Positions 1-64,000 of a DNA stretch of 64,000 nt are shown here, piece by piece (position 1 is the first letter of the stretch; every line of letters begins with the position of its first letter). The stretch is taken from NCBI RefSeq assembly GCF_016587415.1, contig NZ_BNJI01000001.1:620001-684000 (forward strand), in the 5' to 3' direction. The notes under the pieces were generated by a model. The model did no database searches, was not told the DNA's origin, and worked only from the letters and a program-made list of their open reading frames with translations. Position numbers and translations under genes: made by a program. The DNA comes from Ktedonobacter sp. SOSP1-85 (GTDB lineage Bacteria; Chloroflexota; Ktedonobacteria; Ktedonobacterales; Ktedonobacteraceae).

Positions 1-180
1 GTGGCGCAGCCCATCAGGACCATCTTTCTTCGCTCGACGCATCCATTGACTCACCGCGCCTTCAGTGACTCCCAAGGCCTCGGCGATGTCTTTCTGTTTC
101 CAGCCTTGCTGATAGAGTTGCCAGGCACGCAGTCGTCGGCCTTCGCGCCAATCTTTGGGAAAGGCTTCTTTCTTACTCAT
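1..180 (-). CDS. IS630-type transposase, N-terminal HTH part (cut by window edge)
   Basis: Reading the minus strand from the ATG at 178-180 gives 60 codons open to the window edge. The peptide starts MSKKEAFPKDWREGRRLRAW and continues with an HTH of the form KDIAEALGVTEGAVSQWMRR, then KKDGPDGLRH. This is the N-terminal helix-turn-helix seen in IS630-like and related transposases, which bind the terminal repeats before the DDE domain. The catalytic part lies outside the window, so completeness is unknown. A standalone HTH protein is possible but less likely. Confidence 0.6.
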   Translation of the reverse strand, partial: MSKKEAFPKDWREGRRLRAWQLYQQGWKQKDIAEALGVTEGAVSQWMRRAKKDGPDGLRH

Positions 181-232
181 ACCTCCGTTCATCGGCTCGC
201 ATCGTTCTTCACTTTAGATCCTCATGCTCAGG

Positions 233-2035
233 TCAATAAGCACTTGTGGAGATGGCTTTTGGTAAGATAAACCAGAAGGTTGCACCACGACCTGGCTCAC
301 TCTCTACCCCAGTATGCCCCTGATGGTGTTCTATAATCTCTCGGCAGAGATAGAAACTGAGTCCTAAACTCAGATCCAGTTCATGTTGAACTGCCGTCCC
401 TTTCCCTCGATAAAAACGCTCCCAGATGCGGCTTTGCTCTTCAAGAGGAATACCTGGCCCCTCGTCTTGCACGGAGACACGTACAACATTCTCCATTTCT
501 TGAATCTGGACGGTCACAGGCTTTTCTGCTGGGGGGGAGGTGAGGGCATTGGCAAGATAGATGGTCAAGACCTTGCTGATGCGTGACACATCGGCCAGCA
601 CTGGGATGGTGGATTTGAGGGTACGGTTGTCGATCATAATCACGTGTGTGGGCAATGCTTCCTGTTGTTGCCTCACGGTCGTCTTGATCACCGTAAGCAA
701 GTCACAAGGCTGCAAAGTCAGATGAAGTTGATTCGTCTGGATTTGTGCATCATCAATCATATCCTGGATCATTCGCTCTTGTAACTGGGCACTCTGCTCC
801 GCAGAAACCAGGGCGCGCTGGGCCCGTTCCAGATGTTCCTCCAGGTGCACGGACTGCTCAGCTAGCGTCTGCTTGAGTTGTATTAAGCGGCGCTGTGCTA
901 TCTGCAAGTTGCCTTTGATCCCAGTGAGGGGAGTACGCAGTTCATGGCTGGCTAGGGTCAGGAAATTGTTACTCAACTGACTGACTTCGGAGAGCACCAC
1001 CTCCCTCACCTGCGCTTCCGCCTTTTTGTATAACGTTCCCAACCACTCGATGAGCAGCGAAGCCTGAGCTACGACTGTGTGCACGAGATCAACTTCTTCC
1101 TGTGTATATCCACAATCCCATCCCTGCTTGTGAATGATCAACACTCCCGCCAGTTGCTGCTCGAGAGTAAGAGGAACAGCGAGTATAGTTGTCGCCTCTA
1201 TACCCAACATCGATCTCACCGAAAAAGGAATGCGATCGGAGCCAAAAATCACTTCTTGGTTCGCGTAAAGACCTGCCAACCCCGTGTCACCGACAACAGC
1301 GGGAAAATTCAGGTAGTTGCCAATTTCTCGGCGACGACGTTCTTGCTCTTCAGTAAACCCACTGCCCACAGCATAGGCCAGCTCTATGCTTGGAAGTCTT
1401 AAGGCAATCAAAGCCACACGCCAGCAAGCCAGAGTCGCGTGGATGACATCCACCAAGGGCTGACCTACGAGATGTGCGAGAGGAGAAAGGAGGAGATGTG
1501 CCTCAGAGAATGGCATCGCAAGCTGCTCAGGGAGGTGGGCGATCACTTCATTGAAGGCGACCACGGCTTCGTAGGTTCGTTGGAGGTGTAACGCTCTCTG
1601 GTAGCGAGGGGGCACCTCCTGAAAGACAGCGAGCACACCACCAAGCTGTCCCTGAGCATCCAGCACAGGTGCGCATTGCAGTTCAAGGAGCACCGTGCGA
1701 CCAGATGGAAGACCAAGCCGCAGGGATTGTGTAGAGAATTGGGATATCGCGCTGTCTCGGTGAGTCGTCAGATCAAGTAACCAGGGAACAAATAAGAATG
1801 AGAGATGCTGTTCATCACTCCAGGCGTAACGCTGAAAAAACGCTTGAATCGACGATCCCACCACTGTATGAGGAACCGAGACCTCAAAGAGCGTACATGC
1901 GACGGGGTTGAGTGAGAGGATCTTCCCCGTCTGGTCCCAGATTATAGAGGCAACGGGAAGAGACGTCCACCAAGCATCCAGTTGCTGTGGAGATATCCAA
2001 TTGCTGTGTAGTAATTGCGGGAAACGTTGATGCAC
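233..2035 (-). CDS. PAS-GAF sensor histidine kinase (orphan)
   Basis: Soluble two-component kinase that would autophosphorylate a histidine and pass the phosphate to an unlinked response regulator. Order: PAS-like domain about residues 12-140, GAF domain about 170-340, dimerisation/phosphoacceptor helix with the H-box NNFLTLASHELRTPL (His near 364), then a HATPase_c domain with the G1 box DEGPGIP. No membrane segment is visible. I chose the GTG at 2033-2035 because AAGGAG sits 7 bases upstream; the frame stays open to a TTG at 2128 without a ribosome site. No response regulator is adjacent. Its C-terminal end resembles the kinase at 7033-9270, so the two are paralogues. Confidence 0.88.
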   Translation of the reverse strand: MHQRFPQLLHSNWISPQQLDAWWTSLPVASIIWDQTGKILSLNPVACTLFEVSVPHTVVGSSIQAFFQRYAWSDEQHLSFLFVPWLLDLTTHRDSAISQFSTQSLRLGLPSGRTVLLELQCAPVLDAQGQLGGVLAVFQEVPPRYQRALHLQRTYEAVVAFNEVIAHLPEQLAMPFSEAHLLLSPLAHLVGQPLVDVIHATLACWRVALIALRLPSIELAYAVGSGFTEEQERRRREIGNYLNFPAVVGDTGLAGLYANQEVIFGSDRIPFSVRSMLGIEATTILAVPLTLEQQLAGVLIIHKQGWDCGYTQEEVDLVHTVVAQASLLIEWLGTLYKKAEAQVREVVLSEVSQLSNNFLTLASHELRTPLTGIKGNLQIAQRRLIQLKQTLAEQSVHLEEHLERAQRALVSAEQSAQLQERMIQDMIDDAQIQTNQLHLTLQPCDLLTVIKTTVRQQQEALPTHVIMIDNRTLKSTIPVLADVSRISKVLTIYLANALTSPPAEKPVTVQIQEMENVVRVSVQDEGPGIPLEEQSRIWERFYRGKGTAVQHELDLSLGLSFYLCREIIEHHQGHTGVESEPGRGATFWFILPKAISTSAY

Positions 2036-2295
2036 CTTGTCTCTCCTTGTCTTTTCCTCTATTCCATCATAGACGCGAAAAAAAAGCTGATCCTGCTGGT
2101 TTGCCCGGAAGGGAACCGTGGAGAGCAAAGAGTTTTGCCACGATCTTTGTAGTGCCTCCTACCACTACTTCCTTTGCAATATCATCATTTTGTGTGATTC
2201 AGTCTTGGGGCGCGGTCTAGTAACACGCGCTCCTTCGGTGCCGATTCAGCATGATTCACTACTCTTGTGCGAATAGTCTAGAAGGAGAAACATCT

Positions 2296-2601
2296 ATGCC
2301 ACGCACCCTGGTTCCTGTTGTACCTGTTTCCTCTAGCGCCTCAGAGAAACCCCGACGAGGCCGCAAGAGGAAAGAGAGAGTTCCCGATGTCACTCCCATT
2401 CAACCACCGTTCGATCTTGCTCAGGAACGAGCGCTTACCATTGAGCAGACGGCACAATACCTGGGAGTTGGACGCCCCAAGGTGTATGACTACCTCCGCG
2501 ACGGTCTTCCCTCAGTCAAGTTAAGCGATGGCGTACGGCGTGTGATGCTCTCGTCACTCATTGCCTGGCTCAAAGAACTGGAGACGCGTGGCGTCGTGTA
2601 G
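2296..2601 (+). CDS. Excisionase-like HTH (MerR-type) protein
   Basis: Protein of 101 residues with a basic N-terminal tail (PRRGRKRKER) and a C-terminal winged HTH of the excisionase/HTH_17 type: ALTIEQTAQYLGVGRPKVYD then YLRDGLPSVKLSDGVRRV and ALSSLIAWL-like ending. Such proteins bind att or promoter DNA in mobile elements. ATG at 2296 is preceded by AAGGAG with about 8 bases spacing; an upstream in-frame ATG at 2251 lacks a site. It opens a same-strand set running to the integrase at 6933, so a role as recombination directionality factor or element regulator is inferred. Confidence 0.7.
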   Translation: MPRTLVPVVPVSSSASEKPRRGRKRKERVPDVTPIQPPFDLAQERALTIEQTAQYLGVGRPKVYDYLRDGLPSVKLSDGVRRVMLSSLIAWLKELETRGVV

Positions 2602-2682
2602 GTCCTTCCCTTTCTGGAAAGGCGAGGCCATTCTCAGCGTTGGCTGCGGATAGTCTCGTCAGTTAGATAAGGACGGTTGTTC

Positions 2683-3579
2683 ATGTCACTACCCATCTAC
2701 TCACCACTCCCCTGGATCGGGGGTAAGTTCCATCTGGCTCCCCATATTCTCGCCGCTTTTCCCCCACCAAAGAGCTATGATCGCTATGTCGAGCCCTTTG
2801 GCGGAGCTGCTCATACGCTTATCCAGAAACCGCCCTATCACCATGTGGAGGTCTATAACGACATCCACGGGGATCTGGTCAACTTCTGGCTCTGCATGAG
2901 AGATCACAACGAGGTGATGCAAGAACGGCTTGAGACGCTCCCCTATGCTCGGTCCCTGTACTACACCTACCATAAGAGTCTTCAGGACGGGATGCCTCTG
3001 GAGTCGACAGAACGCGCCGTACGCTGGTTCTACGTTATGCGCAGTAGTTTTACCGGGTGGGATCGTGGTTCCTCAGCACCTGGATGGAAAGGAGGAGTCA
3101 AAGACAAAGGGCGGTGTGACGCGCACGCCTTCCGCTCTGCGCTTGCCTTCTTCTCCCTGATACAACAACGTTTACAACATGTGCTGATTGATAACCGAGA
3201 CTTTGCCCAGGTGATCAAGCAGCACCAGTCACCACAAACCCTGCTCTATGTCGATCCGCCGTATATCGAGGCAGAAGGCTACTACCGAGATGCGTTCACA
3301 CTTGACGATCACAAGCGCCTGGCAGCCCTCTTGAACGCAACGCCCTCCTGTGTCACCTTGAGTTACTACCAACACCCCCTTCTTGCAGAACTCTACCCTG
3401 AGGAGCGCTGGCAGAAAGTGCTTCTGTCGTCTCGCAAACACTCACAGCGCACCAAGGATCATCGAGAGCAGTCACAAGAATTACTCTTGATGAACTATCG
3501 CCAGCAAACGCCTCTGTGGGCACTCCCTCTTGAAACGCCAGAGGCTCCCGTGCAGGCCGCCCTCGTGACGACCCGTTGA
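2683..3579 (+). CDS. D12-class DNA adenine N6-methyltransferase
   Basis: Dam-type enzyme (MethyltransfD12 family) that transfers methyl from S-adenosylmethionine to adenine N6. The order of motifs fits: PLPWIGGKFHLAPHI near the start, YVEPFGGAAHTLI as the AdoMet-binding motif I, and LLYVDPPYIEAEGYYRD as catalytic motif IV (DPPY). Length of 298 residues is normal. ATG 2683 is preferred to TTG 2677 because AAGGA lies 9 bases before it. No restriction endonuclease is adjacent, so it is an orphan methylase inside an integration module; protection of the element or control of its own genes is inferred. The target sequence cannot be read from the gene. Confidence 0.88.
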   Translation: MSLPIYSPLPWIGGKFHLAPHILAAFPPPKSYDRYVEPFGGAAHTLIQKPPYHHVEVYNDIHGDLVNFWLCMRDHNEVMQERLETLPYARSLYYTYHKSLQDGMPLESTERAVRWFYVMRSSFTGWDRGSSAPGWKGGVKDKGRCDAHAFRSALAFFSLIQQRLQHVLIDNRDFAQVIKQHQSPQTLLYVDPPYIEAEGYYRDAFTLDDHKRLAALLNATPSCVTLSYYQHPLLAELYPEERWQKVLLSSRKHSQRTKDHREQSQELLLMNYRQQTPLWALPLETPEAPVQAALVTTR

Positions 3580-3658
3580 TCCGTTCATAAACCGCATCTT
3601 CTCAATATCCATTGATTCTTCACTTACCTATGGTCTTCGACCAGAAAGGAACCTGTCT

Positions 3659-4471
3659 ATGCCTAAAAGTCTCGATACAATTATGGCCTCACTAGGTGCA
3701 CATGTTGCTGAGGAACGCGTGAAAGGTCCTGTGCGCAGTTTTCAGGACTTACAAGAGCGCGTGCAGCATCGAGCGCAGATGTACGAGGATGTACAATATA
3801 TCGAGGAGCAAGTGCAAATGCTTCAGCGCATGCTGCATTCAATGCCATCGCTCCCACCGGAGCCAGAAGTCCTCTGGGCAAATGCAGTCCTTGCACTGCC
3901 GAACCTGACGCTGCTGGAGATCGATACGACGGGCCTCTCCGAGGACGCTGAAATTGTCCGTGTGACGCTGCTGGATCGTACTGGAACCATCATCGATGAC
4001 ATTCTGATCAAGCCGAAAGACCCCCTCACACCACGCTTGAGCGAGATCAACGGGATACGCAATGAGGACCTGGAGCATGCCCCTTCTATTCGCGAGGCCT
4101 GGTCTCGGATAGAGCAGTGTCTTCAGGGTCGCTATATTGTCAGCTTTGCCCAGAACTTTGACCGAGATAAGCTCAGTGAGGCGGCTCATCGTGACCAACT
4201 CCCCCGCATCAACTTCATCGGCGAGGATCTTCAGATGCACCTGGGTCATTTTCTGGGAAACAGTTATATCAAACTGGCGGACGCTTGTGCGCGTGTAGGG
4301 CACCCACTCCCTGAGCGTCCACACCAGACGGGAGTTGATCGAGCTAAGGGACAATTGCACGTCTTGCAAGCCATGGCAAATGCGGTCACCTCGTGTACCA
4401 CGTCTCTTCCCAAGCCTGGTGTGGAAAATAGTGAAGATTTGTCCTTTGATCTTAATGACCACCCTTTCTAA
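3659..4471 (+). CDS. DEDDh (DnaQ-like) 3'-5' exonuclease domain protein
   Basis: 270 residues. A predicted coiled N-terminal stretch (to about residue 75) leads to an exonuclease fold: LLEIDTTGL (motif Exo I), then FAQNFDRDKL (Exo II), then HQTGVDRAKG (Exo III of the DEDDh type, His and Asp five apart). Family members normally read DxETTGL in Exo I; here the acids are swapped (E-x-D-T-T-G-L). Both positions remain acidic so metal binding is plausible. SD AGAAAGGA is 8 bases before ATG 3659. It lies between the methylase and recombinases on the same strand. Its partner polymerase, if any, is not here. Confidence 0.72.
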   Translation: MPKSLDTIMASLGAHVAEERVKGPVRSFQDLQERVQHRAQMYEDVQYIEEQVQMLQRMLHSMPSLPPEPEVLWANAVLALPNLTLLEIDTTGLSEDAEIVRVTLLDRTGTIIDDILIKPKDPLTPRLSEINGIRNEDLEHAPSIREAWSRIEQCLQGRYIVSFAQNFDRDKLSEAAHRDQLPRINFIGEDLQMHLGHFLGNSYIKLADACARVGHPLPERPHQTGVDRAKGQLHVLQAMANAVTSCTTSLPKPGVENSEDLSFDLNDHPF

Positions 4472-4504
4472 GGGTACATGAAAGCTACCCACCATTGAAA
4501 AAAG

Positions 4505-4545
4505 AAGACAGAAGCCGCGAGTAGGATATTCGCGGCTTCTGTCTT
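4505..4545. terminator. 16-bp perfect hairpin
   Basis: Perfect inverted repeat AAGACAGAAGCCGCGA with a 9-base loop, just after the exonuclease stop codon. It has an A-run before it, so the U-tract lies on the minus-strand read; on the plus strand no U-tract follows. Confidence 0.6.
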
Positions 4546-4564
4546 GAGAAAGAAGGGAAAGACT

Positions 4565-5227
4565 ATGACAACCCCTGAGAAGAAGGCTATCTCCTTGCAA
4601 AGGCCACAGGTGCGAGTGTTTACAGAAGACCAGATTCAGCTTTTACAGCTTGCCGCGGAAGGTAAGGGTATCGGTGTATTGTTCCGGTTTGCACTCAGTA
4701 CAGGCCTACGAAAAGGAGAGTTACTCAGCCTACACTGGCAAGATCTGGATATGGGAACACGAGTTCTCTCTATTCATCGTAGTCTCTCGCTTTTCCCGAA
4801 AAGCAACTTCGTAGAAAAAGAGATCCAGGCTCTTCGCCAACGATCTATCAAACTCCCCTCCTTACTCTTGCAAGACATGGAACTCCACCAACAAGAGCAA
4901 CAGGAGGCACGCCAGCTGGCCGGTGAGAAATGGGAAGGAAAAGACCTCATCTTTTCTGATGAGAGGGGGAACTATCTTTCGCCTTTTAGCCTTGACCGTC
5001 ATTTTCAGAAGGCCTTGGAAGATGTCAATATTCCTCCTACCTCTTTTCATACTGTGCGCAATACGACGATCTCCCTGCTTCCTGTGTTAGGAGTAGAACC
5101 AGAAGTGGCCCAGGCAATGCTCGGGGTGAAGTGGCTACCCACAGTGACAATATCTCCCAGCATCCTGAATGGGTCGGAGAAGGCAGTACGAAAAATACTT
5201 GATTTTCTCGACAAAGGAGGCTATTAA
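4565..5227 (+). CDS. Truncated tyrosine-recombinase-like protein lacking the catalytic tyrosine
   Basis: 220 residues matching only the C-terminal catalytic domain of phage-type integrases; no SAM-like core-binding domain precedes it. The first active-site arginine is present (ALSTGLRKGELLSLHW) and an HxxR box survives as SFHTVRNT. The later LGH box reads LGV and the expected T-x-x-x-Y is replaced by TVTISPSIL, so the nucleophile is missing. ATG 4565 follows AAGAAGG; a TTG at 4544 is also in frame. It is either a decayed integrase or a DNA-binding relative retained for regulation. The open frame is intact, so I list it as a gene. Confidence 0.65.
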   Translation: MTTPEKKAISLQRPQVRVFTEDQIQLLQLAAEGKGIGVLFRFALSTGLRKGELLSLHWQDLDMGTRVLSIHRSLSLFPKSNFVEKEIQALRQRSIKLPSLLLQDMELHQQEQQEARQLAGEKWEGKDLIFSDERGNYLSPFSLDRHFQKALEDVNIPPTSFHTVRNTTISLLPVLGVEPEVAQAMLGVKWLPTVTISPSILNGSEKAVRKILDFLDKGGY

Positions 5228-5467
5228 TCACAAGCAGAGAAAGAACGTGCTTCTAGGATGCTCAAAAAAGCCCTCACATAGCGTCTGATAGTACCTTAAC
5301 TAGTTGCGTGTCAATTAGGGGATCTCTTGCTTCTCTCAGTGAGATTTAGCAGTATAGACCCCTTCACAATAGAAAGTTGGGCCATTATGGCTAAAAATCT
5401 AGATACCACCAGATTGCCATCAACCACTGGAAGTGTGCCTTTGAAACCCACGAGGAGGTTGCCAGTC

Positions 5468-5686
5468 ATGCCGGGAACAACCAGGAAAGTACTACAGGAG
5501 CAGCCCTCACAGCCGTATTTGACGGCAAACCAGGTTGCGGTAAAACTTGGGTTCTCGCGGAGCCAAATCTATGCCATGGTCACGGAACGGTCCATCCCTC
5601 ACTATAAGATAGGGGGCGCGATCAGGTTTAAACCTGAAGAGATCGATGAATGGCTCGTCCAGTCTCGCGTTCCTGTAGAGCAGTAG
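5468..5686 (+). CDS. Excisionase-family HTH protein
   Basis: 72-residue protein with the HTH_17/excisionase pattern PYLTANQVAVKLGFSRSQIY followed by MVTERSIPHYKIGGAIRF and EEIDEWL, the wing and recognition helix of Xis-type proteins. The chosen ATG has GGAGG 9 bases upstream. An in-frame ATG at 5387 would add 27 residues of low complexity but has a poor site. It directly precedes the intact integrase, the usual xis-int arrangement, so it is probably the directionality factor for that integrase. Confidence 0.75.
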   Translation: MPGTTRKVLQEQPSQPYLTANQVAVKLGFSRSQIYAMVTERSIPHYKIGGAIRFKPEEIDEWLVQSRVPVEQ

Positions 5687-5748
5687 TAGTGTAAGAATAC
5701 CCTCCCGCCTGTGAACTGTGGTCATGGGCGGGACACTTTGTATGGAGC

Positions 5749-6933
5749 ATGATGATGGGAAGAAAACCACACTATGGCGAGGGCAGTGTTTTCGAGCGTA
5801 AAGATGGACGCTATGAAGCAGTTGTCCCTAATTTCGGTGGAACTGGAAAGCGCAAGAGCTTCTATGGGAAAACAAAGACAGAGGCCAGGAAGAAGCGGGA
5901 CGAAGCTCTCAAGCAACTCGCACGTGGTGAGTATGTTGATGTAAGCAAGATGAAGACAGCTGAGTACCTTGACTACTGGGAAAGCGTACATGGTCCTACC
6001 ATTGAGCTGGTCAGTTGGCAACGCTACAAATCGTATATTCGCCTGTACTTCAAACCAGCATTTGGTCATGTCCCTCTTCAGAAGTTGACAACCCAAGATA
6101 TACAGCACATGTATGACGCGCTGGCGAAGGAAGGAATCAAAGCCAAAAAAGGACTCAAAGCTTCAACGCTTCAATCAATTCATATCCCTTTGAATGGGGC
6201 ACTGGAGTATGCAGTACGACTGGGGAAGATCGCCAAAAACCCCTGCGATAACGTGAAATTGCCAAAAGTGAAGAAGCGTGAATATCCACTTTTAACTAAA
6301 GGGCAGGCACATTTGATTATAGAGCAAAGTGAGCATCGACTGGACGATAGGTTTGTGTTTCATAGTCAGAGGCAGATTGGAGCTATCGTTCTTTTGCTCA
6401 TCACGACTGGTATTCGTATCGGTGAGGCTCTCTCGCTCCATTGGAGTGACATTGACTTTGACAAGAAGATTCTTCTCGTTGATACAACGCTCAGCTACGA
6501 CACAGAAAACCATGTGCGCTTTGAAGCAGATCCAAAATCGCAGAGCAGCGAGCGAGAAATAGCGCTTTCTCAACTTGCCATCAAAGCCCTCTCCGCCCAT
6601 CGTATCAACCAGATAGAAGCACGACTAGAGGCACCAGAATGGGAAGACCATGACCTGGTCTTCACAAATAAGAAGGGAGGACACACCTGGGATAGCCTGG
6701 TTCGTACCCAGCTAAAATCTTTCCTTGGGCACTTTAGACTACCTGATATCAAACCTCATGATCTCCGCCACAATGTTTCCACAGCGCTGATCGCAGCTGG
6801 AACCCCAATGAAAACCGTTCAAGCACTTCTTGGCCACACGAAGATTGCGACGACGATGGACCTCTACGGACACGTGAGCCCTGAAATGAAACAGAGCGCG
6901 GCCGACGACATCGACCAGATCTTTGGCGGCTAA
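5749..6933 (+). CDS. Tyrosine recombinase / phage-type integrase
   Basis: Site-specific recombinase of 394 residues. N-terminal arm-binding AP2-like region (GSVFERKDGRYEAVVPN), core-binding SAM-like domain about 65-170, catalytic domain about 190-390. All catalytic residues are visible: Arg in TTGIRIGEALSL (near 222), HDLRHN (near 337), LLGHT, and the nucleophile Tyr in TTMDLYGHV (near 372). Three consecutive ATG codons (5749, 5752, 5755) follow TATGGAG, so the exact start is uncertain by two residues. It sits downstream of the excisionase-like gene and is probably the enzyme that inserted this module. Attachment sites were not found. Confidence 0.93.
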   Translation: MMMGRKPHYGEGSVFERKDGRYEAVVPNFGGTGKRKSFYGKTKTEARKKRDEALKQLARGEYVDVSKMKTAEYLDYWESVHGPTIELVSWQRYKSYIRLYFKPAFGHVPLQKLTTQDIQHMYDALAKEGIKAKKGLKASTLQSIHIPLNGALEYAVRLGKIAKNPCDNVKLPKVKKREYPLLTKGQAHLIIEQSEHRLDDRFVFHSQRQIGAIVLLLITTGIRIGEALSLHWSDIDFDKKILLVDTTLSYDTENHVRFEADPKSQSSEREIALSQLAIKALSAHRINQIEARLEAPEWEDHDLVFTNKKGGHTWDSLVRTQLKSFLGHFRLPDIKPHDLRHNVSTALIAAGTPMKTVQALLGHTKIATTMDLYGHVSPEMKQSAADDIDQIFGG

Positions 6934-7032
6934 AAGCAAACATAGAATAGTATGTTCCAAAGGGGTCAGCAGGGATTGAGGCCACTCGACGCTTTACACA
7001 TCTGGAGTGGGACCAGCAGTCTGTATTCGCGC

Positions 7033-9270
7033 TCATTTGACTATGGGTAAGGTAAACCAGAAGGTAGAACCCTCCCCAGGCATGCTCTCTACACCCACCT
7101 CTCCGTGATGTTGGGTGATGAGTGTCTGACAGATATATAAACCCAGGCCCAACCCTTTCCCTGAACCACTCTGGACTGGTACTCCCTTGACCTGGTGAAA
7201 GCGTTGCCACAGTTCCTTTTGAGCCTCTTCGGTGAGACCTGGTCCGTGGTCTCGCACCCAAACACGAGCTACGCCCTCCCGGATGGTCAGTCCAATGTGG
7301 ATCGGCTGATCTGCGCTCGAATAGCGGATCGCGTTGGTCAGATAGTTCGTCACCACCTGGCTGATCCGAGCCCGGTCGGCAAGCACCATGACCGTGGTGT
7401 GCTCCGGCAATTCGAGCAGGAGCGAGCGCGAAGGCGCCGTAACGCGCAGATCCTCGACGGTTTCGCGCACGATCGAGGCCAGATCACAGTGGTCCAATGA
7501 TAGTTCCAGCGTATTGGCCGTGATTCGCGAGACATCCAGCAGATCATTGATCAAATGCGTTTGGACATCTACTTGTCGGGCACTGGCTGCCAGACGCTCC
7601 ATAAGGTCATTGAAGAAGGCGCTCACCTCTGGAGTCAGGTGGTCGGTCTGGGTGTCCAGGCGTTTTACTCGCCGCTGCAGCAATTGGAACGTGCCTTTGA
7701 GCGCGGCCAGCGGGGTTTTCAACTCGTGGCTGGTCATGCTGAGCATGAGGTCTTTTTGCCGTTCGATCTCTTTGCGGGCAGTCAGATCTAAAACGAAAGC
7801 GATCACTAACGGAGAGGCGCCTTCCCGGCGGAAGAGCGTGCCTCCAATCAGAACGGGCACGCGTTTGCCATCTTTCGCCACATAGTCTTTTTCAAAGGGC
7901 TGCACACGACCGGTTGCGAGCAGTTCCTCTGCGGCCTGAACGGATTGCACCCGATCTTCTGGGGCCGTCATCGTTCCCCAGTTCATCCCCCCTGCTGCCA
8001 GGTCCTCGCGGGTATAGTCCAAAAGCGAGAGAAAGGCATCGTTGGCTTCATAAATGGTTCCCTCCGGGTCAGTCACGACGATCCCAATGATATTGGACTC
8101 CACGAGCCCACGAAACCGCGCCTCGCTCTCCCGCAAGGCTTCCTCCGCTTGCTTGCGCTCGGTGACATCGTGCAAATAAAAGGAGAGCCCATCCGGAGTC
8201 GGATAGAGGTAGATCTCCAACCAGCGCTGGAAACTCGGATGAAAGCCTTCTATGTGCGTCGCCTGCTGCGTCGCCATTGCTTCGCGATACGCGTGCTCGA
8301 ATGGAGTGTTAAGAAGCTCAGGAAGCAGGTCCCAAAAGGATTGGCCTACCACCTCTTCCCGCTTTTTCCCCAGCATCTTTTCCAGCCCGCGATTCACATG
8401 GGTATAGCGCCATTGCGTATCGACGTGGGAAAAAGCATCCGTAATACTTTCGAGAATGATCGCGACCTGCTCCTCGGCCTGCTTCAGGTCCGTGATATCG
8501 ATGACGACTCCGAGCATGTGCACCGGGTGACCTTGCGCGTCAGCGATGACGTGACCCCTATCTGAGAGCCAATGAATGCTCCCGTCAGGCCAGAGGATGC
8601 GGTACTCGGTCTGATAGTCCGTGTGCTCAGCCACCACACATGCCAGGAACTGGTCGACTGGCTCACGATCCTCAGGATACAACGTCGCCAGGAAGCCTTC
8701 ATAGTTGATGGGAATATCTGGCGACAATCCCAAAAGCGCTTTCCCCTGATCCGTCCAATTGATCTGATTCGTGACCAGATCCCAATCCCACATGCCCACA
8801 CCGGAAAATTTGAGGGCAAGTTGCACCTCTGCTTCACTCATCTGCCCAGCCAGTTCCTGTCTGGTGATATCGGTGCCACAGGCGAGGACCTCGCGAAGCT
8901 CCCCCTCAGGAGTGCGCACCGGAATAGCGCGCACGCAGACCAGGCGGTAGGCGCCACCACCTCTGCGGATGTGACACTCCATCTCCGCAGGACGCGCGGA
9001 CGTGACCGCCTGGCGCACGGTTTCTTCGATCTGCGGCTGATCGGCAGGATGCAACGCATCCAGCCAGCCTCGCCCAAGGCACTTGCACTTCTGTTGTCCA
9101 GTAAAGGTTTGCCAACTCGGGCAGACCTCTTGCATCGAGCCATCGGGAGAAAGCCACCAAAAGACATCGGCGTTCTCTTGCGCGAGGGCCTGAAAACGAT
9201 ACGCAAATGCCTCGTGCCCCTGAGGTGGTTGATTCCTCTCTTCTTGCTGATGGGAATGAGACAAAGACAT
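7033..9270 (-). CDS. Multi-PAS sensor histidine kinase (orphan)
   Basis: 745 residues, cytosolic. Four PAS/PAC units can be seen at about 15-140, 145-265, 270-375 and 380-500; the ends of the PAC segments read GTDITRQE, VVIDITDLKQ, YLHDVTERKQ and FVLDLTARKE. Then the phosphoacceptor helix with MLSMTSHELKTPLAALKG (His near 514) and HATPase_c with VRDHGPGL and GLGLGLYICQT. ATG 9270 is preceded by GGAGGGAGAA; the frame is open 26 codons further without a better site. No receiver domain or adjacent regulator. Paralogue of the kinase at 233-2035. The ligands of the PAS domains cannot be deduced. Confidence 0.9.
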   Translation of the reverse strand: MSLSHSHQQEERNQPPQGHEAFAYRFQALAQENADVFWWLSPDGSMQEVCPSWQTFTGQQKCKCLGRGWLDALHPADQPQIEETVRQAVTSARPAEMECHIRRGGGAYRLVCVRAIPVRTPEGELREVLACGTDITRQELAGQMSEAEVQLALKFSGVGMWDWDLVTNQINWTDQGKALLGLSPDIPINYEGFLATLYPEDREPVDQFLACVVAEHTDYQTEYRILWPDGSIHWLSDRGHVIADAQGHPVHMLGVVIDITDLKQAEEQVAIILESITDAFSHVDTQWRYTHVNRGLEKMLGKKREEVVGQSFWDLLPELLNTPFEHAYREAMATQQATHIEGFHPSFQRWLEIYLYPTPDGLSFYLHDVTERKQAEEALRESEARFRGLVESNIIGIVVTDPEGTIYEANDAFLSLLDYTREDLAAGGMNWGTMTAPEDRVQSVQAAEELLATGRVQPFEKDYVAKDGKRVPVLIGGTLFRREGASPLVIAFVLDLTARKEIERQKDLMLSMTSHELKTPLAALKGTFQLLQRRVKRLDTQTDHLTPEVSAFFNDLMERLAASARQVDVQTHLINDLLDVSRITANTLELSLDHCDLASIVRETVEDLRVTAPSRSLLLELPEHTTVMVLADRARISQVVTNYLTNAIRYSSADQPIHIGLTIREGVARVWVRDHGPGLTEEAQKELWQRFHQVKGVPVQSGSGKGLGLGLYICQTLITQHHGEVGVESMPGEGSTFWFTLPIVK

Positions 9271-9761
9271 AGGATTGTTCTCCCTCCCCACGTGTCCTAG
9301 GATCACAGAAAACGCGTCTGTCCTCGCCCTGCACGCGCATGAGAGCACAGCTCACGGCGCGTTGGGCTGTGAGCGCTTTTCCACATGCAGCGGCCCTGTG
9401 AGATGGATATCTGTGGCAATTTCTCTCTTCCCCTACATTGTAGAATAGGCGGTCAAAGTCAAGCGCATCATTGCTTGTCAATCAAGCAGTGGAGCAAAGA
9501 AGTGCTGGCATCCCACGTTGTCTGGCGAGCAAGCAGGGCTTTTCGCACATCGTAGCATGGATAGCTGAAATACGACCCCCCTCTCTTTTCTGGAAGCGGG
9601 AGTGACGCGGATGGATCTCATCCGTGAGAGGCAGAGGCGAGAGATGCCAAAGACCCTGAGAATCCCACTTTACATGAGCAAAGAGAGCAAGTGGTCTGAA
9701 ACCCTGGTCAGTATTTTCCTGACCCCTTTTTTATGGCAGAAAAAGAATAGAATAGCAGGGA
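9271..9761. other. Gene-free stretch with one terminator-like hairpin
   Basis: No convincing gene. A short stem GGTCAG/CTGACC at 9706-9724 followed by CCTTTTTT resembles a plus-strand terminator, though no plus-strand gene ends nearby. An open frame at 9602-9841 has no ribosome site and runs into the TnpB element end, so I do not call it. Confidence 0.4.
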
Positions 9762-9762
9762 T

Positions 9763-9797
9763 TGACATCCTCCCCATGGCTAAAGCCAGGGGATTCC
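9763..9797 (-). repeat. TnpB element right-end hairpin / presumed omega RNA 3' end
   Basis: On the minus strand the stem CCCC-GGCT-AGCC-GGGG is followed by AGGATGTCA. In characterised TnpB elements the omega RNA scaffold covers the 3' part of tnpB and the right end, with the guide taken from flanking DNA; here the guide would be bases just below 9762. Conserved with the right end at 25641-25670. Confidence 0.6.
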
Positions 9798-9808
9798 TAG
9801 AGTCGCCT

Positions 9809-10987
9809 CTAGGGTTTCCTGCTTCGCTGAGTCTTGCCTGAACGAGACAAAGCCCGTCCAGGTCTTACAGACTCTCCACAGGCGTTAAGGACCGTGAGCC
9901 CCACGGTCACAATGTTCTTTGCAGCGTTGATATCGCGGTCATGATGGACCCCACATTCAGGGCAGTCCCATTGACGGACATCAAGCGCTAAGGAGTCGAG
10001 GAGATGACCGCAATCGAAACAGCGCTTACTGGAAGGATACCATTTGTCAATCTTGACCACGTTTCGACCATACCAGTTGGCCTTGTATTCGAGTTGGGAC
10101 ACAAACTCGCTCCATCCCACATCGCTGATCGCTTTGCTGAGGGTTGGGTGCTTGACCATGTTCTTGACTGCCAACGACTCGACACACACCACTTGGTTCT
10201 CGCGTATGAGTCGGGTCGAAAGTTTGTGCAGGCGCGTCACGGCGGCGATCAGCGATACGGGCATGAATGCGTGCTACTTTGAGACGTGCCTTGTCTCGGT
10301 TTTTCGAGCCCTTTTTCTTCCTGGCATGACAACGTTGGGCTTTGCCCAGTTTCTTTTCATCCTTGTGGAAGAACCTGGGATTGCCCACCACTTCGCCTGT
10401 CGAGAGGACCACAAAGGACTTCAAGCCAAGGTCAGCACCAATCGCCTGCTCATTGGCAGGCACATGCTCAATCTCGTCTTCCACAAGGATGCTGATGCGC
10501 GTAGCGGGCAGCACAGTCTTTGGAGATGGTCACACTCGAAGGGGTTACATCTTTTGGCAGAGGGCGCGACCAGCGTATATCAAGGGGTTCGTTCATCTTG
10601 GCGAGTGTGATAGCTCCATTGTGCCAGGTAAAAGCGTTGGCGGTATAGGTGGCGGATTGCTTGTTGCGTTTTTTGTGGAAGGTGGGGTACTTGGCACGCC
10701 CTTCAAAGAAGTTGAGAAACGCTTTGTCCAGGTGACGAAGAGCTTGCTGCAAGGGCACGCTAGAAACGACATTCAACCAGTGTGTCTCTTCTTGCTTTTT
10801 CACGTCAGTCAACAGGAGACTCAACTCTTTGTAATAGAGTCGCTGATGGTCGTTGTAATAGGCATCGGTTTTCTTGCGCAATGCCCAGTTATAGACGCGC
10901 GCGACAGCACCCAAAGGTTTGAGCAAGGATCTGCTGTTGTTCTGGCGTGGGATACACGCGGTACTTGAAAGCGCGTTTCTGTTTCAT
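9809..10987 (-). pseudogene. tnpB: TnpB RNA-guided nuclease, frameshifted
   Basis: Homologous to TnpB, the ancestor of Cas12, which uses an omega RNA to cut DNA at element-free sites. The protein is spread over four frame segments on the minus strand: start MKQKRAFKYRVYPTPEQQQI at 10987; then LKPLGAVARVYNWALRKKTD within 10468-10926; then IGADLGLKSFVVLSTGEVV within 10047-10514; then VVCVESLAVKNM, CFDCG, CPECG and HDRDINAAKNI in 9809-10264. RuvC Asp, Glu, Asp and the zinc cysteines are all still recognisable, but three frame changes break the reading frame. Sequencing error at three sites is possible but unlikely. Confidence 0.85.
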
Positions 10988-10994
10988 AGGATAC

Positions 10995-11023
10995 ATTATA
11001 GCAGTTACGGTGTAAAAAGGCAA
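10995..11023 (-). promoter_or_regulatory. Leaderless-type promoter of the decayed tnpB
   Basis: Minus strand TTGCCT (11018-11023), 17-base spacer, perfect TATAAT (10995-11000), then only 7 bases to the ATG at 10987. The start site would coincide with the start codon, and there is no ribosome site. Confidence 0.65.
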
Positions 11024-11026
11024 CAA

Positions 11027-11092
11027 TTTGCACTGCCCTATCCACCCCAAGAAAGGAGCGCGCCATTCATCCCCATGTTTGCGCAACAGGGG
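11027..11092 (-). repeat. TnpB element left end
   Basis: Minus-strand hairpin CCCCTGTT-GCGC-AAACATGGGG (11071-11092) followed by CTCCTTTCTTGGGGTGGATA and GGGCAGTG. The same hairpin-plus-motif order occurs at 24199-24258, which supports assigning this as the conserved left end. Confidence 0.65.
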
Positions 11093-11276
11093 TCTTCTGG
11101 CGCGGTTAGATAAGGCAAGCATCTTTGCCTCTATCCAAAGCAAAAAACTTAGAACACATTGCCCAAAAATACCCCAAATTGACGCGCTTTTTAACAACAC
11201 TGCTGTCAACACTGCTGTCAATTGCAACCGCTTGTAATGCCGTCTGGCTTGTAGAGCGAAGAGAAGGTCAAAAGAC

Positions 11277-11305
11277 TTGAAACTGAGCTCGTTTCATGCT
11301 ATAAT
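11277..11305 (+). promoter_or_regulatory. Sigma-70-type promoter
   Basis: TTGAAA (11277-11282), 17-base spacer, perfect TATAAT (11300-11305), about 125 bases upstream of the HhH-protein start. The tandem 12-mer CAACACTGCTGT occurs twice just upstream near 11195-11218. Confidence 0.7.
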
Positions 11306-11429
11306 TAGAACAAGATTTCAATGTGCATCGTACACTAACGGGTCATTACACACTTATTTACCACCACGTTTGCTTATTCTTTTTCTCTATCATAAATGTG
11401 CCCCTGCAGGGCCGGAGGTTAGTGTACAC

Positions 11430-12047
11430 ATGAGCATTTTTCAATTAACACAAACCATCCAGATCATGCCGTCGCTCCCTACCCGTTCAAGCAGGCGTCC
11501 TTCACAGCCTATGCTGCCCGGGCTGGAGCCGGAGATCGAAGTAAAGCCAAAAATTTCTAATCGCCAGATTGCGGAAGTTCTCTCAGGTATTGCGGACCTG
11601 ATCGAAGCGCAAAATGGCAACCCTTATCGCGTCCAGGCTTATCGCAATGCCGCGCGAGGCGTTCTTGAGTTGTCCGAGCCCGTGGCCGATATTCTGGCAC
11701 GCAACGAAGAGCCAACGATTCCCGGCGTGGGAGAACGGCTGCGTACACGCATCCGCGAGCTGGCCCAGAGCGGAACCATGACCTTCCAGAATGGGCTCTG
11801 CATGCCAGCGCTACCCGCAGGGGTACGGGCCTTAATGAATATCGAGCATGTCGGTCCTTACACGGCGATCCGTCTCTATGAGGAATTAAGCATCGACTCG
11901 CCCGAGAAGCTCTTCCGCGCCGCGCAGCAGCAACGCATTCGCCAGCTAGCAGGCTTTGGTGCGCGCAGTGAGGAGCGCCTGAAGGAGGCAGCCCTGCATC
12001 TACTAGGCAAGAAGACTTCTCATCAACCGCTCGGCGGCGCCGCCTGA
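11430..12047 (+). CDS. Standalone PolX-type helix-hairpin-helix protein
   Basis: 205 residues. After a short tail the sequence matches the N-terminal 8-kDa/HhH region of family X DNA polymerases: SNRQIAEVLSGIADLIEAQN, NPYRVQAYRNAARGV, then an HhH IPGVGERLRTRIREL, a second HhH-like unit MNIEHVGPYTAIRLYEEL and a third LAGFGARSEERLKEA. No polymerase palm (no paired Asp motif) and no PHP domain follow, so catalysis is not expected; DNA binding is inferred. ATG 11430 has GGAGG 11 bases upstream; the longer frame from 11277 overlaps the promoter. Monocistronic, ending at a strong terminator. Confidence 0.72.
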   Translation: MSIFQLTQTIQIMPSLPTRSSRRPSQPMLPGLEPEIEVKPKISNRQIAEVLSGIADLIEAQNGNPYRVQAYRNAARGVLELSEPVADILARNEEPTIPGVGERLRTRIRELAQSGTMTFQNGLCMPALPAGVRALMNIEHVGPYTAIRLYEELSIDSPEKLFRAAQQQRIRQLAGFGARSEERLKEAALHLLGKKTSHQPLGGAA

Positions 12048-12083
12048 GCTAGCTATACCTCGTCCCTGCTGTGCTCATGAATG

Positions 12084-12137
12084 AGAACAGGCAGATGGCT
12101 TGCGATGATATCTGCAAGCCATCTGCCTGTTCTTTTT
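12084..12137 (+). terminator. 20-bp perfect stem terminator
   Basis: AGAACAGGCAGATGGCTTGC pairs perfectly across a 10-base loop and is followed by TTTT. It ends the HhH gene and separates it from the convergent HAD gene. Confidence 0.9.
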
Positions 12138-12179
12138 ACATTTCTAAATGTAAGATCAACAGTAGACGTTGTATGCCTG

Positions 12180-12962
12180 CTAGAGTACAGCTTCCAATTC
12201 GTCCAGCACAGAGATCTGTGAGGCAATCATTGGACGGTACGCCTCCTGACAGGCATCATCATAGCGATTGATCCACATACCACGCATGCCAGAGTGATAG
12301 GAGCCGGCGATATCCCTGGGCAGGCTATCGCCGACCATGACCGCCTGCTCAGGCGCAACGCCTAACTCCTGCAAGACATGAACAAATATCTCTGGCTCAG
12401 GCTTACCAATACCAACCTCTCCTGATACGGCAATTGTATCAAAATATTGCTCCAGGCCAGAGGCTCGGATCTTCTCTCGCTGTAGATCGGGCGTGCCATT
12501 CGTCAAAAGGGCCAGCGCATACCGCTGCTTTAGCGTGCTTAGCGCCGCTTCTACATCAGAGAAAACCCGATAACAGCTCCGGCGCTCCTCACGGAAACAG
12601 GCAGCCAACTCTTCGGCCAGCTCATCATTGATGATATCCTGCTCCGCCAGAGCGCGTTTCCATAGGAGTTGCTGGAAGATAGGCGCCCATTGGAAGAGCG
12701 CATGGAGATCCGAAGTCTCTCCCTCGAAGCGGCCCCACATCCCCTCTGAGGCGCTAATACCGATGGCATGGCAATAAGCGTAGGTGGGGGCCTCTGCCCA
12801 GAGTAGTTTTGCGTGTCTGTAAGCATCTATACGCAATCGCGTGCTATCAAGCGGAACACGTGCTTGTGCATAGAGACAGGCCTTACTCAGGGCGCACTGC
12901 GTGGCCTGACGATCCTCAATGAGGGTTTCATCTAGATCAAAGATAATAGCTTGAACTGACAT
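12180..12962 (-). CDS. HAD superfamily hydrolase, subfamily IA
   Basis: 260-residue phosphatase-like protein. Motif I is IIFDLDETLIED (nucleophile Asp 9 or 10 and Asp two on), motif II LLTNGTPD, motif III Lys in GIGKPEPEIF, and motif IV MVGDSLPRDIAG. A helical cap lies between motifs I and II, as in YjjG/phosphoglycolate phosphatase-type enzymes. The substrate is not readable. GGGAG precedes ATG 12962. Last gene of a three-gene minus-strand operon after the EVE protein and aminotransferase (39-base gap), so a shared metabolic or housecleaning job is possible. Confidence 0.85.
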   Translation of the reverse strand: MSVQAIIFDLDETLIEDRQATQCALSKACLYAQARVPLDSTRLRIDAYRHAKLLWAEAPTYAYCHAIGISASEGMWGRFEGETSDLHALFQWAPIFQQLLWKRALAEQDIINDELAEELAACFREERRSCYRVFSDVEAALSTLKQRYALALLTNGTPDLQREKIRASGLEQYFDTIAVSGEVGIGKPEPEIFVHVLQELGVAPEQAVMVGDSLPRDIAGSYHSGMRGMWINRYDDACQEAYRPMIASQISVLDELEAVL

Positions 12963-13001
12963 ATAGCTCCCAATAATATGTTAAGCAAGTTTGTTTCGAC
13001 A

Positions 13002-13844
13002 TCAAAAATTGCCGCGCTCGATCATAGCGATAAAGCGTTGCTCTAATTCATAGGTTCGCGCTCCCGCCTTGCCCTCCCCAATCGGGACATCGTCAATATG
13101 GGTTACGGGCGTGATCTCACGCGAGGAAGATGAGATAAAGGCCTCGTCGACCTCAGCAAGCTCACTGAGAAGGATGGGGCGCTCTTCAATAGGGAAACGT
13201 CCTTGCGCCAGTTCTACAATGACCTGGCGCGTAATTCCCATCAGGATCTCAGAGCGTGGCGTAATCAGCGTATCTCCACGGAAAACAAAGAAGTTGCTCC
13301 GCGTCCCCTCCAGCACATGGCCCGCGGCATTTACATACAAAGCATCGCTTGCTCCACGTCGCTGGGCCTCTTTCAGGGCGCGCATCGCCGCCAGATAGCT
13401 TGAGGTTTTGGCTTCGGGCATCTCACGCTCCATGCGCGTGGTAATGACCTTGATGCCACGCTCGAAGCGTCGCATATCTCGCTCGGGCAAGGGCGTGACC
13501 AGCACTGCCAGGACTGGTTTGCCACTGGGAAAGACACCATCCTCACTTGTGCCGCCGGTCACCAGCAGGCGCAGCGAGGCGTGTATGTAGCGGTTGCGCT
13601 CAATGGCTTCCCGCACCACGTTGGCAATTTCCTCAGCGGTATAGGAAATGTCTAGCTCGATAAGCTCTGCCGAGCGATAGAGCCGGCGCATATGCTCATC
13701 GAGATGAAAGGGGCGGCGGTTGTAGGTACGCAGGCTTTCAAAAACGCAGTAGCTCCGTAGGACTGCGACATCATTGATTGAAAGCGTGGCCTCGTGCGGA
13801 TGCACCCAGCGTCCATCGACATACCAGAGGGCTTCGGTATCCAT
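13002..13844 (-). CDS. Class IV PLP aminotransferase (BCAT/DAAT/ADC lyase family)
   Basis: 280 residues, normal for the fold. Visible landmarks: N-terminal VDGRWVHPHEATLSINDVAV, FESLRTYNRRPFHLDEHMRR, the Schiff-base Lys near 146 in EAKTSSYLAAM, the EGTRSNFFV phosphate-binding segment, and GITRQVIVELA. Members of this family are branched-chain aminotransferases, D-amino-acid aminotransferases or aminodeoxychorismate lyases, which cannot be separated by eye here. ATG 13844 has AAGGAG about 9 bases upstream. It starts 16 bases after the EVE gene stop, so they are co-transcribed. Confidence 0.85.
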   Translation of the reverse strand: MDTEALWYVDGRWVHPHEATLSINDVAVLRSYCVFESLRTYNRRPFHLDEHMRRLYRSAELIELDISYTAEEIANVVREAIERNRYIHASLRLLVTGGTSEDGVFPSGKPVLAVLVTPLPERDMRRFERGIKVITTRMEREMPEAKTSSYLAAMRALKEAQRRGASDALYVNAAGHVLEGTRSNFFVFRGDTLITPRSEILMGITRQVIVELAQGRFPIEERPILLSELAEVDEAFISSSSREITPVTHIDDVPIGEGKAGARTYELEQRFIAMIERGNF

Positions 13845-13860
13845 CGTTCGGAACTCCTTA

Positions 13861-14271
13861 TCAGCGTACTTCTAGAATGTGTTTTGCCCGCAGCCATTCC
13901 ACAAAATTTTCGGGAACACTCATGGTCGAAAGGCGGCTCTGCCGAATCAGACTCCAATCGTCAAACAGGTGAGTCTCTTTAATCTCGCGCAAGGTCACGG
14001 GTGTAGCGAAACGCCGCACAAACTCAACATCAACTACCCAGCTCTTGCTATCATGCTCATCAGGTCTCGGCTCTGAGACCACACGCGCCTCTCCGACAAG
14101 CGCCGCCCCTCCCATACTATGATAAATCAACATGGTATCGCCGGGCTTCATCATTTGAATAACGCGTACCGCCTGGGCATTGCGCACACCATCCCAGGTT
14201 GTACGCTGCTCCTGCTCCAACTGCTCAATAGCATAGGTCTCTGGATCGGTTTTCGCTAGAAAATACGCCAT
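13861..14271 (-). CDS. EVE domain protein (PUA-like fold)
   Basis: 136 residues, one EVE domain: MAYFLAKTDPETYAIEQLEQ, TTWDGVRNAQAVRVIQMMKP, GDTMLIYHSMGGAALVGEAR and SWVVDVEFVRRFATPVTL. EVE domains are PUA-like and in several studied cases recognise modified bases in nucleic acid. GGGAGAGG precedes the ATG. First gene of the EVE/aminotransferase/HAD operon. The modified base it might read is unknown; no restriction domain is attached. Confidence 0.88.
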   Translation of the reverse strand: MAYFLAKTDPETYAIEQLEQEQRTTWDGVRNAQAVRVIQMMKPGDTMLIYHSMGGAALVGEARVVSEPRPDEHDSKSWVVDVEFVRRFATPVTLREIKETHLFDDWSLIRQSRLSTMSVPENFVEWLRAKHILEVR

Positions 14272-14545
14272 AACATAGCCTCTCCCATCAAAAATACGTC
14301 ATAGGCATACACCATACAGCTCCACATGCTAAGCATCCGCCCGCAGTGCGGACACAACGGATATTCTTGCCTACTCAATCATTAAGACGAAGAAACAGAG
14401 CACATGTGAACAAACTAACCAAAGTTAGCCAAACGGATCAATACCCAAACACACGCTTCTACGACAATACCTGAAGCCAGGAACACAGTAGTCTTCTATA
14501 CTAAGCATAGAAAGAATTTCGCGGAAGCAATTATGGGGGCAGTTT

Positions 14546-15328
14546 ATGCCAAGGCTGATCAATATTGGCGAGCGCCGATTGGCAGTAAGCAATAAAGGGC
14601 GGGGACAACCAACAGTAGTGCTAGAAATGGGGCTAGGTGCCGCAGGTAGCGTCTTTAATGAGATTGCTGAACGCCTTGCGGCCCTGACTCACGTGGTCTG
14701 GTATGATCGAGCAGGCCTGGGCTACAGTGATCCGGCACCCACGCCACGAACGATACAAGATATCGCACGAGACCTGCATGCATTACTACTTCATGCCTCT
14801 ATCCCAGGACCATATGTGCTGGTGGGACATTCTATGGGAGGCTTGACGGTACGCTTTTACCGGGAACACTATCCAGAAGAGGTCGCGGGTATGGTCCTCC
14901 TCGATGCCTCACACGAGGAACAACGCGAGCGCTTGCTGGCGGTACTGCCACCTGAGCAAGAGGATGAATTGAGCCACCTGGCACATCTACGTCACATACT
15001 CAGCACGCGCTGGAATGATCCAAACAAAAACGAGGAGAAATTCGACCACCGCGCCAATAGCGCACTTATGCGCCACTGCCACTCCCTCGATGACCTCCCA
15101 CTCATGGTCATCAGTCGTGGGCGCTCCGACCGCGACCCGGCCAAGTTTCCACCTGGAGTCGTGGAAGAGATCGAACTGACATGGCTGCAAATGCAGAGAG
15201 AGCTTGCTCGCCTCTCCTCAAAGAGCCAGCATATGCGAGCGGAGAAGAGTGGGCACATGCTCAATCGCGATGTGCCCGATCTCGTTGTAGAGGCTATTCG
15301 CCAGGTTGTGTTGCAGATACGAGTATAG
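14546..15328 (+). CDS. Alpha/beta hydrolase
   Basis: 260 residues. Catalytic triad visible: nucleophile elbow LVGHSMGGLT (Ser near 96), acid in VLLDASHEEQ (Asp near 119) and His in EKSGHMLNRD (near 236). The oxyanion region reads VVLEMGLGAAGS. No signal peptide, so cytosolic. Related to esterases and lipases of the family; substrate unknown. A GGGGG stretch precedes the ATG. Single gene, convergent with fabF (38 bases apart, no clear terminator between). Confidence 0.88.
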   Translation: MPRLINIGERRLAVSNKGRGQPTVVLEMGLGAAGSVFNEIAERLAALTHVVWYDRAGLGYSDPAPTPRTIQDIARDLHALLLHASIPGPYVLVGHSMGGLTVRFYREHYPEEVAGMVLLDASHEEQRERLLAVLPPEQEDELSHLAHLRHILSTRWNDPNKNEEKFDHRANSALMRHCHSLDDLPLMVISRGRSDRDPAKFPPGVVEEIELTWLQMQRELARLSSKSQHMRAEKSGHMLNRDVPDLVVEAIRQVVLQIRV

Positions 15329-15366
15329 CCGATACAACTACCAGAGCTTCAGTCTACCATCACAAC

Positions 15367-16602
15367 CTATTGATAACGCTGAAAAATCAGGGATGTATTA
15401 TGCCCACCAAAGCCCATAGAATTAGAGAGCGCGACGTTGACCTCTCCGTGCCTGGCCTCGTTGGGGATATAATCCAGGTCACACTCGGGATCGGGATGCT
15501 CCAGATTGATGGTTGGCGGCATAATGCCATGCACGATACTGAGGATAGAGATGACGGCTTCAATGGCGCCAGCCGCGCCAAAGGTGTGCCCCAGCATGGA
15601 TTTTGTCGAGCTTACCGCCAACTTGTAGGCATGCTCACCGAAACAGGTTTTGATGGCCTGCGTCTCAGTAGAGTCATTGAAACGCGTCGAGGTGCCATGC
15701 GCATTGATATAATCGACCTGTTCAGGACGCAGATCCGCGCTCTGCAAAGCACGCTGCATGGCACGTATTAATCCCTCTCCTCCCGGAGCGGGTTCAGTAA
15801 TATGATAGGCATCCGCCGTTGAGCCATAGCCAACCAGTTCCGCGATGATGGGCGCACCACGCTCCAGGGCGAAGTCCAGGTCCTCCAGCACCAGCATGCC
15901 TGCACCCTCACCCATCACAAAGCCATCTCGTTCGGCGTCGAACGGGCGACTGGCCCGCTGAGGATCGTCGTTGCGGCGCGACAAGGCATGCATATTGGCG
16001 AAGGAGGCCATCCCGAGAGGAGTGACAGCTTTTTCGGAGCCACCCGCCAGCATGACTTTCGCCGTTCCGCGACGGATAGTCTCCCAGGCCTCTCCAAGCG
16101 CGTTACCACTGGTCGCGCAGGCGGAAACCGCGGCCCATACGGGTCCACGCGCCCCGGTCAGCAGCGAGACCATGGCGGGGGCCGCGTTGAGCATCATCAT
16201 GGGGATCAGAAATGGACTGACGCGAGAGGGTCCCTTCTCGTGCAGGACAGCGAACTGTTCATGAAGGCTGATAAAGCCGCCCACACCACTACCAATACAG
16301 ACGCCCGCATCAGGTGCGAGCTGATCAGTAATTGTTAAACCGGCCTGGGCAAGCGCCTGGCGAGATGCCGCGACCGCCAGGTGCGTGAAGGGATCATTGC
16401 GGCGGATCTCCTTACGCTCCATATACTGGCTGGCATCAAAGTCCCTCACCTCGCCTGCAAAGCGTACCAGGTACTCGCTGGCATCAAAGCTGCTAATAGG
16501 GCCAATACCCGAGCGCCCCTGACAGAGCGCCTCCCAGGTCTCTTCAAGCGTATGCCCCAGGGATGTCACCATCCCCATACCTGTCACTACAACACGCTTC
16601 AT
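15367..16602 (-). CDS. fabF: 3-oxoacyl-ACP synthase II (KAS II)
   Basis: Condenses malonyl-ACP with a growing acyl-ACP in fatty acid elongation. 411 residues, the usual length. Cys-His-His triad: VSACATSGNALGEA (Cys near 162), NAHGTSTRFNDSTE (His near 302) and KSMLGHTFGAAGAIE (His near 338); C-terminal NSMGFGGHNTSLIF is typical of FabF. ATG 16602 follows GGAGGAA, better than the in-frame codon at 16617. It stands alone, without acpP or other fab genes, and is divergent from a TetR gene. A secondary-metabolism KS is less likely because the motifs are FabF-like. Confidence 0.92.
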   Translation of the reverse strand: MKRVVVTGMGMVTSLGHTLEETWEALCQGRSGIGPISSFDASEYLVRFAGEVRDFDASQYMERKEIRRNDPFTHLAVAASRQALAQAGLTITDQLAPDAGVCIGSGVGGFISLHEQFAVLHEKGPSRVSPFLIPMMMLNAAPAMVSLLTGARGPVWAAVSACATSGNALGEAWETIRRGTAKVMLAGGSEKAVTPLGMASFANMHALSRRNDDPQRASRPFDAERDGFVMGEGAGMLVLEDLDFALERGAPIIAELVGYGSTADAYHITEPAPGGEGLIRAMQRALQSADLRPEQVDYINAHGTSTRFNDSTETQAIKTCFGEHAYKLAVSSTKSMLGHTFGAAGAIEAVISILSIVHGIMPPTINLEHPDPECDLDYIPNEARHGEVNVALSNSMGFGGHNTSLIFQRYQ

Positions 16603-16767
16603 AGTATATTCCTCCACTGACTAGTTCTCATAAAATACTTCTCCACTGCCTAGTTACTATAGCAATAACACATTGTATGGCTCAGATATTCATTCTTTAG
16701 ACACCATCGATTAGCGGCCTCGGAAGCATCATAACTGGACGCATTTGTTCTGTCAAACCTCTCCCTC

Positions 16768-16796
16768 TTGACATTCTACCTACTAGATGGTAGACT
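16768..16796 (+). promoter_or_regulatory. TetR promoter with operator
   Basis: TTGACA (16768-16773), 17-base spacer, TAGACT (16791-16796), then 7 bases to ATG 16804. The spacer holds the near-palindrome CTACCTACTAGATGGTAG (16776-16793), which recurs before the OsmC gene. This suggests autorepression by the TetR protein. Confidence 0.7.
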
Positions 16797-16803
16797 CAAG
16801 CTA

Positions 16804-17379
16804 ATGAAGACACAGGTAAATACCGCACAACAAATTATCGAGATTTCGCTGACGCTCATGATCGAGCGCGGATACAACGCCTTCAGCTACGCCAACATTA
16901 CGGATCGGCTAGAGATCCGGAAGGCTAGTATCCACTATCACTTTCCCAATAAAAGCGACCTTGGGCGCGCAGTCGTGGTTTATTATCGCGCGCTGGTGCA
17001 ACAGAGTCTCAACCAGATTGAGCAGGCAAGCGACGATCCCAGGCGCCAACTCGCTATGTACATTGAGCAGGTACACAAGCAACTGAAGGAGGATAACTTC
17101 TTCTGTCTCTGTACGCTCTTTGCCGCTGAACTTCCGACCTTACCTGAGAATGTACGAGACGAGGTTCAGGGTTACTTCCGCGACCAGGTGACCTGGTTTT
17201 CTGCGCTGCTGACTGATGGGCGAACAAAGGGTATCTTTACTTTTGGAGGTGACCCCGAGATCGAGGCTCAGAGCGTCGTGGCCGCTATGCAGGGAGCGAT
17301 GATTGCTGCTCGAACCTACCAGGATCCCGAGCGTTTCCGCGCCATCGCACTCCAGGTGTCTTCAGATTTGCAAAAGTAG
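16804..17379 (+). CDS. TetR/AcrR-family transcriptional regulator
   Basis: 191 residues. N-terminal HTH: TAQQIIEISLTLMIERGYNA, FSYANITDRLEIRKASIHYH, FPNKSDLGRAVVVYY, the standard TetR pattern in which the third helix contacts DNA. The C-terminal half is the variable ligand-binding and dimer domain (TetR_C). The ATG at 16804 lies 7 bases after the -10 box with no ribosome site, so the mRNA seems leaderless. An identical-style operator in front of the downstream osmC-like gene suggests it represses both. Its ligand is unknown; an oxidant or electrophile is an inference from the OsmC target. Confidence 0.88.
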   Translation: MKTQVNTAQQIIEISLTLMIERGYNAFSYANITDRLEIRKASIHYHFPNKSDLGRAVVVYYRALVQQSLNQIEQASDDPRRQLAMYIEQVHKQLKEDNFFCLCTLFAAELPTLPENVRDEVQGYFRDQVTWFSALLTDGRTKGIFTFGGDPEIEAQSVVAAMQGAMIAARTYQDPERFRAIALQVSSDLQK

Positions 17380-17407
17380 ACAAGGCACAAATTTTTTTGA
17401 TATACAT

Positions 17408-17425
17408 CTACCTTCTAGTAGGTAG
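17408..17425 (+). promoter_or_regulatory. TetR-type operator before the OsmC gene
   Basis: CTACCTTCTAGTAGGTAG, a palindrome with two central mismatches, differs from the copy at 16776-16793 at only a few positions. It lies 24 bases before the ATG at 17450. Confidence 0.7.
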
Positions 17426-17449
17426 TCAAGCTCACAGGAGGATTTGATC

Positions 17450-17884
17450 ATGGCATTTCGCAGTGCAGATGTTGAATGGCAGGGCAGCGTCCAGAGTGGA
17501 CATGGGCATATTAAGCTCGCGAGTGGTGCGTTTGAGGGCGATTATTCGTTGCGCACCCGTATGGATGCTGGAGCTGAGACCAACCCTGAAGAACTGCTGG
17601 CTTCGGCTCACGCGGGCTGCTTCACCATGGCGTTCTCCATGGCACTGGGCGCGGCGGGTCATGAGCCTACGCGCATTCATACCACAGCCCAGGTGCGCCT
17701 CTCCCAGCGCGGTGGCGAGTTTATCATCCCACGCATTGACCTCAAAACAGAGGCCGTCGTCCCTGGCATCGACGCCGCCACCTTCCAGGAGATCGCGACA
17801 AGGGCCGAGCGCTCCTGCCCCGTCTCCAAGGCGCTAGCTGGCACTGAGATTCACCTGGAGGCCACCCTCCTCGAAGCCTGGTGA
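17450..17884 (+). CDS. OsmC/Ohr family peroxidase
   Basis: 144 residues of the OsmC fold, thiol peroxidases that reduce organic hydroperoxides. The two redox cysteines are placed as expected: SAHAGCFTMAFSMAL (Cys near 57) and ERSCPVSKALAG (Cys near 123), with the Arg/Glu region ETNPEELLASAH ahead of the first. AGGAGGA precedes ATG 17450. It follows the TetR gene by 70 bases and has its own copy of the presumed operator, then a hairpin terminator. YhfA/OsmC subgroup rather than Ohr by eye. Confidence 0.9.
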   Translation: MAFRSADVEWQGSVQSGHGHIKLASGAFEGDYSLRTRMDAGAETNPEELLASAHAGCFTMAFSMALGAAGHEPTRIHTTAQVRLSQRGGEFIIPRIDLKTEAVVPGIDAATFQEIATRAERSCPVSKALAGTEIHLEATLLEAW

Positions 17885-17893
17885 CAAGAGTGT

Positions 17894-17946
17894 AGCCATC
17901 ATGAGTAAGGAGCCAAGTTTGCTTGACCCCTTACTCATGACGGCTT
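17894..17946 (+). terminator. Rho-independent terminator after the OsmC gene
   Basis: TCATGAGTAAGG (17899-17910) pairs with CCTTACTCATGA (17929-17940), extended by AGCC/GGCT with one bulge, then TTTTTA. Confidence 0.85.
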
Positions 17947-17951
17947 TTTAC

Positions 17952-18893
17952 TTAGCTTGCAAAGGCTTTATCAAGCAGGCGCGTGACATCGCTGTTGAGA
18001 ACATCAAAACTACCAGGTGCGCCCAGTTCGGCGCCATAGAGTAGGCGGTTATTACGTACAGCGGCAAAAACGACGCAGTAGCCAGCGCCGCTCCCCGAGC
18101 CGGTCTTGATTCCAATCACACCTGAATAGCTCGTGAGCAGTTGATTGGTGTTATACCAGTCGTAGCGCCGATTATATTGTGTGGGAGGAATATGATACTC
18201 GGTCTGCCGCACAATCTCGGCAAAGATCTGGTATCGCATGGCATAGCGTGCGAGCTTCACCAGGTCCTGTGCGCTTGAATAGTTCCCATCAGGAATGACA
18301 CCATGCGGGCTGGAGAAATGGGTATGTGCCAGGCCGAGCGCCTGGGCCTTGGCGTTCATCATGGCAACAAAGCTATCGGTCGAACCACCCACCCAACGCG
18401 CCAGGGTCAAAGAAGCATCACTGCCTGAAGGGAGTAGTAGCCCATAGAGCAAGTGGCGAATGCGCAAATAGTCGCCAACATGCAGTTGAGCCACGCTCGC
18501 CTCGGGGGGTAACTGGTCCAGGTCCGCCTGTTGCACCGTGACAATCTGATCCAGGTTGCTATTCTCGATCGTCACGACCGCGGTCATAATCTTGGTGGTG
18601 CTGGCAATCGGGACGCTTCTCTGACTATCGCTGTCGAAGAGGACACGATTGTTGGCATTATCTATTATGTATGCACTGCTCCCATTCATGATAGGGGTTG
18701 GGGTTGGAGATGGCGTCGGTGAAGGGGTTGGAGATGGCGTCGGGGAGGGTGTTGGCTCCGGCGTTGGCGTCTCCTGAGCCGCAGCAATCGTAGGCGCAGC
18801 GTTCAACGAGAAATACACAAACGTTCCCATAGCAACGAGAAAAAGAACCATTGCAATCAGAAGCACACTCAAAAGTATTTTTCGCGAATTCAT
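17952..18893 (-). CDS. D-alanyl-D-alanine carboxypeptidase (serine type, S11)
   Basis: 313 residues; trims peptidoglycan stem peptides outside the membrane. N-terminal membrane anchor ILLSVLLIAMVLFLVAMGTF, then a repetitive PTPSPTPSPT linker, then the S11 domain. Catalytic boxes: SxxK as IASTTKIMTA (Ser near 95), KTG as GIKTGSGSGAGYC (near 262). The usual SGN box reads LLPSGSDASLTL, so Asn is replaced by Ser. ATG 18893 follows GGAAAG; the frame extends upstream to 18980 without support. DacA/DacF-like but with the anchor at the N-terminus. Confidence 0.85.
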   Translation of the reverse strand: MNSRKILLSVLLIAMVLFLVAMGTFVYFSLNAAPTIAAAQETPTPEPTPSPTPSPTPSPTPSPTPTPIMNGSSAYIIDNANNRVLFDSDSQRSVPIASTTKIMTAVVTIENSNLDQIVTVQQADLDQLPPEASVAQLHVGDYLRIRHLLYGLLLPSGSDASLTLARWVGGSTDSFVAMMNAKAQALGLAHTHFSSPHGVIPDGNYSSAQDLVKLARYAMRYQIFAEIVRQTEYHIPPTQYNRRYDWYNTNQLLTSYSGVIGIKTGSGSGAGYCVVFAAVRNNRLLYGAELGAPGSFDVLNSDVTRLLDKAFAS

Positions 18894-19060
18894 ATATTTA
18901 GCTTTCCAGAAATATGCTACACCAGGAGTCGGTGTAGTATAGGGCACTGATGATAGAAAAGCATGTGTCAAATGACCCATAGATTAAAAGCCATATATAA
19001 TAATCGTTGCAGCTTGCTTTTTGTGACAGACTTTCTCACCATTACGCGACTCGTAGGGGT

Positions 19061-19107
19061 AAAAAGATGTGGTCTGGTAATGCCTATGACATTACCAGAC
19101 CACATCT
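19061..19107 (-). terminator. 18-bp perfect stem terminator of the permease gene
   Basis: AGATGTGGTCTGGTAATG pairs perfectly across a 7-base loop; read on the minus strand it is followed by TTTT. Confidence 0.85.
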
Positions 19108-19126
19108 GACACAAAGCGACCTCCTC

Positions 19127-20691
19127 TTAGAGTGCGGTTACGTGATGCGCCTTGCGCAGGCGGAGTACATCATCCTCTTCGCTCTCGGACACAAGCGACA
19201 GGTTTCCCAACAGATTGCGCTGCCTCTGCTCAAGAATGATCTCACCCGGATGAAGTGTTCGCCATACGCTCTGCACCGTGTCGGGGGCATATTGACGATA
19301 GAGGAAGTAGCACTCTATGTGCTTCTCCAGGGCCAGGTGATTCGCGCGTCCAAGGATATCTTTGGCCTCCACATCGTTAATATGAGGTTCCGTCATGCGA
19401 AAAATCTCCCGGCGCTCAGTCTCACCTTGCCCCAGGTAGAGAAAGACGACTGGCCTGTGTTCCTTATTGTTGATCGCTACTTGTATGACTTTCTCGTTAT
19501 TCGGATCGTTCGAACTCAAAATCGCGAGGACCGTACCCGGCACATGCTTTGTAACGCCAGTCGCGACTACCGAGACACGACCGCGGCGCCGATGGTAGAG
19601 GTAGCTGGCGAAGGCAATAAGCATGCCTACAACCGCGACCGAGCCACCAAAGGCCGTTGCCAGCGGCTTGGCAATTAGATTTGTGCACCAGGCAATCATC
19701 ACAAGAAGCGTCGTAAGAATACCAAGCCAGAAATTGACGGGAGAGCTTGCCCAACGGCTAGGTGACTCGGGAACTTCGGCGGGACCAGCCTGCTCCTCGA
19801 CCGCGTGTCGGCTCTCGACCTGCCCATCCACCGAGACCTCTAGCTGATCTCCCTGGTGCCCCTCCAGCTTAGCTTGGCTCTGCCCATCGACTCCAACAAT
19901 CGTGCTCTGCTTCTCCAGCAGCTTCTTCAAGTGGTAGACCTTGTTCTGCCGGTAGCGCACAATATCCATCCCCAGGCAGGTCAGCGTAAACGCCCCCAGC
20001 AAGCCAAAGGCATACATATCGCCAAGGATATTGATATTGCCGTGTACCAGGAGAAGCACCACCATTGGGATTCCCGTCGCCAGGATAATGGCATAATGGG
20101 GCGTGTCACGCAGTTTGTTGCGCTGCAAAAGCGCCTCGGAAAAAAACTCCATGCGTGAGAGCGCCAGGAAGACATGATATGAGCCAATGATCGCCGTATT
20201 ACTGGCGAAAATGAGGAGCGCGCCCGCGCTGATAGCGACCTCAGTCTGTAGGATAGGCCCGCCCCAATGGCCAGCCAGGAGCGAGATGATCTGCGCCGAG
20301 CGCTCAGCATTGGCGGCATCATTGGGTAAGAGTAAGGTCGAAAGCATTGTCAGCAAGGGACTGGTCAGGCCTACTGTAAGTACCACAAGGAAGAGGGCAA
20401 TTTTGCCAACCACACGACGTGGTAACTTCATGTTGGGGGCAAGCTGCGAGATGCTCTCCAGTCCCGAAAAGGCCAGGAACGATCCCGCGTACCCAATCAA
20501 GATGGAGGTTGGCGTAATTGCTCGTCCGCTAAACATCTCGGGAAAGAGGCTCAAGAATTGCTGAAATGAGAGATGAGTAAAGACAGTTACCAGGATTGCC
20601 AGGTCACTTACGAAGGCAATGCAGGCACCCACCATACTCACCCGTGCGCTCTCGCTGATGCCCACCCAGTTCAGAATGCCCAGTAACACTA
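19127..20691 (-). pseudogene. APC-family permease, 3' part (split by IS630 elements)
   Basis: Carries most membrane segments of an amino acid/polyamine/organocation permease, for example ASVSDLAILVTVF-like and ITPTSILIGYAGSFLAFSGL helices, followed by a cytosolic tail of about 180 residues with VVATGVTKHVPGTVLAILSS and PVVFLYLGQGET, which looks like a stress-protein-type domain. It begins in the middle of a helix right at the TA next to the IS. Joining base 20689 to the 5' part ending at 23432 keeps frame and gives 659 codons. The gene is therefore disrupted rather than decayed. Confidence 0.88.
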
Positions 20692-20696
20692 GTGGG

Positions 20697-21440
20697 TCAA
20701 CTGCCAATTGAATACCCTTTTGCTACTGCAGCTCCCGATCCAGCTAACCGTCGCAGACGAGCGCGTTCGCGCCGTCTGCGACGCTTGCCATTCCAGACAA
20801 AGGGAGTGGGATCGGCATTCCAGCCTGCCACCGTCTGTTCTAACCAGCCGATCACTTCTTGTGCATTCTTGGGGTGCTGCCCGGCCAGAGCGCGCGGGAC
20901 AATGATGCGTTGCACCGATTCCGCCATGTTCAACCAGGAGCCGCCGATGGGTGTGTAGAGCGGCATCACGCCATGCTCAAAGAACCACTGCACCAGATCA
21001 CAGGACAGGTGCCCTGCCAGATTATCCAGGACCAGCACGATGCGTAATGGTGGCAGGGAGGGGTTGCGGGAAGGATGACCCAGCCACGTTTCCCACTGCG
21101 CATACAGCGGGCGCTCCGCTTCGGGGGGCAGGCTCTCAGCGGGCTGTTTCTTTTCAATCTCGGCGAGCACTTCGGTCAATTCCCCTTTCAGCCAGGGATG
21201 CAACACGGCATTGGGCGCTGACAGGACGCCTTTGGCGCGCAGAAGACCAGTAGCGGGCCGAAAGAGCGTGAGCAGTTTGGCGGTGCCCCCACGCTCGTAT
21301 TCATGGGGGTGCAAGGCCGGGTGGCCTTCCGGTTGCCACGACGCCCCAGGCTGGGGGATCGCCTGATACGGGCCGGCCTCATCTTCATTGAGCTGGGCAA
21401 TCCCTGCCGCTTCAGCGTGCTCGTAGGCGAGGTCAATCAG
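20697..21440 (-). CDS. IS630 transposase OrfB (DDE catalytic part), copy 1
   Basis: Catalytic half of the transposase. DDE residues: Asp in [16 protein letters not shown], Asp in [12 protein letters not shown] and Glu in [13 protein letters not shown]. The frame is open from 21440 and overlaps the end of orfA; the first ATG is only at 21314, after the first catalytic Asp, so the active protein should be an OrfA-OrfB fusion made by -1 slippage at the A8 run (21443-21450). C-terminal tail is strongly basic ([14 protein letters not shown]). Similar but not identical to copy 2, so they are different IS types rather than a fresh duplication. Confidence 0.85.
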
Positions 21441-21988
21441 TCTTTTTTTTCCGGCGTTTCCATATCATAGACGGTCACCGTCCCGCTTTTGCGCTTGCGC
21501 AGCGCGTAGCCGGTGCGGCACCAGGTGCGCGTGCGTTGATAGCTGTAGCCGGAATTATGAAGCACCTGGCGAATGGTTTCGTTGGCAATGTGGGGCAGAT
21601 CGGTGGCTCGTAGCGCTTTGCGCAGCAGTGAGAGCGACCACGTCGCTGTCTGGTCGGCTTTCCGATCCGGCACCCGCTGCACCTCAGCCAGGATGCGTGC
21701 CTGCTGCTCACACGTGTAGGTCGGCTTGCCGCCTCGACCTGCCGCAATCGAGAGCGCTGCCAGGCCGTGCTCATTGAAGCGTCTGACCAGCTTCCCTACG
21801 CTGCGCGCCTCCTTGAAACCGGCCACACCTGCCGCCTGCGCAAAGGACTGCTTGGCCGCTACGGCCAGCAATGCTTTGGCTCGTCGCGCCACGTCGATCC
21901 GTTCACTACTCGCTTTGACGATGCGACGCAATTCACGCTCTTCCTGTGTGTTGAAAGCACGCAGAGGATGTTTCTGGAGTTGGGCCAT
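21437..21988 (-). CDS. IS630 transposase OrfA (HTH part), copy 1
   Basis: 183 residues with two HTH units: [20 protein letters not shown] followed by [20 protein letters not shown], and [20 protein letters not shown]. This part binds the terminal repeats. The gene ends in ACGCCGG then eight A, where the ribosome can slip by -1 into orfB. Start [12 protein letters not shown] at 21988. Confidence 0.85.
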
Positions 21989-22072
21989 GGACGTGTTCCT
22001 TCTTTCTCTCCCCTATTCTACCACTCCCGCGTTCCTAACTGTTACTTCATCGCTAGCTGACCCACTAGTGGG

Positions 22073-22816
22073 TCACTCGGCAATTGAGTAGCCATGAACG
22101 ACAGTTGCCCCAGAGCCGCCGAGTCGGCGTAGTCGTGCACGCTCACGTCGTCGGCGGCGCTTGCCATTCCACACAAAGGGAGTTGGATGCTCATTCCAGC
22201 CAACGACGGTTTGCTCCAACCACTCAATGATGTGCTGGGCCGTCTGGGGATGCTGCCCAGCCAGGGCCCGGCGCACGATGATGCGTTGCAGCGACTCCGC
22301 CATGTTGAGCCAGGAACCAGAGATCGGCGTGTAAAGCGGCAGAATACCGTGTTGCAGCAGCCAGCGCACCATGTCATAGCTCAGATGTCCCTTGAGATTG
22401 TCCCAGATCAAGATGAGACGCAAGGCCGGAGCCGGTTTGGGACGTTCGTAGGACCACCACCAATGCTGCCAGGTCTGCATCAGCAGGTGATCATCGGGCA
22501 AGGGATGACGCACCACAGGCGGGTTCGCCTCCAAGTGGTCAAGCAGCGGCTGGAGATGTTTTTTGAGCCAGGGATGCAGCACGGCATTGGGAGCTGAGAG
22601 GACACCTGTGGCCTGCACTTCGCCGGTGTGAGGACGAAAGAGGGTGAGCAGTTTGGCTGTGCCTCCGCGCACGTATTCGTGGGGCTGCAAGAGTGGCTTG
22701 CCCTCTGGATACCAGTTCTCTCCTGGCTGCGGAATCGCTTGATACGGTCCTGCTTCATCTTGACACCACAGGGGCAAGCCGGCGGCTTCCGCGTGCTCGT
22801 AGGCCAGTTCGATCAA
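22073..22816 (-). CDS. IS630 transposase OrfB, copy 2
   Basis: Catalytic half with DDE residues in [31 protein letters not shown] and [12 protein letters not shown]. The first codon of the frame, TTG at 22814-22816, overlaps the orfA stop codon. Slippage at the A8 run (22819-22826) would instead produce one 430-residue OrfAB protein, as known for other IS630 members. The sequence is intact, so this copy may be active. Confidence 0.85.
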
Positions 22817-23358
22817 GGTTTTTTTTCTTGCGCCTTGGGGTCTTCAACCTTCACGGTTCCCGTTTTGCGTACCCGCAACGCCGTCCCCGTCGGACACCAT
22901 GTGCGTGTCTTGCCAAAGGCATAGCCTGACTCATGGAGCACTTCCCCAATGGTGGTGGCACTGATCTGTGGCAGGGCGTCTTTGCGCAAGGCCCGCTCTA
23001 AGGTTTCCAACGACCAGGTCGCCGTTCCGTCTTTCTCCCGATCAGGCTTTCGTTGGACCTCGGCCATGATGCGTGCGCGTTGTTCACTGGTATACGTCTG
23101 TTTGCGGCCTCGCCCTGGCGCAATCAGCAGGGCAGCCAACCCCTGCTGATTGAAACGCTTGACCAATTGGCTGATGCTATCTCCACTCTTGTATCCAACC
23201 TCCTGGGCTGCCTTGGTATACGGCCTGCCTGCTCTGACTGCCAATAATGCTTTGGCCCGCTTTACCACATCCACCCGTTCACTCGTGGCTTTCGCGGTTC
23301 GCTGCAAGACTCGTTCCTCTTCTGCAGTGAAGGCTCGCAGTGGATCTACTCGTCTCAT
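22813..23358 (-). CDS. IS630 transposase OrfA, copy 2
   Basis: 181-residue HTH part: [40 protein letters not shown] and [17 protein letters not shown]. Ends PKAQEKKP at the A8 slippery run. Starts [15 protein letters not shown] about 70 bases inside the right end of the IS. Confidence 0.85.
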
Positions 23359-23431
23359 GCTCAGTTCCCCCCTTGATCTTCAGTGTACCCCCTTTCCTTC
23401 TTGATGGCAAGCTAATTGCCGGGTGACCCAC

Positions 23432-23848
23432 TAGCACAAGCAGCGTCAGCCAGAGTGCGAGGCTAAAGCCAAGTACGCTCGTGCCTGTACCCAACATAGG
23501 AAAGACGATGCTGAGATACAAGATACCCGAGAGACTACTGATAGCTGCAGTAAGAAAGTAGTCAACCAGGATAAACATGCCACCCAGAGCTCCAAACCAG
23601 CGATTAAGCGCCTGGCTCGCCACCGTTACTACACCACCACCCTGGGGGAAGCGATAGGTCACCTCTACATATTTAAAGGTCAACAGGAGAAAGACCGACA
23701 TCGTTAAGAAGACAAAAAAGCCCGCCAGTTTCCCAACAGTTGCATAGAGAATACCTGGCACATAGTAGATAGAGGTGCCAATATCGGCAAAGACGACCGC
23801 CCAACACAGGAGCGGCCCGAGCTGTTGTGTCTGCTTCTGCTGTTCCAT
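23432..23848 (-). pseudogene. APC-family permease, 5' part
   Basis: Start MEQQKQTQQLGPLLCWAVVF at 23848, with AGAGG upstream; then FADIGTSIYYVPGILYATVG, the conserved first helix of APC permeases, and YRFPQGGGVVTVASQALNRW in helix 2-3. It breaks after LTLLVL at the TA of IS copy 2. The remaining 520 residues are at 19127-20691. An in-frame ATG at 23887 is possible. Confidence 0.85.
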
Positions 23849-24194
23849 ACCTGCGTCCTCTTGCTCTCTCTTCTCACGGGGAAACATAGGGATATCTTTT
23901 ACTTGTACAACGATACGTGGCGCGCTTGCGATGCGTCACAGTGGCTGCTATTGGCACGAAACAGTTGAGCCTGGCGTGACACTCTCCCGATAACAGGCTT
24001 CCCCATCTGGCGAACAGCGATTTGAACAGGAGAGAGGGCATAGCATATACTACTTGCAAACGCATGTTTATGGCACACCCCCGTTACCCCGAAGGTTCGC
24101 GCAGCGAGCTGAGGCTGAAACAACAGGAGCACACGCGCTTTTTCACGATTGGTATGCTAACAGCAGAGCTTTCCATGTTATCGAGGCGGCCCGT
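23849..24194. other. Gene-free stretch upstream of the permease
   Basis: No convincing coding sequence or clear hairpin; open frames here lack ribosome sites. It presumably holds the permease promoter on the minus strand, which I could not place with confidence. Confidence 0.4.
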
Positions 24195-24198
24195 AAAA

Positions 24199-24258
24199 CC
24201 CCTGTCTTTAGACATGGGGATATAAGGGCCGTTCCTTTTCTGGGTGGATAGGGCGGTG
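24199..24258 (+). repeat. TnpB element left end
   Basis: Hairpin plus the motif TTCCTTTTCTGGGTGGATAG GGCGGTG. It matches the reverse complement of 11027-11092, with hairpin and motif in the same order and spacing. Confidence 0.65.
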
Positions 24259-24268
24259 GTGGATATGC

Positions 24269-24305
24269 TTGACATGATATCACTATGATGTTAAAATAAC
24301 ATCAT
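24269..24305 (+). promoter_or_regulatory. Promoter with palindromic operator over -10 and start codon
   Basis: TTGACA (24269-24274), 17-base spacer, TAAAAT (24292-24297). Perfect inverted repeat ATGATGTTA-AAA-TAACATCAT at 24285-24305 covers the -10 box and the A and T of the ATG at 24304. Transcription would start at about the start codon. The operator is the obvious target for the Arc-like protein encoded immediately downstream. Confidence 0.75.
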
Positions 24306-24483
24306 GAAAGAGAAACAAGAACATCCTTTTAAGGCTCGTATTCCTCAATCGGTGTGGGATGAGTTAGAGAGCATGGCACACGATGAGGAACGATCCATTA
24401 ATTGGGAGATTGTACAGGCGATACGAGAGCGGATTGCTCGACACAAAAAAGGTAGGAAGTCACATGAGCATGAAGACCTTTAA
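24304..24483 (+). CDS. Arc-like ribbon-helix-helix repressor
   Basis: 59 residues: MKEKQEHPFKARIPQSVWDE, LESMAHDEERSINWEIVQAI, RERIARHKKG. The pattern FKARIPQSVWDELESMA then RSINWEIVQAI matches the beta strand and two helices of Arc/MetJ-type repressors (Arc reads FNLRWPREVLDLV then RSVNSEIYQRV). The gene is inside a TnpB element and overlaps tnpB by 20 bases (24464-24483), so translation is probably coupled. No ribosome site; leaderless start inferred. Likely represses its own promoter and so tnpB. The decayed TnpB element at 9762-11100 has no such gene. Confidence 0.8.
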   Translation: MKEKQEHPFKARIPQSVWDELESMAHDEERSINWEIVQAIRERIARHKKGRKSHEHEDL

Positions 24484-25636
24484 GTTTCGCTTGTACCCCA
24501 CCAAGAAGCAATGCGAGAAGCTTGAATGGACGCTTGCTAGATGTTGCGAGTTGTACAACGCCGCGCTTCAAGAGCGTCGGGAGATGTACACATACACTGG
24601 CAAAGGAACCAACTACAATGCTCAAGCCATGCAACTGCCTGAAATCAAGGAGATCAGAGAGGAGTACAAGGACATTCATTCTCAGGTGTTGCAGGATGTG
24701 CTTAGACGGGTGGAGAAAACCTTCAAAGACTTCTTCAAGCGGGTCAAAGCTGGGAAGAAGCCGGGATACCCCAGGTTTCAGAGCCGCACCCACTATGATA
24801 GCTTCTGTTTTCCACAAGTTGGCTTCTCCCTGAAGAACGGGCGTCTGGAGTTGTCGAAGGTCGGTCATGTCAAAATCAAGCTCCATCGAAAAGTGCTGGG
24901 AACGATCAAGACATGTATCATCAAGCGAGAGGGCAAGCACTGGTATGCCTGTTTCTCCTGCGAAGTGGAGGCGATGCCACGCACGCCCTACACAGATAAG
25001 GTTGTGGGCATTGACTTAGGAGTGTCTAAGCTTGCCACGCTCTCCACTGGTGACGTGATCGAGAATCCCAAACACTACCGACGTGCTGAGAAGAAGCTCA
25101 CTAAAGCACAACAAGCCTTGTCAAGAAAGAAACGTGGTTCCAAGCGTCGCAAGAAGGCAATACAGCGCGTGGCTCGCCTGCATCGCAAGGTGCGTAATCA
25201 GCGCAACGACTACTTGCATCAGTGGAGCAGAAGGCTTGTTGACACCTACGAAACCATTGTCTTTGAGGATATTGCGCCTGCGAACTTGTCCAAACGAGCA
25301 AAGCCGAAGCAGGATGAGGAGACAGGACACTATCTTCCTAACGGGGCCGGTGCGAAATCTGGCCTGAACAAATCCATCATGGATGCTGGTTGGAGTCAAT
25401 TCATCGCCTTCTGCGAGTACAAAGCTGCGAACGCTGGTAGGGTGCAGGTGGTGAAGGTTGACCCCAAGTACACCAGTCAAGTGTGCTCGGGTTGCGGGAC
25501 GGTGGTCAAGAAAACGCTCTCAGAACGTTGGCATTCCTGTGAATGCGGCACTGAGTTGGATCGTGACCACAATGCCGCACTCAACATCAAAGCTCTTTGG
25601 CTCGGACAGAGCCTTCAGGAAGCGCAAGCCTCCTGA
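24464..25636 (+). CDS. tnpB: TnpB RNA-guided endonuclease (intact)
   Basis: 390 residues, complete. N-terminal MKTFKFRLYPTKKQCEKLEW and the helical REC-like region, then RuvC: Asp in VVGIDLGVSKLATLS (near 183), Glu in TIVFEDIAPANLSKRAK (near 267), zinc ribbon CSGCGTVV with CECG, and Asp in ELDRDHNAALNIKAL (near 366). All key residues are present. TnpB binds an omega RNA from the element's right end and cuts DNA next to a short TAM, favouring element retention. Start ATG 24464 has TAGGAAG upstream; ATG 24470 is also possible. Expressed from the promoter at 24269 behind the RHH gene. Confidence 0.92.
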   Translation: MSMKTFKFRLYPTKKQCEKLEWTLARCCELYNAALQERREMYTYTGKGTNYNAQAMQLPEIKEIREEYKDIHSQVLQDVLRRVEKTFKDFFKRVKAGKKPGYPRFQSRTHYDSFCFPQVGFSLKNGRLELSKVGHVKIKLHRKVLGTIKTCIIKREGKHWYACFSCEVEAMPRTPYTDKVVGIDLGVSKLATLSTGDVIENPKHYRRAEKKLTKAQQALSRKKRGSKRRKKAIQRVARLHRKVRNQRNDYLHQWSRRLVDTYETIVFEDIAPANLSKRAKPKQDEETGHYLPNGAGAKSGLNKSIMDAGWSQFIAFCEYKAANAGRVQVVKVDPKYTSQVCSGCGTVVKKTLSERWHSCECGTELDRDHNAALNIKALWLGQSLQEAQAS

Positions 25637-25640
25637 GAAG

Positions 25641-25670
25641 CCCCCGGCTTGAGCCGTGGGGAGTCGTCAC
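25641..25670 (+). repeat. TnpB element right end / presumed omega RNA 3' end
   Basis: Hairpin CCCCCGGCTTGAGCCGTGGG followed by GAGTCGTCAC, 5 bases after the tnpB stop. By analogy with known elements, the omega RNA guide would be the bases just after 25670. Confidence 0.6.
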
Positions 25671-25704
25671 AAAAATACATGAAACATGTTTAGAAAGGGT
25701 CCTT

Positions 25705-26760
25705 ATGACAAACCAGCAGCGAGCAAGTGATACCATGAAACAAGGAGTGAAGAGTCCCTTTGGGGCACGAATAGGCGTTGATGCCGAAATTGACACAACA
25801 GTTATTTCACTTACCTACACAGATAAAGACGACGCTACCCACAGCATGGAGGTAGGCATTGCGCCTGAACTGGGTAGCAATTTGTTTCGCTTTCGCGTTG
25901 GAGCACTTGATCTTATCTACCATGAGAGTGAGCTCCTCAAACAAAAACAGTTTATTGGCAACTTTGTGCTCTGGCCTCTCCCCAATCGTGTACGAGACAA
26001 GCACTATAGTTATCAGGGAAAAAACTACTCGCTACAGGATGTAAAACGAGTCGAGACAGATAAAGCCCTGGTGCATGGCCTGGTCCTTGACCAGATCTGG
26101 CAATATGAGCAGCCCATCATTAAAGCCGATAGCGTTAGCGTCACCACCTACATTGAGCAGACGCCTGAGAGTCCCCACTTTGCGGCCTATCCCTTCCGCA
26201 GCCGTCTCTCACTGACCTATACTCTCACCCACCAGGGCATCGACATTACTTATAAAGTAGAGAACAAAGACACGCACGATCTCCCCTTTGGCTTTGCGCT
26301 CCACCCCTACTTTCCAGTCCTTGACGGCGCACAAGAGACCTACGTTACGCTACCAGCGGACGCAGTGATGGAGGCTGACGATGCTCTGCTGCCAACGGGC
26401 CGCATCTTTGAGGTGGGAAAGCTGATGTACGCCATGTATGATCTACGCCAGGGTCGTCCAGTCTCGTGTCTGAACCTGGACCATGTCTACACCCGAACCC
26501 ATCCAGGCGAAGCAGCAATTATAGACTATAAGAAGCGTGGTTTGCAACTCCGGATTACCGCCAGTGACGATTTTACGCATATCGTCATCTACGCGCCTCC
26601 AGGTGCCTCTTACCTCTGTGTCGAGCATCAGACCTGCTCAACTGATGCCATTAACCTGCACAACCAGGACGAGCGCGAGCATCAGATGGCGCATCTGCTT
26701 GAGGTCGCTCCTGGACAGAGCTATAGTGGGACACTTCACTATATACCCACCTTTAGCTAA
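25705..26760 (+). CDS. Aldose 1-epimerase family protein (galactose mutarotase-like)
   Basis: 351 residues of the mutarotase fold, which interconverts sugar anomers. Family landmarks: GSNLFRFRVGALDLIYHESE, WPLPNRVRDKHYSYQGKNY, HGLVLDQIW, the active-site His in FGFALHPYFPV, and a C-terminal acidic region LCVEHQTCSTDAINLH where the catalytic Glu (Glu in VEHQT) lies. ATG 25705 has GAAAGGG upstream; the frame continues back into the TnpB element end, which is only 34 bases away. It is a single gene ending at a strong hairpin. Exact sugar unknown. Confidence 0.88.
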   Translation: MTNQQRASDTMKQGVKSPFGARIGVDAEIDTTVISLTYTDKDDATHSMEVGIAPELGSNLFRFRVGALDLIYHESELLKQKQFIGNFVLWPLPNRVRDKHYSYQGKNYSLQDVKRVETDKALVHGLVLDQIWQYEQPIIKADSVSVTTYIEQTPESPHFAAYPFRSRLSLTYTLTHQGIDITYKVENKDTHDLPFGFALHPYFPVLDGAQETYVTLPADAVMEADDALLPTGRIFEVGKLMYAMYDLRQGRPVSCLNLDHVYTRTHPGEAAIIDYKKRGLQLRITASDDFTHIVIYAPPGASYLCVEHQTCSTDAINLHNQDEREHQMAHLLEVAPGQSYSGTLHYIPTFS

Positions 26761-26812
26761 ACACTGGGCGATTGAGCCACCAACCAGAATTTCACGCCTG
26801 CGACGCTCAGGG

Positions 26813-26854
26813 GAGGCGTGAGGTGCCGGGCGACCGCCCGGCACCTCACGCCTC
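26813..26854 (+). terminator. 20-bp perfect GC-rich hairpin
   Basis: GAGGCGTGAGGTGCCGGGCG pairs with its complement across a 2-base loop, between the convergent epimerase and P450 genes. No U-tract. Confidence 0.7.
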
Positions 26855-26893
26855 TACATCTCCCCTTCTCGATATCTCCTATTGATGCCCTGT

Positions 26894-28129
26894 TTAGCGT
26901 TCCTCAAAGAGAATGGGCAGCGACTTTGCGCCATAGATGAAGGAGCTATGCACCGGCGGGAGCGCCAGATCGTGATTACGCCGCAGAGCATGCATACGCT
27001 CAAGCATAATATTCAGGGCAATCTTTGTTTCCAGGCGTGCCAGCGGCGCCCCAAGACAGAAGTGAATGCCGTGGCCAAAGGAGACATGGCGATTGGGTGT
27101 ACGCGTAATGTCAAATGTTCCAGGCTCAGGAAACTGTTCAGGATCGTGATTGGCGCACGCGACCCAGCCAATAATGAAATCGCCCGGGCGAATATGCCGA
27201 TCACGCAGGATAATATCCTGGGTCGCGAAGCGTCCAATCCCTGTCACTGGCGAGCGATAGCGTAGGACTTCCTCAATTGCGGCAGGCATGAAGTCAGGCT
27301 CCCGTCGTAACCGATCCATAACCTCGGGATGCTCATCAAAACAGAGGATGGCATTGCCTATCAAGTTGGTCGTCGTAATATTGCCCGCGACCAGCAGGAG
27401 CGCACAGAAGCTAAGCAGCTCCTGTTCTGTTAGATACTCACCTTCGATCTGAGCGGCGATCAGCTCGCTAATAAGGTCATGACGCGGCTCACGCCTCCGT
27501 TGGGCGATGACCACGCGAAAGTAATCATAAATGGTATCCAGCGTCTTACGGAAGCGCTCACGCGTACGACGCTCATACTCCTCGCGCTCTTCGCTGGCAA
27601 ACTCGCCATACTCGCCCATCACTAGTTCATCTGACCACTGCTTAAATTGCACACGATCCTCAGATGGAACCCCTAGTAGCTCCGCGATGACGATCACTGG
27701 CAAGGGGAAGGAGAGGTCAGCGATCACATCCATTCTGCCACGTTCGATCACATCATCAAGCAAACTCTGGGTAATCTCGGCAATACGTGGAGCAAGCTGA
27801 GCAAGCGTACGCGGCGTGAAGGCCTGAGAGATAAGCGAGCGCAACTGGCGATGACGCGGTGGGTCGGTATTGAGCATGCTCTGGAACTCATCAACACTAC
27901 GTTCTGCGGCATATTTCACGCTATCAGATGAGAATAATTCATGCTGGTTCGCAATCAAATGCACAAGTTCATAGTCAAAGGCTTCCCAGAAACGTGCCGC
28001 ATTATTATACATTAACGGGCCATGCTTCTCGCGCAAGGCTGTAAAACACGCATGCGGATAGAGAAGTTGATCCTGTAGGGAGCGCGGATCTAGAGAAGTT
28101 GCCTGGCGCCCTCTGTCTGTATGCTCCAA
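26894..28129 (-). CDS. Cytochrome P450 (bacterial class I type)
   Basis: Haem monooxygenase that would need separate redox partners. Haem-binding loop FGHGIHFCLGAPLAR (Cys near 360), K-helix ExxR as IEEVLRYRSPV, and I-helix LLLVAGNITTTN, where the usual acidic residue before Thr is Ile. I prefer the TTG at 28127-28129, with GGAAAG 6 bases upstream, since it gives the usual 411 residues; the frame reaches ATG 28252 but those 41 residues do not look like P450. Divergent from the CYP102-like gene 246 bases away. Substrate unknown. Confidence 0.88.
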   Translation of the reverse strand: MEHTDRGRQATSLDPRSLQDQLLYPHACFTALREKHGPLMYNNAARFWEAFDYELVHLIANQHELFSSDSVKYAAERSVDEFQSMLNTDPPRHRQLRSLISQAFTPRTLAQLAPRIAEITQSLLDDVIERGRMDVIADLSFPLPVIVIAELLGVPSEDRVQFKQWSDELVMGEYGEFASEEREEYERRTRERFRKTLDTIYDYFRVVIAQRRREPRHDLISELIAAQIEGEYLTEQELLSFCALLLVAGNITTTNLIGNAILCFDEHPEVMDRLRREPDFMPAAIEEVLRYRSPVTGIGRFATQDIILRDRHIRPGDFIIGWVACANHDPEQFPEPGTFDITRTPNRHVSFGHGIHFCLGAPLARLETKIALNIMLERMHALRRNHDLALPPVHSSFIYGAKSLPILFEER

Positions 28130-28375
28130 AGCACTCTTTCCTTTCTGCGAACAGAAAACATAATCAGAGTCTGCCACCCAAGTCCACAGCCTCACAGCAT
28201 CTATCTGTAGCGTAGCAAATTGCCCCAAATCTCGTAAAAAAGCATACGTCATGGTGGTCCAGGTATCATAAATAGAGAGAACAAACCATGCACATACAGC
28301 GATCTTTAGAAACAGTCTCTCACTTTGCGGCGTCGTTAACGCAGGGAAGCGCTCTCGTGAAGGAGCCTTTTTGTC

Positions 28376-31300
28376 ATGTTACGATCCCAGCTAGACACCA
28401 TCCCCATGGGCGATATGAAAGATGTGCATCCTGAGTCGGCTGTGCGCGATCTTATCAAGCAAGCCCAGCGGCATGGTCCCATCTTCCAGCTCCCCCTGCC
28501 CGATGGCACAAGGCGTATCGTTCTCTCTAGCTTTGCCCTCGTTGACGAGGTCTGCAACGACCAGTTTTTTGATAAACGCGTCTCTGTCAATGTTCGCAAC
28601 CTGCGTAGCGCTATTGGTAGCGGCCTCTTTTCCGCGGATACCAGTGACCCCAATTGGCGCAAGGCTCACACCATCCTTATGCCTAGTTTCAGCCTTCAGG
28701 CCATGCGCAACTACGTACCTATGATGCTCGATGCCGCAGAACAACTGATGGCCAAATGGGAGCACCTTAATCCTGAGGATCTCATTAATGTTCCCGACGA
28801 TATGACCAGGGTTACTCTGGAGACGATTGGCCTCTGTGGCTTCAGCTACCATTTTCACGCCATCACTCGCGAGCAAATGCATCCATTCGTCGAGGCGATG
28901 GTGCATATCCTTAGCACGACCGCAGCAAGAGCGGCACGTCCACCTATTGAAGAAAAGCTGCGCTTCCGCCAGCGCAGACAGCTCCAGGCCGACACAGATC
29001 TCCTCTTGTCGACCGCCGACCAACTCGTAAGGGAGCGCAAGATGATGGGGGCAGAGGGACAGAAGTACAATGATTTGCTCAACGCCATGCTGAACGGTGT
29101 AGACAAACAAACAGGTGAGAAGATCGACGACGTCAATATCCGCAATCAGATCATTACCTTCCTGATCGCGGGGCATGAGACGACGAGTGGGCTTCTCTCT
29201 TTCGCGACCTACTTCCTCTTACACCATCCCGATATACTCAATCGAGCCTATGAAGAGGTAGACCACGTCCTGAGTCGGGATACCAGCAAGGCTCCCACAT
29301 ACGAACAGATTCATCAACTTGTGTATATCAAGCAGATCCTCAAAGAGACGCTTCGCCTCTGCCCAACCGCGCCAATATTCAATCGCTGCCCCTACGAGGA
29401 GCGCCTTCTGGCAGGTAAATATCAGCTTCAGCCCAGCGACACCATTACCGTGCTCACACCTATGCTCCACCGTGATCGCAGCATCTGGGGCGACGACGCG
29501 GAGATCTTTAATCCCGACCACCATTTCAATCCAGAGGCAGAAAAGCAGCGTCCAGCCAATGCCTACAAGCCCTTTGGCACCGGGCAACGCGCCTGCATCG
29601 GACGCGAGTTCGCCCTCCAGGAGGCGACTCTCGTTCTGGGTATGATGCTCCAGCGCTTCTATCCTTACACAACCGGCATCTATCAGCTGAAGATTCGCGA
29701 GGCGCTAACCATTAAGCCCGCCGATTTCTATATGCGCGTCAGGCCGCGTACCGATATCGATCACATCATTATTACGCCTCTAGACGAGGATACCGTCAGT
29801 GATGCAGAGCCAGTCATGGTCGAGGCCACGCACCCTGAGCCAGAGACACCGCAAAAAATAGCCCAGAGGACGACCCTACTCGCGCTCTATGGCTCAAACA
29901 CTGGCACAGCCGAGGAGATTGCGCATCGTATCGCGGAGGCTGGCACCGCCCGTGGCTTTGAGGCCACCGTGGGCGAGCTAGACAACTATGTCGATAAGCT
30001 GCCTAAAGAGGGTCTCGTTGTGCTTGTTACCTCGTCCTACAATGGTATGCCTCCCGATAATGCCAGTGCATTTTGCCATTGGCTACAGAGCGGTCTCGCG
30101 CCAGATGCGCTCAAAGGTGTCAACTATACCATTTTTGGATGCGGCAACCATGAGTGGGCGGGCACCTACCAGGCCATTCCCAAGTTGCTGGATAGCGCGC
30201 TTGAACAGGCAGGGGCCAGGCGTGTCTATCAACGGGGCGAGGGCGATGCCGCAGGCGATTTCGATGGGCAGTTCCGCTCCTGGTATAATGGGCTATGGAA
30301 CTCGGTCGTCCAGGCCCTATCGCTCACACCACAGGAAGAGGTCAAACACCAGTATAGGCCGCGCTATGATATCGAGATCATTCGCCGCCCGCATCCCTAT
30401 CCCTTCATTAACTCCTTCGGGGCGCAACCAATGACGATCCTGGAAAACAGGGAGTTGGTTCAACAGCAACCGGATGCACTCAATGGCGACTCTACACGCC
30501 ATCTCCAGATCTCGCTGCCTCCAAACATGCCCTATCGCACAGGCGACCACCTGGGCGTGCTGGCCAGCAATCCTGAAGAGCAGGTAACACGCATCGCGGA
30601 CCATTTCCAGTTTGATCGCCAGACAATCATCCAGCTGCACGCCAATGATGAACGCAAGCCCGCCGCCCCAATTGAGGAGCCCATTTCTGTCTATGATCTG
30701 CTTGCCAATTATATCGAACTCCAGGACGTCGCCACACGTACTCATATCGAGCGTATGCTTGAATATACCAGTGATGATAGTGAGCGAGCGCGCCTGGAAA
30801 TGCTGGTTGGCTCAGGTCCAGAAAGCGAGGCGGCCTACAAAAAAGAGGTACTTGAGCAACACAAATCGCTCATTGACCTGATCGAAGAATATCCCTCGTG
30901 TACGATGCCCTTCAATGTGTTCCTGGACTGCCTGACACCTCTACGCCCCAGGTATTACTCCATCTCCTCGTCGCCTCTCCTCAAGCCCGACGAATGCAGC
31001 CTCTCCGTGGGAATTGTACAGGGGCCAGCCTGGTCAGGACATGGCACTTTCGAGGGCGTCTGCACCAGCTACCTGCGCAATCAGCACGCTGGTGATATCG
31101 TCTATGCCTTTGTGCAGAACACTAATGGTCCCTTCCACCTCCCAGAGGACCCACGCACGCCCATTATTATGATCGCGGCAGGCACTGGGGTATCGCCCTT
31201 CCGTGGCTTCTTGCAGGAGCGAGGACGGCAAAAGCAAGCCGGAAAAGAGGTTGGACCGGCCCTGCTCTTCTTTGGTTGTCGCGATCCGCAGCACCTGCTC

Positions 31301-31618
31301 TATCCAGAGGAGATCAAACGCGGCGAAGACAATGGTATTGTCAAGGTATTCGCGGGCTACTCACGTGTAGCGTCACAACCCAGGGTCTACGTCCAGGATA
31401 AGGTGCTGGAACAGCAGGATGCCATCTGGATTCTGCTACAACAGGGGGCCGTCACATATGTGTGTGGCGATACTACCCGTATGGTTCCCGCAGTTGCCGA
31501 GAGCTATAAACAGATATACCAGGCCAAAACCGGCAAAAGCAGCCAGGAAGCTGATCAATGGCTACAAGAAGTGAGTGCCCAGAACCGCTACCTGGTCGAC
31601 ATCTGGGGCACCAGCTAA
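28376..31618 (+). CDS. CYP102-like self-sufficient P450/NADPH-P450 reductase fusion
   Basis: 1080 residues with the BM3 layout. P450 domain 1-470: I-helix ITFLIAGHETTSGLLSF, KETLRLCPTAP, haem loop PFGTGQRACIGREFALQEA (Cys near 405). FMN domain from about 500: LLALYGSNTGTAEEIAHRIA and TSSYNGMPPDNA. FAD/NADPH domain: RYYSISSSPLL, GTFEGVCTSYL, IMIAAGTGVSPFRGFLQER and the C-terminal stacking Trp in YLVDIWGTS. Such enzymes hydroxylate fatty acids with NADPH and O2, with no extra partner. AAGGAG is 10 bases before ATG 28376. It ends at a 62-base palindrome. All cofactor motifs are intact. Confidence 0.95.
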   Translation: MLRSQLDTIPMGDMKDVHPESAVRDLIKQAQRHGPIFQLPLPDGTRRIVLSSFALVDEVCNDQFFDKRVSVNVRNLRSAIGSGLFSADTSDPNWRKAHTILMPSFSLQAMRNYVPMMLDAAEQLMAKWEHLNPEDLINVPDDMTRVTLETIGLCGFSYHFHAITREQMHPFVEAMVHILSTTAARAARPPIEEKLRFRQRRQLQADTDLLLSTADQLVRERKMMGAEGQKYNDLLNAMLNGVDKQTGEKIDDVNIRNQIITFLIAGHETTSGLLSFATYFLLHHPDILNRAYEEVDHVLSRDTSKAPTYEQIHQLVYIKQILKETLRLCPTAPIFNRCPYEERLLAGKYQLQPSDTITVLTPMLHRDRSIWGDDAEIFNPDHHFNPEAEKQRPANAYKPFGTGQRACIGREFALQEATLVLGMMLQRFYPYTTGIYQLKIREALTIKPADFYMRVRPRTDIDHIIITPLDEDTVSDAEPVMVEATHPEPETPQKIAQRTTLLALYGSNTGTAEEIAHRIAEAGTARGFEATVGELDNYVDKLPKEGLVVLVTSSYNGMPPDNASAFCHWLQSGLAPDALKGVNYTIFGCGNHEWAGTYQAIPKLLDSALEQAGARRVYQRGEGDAAGDFDGQFRSWYNGLWNSVVQALSLTPQEEVKHQYRPRYDIEIIRRPHPYPFINSFGAQPMTILENRELVQQQPDALNGDSTRHLQISLPPNMPYRTGDHLGVLASNPEEQVTRIADHFQFDRQTIIQLHANDERKPAAPIEEPISVYDLLANYIELQDVATRTHIERMLEYTSDDSERARLEMLVGSGPESEAAYKKEVLEQHKSLIDLIEEYPSCTMPFNVFLDCLTPLRPRYYSISSSPLLKPDECSLSVGIVQGPAWSGHGTFEGVCTSYLRNQHAGDIVYAFVQNTNGPFHLPEDPRTPIIMIAAGTGVSPFRGFLQERGRQKQAGKEVGPALLFFGCRDPQHLLYPEEIKRGEDNGIVKVFAGYSRVASQPRVYVQDKVLEQQDAIWILLQQGAVTYVCGDTTRMVPAVAESYKQIYQAKTGKSSQEADQWLQEVSAQNRYLVDIWGTS

Positions 31619-31629
31619 GGTAATGTCGC

Positions 31630-31691
31630 AAGTAGAAGAGGAGCGTCGGGGGCGCTGCCATGGCAGCGCCCCCGACGCTCCTCTTCTACTT
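31630..31691. terminator. 62-base perfect palindrome
   Basis: 31-base arms with no spacer: AGTAGAAGAGGAGCGTCGGG onward, meeting at the central TGCCATGGCA. It lies between the convergent CYP102-like and PIG-L genes and is followed by ACTTTTTA. Probably a bidirectional terminator; no mismatch is seen in the whole repeat. Confidence 0.75.
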
Positions 31692-31724
31692 ACTTTTTAT
31701 GTTTACAGGCTCTCTACGAGAGAT

Positions 31725-32459
31725 TTAGCCGTTACGAGTCAGGTGGAAGGCTTCGGCGTAGGTATAGCCGTGTGGCTCGCCCAGGGCGCCCGCGCCATCA
31801 CGCAGCATTCGCTCCAGGAACTCCAGGTTATGGCCTACCTGGCTCTCATGTGCGCGCAGGGCCTCCAGTTTCGTATCCATGGTCTCAGTAATATCGACAT
31901 AGTGATTTAAGATCGGCGCGGCGGTAATATAGATCTCTGAGACCTTATGTGGCTTTAGCCCCTCCTCAAATAATTCGGGGAAGTCCCAGGGATTCTGCGC
32001 GGCAGGATAGGCCGCCGCCAGAGCGGCCTCACCCGCCGCAAGGTGGTCGGGATGGTAGCGGGGGATAATCATGGTAGGCGCCCAGGAGCGCTCTGGCGAC
32101 TGGCAGACGAGGCGCGAGGGGCGATACTGCCTGATCAAGCGCACAATCTCGCGACGTAGCTCCAGTGTTGGCTGCAACAGGCCATCAGGATAATCCAGGA
32201 AGATAACATCCTTCACACCTAGAATCTGGGCCGCCGCACGCTGTTCCAGTTTGCGTGTCTCCACTGTACGCTGGCGGGCAGCCGGGCTGAGATCCTCAGC
32301 GTCATCGGGACCACCACCACTACAATCAGTACAAATAACATAATAGACATCCCAGCCGTCGCGCACCCAGTTCGCGACCGTTCCTGCAATGCCAAATTCG
32401 GTATCGTCGGCATGCGCCACAACACATAGCGCCACTTTATTGAGTATTTGCTCACTCAT
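31725..32459 (-). CDS. PIG-L / LmbE-family deacetylase
   Basis: 244 residues. The zinc-binding AHPDD box appears as VVAHADDTEFGIAGTVANW (residues about 14-19) and the later HPDH box as RYHPDHLAAGEAAL near 138. The family removes acetyl groups from N-acetylglucosaminyl compounds such as the precursors of mycothiol/bacillithiol, GPI anchors or other glycosides. The exact substrate cannot be told. AAGGAA precedes the ATG. Downstream of purA by 165 bases on the same strand, with a hairpin between, so probably its own unit. Confidence 0.9.
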   Translation of the reverse strand: MSEQILNKVALCVVAHADDTEFGIAGTVANWVRDGWDVYYVICTDCSGGGPDDAEDLSPAARQRTVETRKLEQRAAAQILGVKDVIFLDYPDGLLQPTLELRREIVRLIRQYRPSRLVCQSPERSWAPTMIIPRYHPDHLAAGEAALAAAYPAAQNPWDFPELFEEGLKPHKVSEIYITAAPILNHYVDITETMDTKLEALRAHESQVGHNLEFLERMLRDGAGALGEPHGYTYAEAFHLTRNG

Positions 32460-32566
32460 TATGTTACAAATTCCTTTGAATCTAACTATCTCTATGCTTA
32501 AATTCCAGAGATATTATAATATATTCTTCGCGGCTCGCAGGCGCGAAGACGCTCTTGATAGCAGAA

Positions 32567-32611
32567 GGGACGCTGCCTGTAGCCCACAGGCTCCAGGCAA
32601 CGCCCCTCTTC
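32567..32611 (-). terminator. Imperfect hairpin after purA
   Basis: GCCTGT/ACAGGC at 32575-32591 inside a longer, mismatched stem (GACGCTGCCTG with CAGGCAACGCC). No strong U-tract. Confidence 0.35.
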
Positions 32612-32624
32612 ATCAGCTCTAGCC

Positions 32625-33899
32625 TTACGCCAGTAACGTCTGGTTACGATGCGGACCGACGCCCACGCTATGCAGGGGAACACCAGTCAATTCGGCCAGG
32701 CGATCCAGGTAAGCACGCGCATTGTAGGGTAGGCCCGTCAAAGACTGAATGCTGCTGGTCTGCTGCTGCCAGCCAGGAAGTACCTCGTAGACAGGCTCAC
32801 ATGCCTCATGAATTAATGGATCAGGAAGGTCGGTAATCAGCTCACCGCGATAACGATAGCCAGTGCAGACGGGAATTTCGGCAAAGGTATCCAGTACATC
32901 TAGCTTGGTAATAGCCAGACCTGTGCACCCATTAAGCTCGGTGACATAGCGTGTGACGACCGAGTCAAACCAGCCAATACGCCGGGAGCGGCCCGTGGTC
33001 GCGCCAAACTCTCCGCCCAGTTCACGCAGGTGCGCGCCCAGTTCGTCCAGGAGCTCCGTTGGCATGGGACCTGTGCCAACCTGAGAGCTATAGGCCTTGG
33101 CAACACCAATCACACGATTAATATAGCGTGGAGGGATGCCCGCGCCCACCGCGGCTCCGCCAGCCGAGGGCGATGAACTGGTGACAAAGGGATAGGAGCC
33201 CCAGTCGATGTCTTTCATGACGCTCAACTGGCCTTCGAGCATGATACGCTTCCCATCACGCAAGGCGGCTCGCATCAAAGGAACCGTGTCTACGATGCGC
33301 GCTTTGAGCTGCTCGCCCCAGGTCAGGGCCTCAGCCACCAGTTGCTCCAGGTCAAACGGCTGCTCGCCATATACATTTGTCAACACTGCATTATGCCGGC
33401 GCAGGATAATCGCCAGCTTGTCGCGCAACACCTGCTCATGCTGCAAATCGCTGATGCGGATACCGATGCGACCTACTTTATCGGTGTACGCAGGGCCAAT
33501 ACCACGCCCGGTTGTATCTACACGATACGCTCCACGCGCCTGGTCCTCAACTTTGTCCAGCACTTTATGATAAGGCATAACGACGTGTGCGCGATCAGAG
33601 ATCTTCACATTATCGATATTCACACCCTGGGAGGCGATCTCCTGCAACTCCTCAAGCATCGCGGGCGGATCGATGACGGTGCCGGTACCCAGGATGGAGA
33701 GACACTGGGGATTAAAGACGCCCGAGGGCACTAGGTGCAACTTGAATGTTCCGTACTCGTTGATCACGGTATGGCCAGCATTGCCGCCGCCCTGGAAGCG
33801 AACGCACATGTTTGCTTCTGTGCTCAGGAGATCAACAATCTTTCCCTTCCCCTCATCCCCCCATTGTGTACCAACTACAACAGTTACCGATGCAGTCAT
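32625..33899 (-). CDS. purA: Adenylosuccinate synthetase
   Basis: GTP-dependent first step from IMP to AMP, cytosolic. 424 residues, full length. P-loop VVVGTQWGDEGKGKIVDLL with the catalytic Asp, catalytic His in GGGNAGHTVI, RGIGPAYTDKVGRIGIR and GATTGRSRRIGWFD near the C-terminal half. AAGGAG lies upstream of the ATG. It follows the TrmB-type regulator gene by 23 bases, so the two are co-transcribed from the promoter at 34844-34873. Confidence 0.97.
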   Translation of the reverse strand: MTASVTVVVGTQWGDEGKGKIVDLLSTEANMCVRFQGGGNAGHTVINEYGTFKLHLVPSGVFNPQCLSILGTGTVIDPPAMLEELQEIASQGVNIDNVKISDRAHVVMPYHKVLDKVEDQARGAYRVDTTGRGIGPAYTDKVGRIGIRISDLQHEQVLRDKLAIILRRHNAVLTNVYGEQPFDLEQLVAEALTWGEQLKARIVDTVPLMRAALRDGKRIMLEGQLSVMKDIDWGSYPFVTSSSPSAGGAAVGAGIPPRYINRVIGVAKAYSSQVGTGPMPTELLDELGAHLRELGGEFGATTGRSRRIGWFDSVVTRYVTELNGCTGLAITKLDVLDTFAEIPVCTGYRYRGELITDLPDPLIHEACEPVYEVLPGWQQQTSSIQSLTGLPYNARAYLDRLAELTGVPLHSVGVGPHRNQTLLA

Positions 33900-33922
33900 A
33901 ATCTATTCGTGCTCCTTATCAA

Positions 33923-34798
33923 TTAAAGCATTTCCGTGTTGACTTCTCGCCCGAGTTCGGATGAGAGATGCAGGGTTTGCGCGTCCAACCTGGTGACAGC
34001 AACCAGCCGCTCGGCGTCCGCCTGCGGCAGGAGGCGGCGACGTAAATGAACCAGATGCGTGCCAAAGGCCGTCTCCAGCTCTTGTGAGAACTGCTCATAG
34101 ATCGCGGCCAGATAGGCTTCATCTCGGATCAACTTCTCCACCACGCGTACCATGGTGCGATTCTGTGTTACCACTCCGCTTGCCGGAGCATCCAGGGAGG
34201 CTACCAGGGCCTCTTGAAAATCGATTGCCAGCGCGACTACATGGCCGCCTACGACCTTTTCAGGAACCTCGTGCCGGTAGATGGTCGCAAAATCCGCGTC
34301 CACTTCACCGAAGAGATTCAAAATAATGACACAGCCACGATCACGCGCCGCACGCAAGACACCCGAGAGGAGCTCAACATCCTCTGCCCAGAGGCTGGCC
34401 GCGATCCGATGCTGCGCGCTTGCGATCAATTCGGTGAGGCGCGTCTCTATACGCTGGCGCTCCCGCAACTCCCAGAAGTGTCCAATGCTGTCAGGCTGTT
34501 CCAGGGCTGAGAGCTGCTGCTCCAGGTCGTGACAACGCTGCGCCGTCTCCTGCTGAATGCGCTTGAGCAACTGCGCAGGCGGCACCGAAGCGTAACGCAC
34601 CGGGTCAGGTGTAACAGCAATCACGCCCTCTTTGGTAACCAGTGTCTCCAACGCCTGGTAGGTATTGGCGCGCGGCAGCCCGGTCCCCTTACTTACTTCA
34701 TAGCCCGTTGCATTGGGATATTGCAAAAGATAGATGTAGACCTGCGCCTCCGCTCCGGTAAAACCCAGATGCTTTAGCTCTTCAATCATCGCACCCAC
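33923..34798 (-). CDS. TrmB-family transcriptional regulator
   Basis: 291 residues. N-terminal winged HTH: EELKHLGFTGAEAQVYIYLL, YEVSKGTGLPRANTYQALET, LVTKEGV; then a coiled linker QRCHDLEQQLSALEQ and a C-terminal effector domain with RIAASLWAEDVELLSGVLRA as in TrmB regulators that sense sugars. GTG 34798 fits a GGGAG site; ATG 34789 is the alternative. It lies directly upstream of purA in one unit, an unusual partner for a TrmB protein. A perfect inverted repeat at its own promoter suggests autoregulation. Effector unknown. Confidence 0.85.
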   Translation of the reverse strand: MGAMIEELKHLGFTGAEAQVYIYLLQYPNATGYEVSKGTGLPRANTYQALETLVTKEGVIAVTPDPVRYASVPPAQLLKRIQQETAQRCHDLEQQLSALEQPDSIGHFWELRERQRIETRLTELIASAQHRIAASLWAEDVELLSGVLRAARDRGCVIILNLFGEVDADFATIYRHEVPEKVVGGHVVALAIDFQEALVASLDAPASGVVTQNRTMVRVVEKLIRDEAYLAAIYEQFSQELETAFGTHLVHLRRRLLPQADAERLVAVTRLDAQTLHLSSELGREVNTEML

Positions 34799-34823
34799 CG
34801 CAGTTCGCTCTCCCTTTCATCTT

Positions 34824-34873
34824 TAGTAGTAGTAACCACTACTACTATAATCGGTTCCCCGTCGATTTGTCAA
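34824..34873 (-). promoter_or_regulatory. Promoter and operator of the TrmB-purA unit
   Basis: Minus strand TTGACA (34868-34873), 18-base spacer, TATAGT (34844-34849). A perfect inverted repeat, TAGTAGTAGT-AACC-ACTACTACTA (34824-34847), overlaps the -10 box and start site, as expected for a repressor site. Confidence 0.75.
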
Positions 34874-34974
34874 GGGGGCACACCACGAACAAAGCTAGCA
34901 CGATCTACCGCTCTCTTCTATCGACCCGGCACACGATAAACTTTATCCATGTTGATAGCTAACCTCGACCACAC

Positions 34975-35011
34975 AAAAAGCCCCTGCCCTGTCTTGAGAC
35001 AGGGCAGGGGC
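34975..35011 (-). terminator. Terminator of the cellulase gene
   Basis: GCCCCTGCCCTGTC pairs perfectly across TTGA; on the minus strand it is followed by TTTTT. Confidence 0.9.
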
Positions 35012-35039
35012 GCTAGAAGGGTTAGGGAAGTCCCTTCGT

Positions 35040-37128
<2,089 letters not shown>

Positions 37129-38565
37129 ATGAGGAAAGCAGCTACCCATCCCCTGCGTGCCGCGCGTACTCGCTACAACCTGACGATTGAACAACTGGCT
37201 CAGGAGACGAGTATGAGTACAGCCACTATTTGGCGCGCGGAACATAATTATTCCATCAACGCGGAATCACGCCGGCGTCTATGCACTTATTTTGGCTTGA
37301 CCTCGCAAGAATTGGGATTGACCATACCCCCTGAGCGTGGACCAAAAAAATTACTGACGACCCGAGCCACTTCATCGTCGCCGACACTAGCCCCTGCACA
37401 TTTGCATGAGCTAGACCCTACTAACACCTCCCCCCGACACGAGGGGCACGCCACTCACACAACGGCCACGCCCATCGCGACGACGCCCTTCCAGGAACAG
37501 ACAGGACTCTGGCTCATTCTTGGCGCGAGTCAGCTCTCCTCAGCCTTCGAACAGCAATGGACGCCCGAAACGCTCTTTGAATCACTACACATCGTCTCCC
37601 AAAGCCTACGCGGTATGCCCACATCCGTGCGCCTGGCGCTGCAACACTATGGTATCGGTTCCTTGCATCTCAAGGAGCATATGTCTGCCAGCGAGTGTTT
37701 CCAATTGCAGGAATCCTTTACACATAGCGTCAACCAGGCCTGGCAATTCTCTCACGCCAGCCGGCCCGAACAGGTTCTTGCCGTTGGTCATGCCCTGCGT
37801 ATGCTCCTGGACTATATTCATACCTTGCTCCCTGCACGCGTCCAGGCCATCTTCTCGGCCTCAATCTACAACCTGATTGGTTCGGCCCTCCATCACCTGG
37901 ATGCCAGCGAGGCCGAGGAACAAATGTATGCCCGGGCCTACGCCGCGGCCTCCGAGGCCCAAGATCCCTGGCACCAGGCTCAGAGCCGGAACTGGCAGGC
38001 GATTGCCGCCAACTTTGCGGGTCGCTACAGTCGCGCTATTCAGTATATCGAGGAGGCCTATCGCCTGATTGAAGAGCAGGAGGGTGAAGAGTTTCTCTGT
38101 TCCAAAGCACACTTACTGGCGAACTGGGCCTACAACGCGGCTACCCTTCAGGACTATGCCATCGTCCAGGAGAAGCTTGAGACCTCGGGAGAACTGCTCA
38201 AAGCTCTGACACCTAATGATGAATTTGACACCGCGACCTGGCATCAAATAGCGGGCAACTGCACATTGATGAATGGACGCTACAACGAGGCCATTACCCA
38301 TTTCGAACAATCTCTCGCTCAGTTTCCAGAACACTGGCGCTCACGACGCGCCCTGACCCTTATTCCCCTGGCGGAGGCCTATGCCAAAAAGCGCGAGAAA
38401 GAGGCCAGCCTGGTGATAGCCCAGGAAGCAGCCTCAGAGATACATACGCTCTCCTCCAAAATGCTGATGAACCGCCTCCTCGAATACCAACATGTGCTCA
38501 TCGAGGCCTTCCCCCGCGATCCAGGGGTGCGCAAGTTCATCGCCCATGCCACACCCACACGTTAA
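37129..38565 (+). CDS. XRE-type HTH regulator with TPR repeats
   Basis: 478 residues. N-terminal HTH: LRAARTRYNLTIEQLAQETS, MSTATIWRAEHNYSINAESR, RRLCTYFGLTSQELGL. A Thr/Pro-rich linker to about 120, then helical repeats including EEQMYARAYAAASEAQDPWH, AANFAGRYSRAIQYIEEAY and TLMNGRYNEAITHFEQSLAQ, typical TPR units. Such HTH-TPR proteins are often regulated by peptides or by partner proteins; they are abundant in Ktedonobacteria. AGAGG precedes the ATG. Divergent from the cellulase gene, so control of that gene is possible but unproven. Confidence 0.85.
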   Translation: MRKAATHPLRAARTRYNLTIEQLAQETSMSTATIWRAEHNYSINAESRRRLCTYFGLTSQELGLTIPPERGPKKLLTTRATSSSPTLAPAHLHELDPTNTSPRHEGHATHTTATPIATTPFQEQTGLWLILGASQLSSAFEQQWTPETLFESLHIVSQSLRGMPTSVRLALQHYGIGSLHLKEHMSASECFQLQESFTHSVNQAWQFSHASRPEQVLAVGHALRMLLDYIHTLLPARVQAIFSASIYNLIGSALHHLDASEAEEQMYARAYAAASEAQDPWHQAQSRNWQAIAANFAGRYSRAIQYIEEAYRLIEEQEGEEFLCSKAHLLANWAYNAATLQDYAIVQEKLETSGELLKALTPNDEFDTATWHQIAGNCTLMNGRYNEAITHFEQSLAQFPEHWRSRRALTLIPLAEAYAKKREKEASLVIAQEAASEIHTLSSKMLMNRLLEYQHVLIEAFPRDPGVRKFIAHATPTR

Positions 38566-38574
38566 TTGGAACCT

Positions 38575-38631
38575 GCTCCTGGCGTACGCGGCTACTCCTC
38601 CAGGCCCACAGTAGCCGCGTACGCCAGGAGC
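38575..38631 (+). terminator. 22-bp perfect hairpin
   Basis: GCTCCTGGCGTACGCGGCTA CT pairs perfectly across 13 bases. It shares the core CTGGCGTACGCG with the hairpin at 53821-53903. No U-tract. Confidence 0.65.
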
Positions 38632-38720
38632 GGGTCATGGGTTATTGGACAGCCCGCATATACCTCTGCTATGATACTGCCTGGTTCCTTGTTCAGGAAT
38701 TTGGGAGGCATCATATCACT

Positions 38721-39128
38721 ATGCAAGAGACACATTTCATCGATAAATTAGCGCTTATCTATCTACAGGACGGTAAGCTCCTGGTGACACGCTCACAGGG
38801 GAAAGATATGTACTATCTGCCTGGCGGCAAGCTCGAGGCTGGAGAGAGCGATTATGCCGCGCTCAGCCGCGAGGTACTGGAAGAGTTGAATGTCTCGCTT
38901 GAGCCTGGGACAGAACACTACTTCGGCACCTTTGAGGCGCAGGCACACGGGAAAGCCGCCGGGACCCTCGTGCGCACAACCTGCTATAGCGCGAAGATCC
39001 AGGGAGAACCCCAGGCCAGTAGCGAGATCGAGGAAATTGCCTTTGTGGCATACACCGACCGCGCACGCTGCTCTACCGTGCTCCAACTCGTCCTCGACGA
39101 CCTCCACGCCAAAAATCAGCTCGCCTAA
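38721..39128 (+). CDS. Nudix hydrolase
   Basis: 135 residues. Nudix box G-x5-E-x7-R-E-x2-E-E seen as GGKLEAGESDYAALSREVLE followed by ELN, binding the metal for hydrolysis of a nucleoside diphosphate linked to X. The substrate is not readable; closest in size to MutT/ADP-ribose-type enzymes. GGGAGG precedes ATG 38721. The frame upstream to 38637 has no site. Convergent with hisF across a strong hairpin. Confidence 0.88.
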   Translation: MQETHFIDKLALIYLQDGKLLVTRSQGKDMYYLPGGKLEAGESDYAALSREVLEELNVSLEPGTEHYFGTFEAQAHGKAAGTLVRTTCYSAKIQGEPQASSEIEEIAFVAYTDRARCSTVLQLVLDDLHAKNQLA

Positions 39129-39139
39129 CACCCAATGCC

Positions 39140-39190
39140 AATCTAAAGAATGTGGAGCATGCTGCCAGCATGCTCCACATTCTTTAGATT
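39140..39190. terminator. 25-bp perfect hairpin with one-base loop
   Basis: AATCTAAAGAATGTGGAGCA TGCTG and its complement separated by a single C, between convergent Nudix and hisF genes. AT-rich at the base, so it can work in both directions. Confidence 0.8.
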
Positions 39191-39198
39191 TATAAATT

Positions 39199-39966
39199 TT
39201 ATGCTGGGCGCACAATCACATTACGCGCATGCAGATATGCCTTGGCGTCGCGTACGCGATACTCGCCAAAGTGGAAGATAGAGGCAGCCAGGACGGCATC
39301 GGCCTCCCCTTCCGTTAAACCAGCATAGAGGTGCTCTAGCGTGCCTACGCCGCCCGAGGCGATTACCGGAACGCTCACCGCGCTCGCGATCTTACGCGTC
39401 AATGCCAGGTCATACCCCTGCTTGGTGCCATCACGATCCATACTTGTCAGCAGGATCTCGCCCGCGCCAAGCTCAACGCCATACTGCGCCCACTCCAGAG
39501 CATCCTTCCCGGTCGGCGTGCGCCCACCATGTACAAAGACCTCGTAGCCGCTGGGCATGGCGGAATTGGCCCGCGCATCAATCGCCAGCACAATACACTG
39601 CGCGCCAAACTGCTCCGCCCCCGCGCGCAAAAGCTCAGGCTTCTGGACCGCGGCAGTGTTCAGCGAGGTCTTGTCGGCGCCGGCACCCAGCGTGGCGCGG
39701 ATATCTTCCACCGTGCGGATACCTCCACCCACTGTGACCGGAATAAAAACCTGCTCGGCGGTACGCCGCACCACATCGAGCATGGTCGCGCGTTGCTCAT
39801 AGGAGGCGGTGATATCGAGGAAGACTACCTCGTCGGCACCCTCGTCGTTATAGAAGGTCGCCAGGGCTACGGGATCGCCCGCGTCACGCAGGTTGACAAA
39901 GTTCACGCCTTTGACGACACGACCATTGGCGACGTCGAGGCAGGGAATAATACGCTTGGTCAACAT
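39199..39966 (-). CDS. hisF: Imidazole glycerol phosphate synthase, cyclase subunit
   Basis: 255 residues, TIM barrel; with HisH makes IGP and AICAR from PRFAR. Start [20 protein letters not shown] with catalytic Asp in [14 protein letters not shown] phosphate loop seen as [30 protein letters not shown] with the second Asp, and [13 protein letters not shown]. Last gene of the his operon, 9 bases after hisA. Confidence 0.97.
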
Positions 39967-39975
39967 AGCCTTTGA

Positions 39976-40698
39976 TCACGCTCCCTTCTCTAACTCGCGT
40001 ACCGCCTGCGCCAGGTCGACCGCGCCGGTATAAATAGCCTTGCCAACAATCGCGCCCTCTACGCCTGACTGTGCCAGTTCGCGCAGGTCCTCAAGTGAGC
40101 TGACTCCGCCCGAGGCGATCAGCGCGCTCTCGGACGCCTGTTGCATCTCGCGCAAGGCGGGCAAATTGGGACCGCTCAGCGCGCCATCGCGCGCGATATC
40201 GGTGTACACAAAGCGCCGCACGCCCAACCTGGACAGTACGCTAGCCAACTCTGTGGCGCGCACCTGCGAGGTCTCGTACCAGCCCGAGACGGCGACAAAG
40301 CCATCACGCGCATCCAGGCCAACCACGATTCGCTCTCCCCAGCGCGCAAGCGCCGCCTCCAGCAGCGCACGATCACGCAGCGCGACCGTGCCCAGAATAA
40401 CACGCTCCACGCCCAGGGCCAGTACCTGCTCAATCTGCTCCAGGCTGCGCATGCCCCCCCCAACCTCGATCTGCAGCGTTGTCTCTCGCCGCATCCGCTG
40501 GATGAGATCGGTATTAACGGGGCGACCCTGGGCCGCGCCATCCAGATCGACGACATGCAACCAGCTCGCACCCGCCTCTTGCCAGCGCTGTGCGACCTGC
40601 ACGGGATCACGGTCATAGGTCGTCACCTGCGCGTAGTCGCCCTGGTAGAGGCGTACACACAGGCCATCTTTGATATCAATCGCGGGAAGAATAATCAT
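39976..40698 (-). CDS. hisA: ProFAR isomerase
   Basis: 240 residues. MIILPAIDIKDGLCVRLYQG with catalytic Asp 8, LQIEVGGGMRSLEQI, YTDIARDGALSGPNL with the second Asp, and LIASGGVSSLEDL. Isomerises ProFAR to PRFAR. ATG 40698 overlaps the hisH stop by 4 bases (ATGA), so translation is coupled; the longer frame to 40782 is within hisH. Confidence 0.96.
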   Translation of the reverse strand: MIILPAIDIKDGLCVRLYQGDYAQVTTYDRDPVQVAQRWQEAGASWLHVVDLDGAAQGRPVNTDLIQRMRRETTLQIEVGGGMRSLEQIEQVLALGVERVILGTVALRDRALLEAALARWGERIVVGLDARDGFVAVSGWYETSQVRATELASVLSRLGVRRFVYTDIARDGALSGPNLPALREMQQASESALIASGGVSSLEDLRELAQSGVEGAIVGKAIYTGAVDLAQAVRELEKGA

Positions 40699-41306
40699 GC
40701 TCGCCTCGTCCAATCCACAAAGTTTTGCAACATACGCAGACCAATCGCGCCACTCTTCTCTGGGTGAAACTGCGTGCCCCAAACCTGCTCAGTGACGATG
40801 ACGGAACAATAGGGCGAGCCATATTCGGTCACGCCTGCGACACCTGCCTGGTCACGTGGTTCCACATAATACGAATGCGCGAAATAGAAATATGCCTCGT
40901 TGGGGATGCCCGCGAAGATGGGCAGGTCCTCGCGCAGTGGTTGGACCTGGTTCCAGCCCATATGCGGAATCTTCGGACCATGAGGAATACGCCGTACCTC
41001 GCCTGGGAAGAGGCCTAAGCCCGCCGTCTCCCCTTCGTCATGGTGCTCGGAGAGAAGTTGCATTCCCAGGCAAATGCCTAAAAATGGCTTGCCCACCCGC
41101 GTGGCTTCGCGAATGGCGTCATCCAGACCGCGCTCGCGCATACACTTCATGGCCGAGCCTCCCGAGCCAACACCAGGCAGGACAACGGCACGCGCCCGCG
41201 AGACCACCGCCGCATCGTCGGTGACACATACCTCGCCCCCAACGTGCTCTAAGGCCTTGGCGATACTGTGAATATTGCCCGCTCCATAGTCAACAATGGC
41301 AATCAT
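40695..41306 (-). CDS. hisH: Imidazole glycerol phosphate synthase, glutaminase subunit
   Basis: 203-residue class I glutamine amidotransferase. MIAIVDYGAGNIHSIAKALE, nucleophile Cys in PFLGICLGMQLLSEH, and the His-Glu pair in GTQFHPEKSGAIG. Supplies ammonia to HisF. GGGAGAGG lies upstream of ATG 41306. It starts 18 bases after the HAD-kinase fusion gene, so it is in the same operon. Confidence 0.96.
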   Translation of the reverse strand: MIAIVDYGAGNIHSIAKALEHVGGEVCVTDDAAVVSRARAVVLPGVGSGGSAMKCMRERGLDDAIREATRVGKPFLGICLGMQLLSEHHDEGETAGLGLFPGEVRRIPHGPKIPHMGWNQVQPLREDLPIFAGIPNEAYFYFAHSYYVEPRDQAGVAGVTEYGSPYCSVIVTEQVWGTQFHPEKSGAIGLRMLQNFVDWTRRA

Positions 41307-41324
41307 GAATAACACCTCTCCCTT

Positions 41325-43673
41325 CTAGCATTCCTGCTCAACCGTCTCCACCAACAGACGCGGCGAGAGTATCTCCGTTTCCTGTCCCAGCGACACAGCA
41401 TAGGTCAATCCCAGCCAGCCAATGAGCGGCGGTAGGCGCTGCCCATCAAAGAGGTTGATTGTTAGCAAGGGGCAGCAGAGCAGCGCAGAGTGCATAATCT
41501 CTTCCCAATTCTCCGGCAAGGCCCCCTGTGAAGAGAGCCAGGCGAGCAATGGTCTCAACAAATGCTCGCGCTTGGTCTGGAGGATGGCCTCGCGTATGGG
41601 TGGGAGCGTGAAATCATATGCGATCTCGATACAGCCTTCCTGCTCATCGACTTTCACCTGCAAGGAGCAGTCCGGCGCGATCTCCCGCGGGAAGTACATC
41701 CAGCTTGCGAAGATATTATGAAAGAGCGGCTTAATAACATCCAGCAATGGCGAGTGTCGACCAGCGAAGGCGGGATCGAAGTAAAGGTATTCGCGCCCCT
41801 CCTCCAGAAAGACGTTGCCAAAGTGGGCATCGCCATGCCCTACCACGGTCAGCCCGGCCTGGGCTGGCTGGAGCACGCTTTTGGCGCGCTCAATCAACTC
41901 ACCCAGCGTCAGGCGCTGCACCTGCCCATTAATACGCCAGCGATAGGTGCAGAGCTGCGCAAAGGTAATTTCACGCTCGGGCTGCGTAGGAAGCAGAAGG
42001 CTCTTCCCCTCGTAGAAGCTGGCCAGGCGTCCCCCAGTCAGGCGATGCCAGAACAGCTGGTGAATGGGGGCCGCCTCGTGCTCCTCGGCGCTCACCGGGG
42101 CCTCTGTCTCCTGGTAAATACGCAAGAGGCGCTCGCACTCCAGTCGCTCAGCGGCGACCAGTTGCTCGAGGGAGGCCGGGGCTGGCTGCTCGGTCTCCAG
42201 CGCACGCATCATGTCGAACATGACCGGCCAGCGAATAACTGGGTAGATGACCATCTGCTGGCCGCTCCTGCGCAATGTGCGCACAGGCAAGACCACGTTA
42301 TAGCCCGCCTCGTGCAGGAGCGTGGCGTTATAGTACTCCGCCAGAACCCCCTGGTCCTCTACATGCGTCTTAAAGAAGTACTCCTCTCCACCAACCCGAT
42401 AGAAACCATTAAATGAATTGAGCGAGACGGCTTTGGGCGTAAGCTGAATGCTGTCGATACGCAGATCCATCTGAACCGCGAACCAGCGTTGTAGGAGTTG
42501 CTCTGCTTTTTCACGCTCGTGAAATTGGAGCCGCTGGATCGTGCCCAGGTCATCGATCTGGCGCACCAGGGCAGGGACATGCGTCACATCCTCTAACAGA
42601 AAGTCGGGAGTGCTCTGCGCAAGCAGTGTCCGTGCCTCCTCAGTTCTGGCCCCGGTTCGGACCGCGAGACAGAAGGCATCTCCCGCGTGCGCCCCTCGCA
42701 CGTCGCTGGTCGTATCTCCAACCACGAGAAAGCTGCCGCGCGGCGGCAGGGGATCACCCGGCATATACTCCGGGAAGGCGGCGCGCAAGAAGGGGAAGGG
42801 ATGCGGCTTGGCCAGGGTCAGGGGTTGTCCCTCTTCCCGCAGGCGCCGCTCCGCCTCCGCCACTTCGGTATGCGTCACGATATGCTCAGCACTAAAGAAA
42901 GTGAGCAGGCCATAGTTACGTAGGGGGGTGAGAGCCTCGAAGCTGCCACGCCCGGTGCAGATGCCCAGGGTATATCCCTGGGCCTGCAAATCCTCAAGCG
43001 TTGAGCGCAACTGTTCAATTGGTAGAAGAGGCTGCTCAAAGTTGATGCAACCAATCTTGCCTGTCTGCCAGGGCGCTCGCCCATAATCCTGCGTGAAGAG
43101 CGCATCGCCCAGGTACCATTCCTGGAAGAGGTCGCGGCAGAACTTCCAGGAGGGGCTATAATGCCCAAGTCCTCCCTCACTCTCGACATTCAAAACCTGG
43201 CGAGCCAGGATATCCAGGCGTGCCAGCAGATCAAAGCCTGTATAACCAGCGAGCGTGGGATCGGTGAGCGGTCGCAGGCGCTCAGGGTCTACCTGGGGAC
43301 GGGCCTGAGCCAGTTGCCCGCGTAAGCGCGCATTCCAGGCGGCATCTTCGACACGCGGTGGCCAGAGGGCGGCGTGGTCGCTCACCTGGGCAAGCACATC
43401 GATCAGGTAGAGGCAGAAAGCGGCATAGCAGGTATCCCAGTTTGAGTTGACAGCTCGTGCCTTTAAGCCCTGAATCAAGGCCTCAGGAAAGACCGCCTCG
43501 CTCCAGGCGCGGTACTCCTCGACTGTCTGGGGTGGTGTGTACTCCGAACGTCCATCCACATTCCAGTAGCGCGGGCTATAGAGCAGTTCATGCAAGACCA
43601 GGCCCGCCGTCGTCCAGTACATCTCCTCGCTGGTAATCACGCCATCCAGATCAAAAATCACTGTTTTTTTCAA
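41325..43673 (-). CDS. HAD phosphatase fused to APH-like kinase domain (in the his operon)
   Basis: 782 residues. Part 1, about 1-360, is a HAD hydrolase: motif I VIFDLDGVITSEEMY (Asp 8 and 10), motif II GICTGRGSFEAL near 238, Lys in LAKPHPFPFL near 284, motif IV VVGDTTSDVRGAHAG near 318, and a large cap between I and II. Part 2, about 390-782, is an aminoglycoside-phosphotransferase/choline-kinase-like fold: Lys in EEYFFKTHVE, Glu in EYYNATLLHEAGY, catalytic loop VVGHGDAHFGNVFLEE near 612 and metal Asp in LYFDPAFAGRHSPLLDVIK. Its ATG overlaps the hisG stop by 4 bases and hisH follows by 18. The HAD half could supply histidinol-phosphatase activity; that is inference, and the kinase substrate is unknown. 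Confidence 0.82.
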   Translation of the reverse strand: MKKTVIFDLDGVITSEEMYWTTAGLVLHELLYSPRYWNVDGRSEYTPPQTVEEYRAWSEAVFPEALIQGLKARAVNSNWDTCYAAFCLYLIDVLAQVSDHAALWPPRVEDAAWNARLRGQLAQARPQVDPERLRPLTDPTLAGYTGFDLLARLDILARQVLNVESEGGLGHYSPSWKFCRDLFQEWYLGDALFTQDYGRAPWQTGKIGCINFEQPLLPIEQLRSTLEDLQAQGYTLGICTGRGSFEALTPLRNYGLLTFFSAEHIVTHTEVAEAERRLREEGQPLTLAKPHPFPFLRAAFPEYMPGDPLPPRGSFLVVGDTTSDVRGAHAGDAFCLAVRTGARTEEARTLLAQSTPDFLLEDVTHVPALVRQIDDLGTIQRLQFHEREKAEQLLQRWFAVQMDLRIDSIQLTPKAVSLNSFNGFYRVGGEEYFFKTHVEDQGVLAEYYNATLLHEAGYNVVLPVRTLRRSGQQMVIYPVIRWPVMFDMMRALETEQPAPASLEQLVAAERLECERLLRIYQETEAPVSAEEHEAAPIHQLFWHRLTGGRLASFYEGKSLLLPTQPEREITFAQLCTYRWRINGQVQRLTLGELIERAKSVLQPAQAGLTVVGHGDAHFGNVFLEEGREYLYFDPAFAGRHSPLLDVIKPLFHNIFASWMYFPREIAPDCSLQVKVDEQEGCIEIAYDFTLPPIREAILQTKREHLLRPLLAWLSSQGALPENWEEIMHSALLCCPLLTINLFDGQRLPPLIGWLGLTYAVSLGQETEILSPRLLVETVEQEC

Positions 43674-44749
43674 GATAACCTCTTCAGCCTTTCCCTGAGT
43701 GCACGCGCATTCACGGATTCCTGCGCGAAGCGATAGGTCAGCGGCGTCACGTTGATATGCGTGGCTCCGGCCTGGCGCAGTACCGCCACCGTTTCCAGCA
43801 GTTGAGGCGCGGCCTCACCGACTTTGGCCACACCCGAGAGCGTGTACTGGTCAGGGGCCGACTCACCATCCAGTTCTGAATTGACCATACGGAACTCGAT
43901 GCCGGCCCCCATGGCCTTCAGGCGCTGGTTGAGCCGTCCACAGGCATCGCGCATCCCCTCAAAGCTCTCTGCGCGCATATAGGCGGTTAGCAGTGAGCGG
44001 TTGCGTGCCTGGTTGCGCGCATCAATCAGCTCCAGGACGGTCTCGGTCAGCTTGAGCGCGAGTGGATGCTGCTTGAGGAGACGCGCATTGCCCATCAAGC
44101 AGGCCTGAGAGCGTAGGATCACGCCATCGTCCAGCAGCTTGAGATGGTTCTCGCGTAGGGTCGTGCCCGTCTCGGTCAGATCCGCGATCAGGTCGGCGGT
44201 GTCGGTCAGCGGAGCAGCCTCTAGCGCGCCATGCGGCGAAAATATCTTGCAGTGCGTAATGTTATGCCGCCGTAGGAACTGCGAGGTCAGCAGGGGATAC
44301 TTGGTGGCGATACGCAGTCCCCGCCCTCGATGTGTGCGATAATACCCTGATAGGTGCCAGAGATCCGCGCAGGAGCTGACATCAATCCAGGTCTCCGGCA
44401 CAGCCAGGACGAGGCGGCAACTCCCATACCCCAGGTCACGCATAAGCACCAGCAGGTCTTCATCCAGGTGATCCTCTTCGTCCAGGTCATCGCCGTAGCC
44501 TCGATGTTCCGCCAGGATATCATAGCCCGAGACCCCCAGGGTCGCGTCGCCACTCTGGACCAGGGCCGGTATATCGGCGGCCCGCTGGAAGACAACCTCC
44601 AGGTCAGGCATGCTTTTGATGCGCGCCAGGTATTGACGCGGATTACTGCGGCTGACCTTCAGGCCGCACTCGGCAAGAAATGACATAGTCGCGCCCTCCA
44701 GGGCTCCCTTCCCTGGCAGGGCTAAACGCACTCGTTCCTGGGCACTCAT
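43670..44749 (-). CDS. hisG: ATP phosphoribosyltransferase
   Basis: First committed step of histidine synthesis, joining ATP and PRPP. 359 residues. MSAQERVRLALPGKGALEGA, SGDATLGVSGYDILAEHRGY, RIATKYPLLTSQFLRRHNI and the PRPP-binding segment APLTDTADLIADLTETGTTL. The C-terminal part after about residue 230 is longer than in short HisG and ends VTPLTYRFAQESVNARALRE, so it may hold a regulatory domain even though a HisZ-like gene is next door. Overlaps the hisZ-like stop by 4 bases. Confidence 0.93.
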   Translation of the reverse strand: MSAQERVRLALPGKGALEGATMSFLAECGLKVSRSNPRQYLARIKSMPDLEVVFQRAADIPALVQSGDATLGVSGYDILAEHRGYGDDLDEEDHLDEDLLVLMRDLGYGSCRLVLAVPETWIDVSSCADLWHLSGYYRTHRGRGLRIATKYPLLTSQFLRRHNITHCKIFSPHGALEAAPLTDTADLIADLTETGTTLRENHLKLLDDGVILRSQACLMGNARLLKQHPLALKLTETVLELIDARNQARNRSLLTAYMRAESFEGMRDACGRLNQRLKAMGAGIEFRMVNSELDGESAPDQYTLSGVAKVGEAAPQLLETVAVLRQAGATHINVTPLTYRFAQESVNARALRERLKRLS

Positions 44750-46278
44750 ACCAACTGCTCCTTCTGCTCTTCACCAAAATCTGCTACCAGGCCATTGGCA
44801 AGCTCGCCAAATGGAAGACGCCACTCGACGCTTGTCTCTAGGTTGCGTACCGTTACCTCGTTCTGCCTGGCTTCATCCTCGCCCACAATCAGCGCCAGAA
44901 GGATCTGCTTCTTAACAGCTTGCTTCAATCCCGCGCCGACACCGTGCCCGCTAATATCCACCTCTACGGGCTGACCCGCCTCGCGTGCGGCTCGTGCCAC
45001 GCGAAGGGCATAGGGAAACTCATTCGCGCTGACTGGAATCACCAGAGCCTGTGTCTGATTTAACACTGGTAGCGTGGCCTGGGGAATGTGCGCGAGTAAG
45101 CGCTCAAGGCCAATGGCGAAGCCACAGGCCGCGATATCGCGCGAACTGCCTACGGCTCGCATGAGGCGATCATAGCGCCCTCCGCCACAGAGCTGAGCAT
45201 CGAAGCCGTCTGCCTCCTGCGCGTGAATCTCGAAGACCAGGCCCGTATAATAACTCACGCCACGCCCAAGCGAGAGGTTCAGCAAGATCTGCTCACTCGG
45301 CACACCACACTGCTCAACAACGGCCACCAGTTGGCGCAACTCGTTGAGGGGGGAGGTGTCGAGACCATAGCGTTCTAGCAGTTCTGCCACTGCCTCAAAG
45401 ACGGCTGGAGGAGGACCCGAGACGGCATGCAGCTCACGCAAAAACTCCAGCGCGTTCAAGATCTGCCGCCGCTGCTCATTGCGTCCCATTTTCCACAAGA
45501 AGCGCTCCACGACCTCGCGCCGTACGTCGTCATCGCCAAAGGAGATGCTGATACCGCTCAGGAGCGACGAGATATAGCGTGCATCTACTCCGCTCAAGAC
45601 CGTGGCTGGCGGCGAAACTTCTGACGCCATCTTGTTCAAGGCCTGGTCCGCGGGATAGAGGCGCTCCAGCCGCTCCTGCGCCAGGCGCTCCCCCTCCTCC
45701 GACCGGCTGATCTGTTCCATCAGGCCAAGCAAGAGGCGGGCCGCGTGGTCATCGAGGTGCAGGCGGTTGATGAAGCCGCTCGCGACGCCCACATGCCCCA
45801 GCTCCAGACGATAACGTGAGATCCCTAGATCGTGGAGAACCTCGCATGCCAACTGGATCATCTCAGCATCCGCGGCCGCTGGCTGACCACCAAAGATTTC
45901 AATGCCGAGCTGCGTATGCTGCCGATAACGGCTGCGTCCTGGGGCCTCATAGCGAAAAATCGGGCCAGCGTACTGAAAACGCTGCGGTAGTCCCTGCTGC
46001 TGATAATGGTCCAGGTACAAACGGCAGATGGAGGCGGTATATTCTGGGCGCAGGCAGAGGTCGCGTTGATGGATACGAAAGGCGTAGAGGTTCTGCCATA
46101 GCTCCTGGCCAAAGCTGGCATGAAAGAGGTCGCTATGCTCTAGCACGGGGGAATCGACATGGGCATAGCCCGCGTGCTCTAACAGCTTGCTTACCTTCTC
46201 GCTTACCCACTGCTGTTGCTGATAGACCTCTGGTAAAAGGTCGTACATACCTCGCAATCGCTCAACGCGCTTCTTCAT
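44746..46278 (-). CDS. hisZ: HisZ-like / histidyl-tRNA synthetase paralogue
   Basis: 510 residues of class II synthetase fold. Motif 2 region: YAGPIFRYEAPGRSRYRQHT then QLGIEIFG; histidine region LSLGRGVSYYTGLVFEIHA, where true HisRS reads RGLDYY; motif 3 CGFAIGLERLLAHI. A C-terminal HGTP-anticodon-like domain is present (ALVIPVSANEFPYALRVARA, VEVDISGHGVGAGLKQA). HisZ proteins, the regulatory subunits of short HisG, usually lack that domain. Position at the head of the his operon argues for HisZ function; a second HisRS cannot be excluded. GGAGAGG precedes ATG 46278. Confidence 0.75.
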   Translation of the reverse strand: MKKRVERLRGMYDLLPEVYQQQQWVSEKVSKLLEHAGYAHVDSPVLEHSDLFHASFGQELWQNLYAFRIHQRDLCLRPEYTASICRLYLDHYQQQGLPQRFQYAGPIFRYEAPGRSRYRQHTQLGIEIFGGQPAAADAEMIQLACEVLHDLGISRYRLELGHVGVASGFINRLHLDDHAARLLLGLMEQISRSEEGERLAQERLERLYPADQALNKMASEVSPPATVLSGVDARYISSLLSGISISFGDDDVRREVVERFLWKMGRNEQRRQILNALEFLRELHAVSGPPPAVFEAVAELLERYGLDTSPLNELRQLVAVVEQCGVPSEQILLNLSLGRGVSYYTGLVFEIHAQEADGFDAQLCGGGRYDRLMRAVGSSRDIAACGFAIGLERLLAHIPQATLPVLNQTQALVIPVSANEFPYALRVARAAREAGQPVEVDISGHGVGAGLKQAVKKQILLALIVGEDEARQNEVTVRNLETSVEWRLPFGELANGLVADFGEEQKEQLV

Positions 46279-46340
46279 GGAACGTCCTCTCCACTGTTAC
46301 AGTCACATTTCCTGTGTAATGCAGGCGGCAATAAACGCAT

Positions 46341-46398
46341 GTCCCCGTTAGCGTTTGGAAAGACTCTGCCCTTTCCAGATGTCAACGCTGACGGGGAC
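46341..46398 (-). promoter_or_regulatory. Hairpin in the his operon leader
   Basis: GTCCCCGT-AGCGTT arms (46341-46355 and 46384-46398) with one mismatch, enclosing a second stem GGAAAG/CTTTCC. It lies about 60 bases before the hisZ-like ATG and 130 after the argB stop, so it is either the argB terminator or a leader element of the his operon. TATACT at about 46422-46427 on the minus strand could be the his -10 box. Confidence 0.5.
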
Positions 46399-46525
46399 AA
46401 CTCTCTTGTTCTCTGCTATGTAGTATAAAACATATTTGCTGGATTGCGGTGAGGCTATGCATCGCTTCACCTAAAGTACTTCTCAACTTCTCAACGCGCA
46501 TCACCGCACACGCAAATCACAAGCA

Positions 46526-47395
46526 TTAGCGGATAATCATCGTACCCGCGCCCTGGTCTGTGCAGAGTTCGCGTAGGAGCACATGCGGCTCGCGACCATC
46601 CACGATATGCACACGCGGCACTGCCGCCAGCGCATCCAGGCAGGCCGAAACCTTGGGGATCATGCCACCGCTGATCACGCCCTCGTCGATCAAGCGGCGA
46701 GCCTCGGCATCGCTCAATTCGGAAATCAAGGTTCCATCGGCGCGGCAGATGCCGACCACGTTACTCAAAAAGATCAGCTTCTCCGCGTTTAATGCGCCCG
46801 CCAGGTGCGCGGCGACCAGGTCCGCGTTAATATTGAGGCAGGTGCCATCCGGTCCCTGGCCCAGTGGCGCGATCACCGGAATAAAGCCCTGCTCCAGCAA
46901 GGTATGCACAGAGGATGGATCAATCGACTCCACCTCACCCACAAAGCCCAGGCGCTCATCTAACATACGCGCCTGTACCATATTGCCATCTGTCCCACAC
47001 AGACCCACCGCATTAGCTCCCAACTGCGAGAGCATCAATACCAGGCGCTGATTGACCTGCCCACGCAACACCATGCGTACTACCTCTAAGGTCTCCGCGT
47101 CGGTGACACGCATACCATCCAGGAAACGCGTCGGAATACTAAGCTTCGTCAACCAGTCATTAATATAGGGTCCACCACCATGCACCAGTACAGGAAGCGC
47201 ACCCAGTTGATGTAGCCAGACAATATCCTGCAACACCTCCTGCTGGTGCTCCAGCATACTGCCACCAAGTTTAAACACCAGGATCTTGTCTTTAAGATAG
47301 TTAATATAATTAATTGCTTCGCTTAACACTCTGGCTATAAGATGTTGATCATTGATAATTTCGCCGTCTGGTGTGCGTTCAAACGCTATTGTCAT
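46526..47395 (-). CDS. argB: N-acetylglutamate kinase
   Basis: 289 residues of the amino acid kinase fold; phosphorylates N-acetylglutamate in arginine synthesis. KILVFKLGGSMLEHQQEVLQ with the catalytic Lys, LPVLVHGGGPYINDWLTKL, the NINADLVAAHLAGALNAEKL segment and VISGGMIPKVSACLDAL. ATG 47395 is preceded by GAGGAGGAA, better placed than ATG 47416. It follows argC by 95 bases under the same T-box control. Confidence 0.95.
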   Translation of the reverse strand: MTIAFERTPDGEIINDQHLIARVLSEAINYINYLKDKILVFKLGGSMLEHQQEVLQDIVWLHQLGALPVLVHGGGPYINDWLTKLSIPTRFLDGMRVTDAETLEVVRMVLRGQVNQRLVLMLSQLGANAVGLCGTDGNMVQARMLDERLGFVGEVESIDPSSVHTLLEQGFIPVIAPLGQGPDGTCLNINADLVAAHLAGALNAEKLIFLSNVVGICRADGTLISELSDAEARRLIDEGVISGGMIPKVSACLDALAAVPRVHIVDGREPHVLLRELCTDQGAGTMIIR

Positions 47396-47490
47396 CGTTT
47401 CTATGTTCCTCCTCACTCTACATCATGTGCTCCGAGACTCGCGGGTTACACACAACAGTAGAGGGATCACATTGCATACATTTTTTCAGA

Positions 47491-48558
47491 CTAGGGATTG
47501 ACGCCAGCCCCTGCCAGGCCCAGACTCTCGGGCCAACCAAGCATACAGTTCGCGTTCTGAATGGCCTGACCCACCGCGCCTTTAACCAGGTTATCGGTGC
47601 AGGACATTATAATCAGGCGTCCCGTTCGGGCATCAAGTGTTGGATAGATAAAACAATGATTGCTACCATAGGCCCACTTGGTATGAGGTGGCTGATCCAC
47701 TACATGCACAAAAGGCTCGCCTGCATAATACTCGCGATACAACTCCACGATAGCCTCTGACGAGAGGCTCTCTACAGCGCTTGGCGCAAGCGTGGCATAG
47801 CAAGTCGCCAGGATGCCCCGCGTCATGGGTACCAGGTGCGGCAAGAATGTCATGCGGATATCGGAGAGTGCATGTCCGCCATCCCTGGCAGCAGCGAGCA
47901 ACTCTTGCTTGATCTCGGGCATATGTCGATGACCGCCTACACTATAGGGACTCATATCTTCGTTCGCCTCGGCAAAATGTGTCCCCAGCGTCAAGCCACG
48001 GCCCGCGCCACTAATGCCCGTTTTCGAGTCCACGATGACGTCTGGCTCTACAATGCCCCGGGCAAAAGCGGGTAGAAGGGCAAGAATGGCGGTGGTTGAG
48101 TGGCAACCGGGACTGGCGACGAGGCTAGCCCCTGCGATCCGCTCACGATAGCGCTCACAGAGACCAAAGACCGCGCTTTCGAGCAAGGCTGGAGCAGGAT
48201 GGGTATGCTTATACCATTCTTCATACACCGCCACATCATGCAGGCGGAAGTCCGCTGAGAGATCGACGACCTTTGTGCCGCGCTCAAGCAGGCGTACGAC
48301 CGCCTCTGCGGCGGCGGCATGGGGCAAGCAGACAAACGCCAGGTCTGTCTGTGCTGGTTCCTCCGCGATCACCATCGTTGGATCAATCGCGGTCGTGGCT
48401 GCAAGGGCCTGTAGTTGTGGGAAGACATCTACCAGCGTCTTGCCCGCCAGGCTGCGTGCGGTGACGGAGGTAACCTTTAATTGAGGATGCTGCGCAAGCA
48501 GGCGCAAGAGTTCCAGGCCGGTATAACTAGTAACGTTAATAATAGCGGTAGAAATCAT
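47491..48558 (-). CDS. argC: N-acetyl-gamma-glutamyl-phosphate reductase
   Basis: 355 residues; NADPH-dependent third step of arginine synthesis. N-terminal Rossmann segment MISTAIINVTSYTGLELLRL, LSADFRLHDVAVYEEWY, catalytic Cys in LVASPGCHSTTAILALLP (near 150), and GGHRHMPEIKQELLAAA. ATG 48558 follows GGGGG; the frame extends up to 48732 but that part is the T-box leader. First gene of argC-argB. Confidence 0.96.
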   Translation of the reverse strand: MISTAIINVTSYTGLELLRLLAQHPQLKVTSVTARSLAGKTLVDVFPQLQALAATTAIDPTMVIAEEPAQTDLAFVCLPHAAAAEAVVRLLERGTKVVDLSADFRLHDVAVYEEWYKHTHPAPALLESAVFGLCERYRERIAGASLVASPGCHSTTAILALLPAFARGIVEPDVIVDSKTGISGAGRGLTLGTHFAEANEDMSPYSVGGHRHMPEIKQELLAAARDGGHALSDIRMTFLPHLVPMTRGILATCYATLAPSAVESLSSEAIVELYREYYAGEPFVHVVDQPPHTKWAYGSNHCFIYPTLDARTGRLIIMSCTDNLVKGAVGQAIQNANCMLGWPESLGLAGAGVNP

Positions 48559-48590
48559 TATCTGGCCCCCAAGAGTTAAGATATTGGAAC

Positions 48591-48929
48591 AAAAAAAACC
48601 CTCATCCCTATCATTTGATACAGGGACGAGAGCTACAGCCTGGCTCCCGCGGTGCCACCCAGTTTGCCTTTCCTCAATTGAGAGCAAAGACCACTCATTT
48701 CGACTCAAAAAACTTACGTGTGAGCCGCACACCCGGCGTACTTATCGTCTCGAGACGATTTTCTTCCGCCAGCCGCTCGCGGACGCGTTCTGAGGGCTAC
48801 TCCATTCCGACCTTGCACTGGACGTCGGATCGCTGTCTGGCTCCGCACCTCATACTTCTTCCGGTCATCACGGGCAGAAAACACTATACTACTGAGAGAA
48901 TACGAGGATCTTCAGTTTATGTTCTATTA
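48591..48929 (-). promoter_or_regulatory. T-box riboswitch (tRNA-sensing leader), probably tRNA-Arg
   Basis: Minus strand carries the T-box sequence AACTGGGTGGCACCGCGG (48647-48664), followed by a terminator stem CTCGTCCCTGTATC with GATAGGGATGAG (48599-48631) and an eight-U run (48591-48598). Stem I is visible: CGGA-AGAAGTA-TGAGG on the 5' side and CCTCA-GAACGCG-TCCG on the 3' side, with distal stem CCGAC/GTCGG. The specifier loop GAACGCG allows the codon CGC (48785-48787), an Arg codon, matching the argC-argB genes. Uncharged tRNA would stabilise the antiterminator. Confidence 0.88.
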
Positions 48930-48935
48930 TGACCA

Positions 48936-48964
48936 AGAATAACAGCCAGGGGTGGCAATGTCAA
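48936..48964 (-). promoter_or_regulatory. Promoter of the T-box-argC-argB transcript
   Basis: Minus strand TTGACA (48959-48964), 17-base spacer, TATTCT (48936-48941); the transcript would start near 48929. Confidence 0.75.
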
Positions 48965-49227
48965 CCAACTTTACCCCCACCAGGAACTCTGGTGCGCCAA
49001 AAGCCGAAAAAGTGGCCGAAATACACACATATGTGCTCTCGGTAGTGTTTATGCTATCCAAAGGGCTCTCTTCTTGCTCTTATGCTTAGCATAGCATACA
49101 ATAAAAACAGCTTTATTGGCATTCCACTCTTCTCTTGGCAGAACATTGCAAAAGTCCTATTTCAGCAACCATATCACTCCACATACTTCGCATAAAAAAA
49201 CTAAAAACCAATATGGCAGGGAAGATT

Positions 49228-51180
49228 ATGGCTGAGAAGACAGATCATTTCATCGGTACAAAACTTGGAAATTACACTCTAGAGCGTCTCCTGGGCAGGG
49301 GAGGCATGGGAGCGGTCTACCTCGCGCAACAACAACTCCCCGCTCGCAAAGTCGCGGTCAAGATTCTTCAGCCACCTGGCTCAACACATTCCGAACACTA
49401 CATACAATTTCTCCAGCGCTTTCGCCGCGAGGCTAACATTGTCGCGCGCCTGGAGCACGTTAATATCACCCCTATCTATGAATACGGTGAGCAAGAGCAT
49501 TTTGCCTATCTCGTCATGCCCTACTTCAGCGGTGGAAGTCTGCGCGATCTCCTGGCACGTGAGGGGCGCCTGCCGCTCAATACTGTACTCACCTATGGCA
49601 ACCAGGCAGCCTCAGCCCTTGACTACGCTCATTCTCAAGGTATTCTGCATCGCGATCTCAAGCCATCCAATCTCTTGCTGCACGCCGATGGCCGCCTGGT
49701 ACTGGCTGACTTTGGCATTGCCCGCATCCTCCAGGATCAACCGGGCACAATGCCCACTCTGACAACCACAGGTATGCTACCAGGGACGCCTGAATATATG
49801 GCGCCCGAAATGATGCTGGGAGAAGAGATAAATCACCTGGCCGATATCTACGAATTTGGGATCGTGCTCTTTCAGCTCTTGAGTGGGCGTCTCCCTTACC
49901 CTGGCACAACGCTCTATGCCCTGGCGATGAGTCATGTTCAGCAACCACTCCCCTCACTACACCAGTTGCGTCCCGAGCTCCCCCAGGTTTACGATGAAAT
50001 TCTGCAAAAGGCATGCGCTAAGCAGCGCGAGGAGCGCTATCAATCGGCACAAGCTCTCATGCGTGACCTGCACCAGGCCGCGATCTCCCCAGGCACATTC
50101 AAGCTGGCAGAACCTCCTACTGAGATTTCTGCACACAATACTAAGGCACCTGCATTCCCTAACGCCTCAGCGCAGCCAGTACCTCCGCCCTTTGCCGCGC
50201 CCGAAGTCCAGCAACCACCAGTGCAGGCGCAGTGGCAACCCCAGCCAGAATCAGCTTCTCACTGGCCTAACAACAGGCAGGATACGCCCGCCACCTATGC
50301 TCCCTACGCGGTAGGGAACCGTCAGACACAACCACAACCGCATCCTTATACACCTGCATATTATGCACCACAGGCAACGCGGAGACGCTCCCCCTGGACC
50401 ATCGCGCTCACTATGATATTCATTCTCCTTCTCCTTGGGGGTAGTGTTGTCTTTGCCCAGCAACTCCTCACCAGAAACAACCCTGCGTCCTCGCCGACAG
50501 CAACATCTGTTTCTGGACATACAACGGCAACAACCTCCAGGGGAGCACAATATACACCTTCCACGACAAGCACCTCCGCGCCTGCCACAAAGACACCAGA
50601 TACATCTCAGGTTCCACATGGAGCACGCCTCTATCAAGCAACGGGTGTGGGTCAGAGCTGTGATCATAATGGGGGGACCTGGAGTGATTACAATGGCGTA
50701 GGCATCACCTGTTTCAGCAACCAGACGGTGATCCGCAACACAGCCTCAACGGCACAGCTTCAAGGCACCTTTCTCAGCAAGATACAGGGGCAGGCCTATA
50801 CATCCAACTACGTTGTCGAGGCCCAATTACAACAAGCGAACACCTCCAGCAGCGACTTTGGCCTCTACTTCCGCAATCAACCTGGACAACAACAACAAGG
50901 CGTCTACACGCTTCTTATCCACCCTGATGGCACCTGGAATACCTATGTGTACGACAACAACACGGGCGCACCGACGAAGCTAGCGGGTGGCAACCTTGGC
51001 AATGCCCATGCCACCATCCTCCTCGCGGTTATCGCCAATAGTCAGTCATTCGCTTTCTACGCCAATGGGCACAAATTGGGAGAGATAACAGATACCACCT
51101 ATGCTCAGGGAACCGCTGGCATCGCAGTCGATAAAGGTGCAAGCATCACCGTACAGAGCTTTACCCTCTACCAGGTCTAA
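49228..51180 (+). CDS. Membrane Ser/Thr protein kinase (PknB-like), copy 1
   Basis: 650 residues. Cytosolic kinase about 10-280: Gly loop LLGRGGMGAVYLAQQ, Lys in KVAVKILQ (near 43), catalytic loop LHRDLKPSNLLL (near 141), DFGIARIL (near 161), GTPEYMAPE. A Pro/Gln-rich juxtamembrane stretch follows, a TM helix WTIALTMIFILLLLGGSVVF near 391-412, a Thr/Ser-rich linker, and an outside domain of about 190 residues with CDHNGGTWSDYNGVGITC and NYVVEAQLQQANTSSSDFGL, a jelly-roll (LamG/DUF1080-like) pattern. The outside domain should bind an unknown ligand. ATG 49228 follows AGGGAAG. Paralogous to the next gene. Confidence 0.9.
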   Translation: MAEKTDHFIGTKLGNYTLERLLGRGGMGAVYLAQQQLPARKVAVKILQPPGSTHSEHYIQFLQRFRREANIVARLEHVNITPIYEYGEQEHFAYLVMPYFSGGSLRDLLAREGRLPLNTVLTYGNQAASALDYAHSQGILHRDLKPSNLLLHADGRLVLADFGIARILQDQPGTMPTLTTTGMLPGTPEYMAPEMMLGEEINHLADIYEFGIVLFQLLSGRLPYPGTTLYALAMSHVQQPLPSLHQLRPELPQVYDEILQKACAKQREERYQSAQALMRDLHQAAISPGTFKLAEPPTEISAHNTKAPAFPNASAQPVPPPFAAPEVQQPPVQAQWQPQPESASHWPNNRQDTPATYAPYAVGNRQTQPQPHPYTPAYYAPQATRRRSPWTIALTMIFILLLLGGSVVFAQQLLTRNNPASSPTATSVSGHTTATTSRGAQYTPSTTSTSAPATKTPDTSQVPHGARLYQATGVGQSCDHNGGTWSDYNGVGITCFSNQTVIRNTASTAQLQGTFLSKIQGQAYTSNYVVEAQLQQANTSSSDFGLYFRNQPGQQQQGVYTLLIHPDGTWNTYVYDNNTGAPTKLAGGNLGNAHATILLAVIANSQSFAFYANGHKLGEITDTTYAQGTAGIAVDKGASITVQSFTLYQV

Positions 51181-51757
51181 TCATCCTTACGCCTTTTGAT
51201 AACAAGAAACATACCTGAGCCGGATAGATAGCCCGTATTGGCCAATCTTCATGTATCACTCTACAAGGCTAGCATTCACCTATACATGCACGATAGAGGA
51301 GGTCTCCACCTACCTATTTACAGAAAAAGGCCTGGAAAACTTTCCTTATTGCTGGACATATACTATAATGAGTGCCGGATACGTCGCAGGTATCAGCTTT
51401 TCTTACATATTTCCGTACTTCTTCGCTACTTTCCTGGCTTTTCTCAGCAGAAGTGGTTATAGTAGTAGGGTACATGTGTGTACGCACAGGCTAGCCAGGT
51501 TGGATGATGAGCATAAGTACGAGTAGACTCAGTGGTAGTGGGGTCAACAGCAAACAATAGTACAAAGTACATGATTTAAAAACACATTTACCTTACCCAG
51601 ACACAAAATACATTTAAATGCATTTACATATCAGCAGCAGCAACTTCTTATGCGGAAACCAACGCCAGGTCGCCGTGCCCCGAATGGGGGTGGCTAGCGC
51701 TTCGCGCTCAGGTTTCCGAGAGGACCTAAGCTTATTTTCTGAGAGGACATTACGAGC
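51181..51757. other. Intergenic region with dispersed repeat copy A
   Basis: No gene seen. The first 400 bases are AT-rich without clear motifs. Repeat copy A lies at 51653-51718, then the ribosome site GAGAGGA of the second kinase. Confidence 0.5.
51653..51718 (-). repeat. Dispersed three-way-junction repeat, copy A
   Basis: On the minus strand: CGGAAACCTGAGCGCGAAGC, GCTAGCCAC, an inserted hairpin CCCC-ATTC-GGGG, then GGCGTTGGTTTCCG and CATAAG. Outer arms CGGAAACC/GGTTTCCG pair. Related copies at 55602-55650 and 57033-57102. Confidence 0.75.
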
Positions 51758-53815
51758 GTGATCTTAGATACAAATGATCTGATAGGCAAAACGCTCGGAA
51801 CATGCACAATCCGACGCCTTATTGGACGAGGTGGCATGGGCGCAGTCTATCTAGCACAACAGAGCCGTCCACGACGCACTGTCGCCGTGAAGGTACTCCT
51901 GCCCAATACGCTTATGGACAAGCGACCCCGAGAAGAATTCCTCGCACGCTTCCGGCGAGAGGCCGATTCCATCGCGGCCCTCGACCATATTAATATTTTA
52001 CCGCTCTACGAATATGGCGAGCAGGAGGATATGGCCTACCTGGTTATGCCTCACGTCACAGGAGGGACCCTGCGCGACCTGCTCGAAGAACGAGGCATCC
52101 TTCCCTTTGATGGGGTCGCGCGCATTATCGAGCAGGCTGCCGACGCACTTGAGGCCGCTCATAAGCAAGGTATTATCCATCGTGACCTCAAACCAGCCAA
52201 TATTCTCTTCCATGCCGATGGCCGGGTACTCCTGGCCGATTTTGGCCTGGCCAAAGTTGTACGCGACCTGCATGAAAGCGGCGTAAAAGGACGCTCCAGC
52301 CAGGAGGGCTTGACCAGCGCCGGCACAATCGTTGGCACCCCTGAATACCTCTCGCCCGAACAAGGCACCGGCAAAGATGTCGATCACCGTACCGACATCT
52401 ACTCCCTTGGCGTGATGATCTACCAGATGCTGGGAGGACAGGTCCCCTTCACTGGCACGTCCCCAGTCGCGATTGCCATCAAGCACACGCTGGAGATCCC
52501 TCCTTCTCTCTCCGCCCTCAATCCCCAGGTCACCCCTGAGATCGAGGGTATCGTCATGAAGGCGCTAGCAAAAAATCCTGCCGAACGCTACAATAGCGCG
52601 AGCGAGTTAGCCCGGATTCTCAAGGCCACGCTTACTACTCCCTCGCAAGCAGGAATGCTGTCACAGCGTACGCCACTCATCACTGAGGCACAGACCGTCT
52701 TTGTCGCGCTACCCGATCAGGGCACACCCAACACCAAAGAGCGCCTTGAGGGCAAACACCCCCAGCCCGTAATTGAGCATGATGCGGTTACTCAGCTAGA
52801 AAATACGCCAACGACAATTTACAACGCCTCGACAGAGGCCGCGCCACGCGTTGTTGCCCAGGTTGAAAGCAAACACGACGAACCAGCGCCTCTTATGCCA
52901 GCCAAAGTGGAGGTGGCACCCAGGCCCCAGCCCGTCATTGAGCAGGTTCCGGCCTCTCCCCAGATGAGAGAGCCGCGTACAAATGCGCCGCTGAGTCCGC
53001 CACCATTCTCGCCCATGCCCCAGCCCTCACCTCAGCCTGGACCCCAGGGTCCTCGTGCGCGTCGCCAGCCACTGGCAGTCGCACTTGGAGGAGCACTCCT
53101 GGTGCTTTTGATCATCATTGGCTCGGTTGCCTCCTATCAGCATTTTGCTGGCAGCCAAACAGGCTCCAAGGCTCCAACCGCCCAACCCACGCATGACGTG
53201 ACGTTGACAAACAAGTCGACGCCTACCGCGACCGCGACCCCCAGACCACTTTCGTTACCAGGAGCAAAGATCTCCGCTGGAAACCGTGTCTATGGGACCG
53301 ATCTACCTGGAAAGTCATGCGATAAACGTGGAGGCACCTGGAACGAAATCAATCTCACCGTGACCTGTCATGACACTAATGTTGAACTCAGCAGCAATGG
53401 TGGCACAGGCGTCCTCCTCCTGAAAGATCTGCCACAAGGTCAGACGTTCCCGAGCAGTTATATTATCCAGGTTCAAATCGAGAGCGCCAGCGGTGACTAC
53501 GGCATTCTCTACCGTGACCTGCCCGATACCAAAACGTATAATGTCTTTGTTCTCTCAGCAGAGAACTGGCATAGCGACAACTACGATCACTCCTGGAACA
53601 ATCAGGGGCAGCTCGCCTCTGGCGCAAACCAGGGTGACCCCACAAAGTCGCATACCGTGGATATCCAGGTGCAGGGGACGAGCTATACCTATACCGTGGA
53701 CGGAACGAATTGGGGGTATGCCAACAACGGAACGAGTACGAATGCCGCAATTGGCATTCTTGTCACTCCCGGCTCGCACGTTACCCTGAAAAACTTGCAG
53801 GTCTTCGCCGCCTAA
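51758..53815 (+). CDS. Membrane Ser/Thr protein kinase (PknB-like), copy 2
   Basis: 685 residues with the same plan as copy 1. Kinase about 10-285: LIGRGGMGAVYLAQQ, Lys in RTVAVKVLLP, IHRDLKPANILF (near 140), DFGLAKVV, GTPEYLSPEQGTGK, HRTDIYSLGVMIYQ. TM helix LAVALGGALLVLLIIIGSVA about 435-457. Outside domain: CDKRGGTWNEINLTVTCHD, SSYIIQVQIESASGDYGILY, close to the outside domain of copy 1. GTG start at 51758 with GAGAGGA 10 bases upstream. The two genes probably arose by tandem duplication and sense related signals. Confidence 0.9.
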   Translation: MILDTNDLIGKTLGTCTIRRLIGRGGMGAVYLAQQSRPRRTVAVKVLLPNTLMDKRPREEFLARFRREADSIAALDHINILPLYEYGEQEDMAYLVMPHVTGGTLRDLLEERGILPFDGVARIIEQAADALEAAHKQGIIHRDLKPANILFHADGRVLLADFGLAKVVRDLHESGVKGRSSQEGLTSAGTIVGTPEYLSPEQGTGKDVDHRTDIYSLGVMIYQMLGGQVPFTGTSPVAIAIKHTLEIPPSLSALNPQVTPEIEGIVMKALAKNPAERYNSASELARILKATLTTPSQAGMLSQRTPLITEAQTVFVALPDQGTPNTKERLEGKHPQPVIEHDAVTQLENTPTTIYNASTEAAPRVVAQVESKHDEPAPLMPAKVEVAPRPQPVIEQVPASPQMREPRTNAPLSPPPFSPMPQPSPQPGPQGPRARRQPLAVALGGALLVLLIIIGSVASYQHFAGSQTGSKAPTAQPTHDVTLTNKSTPTATATPRPLSLPGAKISAGNRVYGTDLPGKSCDKRGGTWNEINLTVTCHDTNVELSSNGGTGVLLLKDLPQGQTFPSSYIIQVQIESASGDYGILYRDLPDTKTYNVFVLSAENWHSDNYDHSWNNQGQLASGANQGDPTKSHTVDIQVQGTSYTYTVDGTNWGYANNGTSTNAAIGILVTPGSHVTLKNLQVFAA

Positions 53816-53820
53816 TAAGA

Positions 53821-53903
53821 GGGAGCGCTACTGGCGTACGCGCCTACACTGGGGTGCGAATACCTGCCCCGAACGTGTAGGCGCGTACGCCAGTAGCGCT
53901 CCC
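53821..53903. terminator. 29-bp perfect hairpin
   Basis: Arms 53821-53849 and 53875-53903 (GGGAGCGCTACTGGCGTACG then CGCCTACAC) pair perfectly; the 25-base loop itself holds GGGG/CCCC. It shares the core CTGGCGTACGCG with the hairpin at 38575-38631. Confidence 0.7.
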
Positions 53904-53919
53904 TTCTATGACTTCAAGC

Positions 53920-54084
53920 CTATCGCGGCTCCATGGCGTCCACGATACTCTCTTCATCGTCGCGCTGCACGGAGTCAGGGAACCAGTTACGCACTCGCTG
54001 CTCCGGCAAGACCGCTTTCACCTGGCGTAGTAAGGTTGACTTCTCCCCTCGGTCGCGCTCTCCTCGCTCTTTTCGGGAGGGCAT
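53920..54084 (-). CDS. Small ORF, 54 residues, overlapping the next upstream one
   Basis: Minus strand MPSRKERGERDRGEKSTLLR, QVKAVLPEQRVRNWFPDSVQ, RDDEESIVDAMEPR, a charged protein-like peptide. Its first 67 bases overlap 54018-54272 in another frame and it has no ribosome site. It may be the true C-terminus of that gene after a frameshift. Function not recognised. Confidence 0.35.
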   Translation of the reverse strand: MPSRKERGERDRGEKSTLLRQVKAVLPEQRVRNWFPDSVQRDDEESIVDAMEPR

Positions 54085-54272
54085 TTTTGCAGTTCGCGCG
54101 AAATGTTATTTAAAGCAGCCTGAAGGCTTCGGAGCGTATTGAGCGACTCTGCTGAGGTGCTGATGCCCTCCTGCTGCGCCCTCTGAAGACTCTCACGCAT
54201 ATTTTTTACTTCATTGGTCAGGTGATCGTGAAGCGTACGGAGCCGGCTACAGCGATCAGTTGTATGATTCAT
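54018..54272 (-). CDS. Small helical hypothetical protein
   Basis: 84 residues from ATG 54272 (GAGG upstream): MNHTTDRCSRLRTLHDHLTN, EVKNMRESLQRAQQEGISTS, AESLNTLRSLQAALNNISRE, ending LQKCPPEKSEESATEGRSQP. Heptad-like leucine spacing suggests a helical or coiled-coil protein. No known family recognised. The frame could start further upstream at 54377 but without a site. The downstream overlapping ORF suggests a possible frame break near 54040. Confidence 0.5.
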   Translation of the reverse strand: MNHTTDRCSRLRTLHDHLTNEVKNMRESLQRAQQEGISTSAESLNTLRSLQAALNNISRELQKCPPEKSEESATEGRSQPYYAR

Positions 54273-54443
54273 AAAGTTGCCTCGCAATCGCTTAAAAATC
54301 ATCGCCTGGTTGGTCAGATAGCCCAGGAAAAAGACTATCCTACCGCCTTTATACACCACAAAGCATCTAGTATGCAATGTGCATATGTGTTAACGGTCCT
54401 TTTATCTCACTAGCTCCTAGCCCGAAACGTAGGTTTTTCATAT

Positions 54444-54484
54444 AAACATGCTCCCTCTCATCGTTAATGAGAGGGAGCATGTTT
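54444..54484 (-). terminator. 18-bp perfect hairpin after the substrate-binding protein gene
   Basis: AAACATGCTCCCTCTCAT pairs perfectly across a 5-base loop, 34 bases past the stop codon at 54518. Confidence 0.8.
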
Positions 54485-54517
54485 GCGTTATAAAACGGCT
54501 TGCTAACTACAACTAGC

Positions 54518-55537
54518 TTAGGCGACCGTTTTATTTGTGTATACAGATGTGAGATTATCAACGGGCGCGATCAATTTCTCCGCGACCATGAATTGTTCCA
54601 TAGACTGCCAGGTGGCATCATCATTATTGCCCAGTTTGCCATCCCCCTGGTAGATAGGAATCGTGGCCTTTAACACCGCGCGCGCCTGCGTGGTATTCAT
54701 GCCGGGAATATAGCTCTGACTCACCTGCAAGGCCTCGTCGGGATTGGCGATCACATCACGCAGCCCCTTGAGTGTGGCCTGCACAAAGCTGCGCACCATG
54801 GCTGGCTGTTGCTGATAGGTCCCCTCGGGCGCGATAATGCCGTTTGAGACAATGGCCTGGTAATCGGAGATCGGAAAGGTACGCACCTTGAGACCATGCT
54901 GCTCCAGTTGCAGGGGCTCGTTGTTCGAGTAACCCATCACGGCATCCACACGATGCGCCAACAGCGCGGGCACCTGGGTAAAGCCAATCGATTGGATCTT
55001 GACATCCGAGGTTGAGAGATGCGCTTTGTAGAGGAAGGCCAGCAGCGCTGTATAAGTCGAGCCATAGGCTCCAGGAACGCCAATGGTATGCCCCTTCAGA
55101 TCACTCAGGCTCTTAATCGAGGAGTCCGCGGGTACGATCAAGCTTACTGGATATTTCTGGAAGATCGTGGCGACATCCAGCGCTTTGATCTGCTTGTTGC
55201 TATTACGCGCGGTCAAAAGCTCATCGCCACCGGCGAAGACAAATGTATTTTTTCCGGCGACCATTGAGCCGATCAGGTCAGGCACAATCCCATGGTGGAA
55301 GGTGACATCCAGCCCCGCCTGGCTATAATAGCCCTTTGACTTTGCCACATAAAACGGCGCGAACTGAATATCAGGGACATAGCCCAGGCCAATCGAGATC
55401 GCCTGTTTTCCCTGCGAAGACGAATTAGAACTTGTATTTGTCGTGGACGTTCCCCCGCATGCCGTTATCAACAGCATAAATAGCAGCGAAAGAATGCCGA
55501 ACGTTGCCACAGTTGAAGAACGATGACGTGCAGACAT
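54518..55537 (-). CDS. ribY: Riboflavin ABC transporter substrate-binding lipoprotein (RibY-like)
   Basis: 339 residues of the NMT1/THI5-like solute-binding family. Lipoprotein signal with lipobox LITACGG (Cys near 27), a Ser/Thr/Asn spacer, then ISIGLGYVPDIQFAPFYVAK, YYSQAGLDVTFHHG, FVFAGGDELLTARNSNKQI and LKGHTIGVPGAYGSTYTALL. Located after a RibX-like permease gene beneath an FMN riboswitch, so the ligand is inferred to be riboflavin; on sequence alone thiamine precursor or other aromatic ligands are possible. The 122-base gap to the permease carries a dispersed repeat. Confidence 0.82.
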   Translation of the reverse strand: MSARHRSSTVATFGILSLLFMLLITACGGTSTTNTSSNSSSQGKQAISIGLGYVPDIQFAPFYVAKSKGYYSQAGLDVTFHHGIVPDLIGSMVAGKNTFVFAGGDELLTARNSNKQIKALDVATIFQKYPVSLIVPADSSIKSLSDLKGHTIGVPGAYGSTYTALLAFLYKAHLSTSDVKIQSIGFTQVPALLAHRVDAVMGYSNNEPLQLEQHGLKVRTFPISDYQAIVSNGIIAPEGTYQQQPAMVRSFVQATLKGLRDVIANPDEALQVSQSYIPGMNTTQARAVLKATIPIYQGDGKLGNNDDATWQSMEQFMVAEKLIAPVDNLTSVYTNKTVA

Positions 55538-55601
55538 CGCGGACTACTCCATTCTCCCTAAAAATCTTTTATAGTCTGGTTACAGCTAGCCTACTGCCTT
55601 T

Positions 55602-55650
55602 CGAAAACCTGAGCGCGGAGCGCTAGCCACGACAGTGGCGTTGGTTTTCG
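55602..55650 (-). repeat. Dispersed three-way-junction repeat, copy B
   Basis: CGAAAACCTGAGCGCGGAGC, GCTAGCCACGACAGTGGCGT, TGGTTTTCG, then TTTAAG. Outer arms CGAAAACC/GGTTTTCG; inner hairpins AGCGC/GCGCT and GCCAC-GACA-GTGGC. The shortest copy. It lies between the RibX-like and RibY-like genes; the sequence is given in plus orientation. Confidence 0.75.
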
Positions 55651-55659
55651 TTTAAGAAG

Positions 55660-56535
55660 CTAGTAAACCACCTGAGCCAGCTTACCAAGCAACCAGGTAC
55701 TACTATAGAACAAGACCGCCAGTACCGCCAGCACCACAAGCGTGGCGAACATGAGCGGTGTATTATATTGATTCTTTGCCACCAGGAGCAGCGACCCCAA
55801 ACCCTGGTCGCCCCCCTGGACAAATTCACCCACGAGCGCCCCCATGACGGAGAGTGTCAATCCCGTACGCACGCCCGCGATAATCGAGGGCAGCGCCAGG
55901 GGAAACTCGATATGCGCGAACATTGCCCAGCCAGCAGCCCCCTCCACACGCGCCGCGTCTGTCAAGGCGCGATCTATCGTCTGCACGCCCAGCATGGTAT
56001 TTACCACCATGGGAAAGACAACCACGAGCGCGCAGACATACATGTTGGGAACCCAGCCATAGCCCAGCCATAACACCAGCAATGGCGCGATCACGACTAC
56101 TGGAATGGCCTGGCCCGCAGCCAGGTAAGGATGGATGGCCGCGGCAAGCACACGCGACCTGGTCAGGGCATACCCTAGCGGCAAGGCCAGCGCCAGCGCC
56201 AGAAGAAAGCCTACCAGGCTCTCCTGTACTGTGACCAAAAGATTGCTGAGATATATTCCCGAGCTAAAGCCGCTGCTCAAGCTATCCAATACATCGGCTG
56301 GCGCAGGCAAGAACAGGGCGTTGACATGCCCGTAGGCGCTGCTCAAAAACCAGCCAATTAGCAGGGCCACAGCCAGGATCAGGGGGGGAATAACCGATAG
56401 GCTCCAGGTAAAATTGCGCCTGGGCGCCTGGGAGGCGCGGCTAGCACTTCGTCGCGCTTGCGCCTCACTCCGCACAGCCGCTGCCTCGTACTCAGGCAGC
56501 ACAGCGTGCTGGTGTGTAGAAGTTGTCATGCTCAT
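55660..56535 (-). CDS. ribX: Riboflavin ABC transporter permease (RibX-like)
   Basis: 291 residues, BPD_transp_1 inner-membrane subunit. After a polar N-terminus come helices SVIPPLILAVALLIGWFLSS, LVGFLLALALALPLGYAL, VVVIAPLLVLWLGYGWVPNM and the EAA-type loop DAARVEGAAGWAMFAHIEFP. With RibY it would import riboflavin; an ATPase subunit is not encoded nearby and must come from elsewhere. ATG 56535 has GAGGG 6 bases upstream; ATG 56541 lies too close to it. Controlled by the FMN riboswitch about 215 bases upstream. Confidence 0.85.
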   Translation of the reverse strand: MSMTTSTHQHAVLPEYEAAAVRSEAQARRSASRASQAPRRNFTWSLSVIPPLILAVALLIGWFLSSAYGHVNALFLPAPADVLDSLSSGFSSGIYLSNLLVTVQESLVGFLLALALALPLGYALTRSRVLAAAIHPYLAAGQAIPVVVIAPLLVLWLGYGWVPNMYVCALVVVFPMVVNTMLGVQTIDRALTDAARVEGAAGWAMFAHIEFPLALPSIIAGVRTGLTLSVMGALVGEFVQGGDQGLGSLLLVAKNQYNTPLMFATLVVLAVLAVLFYSSTWLLGKLAQVVY

Positions 56536-56750
56536 GAACATCCCTCGATAGCTCTACTGACAGGCTTCAGCCAGAACAAGGCATAGAGATCCGTCAATTC
56601 AACTGATTCGGGGAGGCATTGGGGGAGAGCAGTAACGACCATATAGAACATAGCCCGCATGCATCACAGATATGCGTGATAAGTATGCGTAACTACGCCA
56701 CTCACCAACCTTTCATAATGGTTGGATAAGTAGAAACTGGTCCTTATAGA

Positions 56751-56909
56751 AACCTTCTCCCATCCGGACTATACCGTCGGCTTCGGATTCGCACCGAATC
56801 AATCACGCCAGGCATTTCCATGCCTGAGGACTCGCGGGCTCTGCCACTGGTTCCTTGCGAACCACATTGGCAATACCGCCGGTCGGGAATTACACCCTGC
56901 CCCGAAGGT
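56751..56909 (-). promoter_or_regulatory. FMN riboswitch (RFN element)
   Basis: Minus strand shows the conserved blocks in order: ACCTTCGGGGCAGGGTGTAA, TTCCCGACCGGCGGTA, AGCCCGCGAGTCC, GGTGCGAATCCGAAGCCGAC, GGTATAGTCCGGATGGGAGA, AGGT. A later hairpin CCAACC/GGTTGG at 56704-56724 may be part of the expression platform. It controls the RibX-RibY genes. Confidence 0.97.
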
Positions 56910-56922
56910 CTTACTTTTCCTT

Positions 56923-56951
56923 AGTATGCCACAGACACCACCAATACGCAA
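56923..56951 (-). promoter_or_regulatory. Promoter of the FMN riboswitch transcript
   Basis: Minus strand TTGCGT (56946-56951), 17-base spacer, CATACT (56923-56928), a few bases before the aptamer. Confidence 0.55.
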
Positions 56952-56962
56952 GGGGAATTTTC

Positions 56963-57024
56963 TAAGCAGCAAAAAAGCGGCCTGGGCGAACGTACATTCG
57001 CCCAGGCCGCTTTTTTGCTGCTTA
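56963..57024 (-). terminator. 28-bp perfect hairpin terminator
   Basis: TAAGCAGCAAAAAAGCGGCC TGGGCGAA pairs perfectly across 6 bases. It contains A6/T6 inside the stem, so it can end transcription on both strands. It separates the peroxiredoxin gene from the riboswitch. Confidence 0.88.
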
Positions 57025-57032
57025 CTTCTGAT

Positions 57033-57102
57033 CCGAAAACCCTGAGCGTTTATCCCCGAATGGGGGCAAAGCGCTAGTCACGAGAGTGACGTTGGGTTTC
57101 GG
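57033..57102 (-). repeat. Dispersed three-way-junction repeat, copy C
   Basis: CCGAAAACCCTGAGCG, an inserted hairpin CCCC-GAAT-GGGG, AGCGCTAGTCACGAGAGTGA, CGTTGGGTTTCGG, AATAAG (plus orientation). Outer arms pair with one bulged A; GTCAC-GAGA-GTGAC is a compensated version of the copy B hairpin. Here the CCCC/GGGG hairpin sits in the first loop, not the second as in copy A. Confidence 0.75.
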
Positions 57103-57111
57103 AATAAGATC

Positions 57112-57597
57112 TTAGAGTTTGCGCAACGCCTCAAAGAGGTCTTCGTTGTCGGGCATCTCACCCGGCGCATGCTGGATCTCAATATAACGGATGATGCCTT
57201 CTTTGTCGACGACAAAGAGGGCGCGCTCGGACATACCCGCGGGGTGCCGTATCCCATACAGGTCTACAACCTTCCCCTGAGGATAGAAGTCTGAGAGATG
57301 GTGGAAAGATGTCTGCATGGACTTCTGCCAGGCCTCAAGGGCAAAGTGGCTATCCATGCTGATACTAACTACCTCAGTGTCATAATCCTTGAAACGCTCC
57401 AGGTCGGCCTCGTATGAGGGCAACTGGGCGGAGCAGACGCTGCTGAACGCGAAAGGCACAAAAGCGAGAACGACGTTCTTTTTACCGCGAAAATCGCTGA
57501 GGCGCCAATCTTCTTTCCCTTCAGTCTTCAATGTAAAATCGGGGGCGACGTCGCCCACCTTCAAAGTCTTTGTCTCGGTGCGATTTCTAGTATCCAT
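57112..57597 (-). CDS. Peroxiredoxin (AhpC/TSA, AhpE/Bcp type)
   Basis: 161 residues, reduces peroxides in the cytosol. [20 protein letters not shown], then the active site [20 protein letters not shown] with the peroxidatic Cys near 55; the usual PxxxTxxC box reads PFAFSSVC, with Ser for Thr. No second conserved Cys, so a 1-Cys type needing an outside thiol. Later [17 protein letters not shown] and the Arg in [12 protein letters not shown] 9-base inverted repeat surrounds the ribosome site (57602-57632). Single gene. Confidence 0.92.
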
Positions 57598-57601
57598 TGG
57601 C

Positions 57602-57632
57602 TTTGTGTTAACCTTCCCTCTTCTAACACAAA
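57602..57632 (-). promoter_or_regulatory. Inverted repeat around the peroxiredoxin ribosome site
   Basis: TTTGTGTTA and TAACACAAA (9 bp, perfect) enclose GAAGAGGGAAGGT, the only ribosome site, 5 bases from the ATG. Either a protein operator or an RNA hairpin with the site in its loop. A 12-base palindrome GATGATATCATC lies just upstream. The rest of 57650-58011 holds no visible gene. Confidence 0.5.
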
Positions 57633-58011
57633 TAGAGTGGATGATATCATCAGACTGATACTACCCACTATACTCTCCCAGGCAACGAATAGCGAGATCG
57701 TGTCCGCGTTCTGGTTACCTGACATGCACATGGCTCGTCTTGTATGGTGCGCGAAACCATGTTGAAGTATACCACCAATCAAGATCTGTGTGCTGGTGTA
57801 GCGTCAGGGCCTATCCTGCTCGTGACTCATAATTGGCTGCCTGCCAGAGCTCAAAACGCCCTTTATGCAGTCCTATAAGAGTACAACAAGTAAGTTCGCA
57901 TACATCAACAAACATGGTTAAGGCAGACTTTTATACTAACCTATAGACTGACTATGCATGTTTCTACTTACCAATACACATTGCACCATTGACGGAGAGG
58001 GGCTGGTTATC

Positions 58012-59409
58012 GTGTCACAGAAAGAGCTACATCTCGACTATACCCACAAACAGCGCGGCATTTTCTCATCTTTGCTTGCGTATATGCATAATCCGCGCGA
58101 TCTTGTTTCCTATACCCCGATTATCTTTGTTACCATCGCCATGTTTGTGGGCACATCCTGGCAGCTCTTTCTCCCCAAAAGCGATCCCGCGCGCTACCAG
58201 TGCTATGCCCTGTCGTTCTGGTTCGGTGGTGATGCGCTCAAACGCCTGCCAGTTGAGCAGTGCGCCTTTCTACAAGGGAGCATCCTGCAGGCGCCTTTTC
58301 ACATGCTGCCCCTTGAGTACCCACCGCTTACCCTCATCCCCTTCTCGCTGGCGCTCCTGGCTCCCCTCTCCTACTATCAATTTGTCTTTGCCTTCTTGAT
58401 GTCACTCGTGGCCTTCCTTATCTACTGGCTCCTGCTACGCTACGGGCCTCGCAATTCCGCGCTTACCTGCGCTTTCTATCTGCTCATTGGAGCTATCGCG
58501 ACGACTCAAGTGCGCTTCGACATCCTGCCCGCGGCGCTTACCCTGGTGGCCTTGATCGCCGCTGAGCGCAAACATTGGACCATGGCCTATTTCGCCCTGG
58601 CCATCGGAACGCTCCTGAAACTCTATCCTCTACTCTTACTTCCAGCCTTCTTTATCGCTGAACAACGCGCCCTGGGACGCTTCCACCAACCTACAACTGG
58701 TCTCAAACCGCGTGATATCCCGCGCCAGCTCTGGTTGACCCTACGCGAATTTCGCCGCTGGTCGTGGCGCAACTGTCTGCTCTTCCTGGCTTGCCTGGTC
58801 GTTCTCACCAGTGGCTTTGCGCTGTTAAATTTTGATGGGGCCGTTCTCAGCCAGCTAAGCTACTTCTTCAAGCGCCCCCTCCAGGTAGAGGCAAGCGGCA
58901 GTTCTCTCCTCTGGCTTGCCAGCCGCTTTGGCGTTTCGTTCAGGGTTGTCTATGACTTTGGTTCGCTCAATATGGATAGCGCGCTGGGGGATATCGTCTC
59001 CAAGTTGAGCACGTTGGGCCTGGTTCTTGGCTACGCATATACGCTCTACCTGCAATGGCGCGGCAAACTCAGCCTGGGGCAAACGCTGATCGCGTTACAC
59101 CTGGTCTTTATCACGACTGGAAAGGTATTCAGCCCCCAGTACTTGATCTGGCTCCTGCCACTGCTGGCCTATGTCTACTCTGCGGAGGGACTCTGGCTCT
59201 TCTGCTGGGGTGCCATTTCAGCTCTGACGACCTTCATTTATGCCTACCTCTATTCTCGCTCGCCTGATATTATGCAGGTGCCGGGCTTTTTTGAGTGGGT
59301 CGCGCTGCGCAATCTGCTCTTCGTCCTGTTAACCCTGGCCTACCTTGCCAACTGGTTCAGGATACGCGAGACACAGCACATAACGGAGGCCCAGGTCGTG
59401 CGCTCATAG
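58012..59409 (+). CDS. Membrane glycosyltransferase (GT87/DUF2029-like)
   Basis: 465 residues with 10 or more membrane segments, such as YTPIIFVTIAMFVGTSW, FVFAFLMSLVAFLIYWLLL and LLFLACLVVLTSGFAL. Family signs are an acidic pair in LSFWFGGDALKRLP, LEYPPLTLIPFSLALLAP, VRFDILPAALTLVAL and GTLLKLYPLLLLPAFF. Such enzymes move a sugar from a polyprenyl-phosphate sugar to an outside acceptor. Start GTG 58012 is 9 bases after GAGAGGGG; ATG 57958 has no site. It ends 6 bases inside the convergent SDR gene. Donor and acceptor unknown. Confidence 0.75.
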   Translation: MSQKELHLDYTHKQRGIFSSLLAYMHNPRDLVSYTPIIFVTIAMFVGTSWQLFLPKSDPARYQCYALSFWFGGDALKRLPVEQCAFLQGSILQAPFHMLPLEYPPLTLIPFSLALLAPLSYYQFVFAFLMSLVAFLIYWLLLRYGPRNSALTCAFYLLIGAIATTQVRFDILPAALTLVALIAAERKHWTMAYFALAIGTLLKLYPLLLLPAFFIAEQRALGRFHQPTTGLKPRDIPRQLWLTLREFRRWSWRNCLLFLACLVVLTSGFALLNFDGAVLSQLSYFFKRPLQVEASGSSLLWLASRFGVSFRVVYDFGSLNMDSALGDIVSKLSTLGLVLGYAYTLYLQWRGKLSLGQTLIALHLVFITTGKVFSPQYLIWLLPLLAYVYSAEGLWLFCWGAISALTTFIYAYLYSRSPDIMQVPGFFEWVALRNLLFVLLTLAYLANWFRIRETQHITEAQVVRS

Positions 59410-60429
59410 CTCACGCATGCCCTGACGTAACTTCTGCTCCCGCAAGTACCAGCGCACACTCTCCTCGATCCCGCGGGTAATGTCATACGCGGGTACAAAA
59501 TCCAGTTGCGCACGTGCCTTTTCTAAAGCAAAATACTGATCACGGCCAAAGAGCGTGACGCCATAAGTCGTCAGGGGCGGCGGCCCCACACGACCCGGTC
59601 CAGGCAGGCCCCAGAGCTTTTCCGCTACCCACGCCGCGCCATATGTTGGCCAGTAGGGAAGATGCCAGCGAATAGGCCTTGCTCCCAGGTAGCTGGCAAT
59701 CAACTGAAAAACCTCCTCTTGCGTGACGCGTCGGTCATCGACCAGGGTATAGGCCTCCCCAAGCACCTGCTTCCCAGCTTCGGCAGCCTGGATCATACCC
59801 TGGGCCACGTCGCGTACATATATCGCGGGCAGAATGTTCTGCCCCGTCCCGAAGATGACGCTCCGCCCCGCCTGAATCAACCCTGCCAGGCGACCAAAGC
59901 TGGCCCAATCGCGTGGACCATAGATCCAGCCAGGACGCACAATTACAATCGGCGCCTTTCTCTCCCTTGCCAAGCGCAGCAAGGCCAACTCTGCGACGAC
60001 CTTGCTGCGACTATAGGGGTTATTCTCCGCGTGCAAGGGATGCTCCTCGCTGATCTTTCCAAACAGGTGATGCCCGTAGACAGTAATCGAGCTCGTATGG
60101 ACAATCCGCCTGACCCCAGCCTCCAGTGCCGTTTTCACCAGGTTGATCGTCCCCTGTACATTGACCTCATGATACTCTTTCTCCATGCCCCAGGGTCCCG
60201 TCCGAGCCGCGGTATGATAGACATAGCGCACGCCATGTACGGCGCGTCTCAATGAGAGGGGATCACACACATCGCCGGAGCATATTTCCACCTGCTTGAG
60301 GGAGCGCAGGTGCGCGCTATCTTCTGTGGGCCGTACCAGGGCGCGCACCTCATTTCCACGCTCCAGCAGCATCTCCACCAGGTGCCCTCCCAGAAAACCA
60401 GAACCACCCGTCACTAATACCTTGACCAT
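59404..60429 (-). CDS. NAD-dependent epimerase/dehydratase (extended SDR)
   Basis: 341 residues. NAD(P) motif VLVTGGSGFLGGHLVEMLLE, VYHTAARTGPWG, catalytic Ser in IVHTSSITVYG, YxxxK in NPYSRSKVVAELAL (near 138), and RPGWIYGPRD. Closest in pattern to 3-beta-hydroxysteroid dehydrogenase/NAD-epimerase-like proteins that act on sterols, dihydroflavonols or nucleotide sugars. The substrate is not certain. ATG 60429 follows a weak site. Convergent with the glycosyltransferase, overlapping it by 6 bases. Confidence 0.88.
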   Translation of the reverse strand: MVKVLVTGGSGFLGGHLVEMLLERGNEVRALVRPTEDSAHLRSLKQVEICSGDVCDPLSLRRAVHGVRYVYHTAARTGPWGMEKEYHEVNVQGTINLVKTALEAGVRRIVHTSSITVYGHHLFGKISEEHPLHAENNPYSRSKVVAELALLRLARERKAPIVIVRPGWIYGPRDWASFGRLAGLIQAGRSVIFGTGQNILPAIYVRDVAQGMIQAAEAGKQVLGEAYTLVDDRRVTQEEVFQLIASYLGARPIRWHLPYWPTYGAAWVAEKLWGLPGPGRVGPPPLTTYGVTLFGRDQYFALEKARAQLDFVPAYDITRGIEESVRWYLREQKLRQGMREL

Positions 60430-60653
60430 TATTTTCCCTTTCCACCCATATATGTCGCTCTACATCTCTTCTAACGCATAACTCGAACTTTTTTATCACC
60501 CTTTGCCTGCTCCATACATCATCTACATGTGGATGATTTGCTCCAGGCTATGGCGTGGCATATAATAGAACGTCGCTATTCACACGCCAGGCAATCGCAC
60601 GTAGATATACGCAGTCGTATGTGCTTCGCACAGAAGAGAAGGAGGGGACACTC

Positions 60654-62399
60654 ATGTCCACACTCACACCAGCGGGTTCGCCACAATTTCCCACCATCGC
60701 CGACAAGGTCTCAACCCATGAGGAGATGGATCAGGCCATTCACGCGCTACAGGAGCACAAGGACACCTGGATCGCGACTACGCTCCAGCAGCGTGTCTCC
60801 CTCCTCACAGAATTGATTCAGAACATGGCTTCTCTCGCACCACGCTGGGTTGAGACCTGTAGCCAGGCCAAGCATCTCTCCCCTCAGTTGACAGGCGAGG
60901 AGTGGAGCATGGGTCCCTGGCCCATTCTGCGCAATCTCCGCCTGCTACGCCAATCCTTGCTGGATATCGAGGCCTTTGGCCGCCCACGCATCCCCGGCCC
61001 CGTCACAACTCGCGATAACGGGCAGGTGGTGGCCCAGGTCTTCCCCACAAATAATTATGATCGCATCTTCTTTACAAACATGACCGCCGAGATCTGGATG
61101 GAGCCGGGCGTGAGCGCCGAAACCCTCCCGCAGACACAGGCTCTTATTTACCAGGAAGGCCAGGCCCAGCAGCCAGGCATGGTGGCCCTTGTACTGGGCG
61201 CGGGCAATGTCTCCTCTATCGCGCCTACCGATGTGCTCTATAAGCTTTTTGTGGAGAACCAGGTGGTCCTGCTGAAGATGAATCCGGTCAACGCCTATCT
61301 GGGACCATCGATTGAAGAGGGCTTTCAGCCCCTCGTCGAGCAGGGTTTCTTGCGCGTAACCTATGGCGGAGCCGAGGAGGGTTCATATCTCTGCGATCAT
61401 CCCGGCATTGAAGAAATTCACGTCACCGGTTCCGATAAGACCTTTGATGCCATCGTCTTTGGCCCTGGCAGCGAGGGAGCGCGGCGCAAGGCGGAGAAGC
61501 AGCCTTTGCGCACCAAACGTGTCACAGGCGAGTTGGGCAATGTCAGCCCCGTCATCGTCGTCCCTGGTCCCTGGAGCGAGGCTGATCTGCGCTACCAGGC
61601 CGAGCACATCTTCTCGATGCTCACCACCAATGCTGGCTTTAACTGTAATGCAACGCGTGTAATTATTACACACAAGGGCTGGGACCAGCGCGAGGCTCTC
61701 TTAAACAAGCTGCGCGACCTTATGGCGGCCCAACCTGCACGCCAGGCCTACTACCCAGGCGCGCAGCAGCGTATGCAGAGCTTTGTCGAGGCCCATCCCC
61801 AGGCCGAGCGCTTTGGCGGAAGCGACAACGACAATCTCCCCTGGACACTGATTACCGATGTCGATCCTAAAGCTAAAGATGATATCTGCTTTACGACGGA
61901 GGCCTTCTGTAGCCTCTTCGCGGAGACAGCTCTGGAGGCTGACGGTGTGGTTGACTACATTCAGAAGGCCGTCAATTTCGCCAATGAGGATCTCTGGGGG
62001 ACGCTCAACGTCACGTTGCTCGTTCATCCCAAATCACGCAAAGATCCCGCCATCTCCACGGCTATGGAGCAGGCCATCGCCGATCTGCGCTATGGAACCG
62101 TCAGCCTGAACTACTGGGCTGGCACCAGTTTTACGCTGGGCAGCACGACCTGGGGCGCCTATCCTGGCCACACCATCGATGATATCCAGTCTGGCGTTGG
62201 CGTTGTACATAACACGTACATGTTCTCGCACCCACAGAAAAGCGTGGTGCGCGCTCCCTTCAAAAGCACACCCACGCCTCCCTGGTTCGCGACCAGGGGC
62301 CAGGTCCTTACCAAAACCTTTCCACTGCTCGCGGACTTTGAGGCCCAGCCCTCGCCCTGGAAGGTTCCCTCCATCGTGCTCGCGGCGCTTGGCCGCTAG
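60654..62399 (+). CDS. Aldehyde dehydrogenase family protein
   Basis: 581 residues, longer than the standard 490. General base Glu in KRVTGELGNVSPVIVVPGP (near 292) and nucleophile Cys in TTNAGFNCNATRVIITHKG (near 331); cofactor region QVVAQVFPTNNYDRIFFTNM replaces the usual PWN-type segment, and GSDKTFDAIVFGPG stands for the GSTxxG loop. It oxidises an aldehyde with NAD(P) or acts as an acylating enzyme; substrate unknown. AAGGAGGGG precedes ATG 60654. It overlaps the end of the convergent HdeD-like gene by 4 bases. Confidence 0.88.
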   Translation: MSTLTPAGSPQFPTIADKVSTHEEMDQAIHALQEHKDTWIATTLQQRVSLLTELIQNMASLAPRWVETCSQAKHLSPQLTGEEWSMGPWPILRNLRLLRQSLLDIEAFGRPRIPGPVTTRDNGQVVAQVFPTNNYDRIFFTNMTAEIWMEPGVSAETLPQTQALIYQEGQAQQPGMVALVLGAGNVSSIAPTDVLYKLFVENQVVLLKMNPVNAYLGPSIEEGFQPLVEQGFLRVTYGGAEEGSYLCDHPGIEEIHVTGSDKTFDAIVFGPGSEGARRKAEKQPLRTKRVTGELGNVSPVIVVPGPWSEADLRYQAEHIFSMLTTNAGFNCNATRVIITHKGWDQREALLNKLRDLMAAQPARQAYYPGAQQRMQSFVEAHPQAERFGGSDNDNLPWTLITDVDPKAKDDICFTTEAFCSLFAETALEADGVVDYIQKAVNFANEDLWGTLNVTLLVHPKSRKDPAISTAMEQAIADLRYGTVSLNYWAGTSFTLGSTTWGAYPGHTIDDIQSGVGVVHNTYMFSHPQKSVVRAPFKSTPTPPWFATRGQVLTKTFPLLADFEAQPSPWKVPSIVLAALGR

Positions 62400-63007
62400 T
62401 CATAGCCATGGCGTGGTGGTGCCTCCTGAGGCATCGCCACACGTGTCCTCGCTGGCTGCAAGGCCTGGAAAAACGTCAAGATGCCATACACAATCGCGTA
62501 GAGACCAATGAAGCGCACATCTGTAACCACATTTGGCGAACTCTTCAGCAGCAGATAGCCGCCTATGATCAAGGAAAACACCGCCGGGAGCAGCGAAAGC
62601 CAGTCAGTACGGAGGCTACGCGTACGGAAGAAGGCGAGCATTTGCGTGACACCGACGATAATAGCCCAGATGGCAAAGGCGTAGATGAGCGTTATCTTGG
62701 TGAGTCCAGGCGCAAAAATGATCAGACCCGCGATAACCAAGCCCGCGACACCACTCAAGGCGATCAGCCACCAGCGAGGATTCTGCCTTCTCTTACTAAA
62801 GCCAATTGCCAGTGCGGCGATCCCATCGATGATGCCCAGCGTGGCAAAGGCGGCAAGAAACAGGAAGAAGGATATTCGTGGCAAAAGCGCGAGCACAATG
62901 CCAAAGACAACAATCATTATCGCACGGAACACCAGCCATAAACGCCTCTGCCAGGTCATGGGTTCAGCGTGTGCCCTTCCTGGACGCATAATACTTCGCC
63001 TTAACAT
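62396..63007 (-). CDS. HdeD-like (DUF308) membrane protein
   Basis: 203 residues with six predicted helices in the DUF308/HdeD pattern: LVFRAIMIVVFGIVLALLPR, FLFLAAFATLGIIDGIAALA, LIALSGVAGLVIAGLIIFAP, ITLIYAFAIWAIIVGVTQML and WLSLLPAVFSLIIGGYLLLK. HdeD in E. coli is linked to acid stress; molecular role unknown. GGAGGTAAGC precedes the ATG. It follows the universal stress gene by 52 bases and is probably co-transcribed with it. Confidence 0.88.
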   Translation of the reverse strand: MLRRSIMRPGRAHAEPMTWQRRLWLVFRAIMIVVFGIVLALLPRISFFLFLAAFATLGIIDGIAALAIGFSKRRQNPRWWLIALSGVAGLVIAGLIIFAPGLTKITLIYAFAIWAIIVGVTQMLAFFRTRSLRTDWLSLLPAVFSLIIGGYLLLKSSPNVVTDVRFIGLYAIVYGILTFFQALQPARTRVAMPQEAPPRHGYD

Positions 63008-63059
63008 GCTTACCTCCGTTTATTACGCAAAAACTCCGGCCTCTTGTTTTCCTCCATCA

Positions 63060-64000
63060 TCAACTATCCTTGCGCTGCTCTGATGTTTCCTCAGGTTTGA
63101 TCAACAAGACGGGGAGAGGCGTCTTTTGCAGGATATGTTCCGCGACGCTGCCCATAATAAAACGCCGCTTCCCTCCGCGCCCCGAAGTCGTCATCGCGAT
63201 CAGGTTATGCGGGGCCGCGGCTCCGTCGCCTGACGCGGCGATATGGACCAGGGTCGGTGCGACCTGCTCATCACTGTATACTGAGGATTTGATCTCAAGC
63301 TGGAAGGTTGATGCCAGGCCACCTCGCAAACGTCCAGCCAGGTCTTGCAGATACCGCTCCGCCTCCTCGTGCGCTTGCCCACGCTGCTCGTCTGTATGGT
63401 GGGCTGATGGCTTTATGATTTGGACCAGGTGGAGTGAACCGACGCCCGCGCCGCTGAGCGCTGCTACAAGCAAGCCCGCGGGAACAATAGCCTCCTCGGC
63501 CTGCGGTGAACCATCCAACGGCACCAGGGCATAAATCGGTGTCGCCAATTCTGAAACCTGTTCGTCCTGTTCCGGCTTCTGCACACGGTGGACCAGGACT
63601 GGTATCGGAGAATTCCAGGCAATCTTCTGCGCCACGCTCCCCAGGACCAGGCGCGCCAGGCCACCTCGCCCATGGCTTCCCATCACGACAATTTCCATAT
63701 GGTGACTGGTGATAAAATTCAGGATGGCGTCTGGAATCGCTAGTTCGGCCCGCACCTCTTTCACTACATTGAGGCCTGCCAGGAGAGAAGAGCTCGCGAT
63801 TTTGTCCAGATAGGCATGATCCCCCTTCATCTCCAGATCCGTCATTTCCGCCAGGTCGGCGGGTACGAAAACGCCCGCGACAGAGGTCGACGCGTATGTA
63901 TATTCCTGGTTGGCTATACGCAAAAGGTAGAGTGTTCCATCCACAGCCCGGGCGAGCCTGGCCGCCAGTACCAGCGCCTGTTCAGAACACGCTGAGCCAT
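63060..64000 (-). CDS. Universal stress protein with two UspA domains (cut by window edge)
   Basis: Two tandem UspA units. In the first, the frame stays open to base 64000 and the residues above the GTG at 63944 read GSACSEQALVLAARLARAVD, a normal Usp beginning, so the true start lies outside the window. ATP-binding motif 1: VVMGSHGRGGLARLVLGSVA followed by PVLVH. Second unit: ALVPLDGSPQAEEAIVPAG and MTTSGRGGKRRFIMGSVAEH. Usp proteins respond to starvation and other stress. First in a unit with the HdeD-like gene. Confidence 0.92.
   Translation of the reverse strand, partial: GSACSEQALVLAARLARAVDGTLYLLRIANQEYTYASTSVAGVFVPADLAEMTDLEMKGDHAYLDKIASSSLLAGLNVVKEVRAELAIPDAILNFITSHHMEIVVMGSHGRGGLARLVLGSVAQKIAWNSPIPVLVHRVQKPEQDEQVSELATPIYALVPLDGSPQAEEAIVPAGLLVAALSGAGVGSLHLVQIIKPSAHHTDEQRGQAHEEAERYLQDLAGRLRGGLASTFQLEIKSSVYSDEQVAPTLVHIAASGDGAAAPHNLIAMTTSGRGGKRRFIMGSVAEHILQKTPLPVLLIKPEETSEQRKDS

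Follow-up and report, generated by a model that had tools for sequence, protein, structure and literature searches.

The window, i.e. the whole stretch of 64 kb that was analysed, contains a histidine (his) operon on the minus strand, in which a single frame of 782 amino acids, running from 43673 to 41325 and starting with TTG, encodes a HAD phosphatase joined to a kinase of the APH fold. The fusion gene starts on the stop codon of hisG, with which it overlaps by the four bases TTGA, and the ATG of hisH (41306) lies 18 bases past the fusion stop and is preceded by AAGGGAGAGG; the mechanical list of open reading frames places the hisH start elsewhere, at a GTG (41315). A first-pass annotation of the same DNA had described this arrangement, and it was confirmed from the sequence, as was the lack of hisB, hisC, hisD and hisI, none of which was found in the 64-kb window by tblastn (1e-3). 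The features of the locus are the following:

46526..48732, minus strand: argB and argC, which lie upstream of the his genes (assigned by eye from the sequence; synteny in relatives)
44746..46278, minus strand: hisZ-like gene, histidyl-tRNA synthetase-like, anticodon-binding domain retained (domain and family searches)
43670..44749, minus strand: hisG, ATP phosphoribosyltransferase (TIGR00070, 184 bits)
41325..43673, minus strand: HAD-kinase fusion gene, 782 amino acids, proposed HisB replacement (TTG start; homologue search; genome distribution)
42558..43673, minus strand: HAD half, residues 1-372, 1qyi family, proposed histidinol-phosphate phosphatase (phmmer, Foldseek, invariant motifs)
43638..43652, minus strand: HAD motif I, DLDGV, residues 8-12 (alignment)
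41325..42557, minus strand: kinase half (APH fold), residues 373-782, putative ATP-driven IGP dehydratase
41814..41837, minus strand: kinase catalytic loop HGDAHFGN, residues 613-620 (alignment)
40695..41306, minus strand: hisH (TIGR01855, 223.6 bits)
39976..40782, minus strand: hisA, frame counted from the earliest possible start codon; translation probably begins further inside (TIGR00007, 278 bits)
39199..39966, minus strand: hisF (TIGR00735, 374 bits)

The best 120 of 461 homologues are 93-56% identical to the fusion across 96-100% of its length, and the frame is therefore not a chance open reading frame. Homologues lying mostly outside his operons would, according to the first-pass annotation, have spoken against a role in histidine synthesis; those of the full fusion were found in his loci. 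A plus-strand frame of 284 amino acids within the fusion gene (41562-42416) was taken as a shadow frame.

The two halves of the fusion protein

A Pfam scan of the fusion protein (E <= 1e-3) returned three HAD families only, with the HAD half above the Pfam threshold, and no match to PF00475, the domain of imidazole glycerol phosphate (IGP) dehydratase (IGPD). Residues 3-361 align with the PDB entry 1qyi (phmmer, E 1.2e-35), i.e. the homology is near full-length, and the Foldseek comparison gave a TM score of 0.82 normalised to 1qyi. The HAD half possesses the DxD, T/S, K and D motifs and the Rossmann-like core of the HAD superfamily, and residues D8, D10, T240, K289, D320 and D324 do not vary among the 38 HAD homologues from the best 80 of 141 kinase loci. 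NCBIfam matches of five HAD-only relatives were all under the cut-off, a search of viral contigs with the HAD half gave two pattern matches, none of which was confirmed, and no function paper for 1qyi was among the matches listed in a literature search. A published survey describes a HAD protein, SerB4, which adjoins serA in Brevibacillus and Staphylococcus and was proposed to be a phosphoserine phosphatase (PMC9026213). Judging from the shared genera, SerB4 probably belongs to the same family as the 1qyi-type HAD half, and phosphoserine may be what the HAD relatives in Firmicutes hydrolyse, as the survey proposes for SerB4 (PMC9026213). Phosphoserine, like histidinol phosphate, is a 2-aminoalkyl phosphate, so that a shift in specificity is easily imagined.

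The kinase half of the window protein reaches 17.5 bits against the Pfam APH family PF01636, which is under the gathering cut-off of 23.2. An APH match at E <= 0.1 was obtained for 19 of 23 members of the kinase-family alignment and for none of the other four, and NCBIfam gave weak matches only. The AlphaFold model of the kinase half aligns with PsiK, methylthioribose kinase and APH(9), pointing to a bilobal kinase fold. A profile search of genome contigs with the kinase alignment yielded 141 confirmed loci, of which the best 80 were used. In this set of 80, H613, D615, N620 and D633 are invariant in all kinases, and K435 and E446 are invariant in the 79 kinases covering these positions; we take their roles (catalytic residues, ATP-site Lys and Glu, metal-binding Asp) from those in the APH family. 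With its HGDxHxxN loop, the ATP-site Lys/Glu, the metal Asp and a bilobal fold in the model, the kinase half is predicted to be an APH-fold kinase, and its catalytic residues are intact. Beyond this kinase set, H437, R544, R549, H617, H640, D645, K648, H652, C733 and C734 are present in every homologue covering them, and H543 is conserved in 79 of 80 kinases (best 80 of 141 loci). These additional residues could grip the phosphate of the substrate and serve as acid and base.

For the kinase half, a function as an antibiotic-resistance APH was rejected, as its family is linked to his genes and the identity in the fold matches to APHs is only 10-16%. TvaE, which is among the Foldseek matches, was dropped as a kinase precedent, since kinase-fold cyclases are described in RiPPs (PMC12291118).

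Distribution of the kinase and of IGP dehydratase

Among 47 genomes of the class Ktedonobacteria, the fusion or its halves were found in 27 of the 29 Ktedonobacteraceae genomes, and the other 18 genomes had none; an additional match, in G014, is a 20-bit fragment. HAD and kinase are encoded by two overlapping frames in Dictyobacter kobayashii (G025, L038), and by separate contigs in G031. PF00475 had no match in the window genome (G000) or in any of the 29 Ktedonobacteraceae genomes, and it is absent in 45 of the 47 Ktedonobacteria genomes. hisD was detected in 28 of the 29 Ktedonobacteraceae genomes, the exception being a genome of 76% completeness (G045). The only class genomes with IGPD are G001 and G002, which are of the same order; both possess hisD and neither has the fusion. 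In both, hisB directly precedes hisH (hisH read from the sequence) and thereby occupies the slot of the fusion, and in G001 hisB is fused to hisD. The remaining 16 class genomes outside the Ktedonobacteraceae have neither hisD nor IGPD, which is consistent with loss of the pathway; these are presumably auxotrophs. Two Ktedonobacteraceae genomes, G019 and G020, have hisD, and both the fusion and IGPD are missing. The operon of G020 is cut, with a short hisF remnant, hisI and hisD left at the operon locus, and hisD of G019 lies on a contig of 4.4 kb, a fragment too short to judge the locus.

The first-pass annotation had raised the question of whether the fusion always sits between hisG and hisH. 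Among the 25 Ktedonobacteraceae-type loci in the best 80 of 141, at least one of the two genes is near the kinase in every case (hisG in 18, hisH in 23), but both are present in only 16. hisH comes after the fusion in 23 of these 25 loci, one of which (L063) begins inside the kinase, and in six loci of the Dictyobacter type the upstream place of hisG is taken by argB. The Ktedonobacteraceae loci show hisH, hisA and hisF and often hisZ, hisG and hisI; hisI is present in 15 of the 25 loci (best 80 of 141), yet not in the window. These observations argue against an explanation by passenger genes, with a phosphoserine phosphatase as the HAD half and a small-amino-alcohol kinase as the kinase half, in the operon of histidine auxotrophs. 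This explanation appears highly improbable: hisD is kept in 28 of 29 Ktedonobacteraceae genomes along with the his genes of the loci, whereas the 16 IGPD-less class genomes outside the family, the presumed auxotrophs, have also lost hisD. Furthermore, several carriers of the kinase are cyanobacteria, which are normally photoautotrophs, and the linkage found is to his genes. The matches listed in a literature search on the growth of such bacteria in defined medium added no usable information.

Of the best 80 of 141 loci, 55 lie outside the Ktedonobacteraceae and were grouped by their record titles into 21 cyanobacterial loci, 33 loci of other Chloroflexota and one from a bin labelled Micromonosporaceae (L075 and L076 represent one genome). 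In the 21 cyanobacterial loci, hisD lies at most 500 bases upstream of the kinase in 13, a HAD gene at most 700 bases downstream in 12 (17 have at least 1.8 kb of downstream sequence), and hisC follows the HAD gene in 11, i.e. in 11 of the 12 loci with HAD (best 80 of 141 loci). The full order hisD-kinase-HAD-hisC is found in L068, L070, L072, L080 and L089, and with a wider gap in L102. In the 33 loci of other Chloroflexota, hisD is located within 500 bases upstream of the kinase in 29 and hisG is present in 25, usually convergent and followed by hisZ, but a HAD gene was found in only two, although 28 have at least 1.8 kb of downstream sequence (best 80 of 141). No IGPD-like sequence was detected in any of the 55 loci (best 80 of 141). 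With the queries used, no his gene was found near the kinase in L111, L114 and L117, and only a distant one in L113 and L122. Clustering of 518 neighbouring frames from the same 55 loci placed the kinase in 54, hisD in 40, hisG in 24, hisZ in 23 and a HAD/hisC cluster in 16 loci, and the two most frequent neighbour families without annotation were present in 21 and 20 loci. These neighbour counts outside the Ktedonobacteraceae identify the kinase, not the HAD protein, as the constant companion of hisD.

The kinase tree shows about three large clades, one of Ktedonobacteraceae and one of Cyanobacteria, with the other Chloroflexota beside them. Elsewhere in the phylum the kinase is scarce: outside the Ktedonobacteraceae, it was found in one of the 371 Chloroflexota genomes sampled. 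The cyanobacterial carriers in the tree belong to the Coleofasciculaceae, Acaryochloridaceae, Xenococcaceae, Gomontiellaceae, Prochloraceae, Microcoleaceae, Pseudanabaenaceae and Cyanothecaceae, and the gene set could have spread among them by cassette transfer.

The gene context also bears on the role of histidinol-phosphate phosphatase that the first-pass annotation suggested for the HAD half. This assignment is likely in view of the adjacent hisC and hisD genes, including the HAD-hisC order in 11 of 21 cyanobacterial loci (best 80 of 141), but weak matches to the other phosphatase types remain. In G000, the best matches to HisN (TIGR02067) reach 148, 131 and 67 bits against a cut-off of 275, and those to the PHP type (TIGR01856) reach 62 and 44 bits against a cut-off of 90. 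The search for other histidinol phosphatases, which had been proposed as a check and covered the HisN and PHP types, thus gave only matches under the cut-offs; however, these cut-offs are strict and were passed by only 2 (TIGR02067) and 6 (TIGR01856) of 14 control genomes, so that one of the weak HisN-like or PHP-like proteins of G000 could act as histidinol-phosphate phosphatase instead.

Kinase and IGPD exclude each other almost completely. To count genomes, 50 of the 55 outside loci were taken as genomes (L074, L076, L098, L112 and L116 were left out), and IGPD is absent in 49 of these 50 genomes with a stand-alone kinase (from the best 80 of 141 loci); the sole exception with both is Pseudanabaena lw0831 (G077). 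As background, IGPD was found in 363 of 388 genomes of Cyanobacteriia and in 283 of 400 genomes of Chloroflexota. In the control searches, B. subtilis was missed with both PF00475 and PF00815 (HisD); either the genome used has no his operon or the first search overlooked it. Many of the listed negatives in a sample of the whole phylum Cyanobacteriota (IGPD in 97 of 194) are small, presumably non-photosynthetic genomes, and the class sample was therefore used as the background. One of the 19 cyanobacterial carriers tested has IGPD (Fisher p about 1e-18 against the class sample, a few genomes being common to both samples), and among the 400 Chloroflexota, 28 have the kinase, 283 have IGPD, none has both compared to 19.8 expected (hypergeometric 9e-17) and 89 have neither; both p-values ignore relatedness, a single family accounts for 27 of the 28 kinase-positive Chloroflexota, and, because the carriers form few clades, the genomes cannot be counted as independent. 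The Cyanobacteriia sample includes at least five carriers, four of which are IGPD-less, the fifth being the Pseudanabaena exception; 25 genomes of this sample lack IGPD, and 4 of the 20 that are listed are known kinase carriers. The loss of hisB as an artefact of the window or the assembly was rejected in view of its absence in 29 of 29 Ktedonobacteraceae genomes and 49 of 50 other carriers (from the best 80 of 141 loci). Likewise, a low sensitivity of the IGPD search was rejected, as the search recovers IGPD in the background numbers given above.

Proposed function of the kinase-HAD pair

Taken together, the kinase-HAD pair likely belongs to histidine synthesis and stands in for HisB. The first-pass annotation could name no described pathway step for which both halves are needed; the genome comparison offers one, namely the two jobs of HisB, of which IGP dehydration has no gene that could be recognised in these genomes. 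To our knowledge, IGP dehydratase is represented by a single enzyme family, and no described alternative was among the matches listed in searches of the open-access PMC literature. For the histidinol-phosphate phosphatase step, three unrelated families are known (PMC5516325). Because the phosphatase step has three families and no second dehydratase was found described, the dehydratase should be the part that tracks the absence of IGPD, i.e. the kinase. The presence of HAD in only 2 of 33 loci of other Chloroflexota (best 80 of 141) fits this assignment, with the kinase filling the one-family step and HAD the three-family step.

We therefore regard it as probable that the kinase half dehydrates IGP by phosphorylation and elimination and that the HAD half performs the phosphatase step. 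In the mechanism we infer, the APH-fold site would use ATP to phosphorylate the IGP hydroxyl beside the imidazole ring. A ring nitrogen would then push the phosphate out, which by chemical reasoning is expected to leave easily, and the active site that phosphorylates would also carry out the elimination. The adjacent C-H would then be lost to give the enol, which would turn into the ketone imidazole acetol phosphate, the substrate of HisC. HisC would form histidinol phosphate, from which the HAD half would remove the phosphate, and HisD would complete the pathway. The HisB dehydratase is described as dependent on two manganese ions (PMC10978614); the kinase route would arrive at the same product without them. 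The lack of a separate lyase domain in the fusion counts against this proposal. Other points against it are the Pseudanabaena genome with both kinase and IGPD, the five loci with a distant his gene or none, the presence of hisD in G019 and G020, the small share of known carriers among the listed IGPD-less Cyanobacteriia, the 89 Chloroflexota with neither kinase nor IGPD, the few clades of carriers, the weak HisN-like and PHP-like matches in G000, the possible phosphoserine phosphatases among the HAD relatives and the B. subtilis control that was missed.

Two other explanations retain a role in histidine synthesis. According to the first, the HAD half alone serves the pathway as a phosphatase, the kinase has a function in control or the repair of side products, and an unrelated enzyme encoded elsewhere dehydrates IGP. 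The position of hisC behind HAD in 11 of 21 cyanobacterial loci (best 80 of 141) would agree with this, and a biochemically demonstrated IGPD replacement was not found in the open-access literature. We consider this explanation unlikely, since in other Chloroflexota the kinase has an adjacent hisD in 29 of 33 loci and HAD in 2 of 33 (best 80 of 141), the kinase tracks the absence of IGPD in 49 of 50 genomes (from the best 80 of 141 loci), and hisD adjoins the kinase in 40 of 55 loci, whereas no unannotated family exceeds 21 or, for the second most frequent, 20 loci. Still less probable is a joint processing of IGP by kinase and HAD, e.g. by way of imidazole glycerol, which would be formed by dephosphorylation, rearranged and phosphorylated again ahead of the HisC step. 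The two activities do occur together, as a fusion or as neighbours in Ktedonobacteraceae and as neighbours in 12 of 21 cyanobacterial loci (best 80 of 141); however, 31 of 33 loci of other Chloroflexota showed no HAD close to the kinase (best 80 of 141; locus only), and such a route would still require a further dehydratase.

The dehydration of IGP by the kinase would also fill a published gap. HisB was reported in 2019 to be missing from the sponge symbiont Hormoscilla and perhaps to be replaced by an undiscovered dehydratase (PMC6520454). GUM202, a Hormoscilla genome of that study, is by its record title one of the kinase carriers, and its loci L075 and L076 hold kinase-HAD-hisC, which makes the kinase family a concrete candidate for the missing dehydratase. 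If this is true, the HisB gap reported for Hormoscilla (PMC6520454) would be filled, and pathway prediction would change, because genomes without hisB can be classed as auxotrophic, which was done in that study. Carriers of the kinase would be predicted to be naturally insensitive to IGPD inhibitors. In more general terms, a kinase would have been recruited as a dehydratase in primary metabolism, and an enzyme would have been replaced by one that differs in fold and spends energy on its reaction. The overall proposal, which appears reasonably probable, is that an ATP-spending APH-fold kinase constitutes a second, unrelated family of IGP dehydratases and replaces the manganese-dependent HisB in Ktedonobacteraceae, some other Chloroflexota and scattered Cyanobacteria. 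Fused to HAD, the kinase would make up a HisB of independent assembly, a single chain that covers both jobs in the order known from HisB, and HisB-less "auxotrophs" such as Hormoscilla would be prototrophs.

Comparison with known systems

The HAD and APH folds are both already known, and the novelty would lie in the proposed function. The closest counterpart is the HisB protein of E. coli, in which a HAD histidinol phosphatase is joined to IGP dehydratase (PMC5516325). Like this protein, the fusion has an N-terminal HAD domain and a second, C-terminal activity, occupies the slot before hisH and is predicted to do the same two jobs in the pathway. In contrast to E. coli-type HisB, its C-terminal domain is an APH-fold kinase instead of the di-manganese IGPD fold, its HAD domain belongs to the 1qyi family, and the fusion would consume ATP. 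The HAD half resembles the 1qyi family (S. aureus Q8NW41) in sequence (E 1.2e-35) and fold, and 2-aminoalkyl phosphates are plausible shared substrates; however, it is joined to a kinase and located in his operons, whereas the HAD-only relatives in Firmicutes are stand-alone proteins. The kinase half shares only 9-15% identity with PsiK, 5-methylthioribose kinase, homoserine kinase and APH(9)-Ia. It differs from these small-molecule APH-fold kinases in forming its own family of about 400 amino acids, which is tied to his genes and has additional conserved His, Arg, Lys and Cys residues, and in its proposed role in dehydration. A chemical parallel is provided by the class V lanthipeptide kinase CaoK and by LanM. 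The APH-like CaoK is described to phosphorylate Ser/Thr hydroxyl groups for dehydration with the help of a distinct lyase; LanM carries out the elimination in its kinase site (PMC9486802). In both systems, as proposed here for the kinase half, a kinase activates a hydroxyl group for phosphate elimination; unlike the kinase half, CaoK acts on a peptide substrate in a RiPP pathway and requires the separate lyase CaoY.

The his operon of the window and its surroundings

44746-46278, minus strand: hisZ-like gene, in the his operon
46526-48732, minus strand: argC and argB, directly upstream of the his genes
35040-36821, minus strand: gene for a secreted, GH5-type cellulase-like protein

The hisZ-like protein retains the C-terminal anticodon-binding domain; it scores 300 bits with the hisS model, which is over the cut-off of 286.75, and 263 bits with the hisZ model, which is under the cut-off of 271.65. 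Judged by these features, the gene may encode either an unusual full-length HisZ or an operon copy of histidyl-tRNA synthetase. The position of argC and argB upstream of the his genes is the same in most Ktedonobacteraceae loci extending that far, and this retained layout suggests a joint arg-his operon. Elsewhere in the window, the product of 35040-36821, judged from its sequence, is a putative secreted GH5-type cellulase; it has a Pro/Thr linker, and one end looks like a carbohydrate-binding region.

Split and reduced his loci within the family

In Dictyobacter kobayashii (locus L038), the HAD phosphatase-kinase fusion is encoded in two overlapping frames (HAD, 425 aa; kinase, 366 aa), which also appear as two separate proteins in the protein set; the split is due to either a frameshift or a fission. 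In another family member (genome G020, locus L175), the operon is reduced to a hisF remnant, hisI and hisD, with unrelated genes adjoining, an apparent decay of the his pathway.

Kinase loci outside the family

A bin labelled Micromonosporaceae carries the order hisZ...hisC-hisD-kinase (L101), which reflects either a transfer into an actinomycete or a mislabelled bin. Pseudanabaena lw0831 (G077; L102, L178) possesses both a hisD-kinase-HAD-hisC cluster and a normal imidazole glycerol phosphate dehydratase, which would point to either recent gene acquisition or an assembly of mixed origin.
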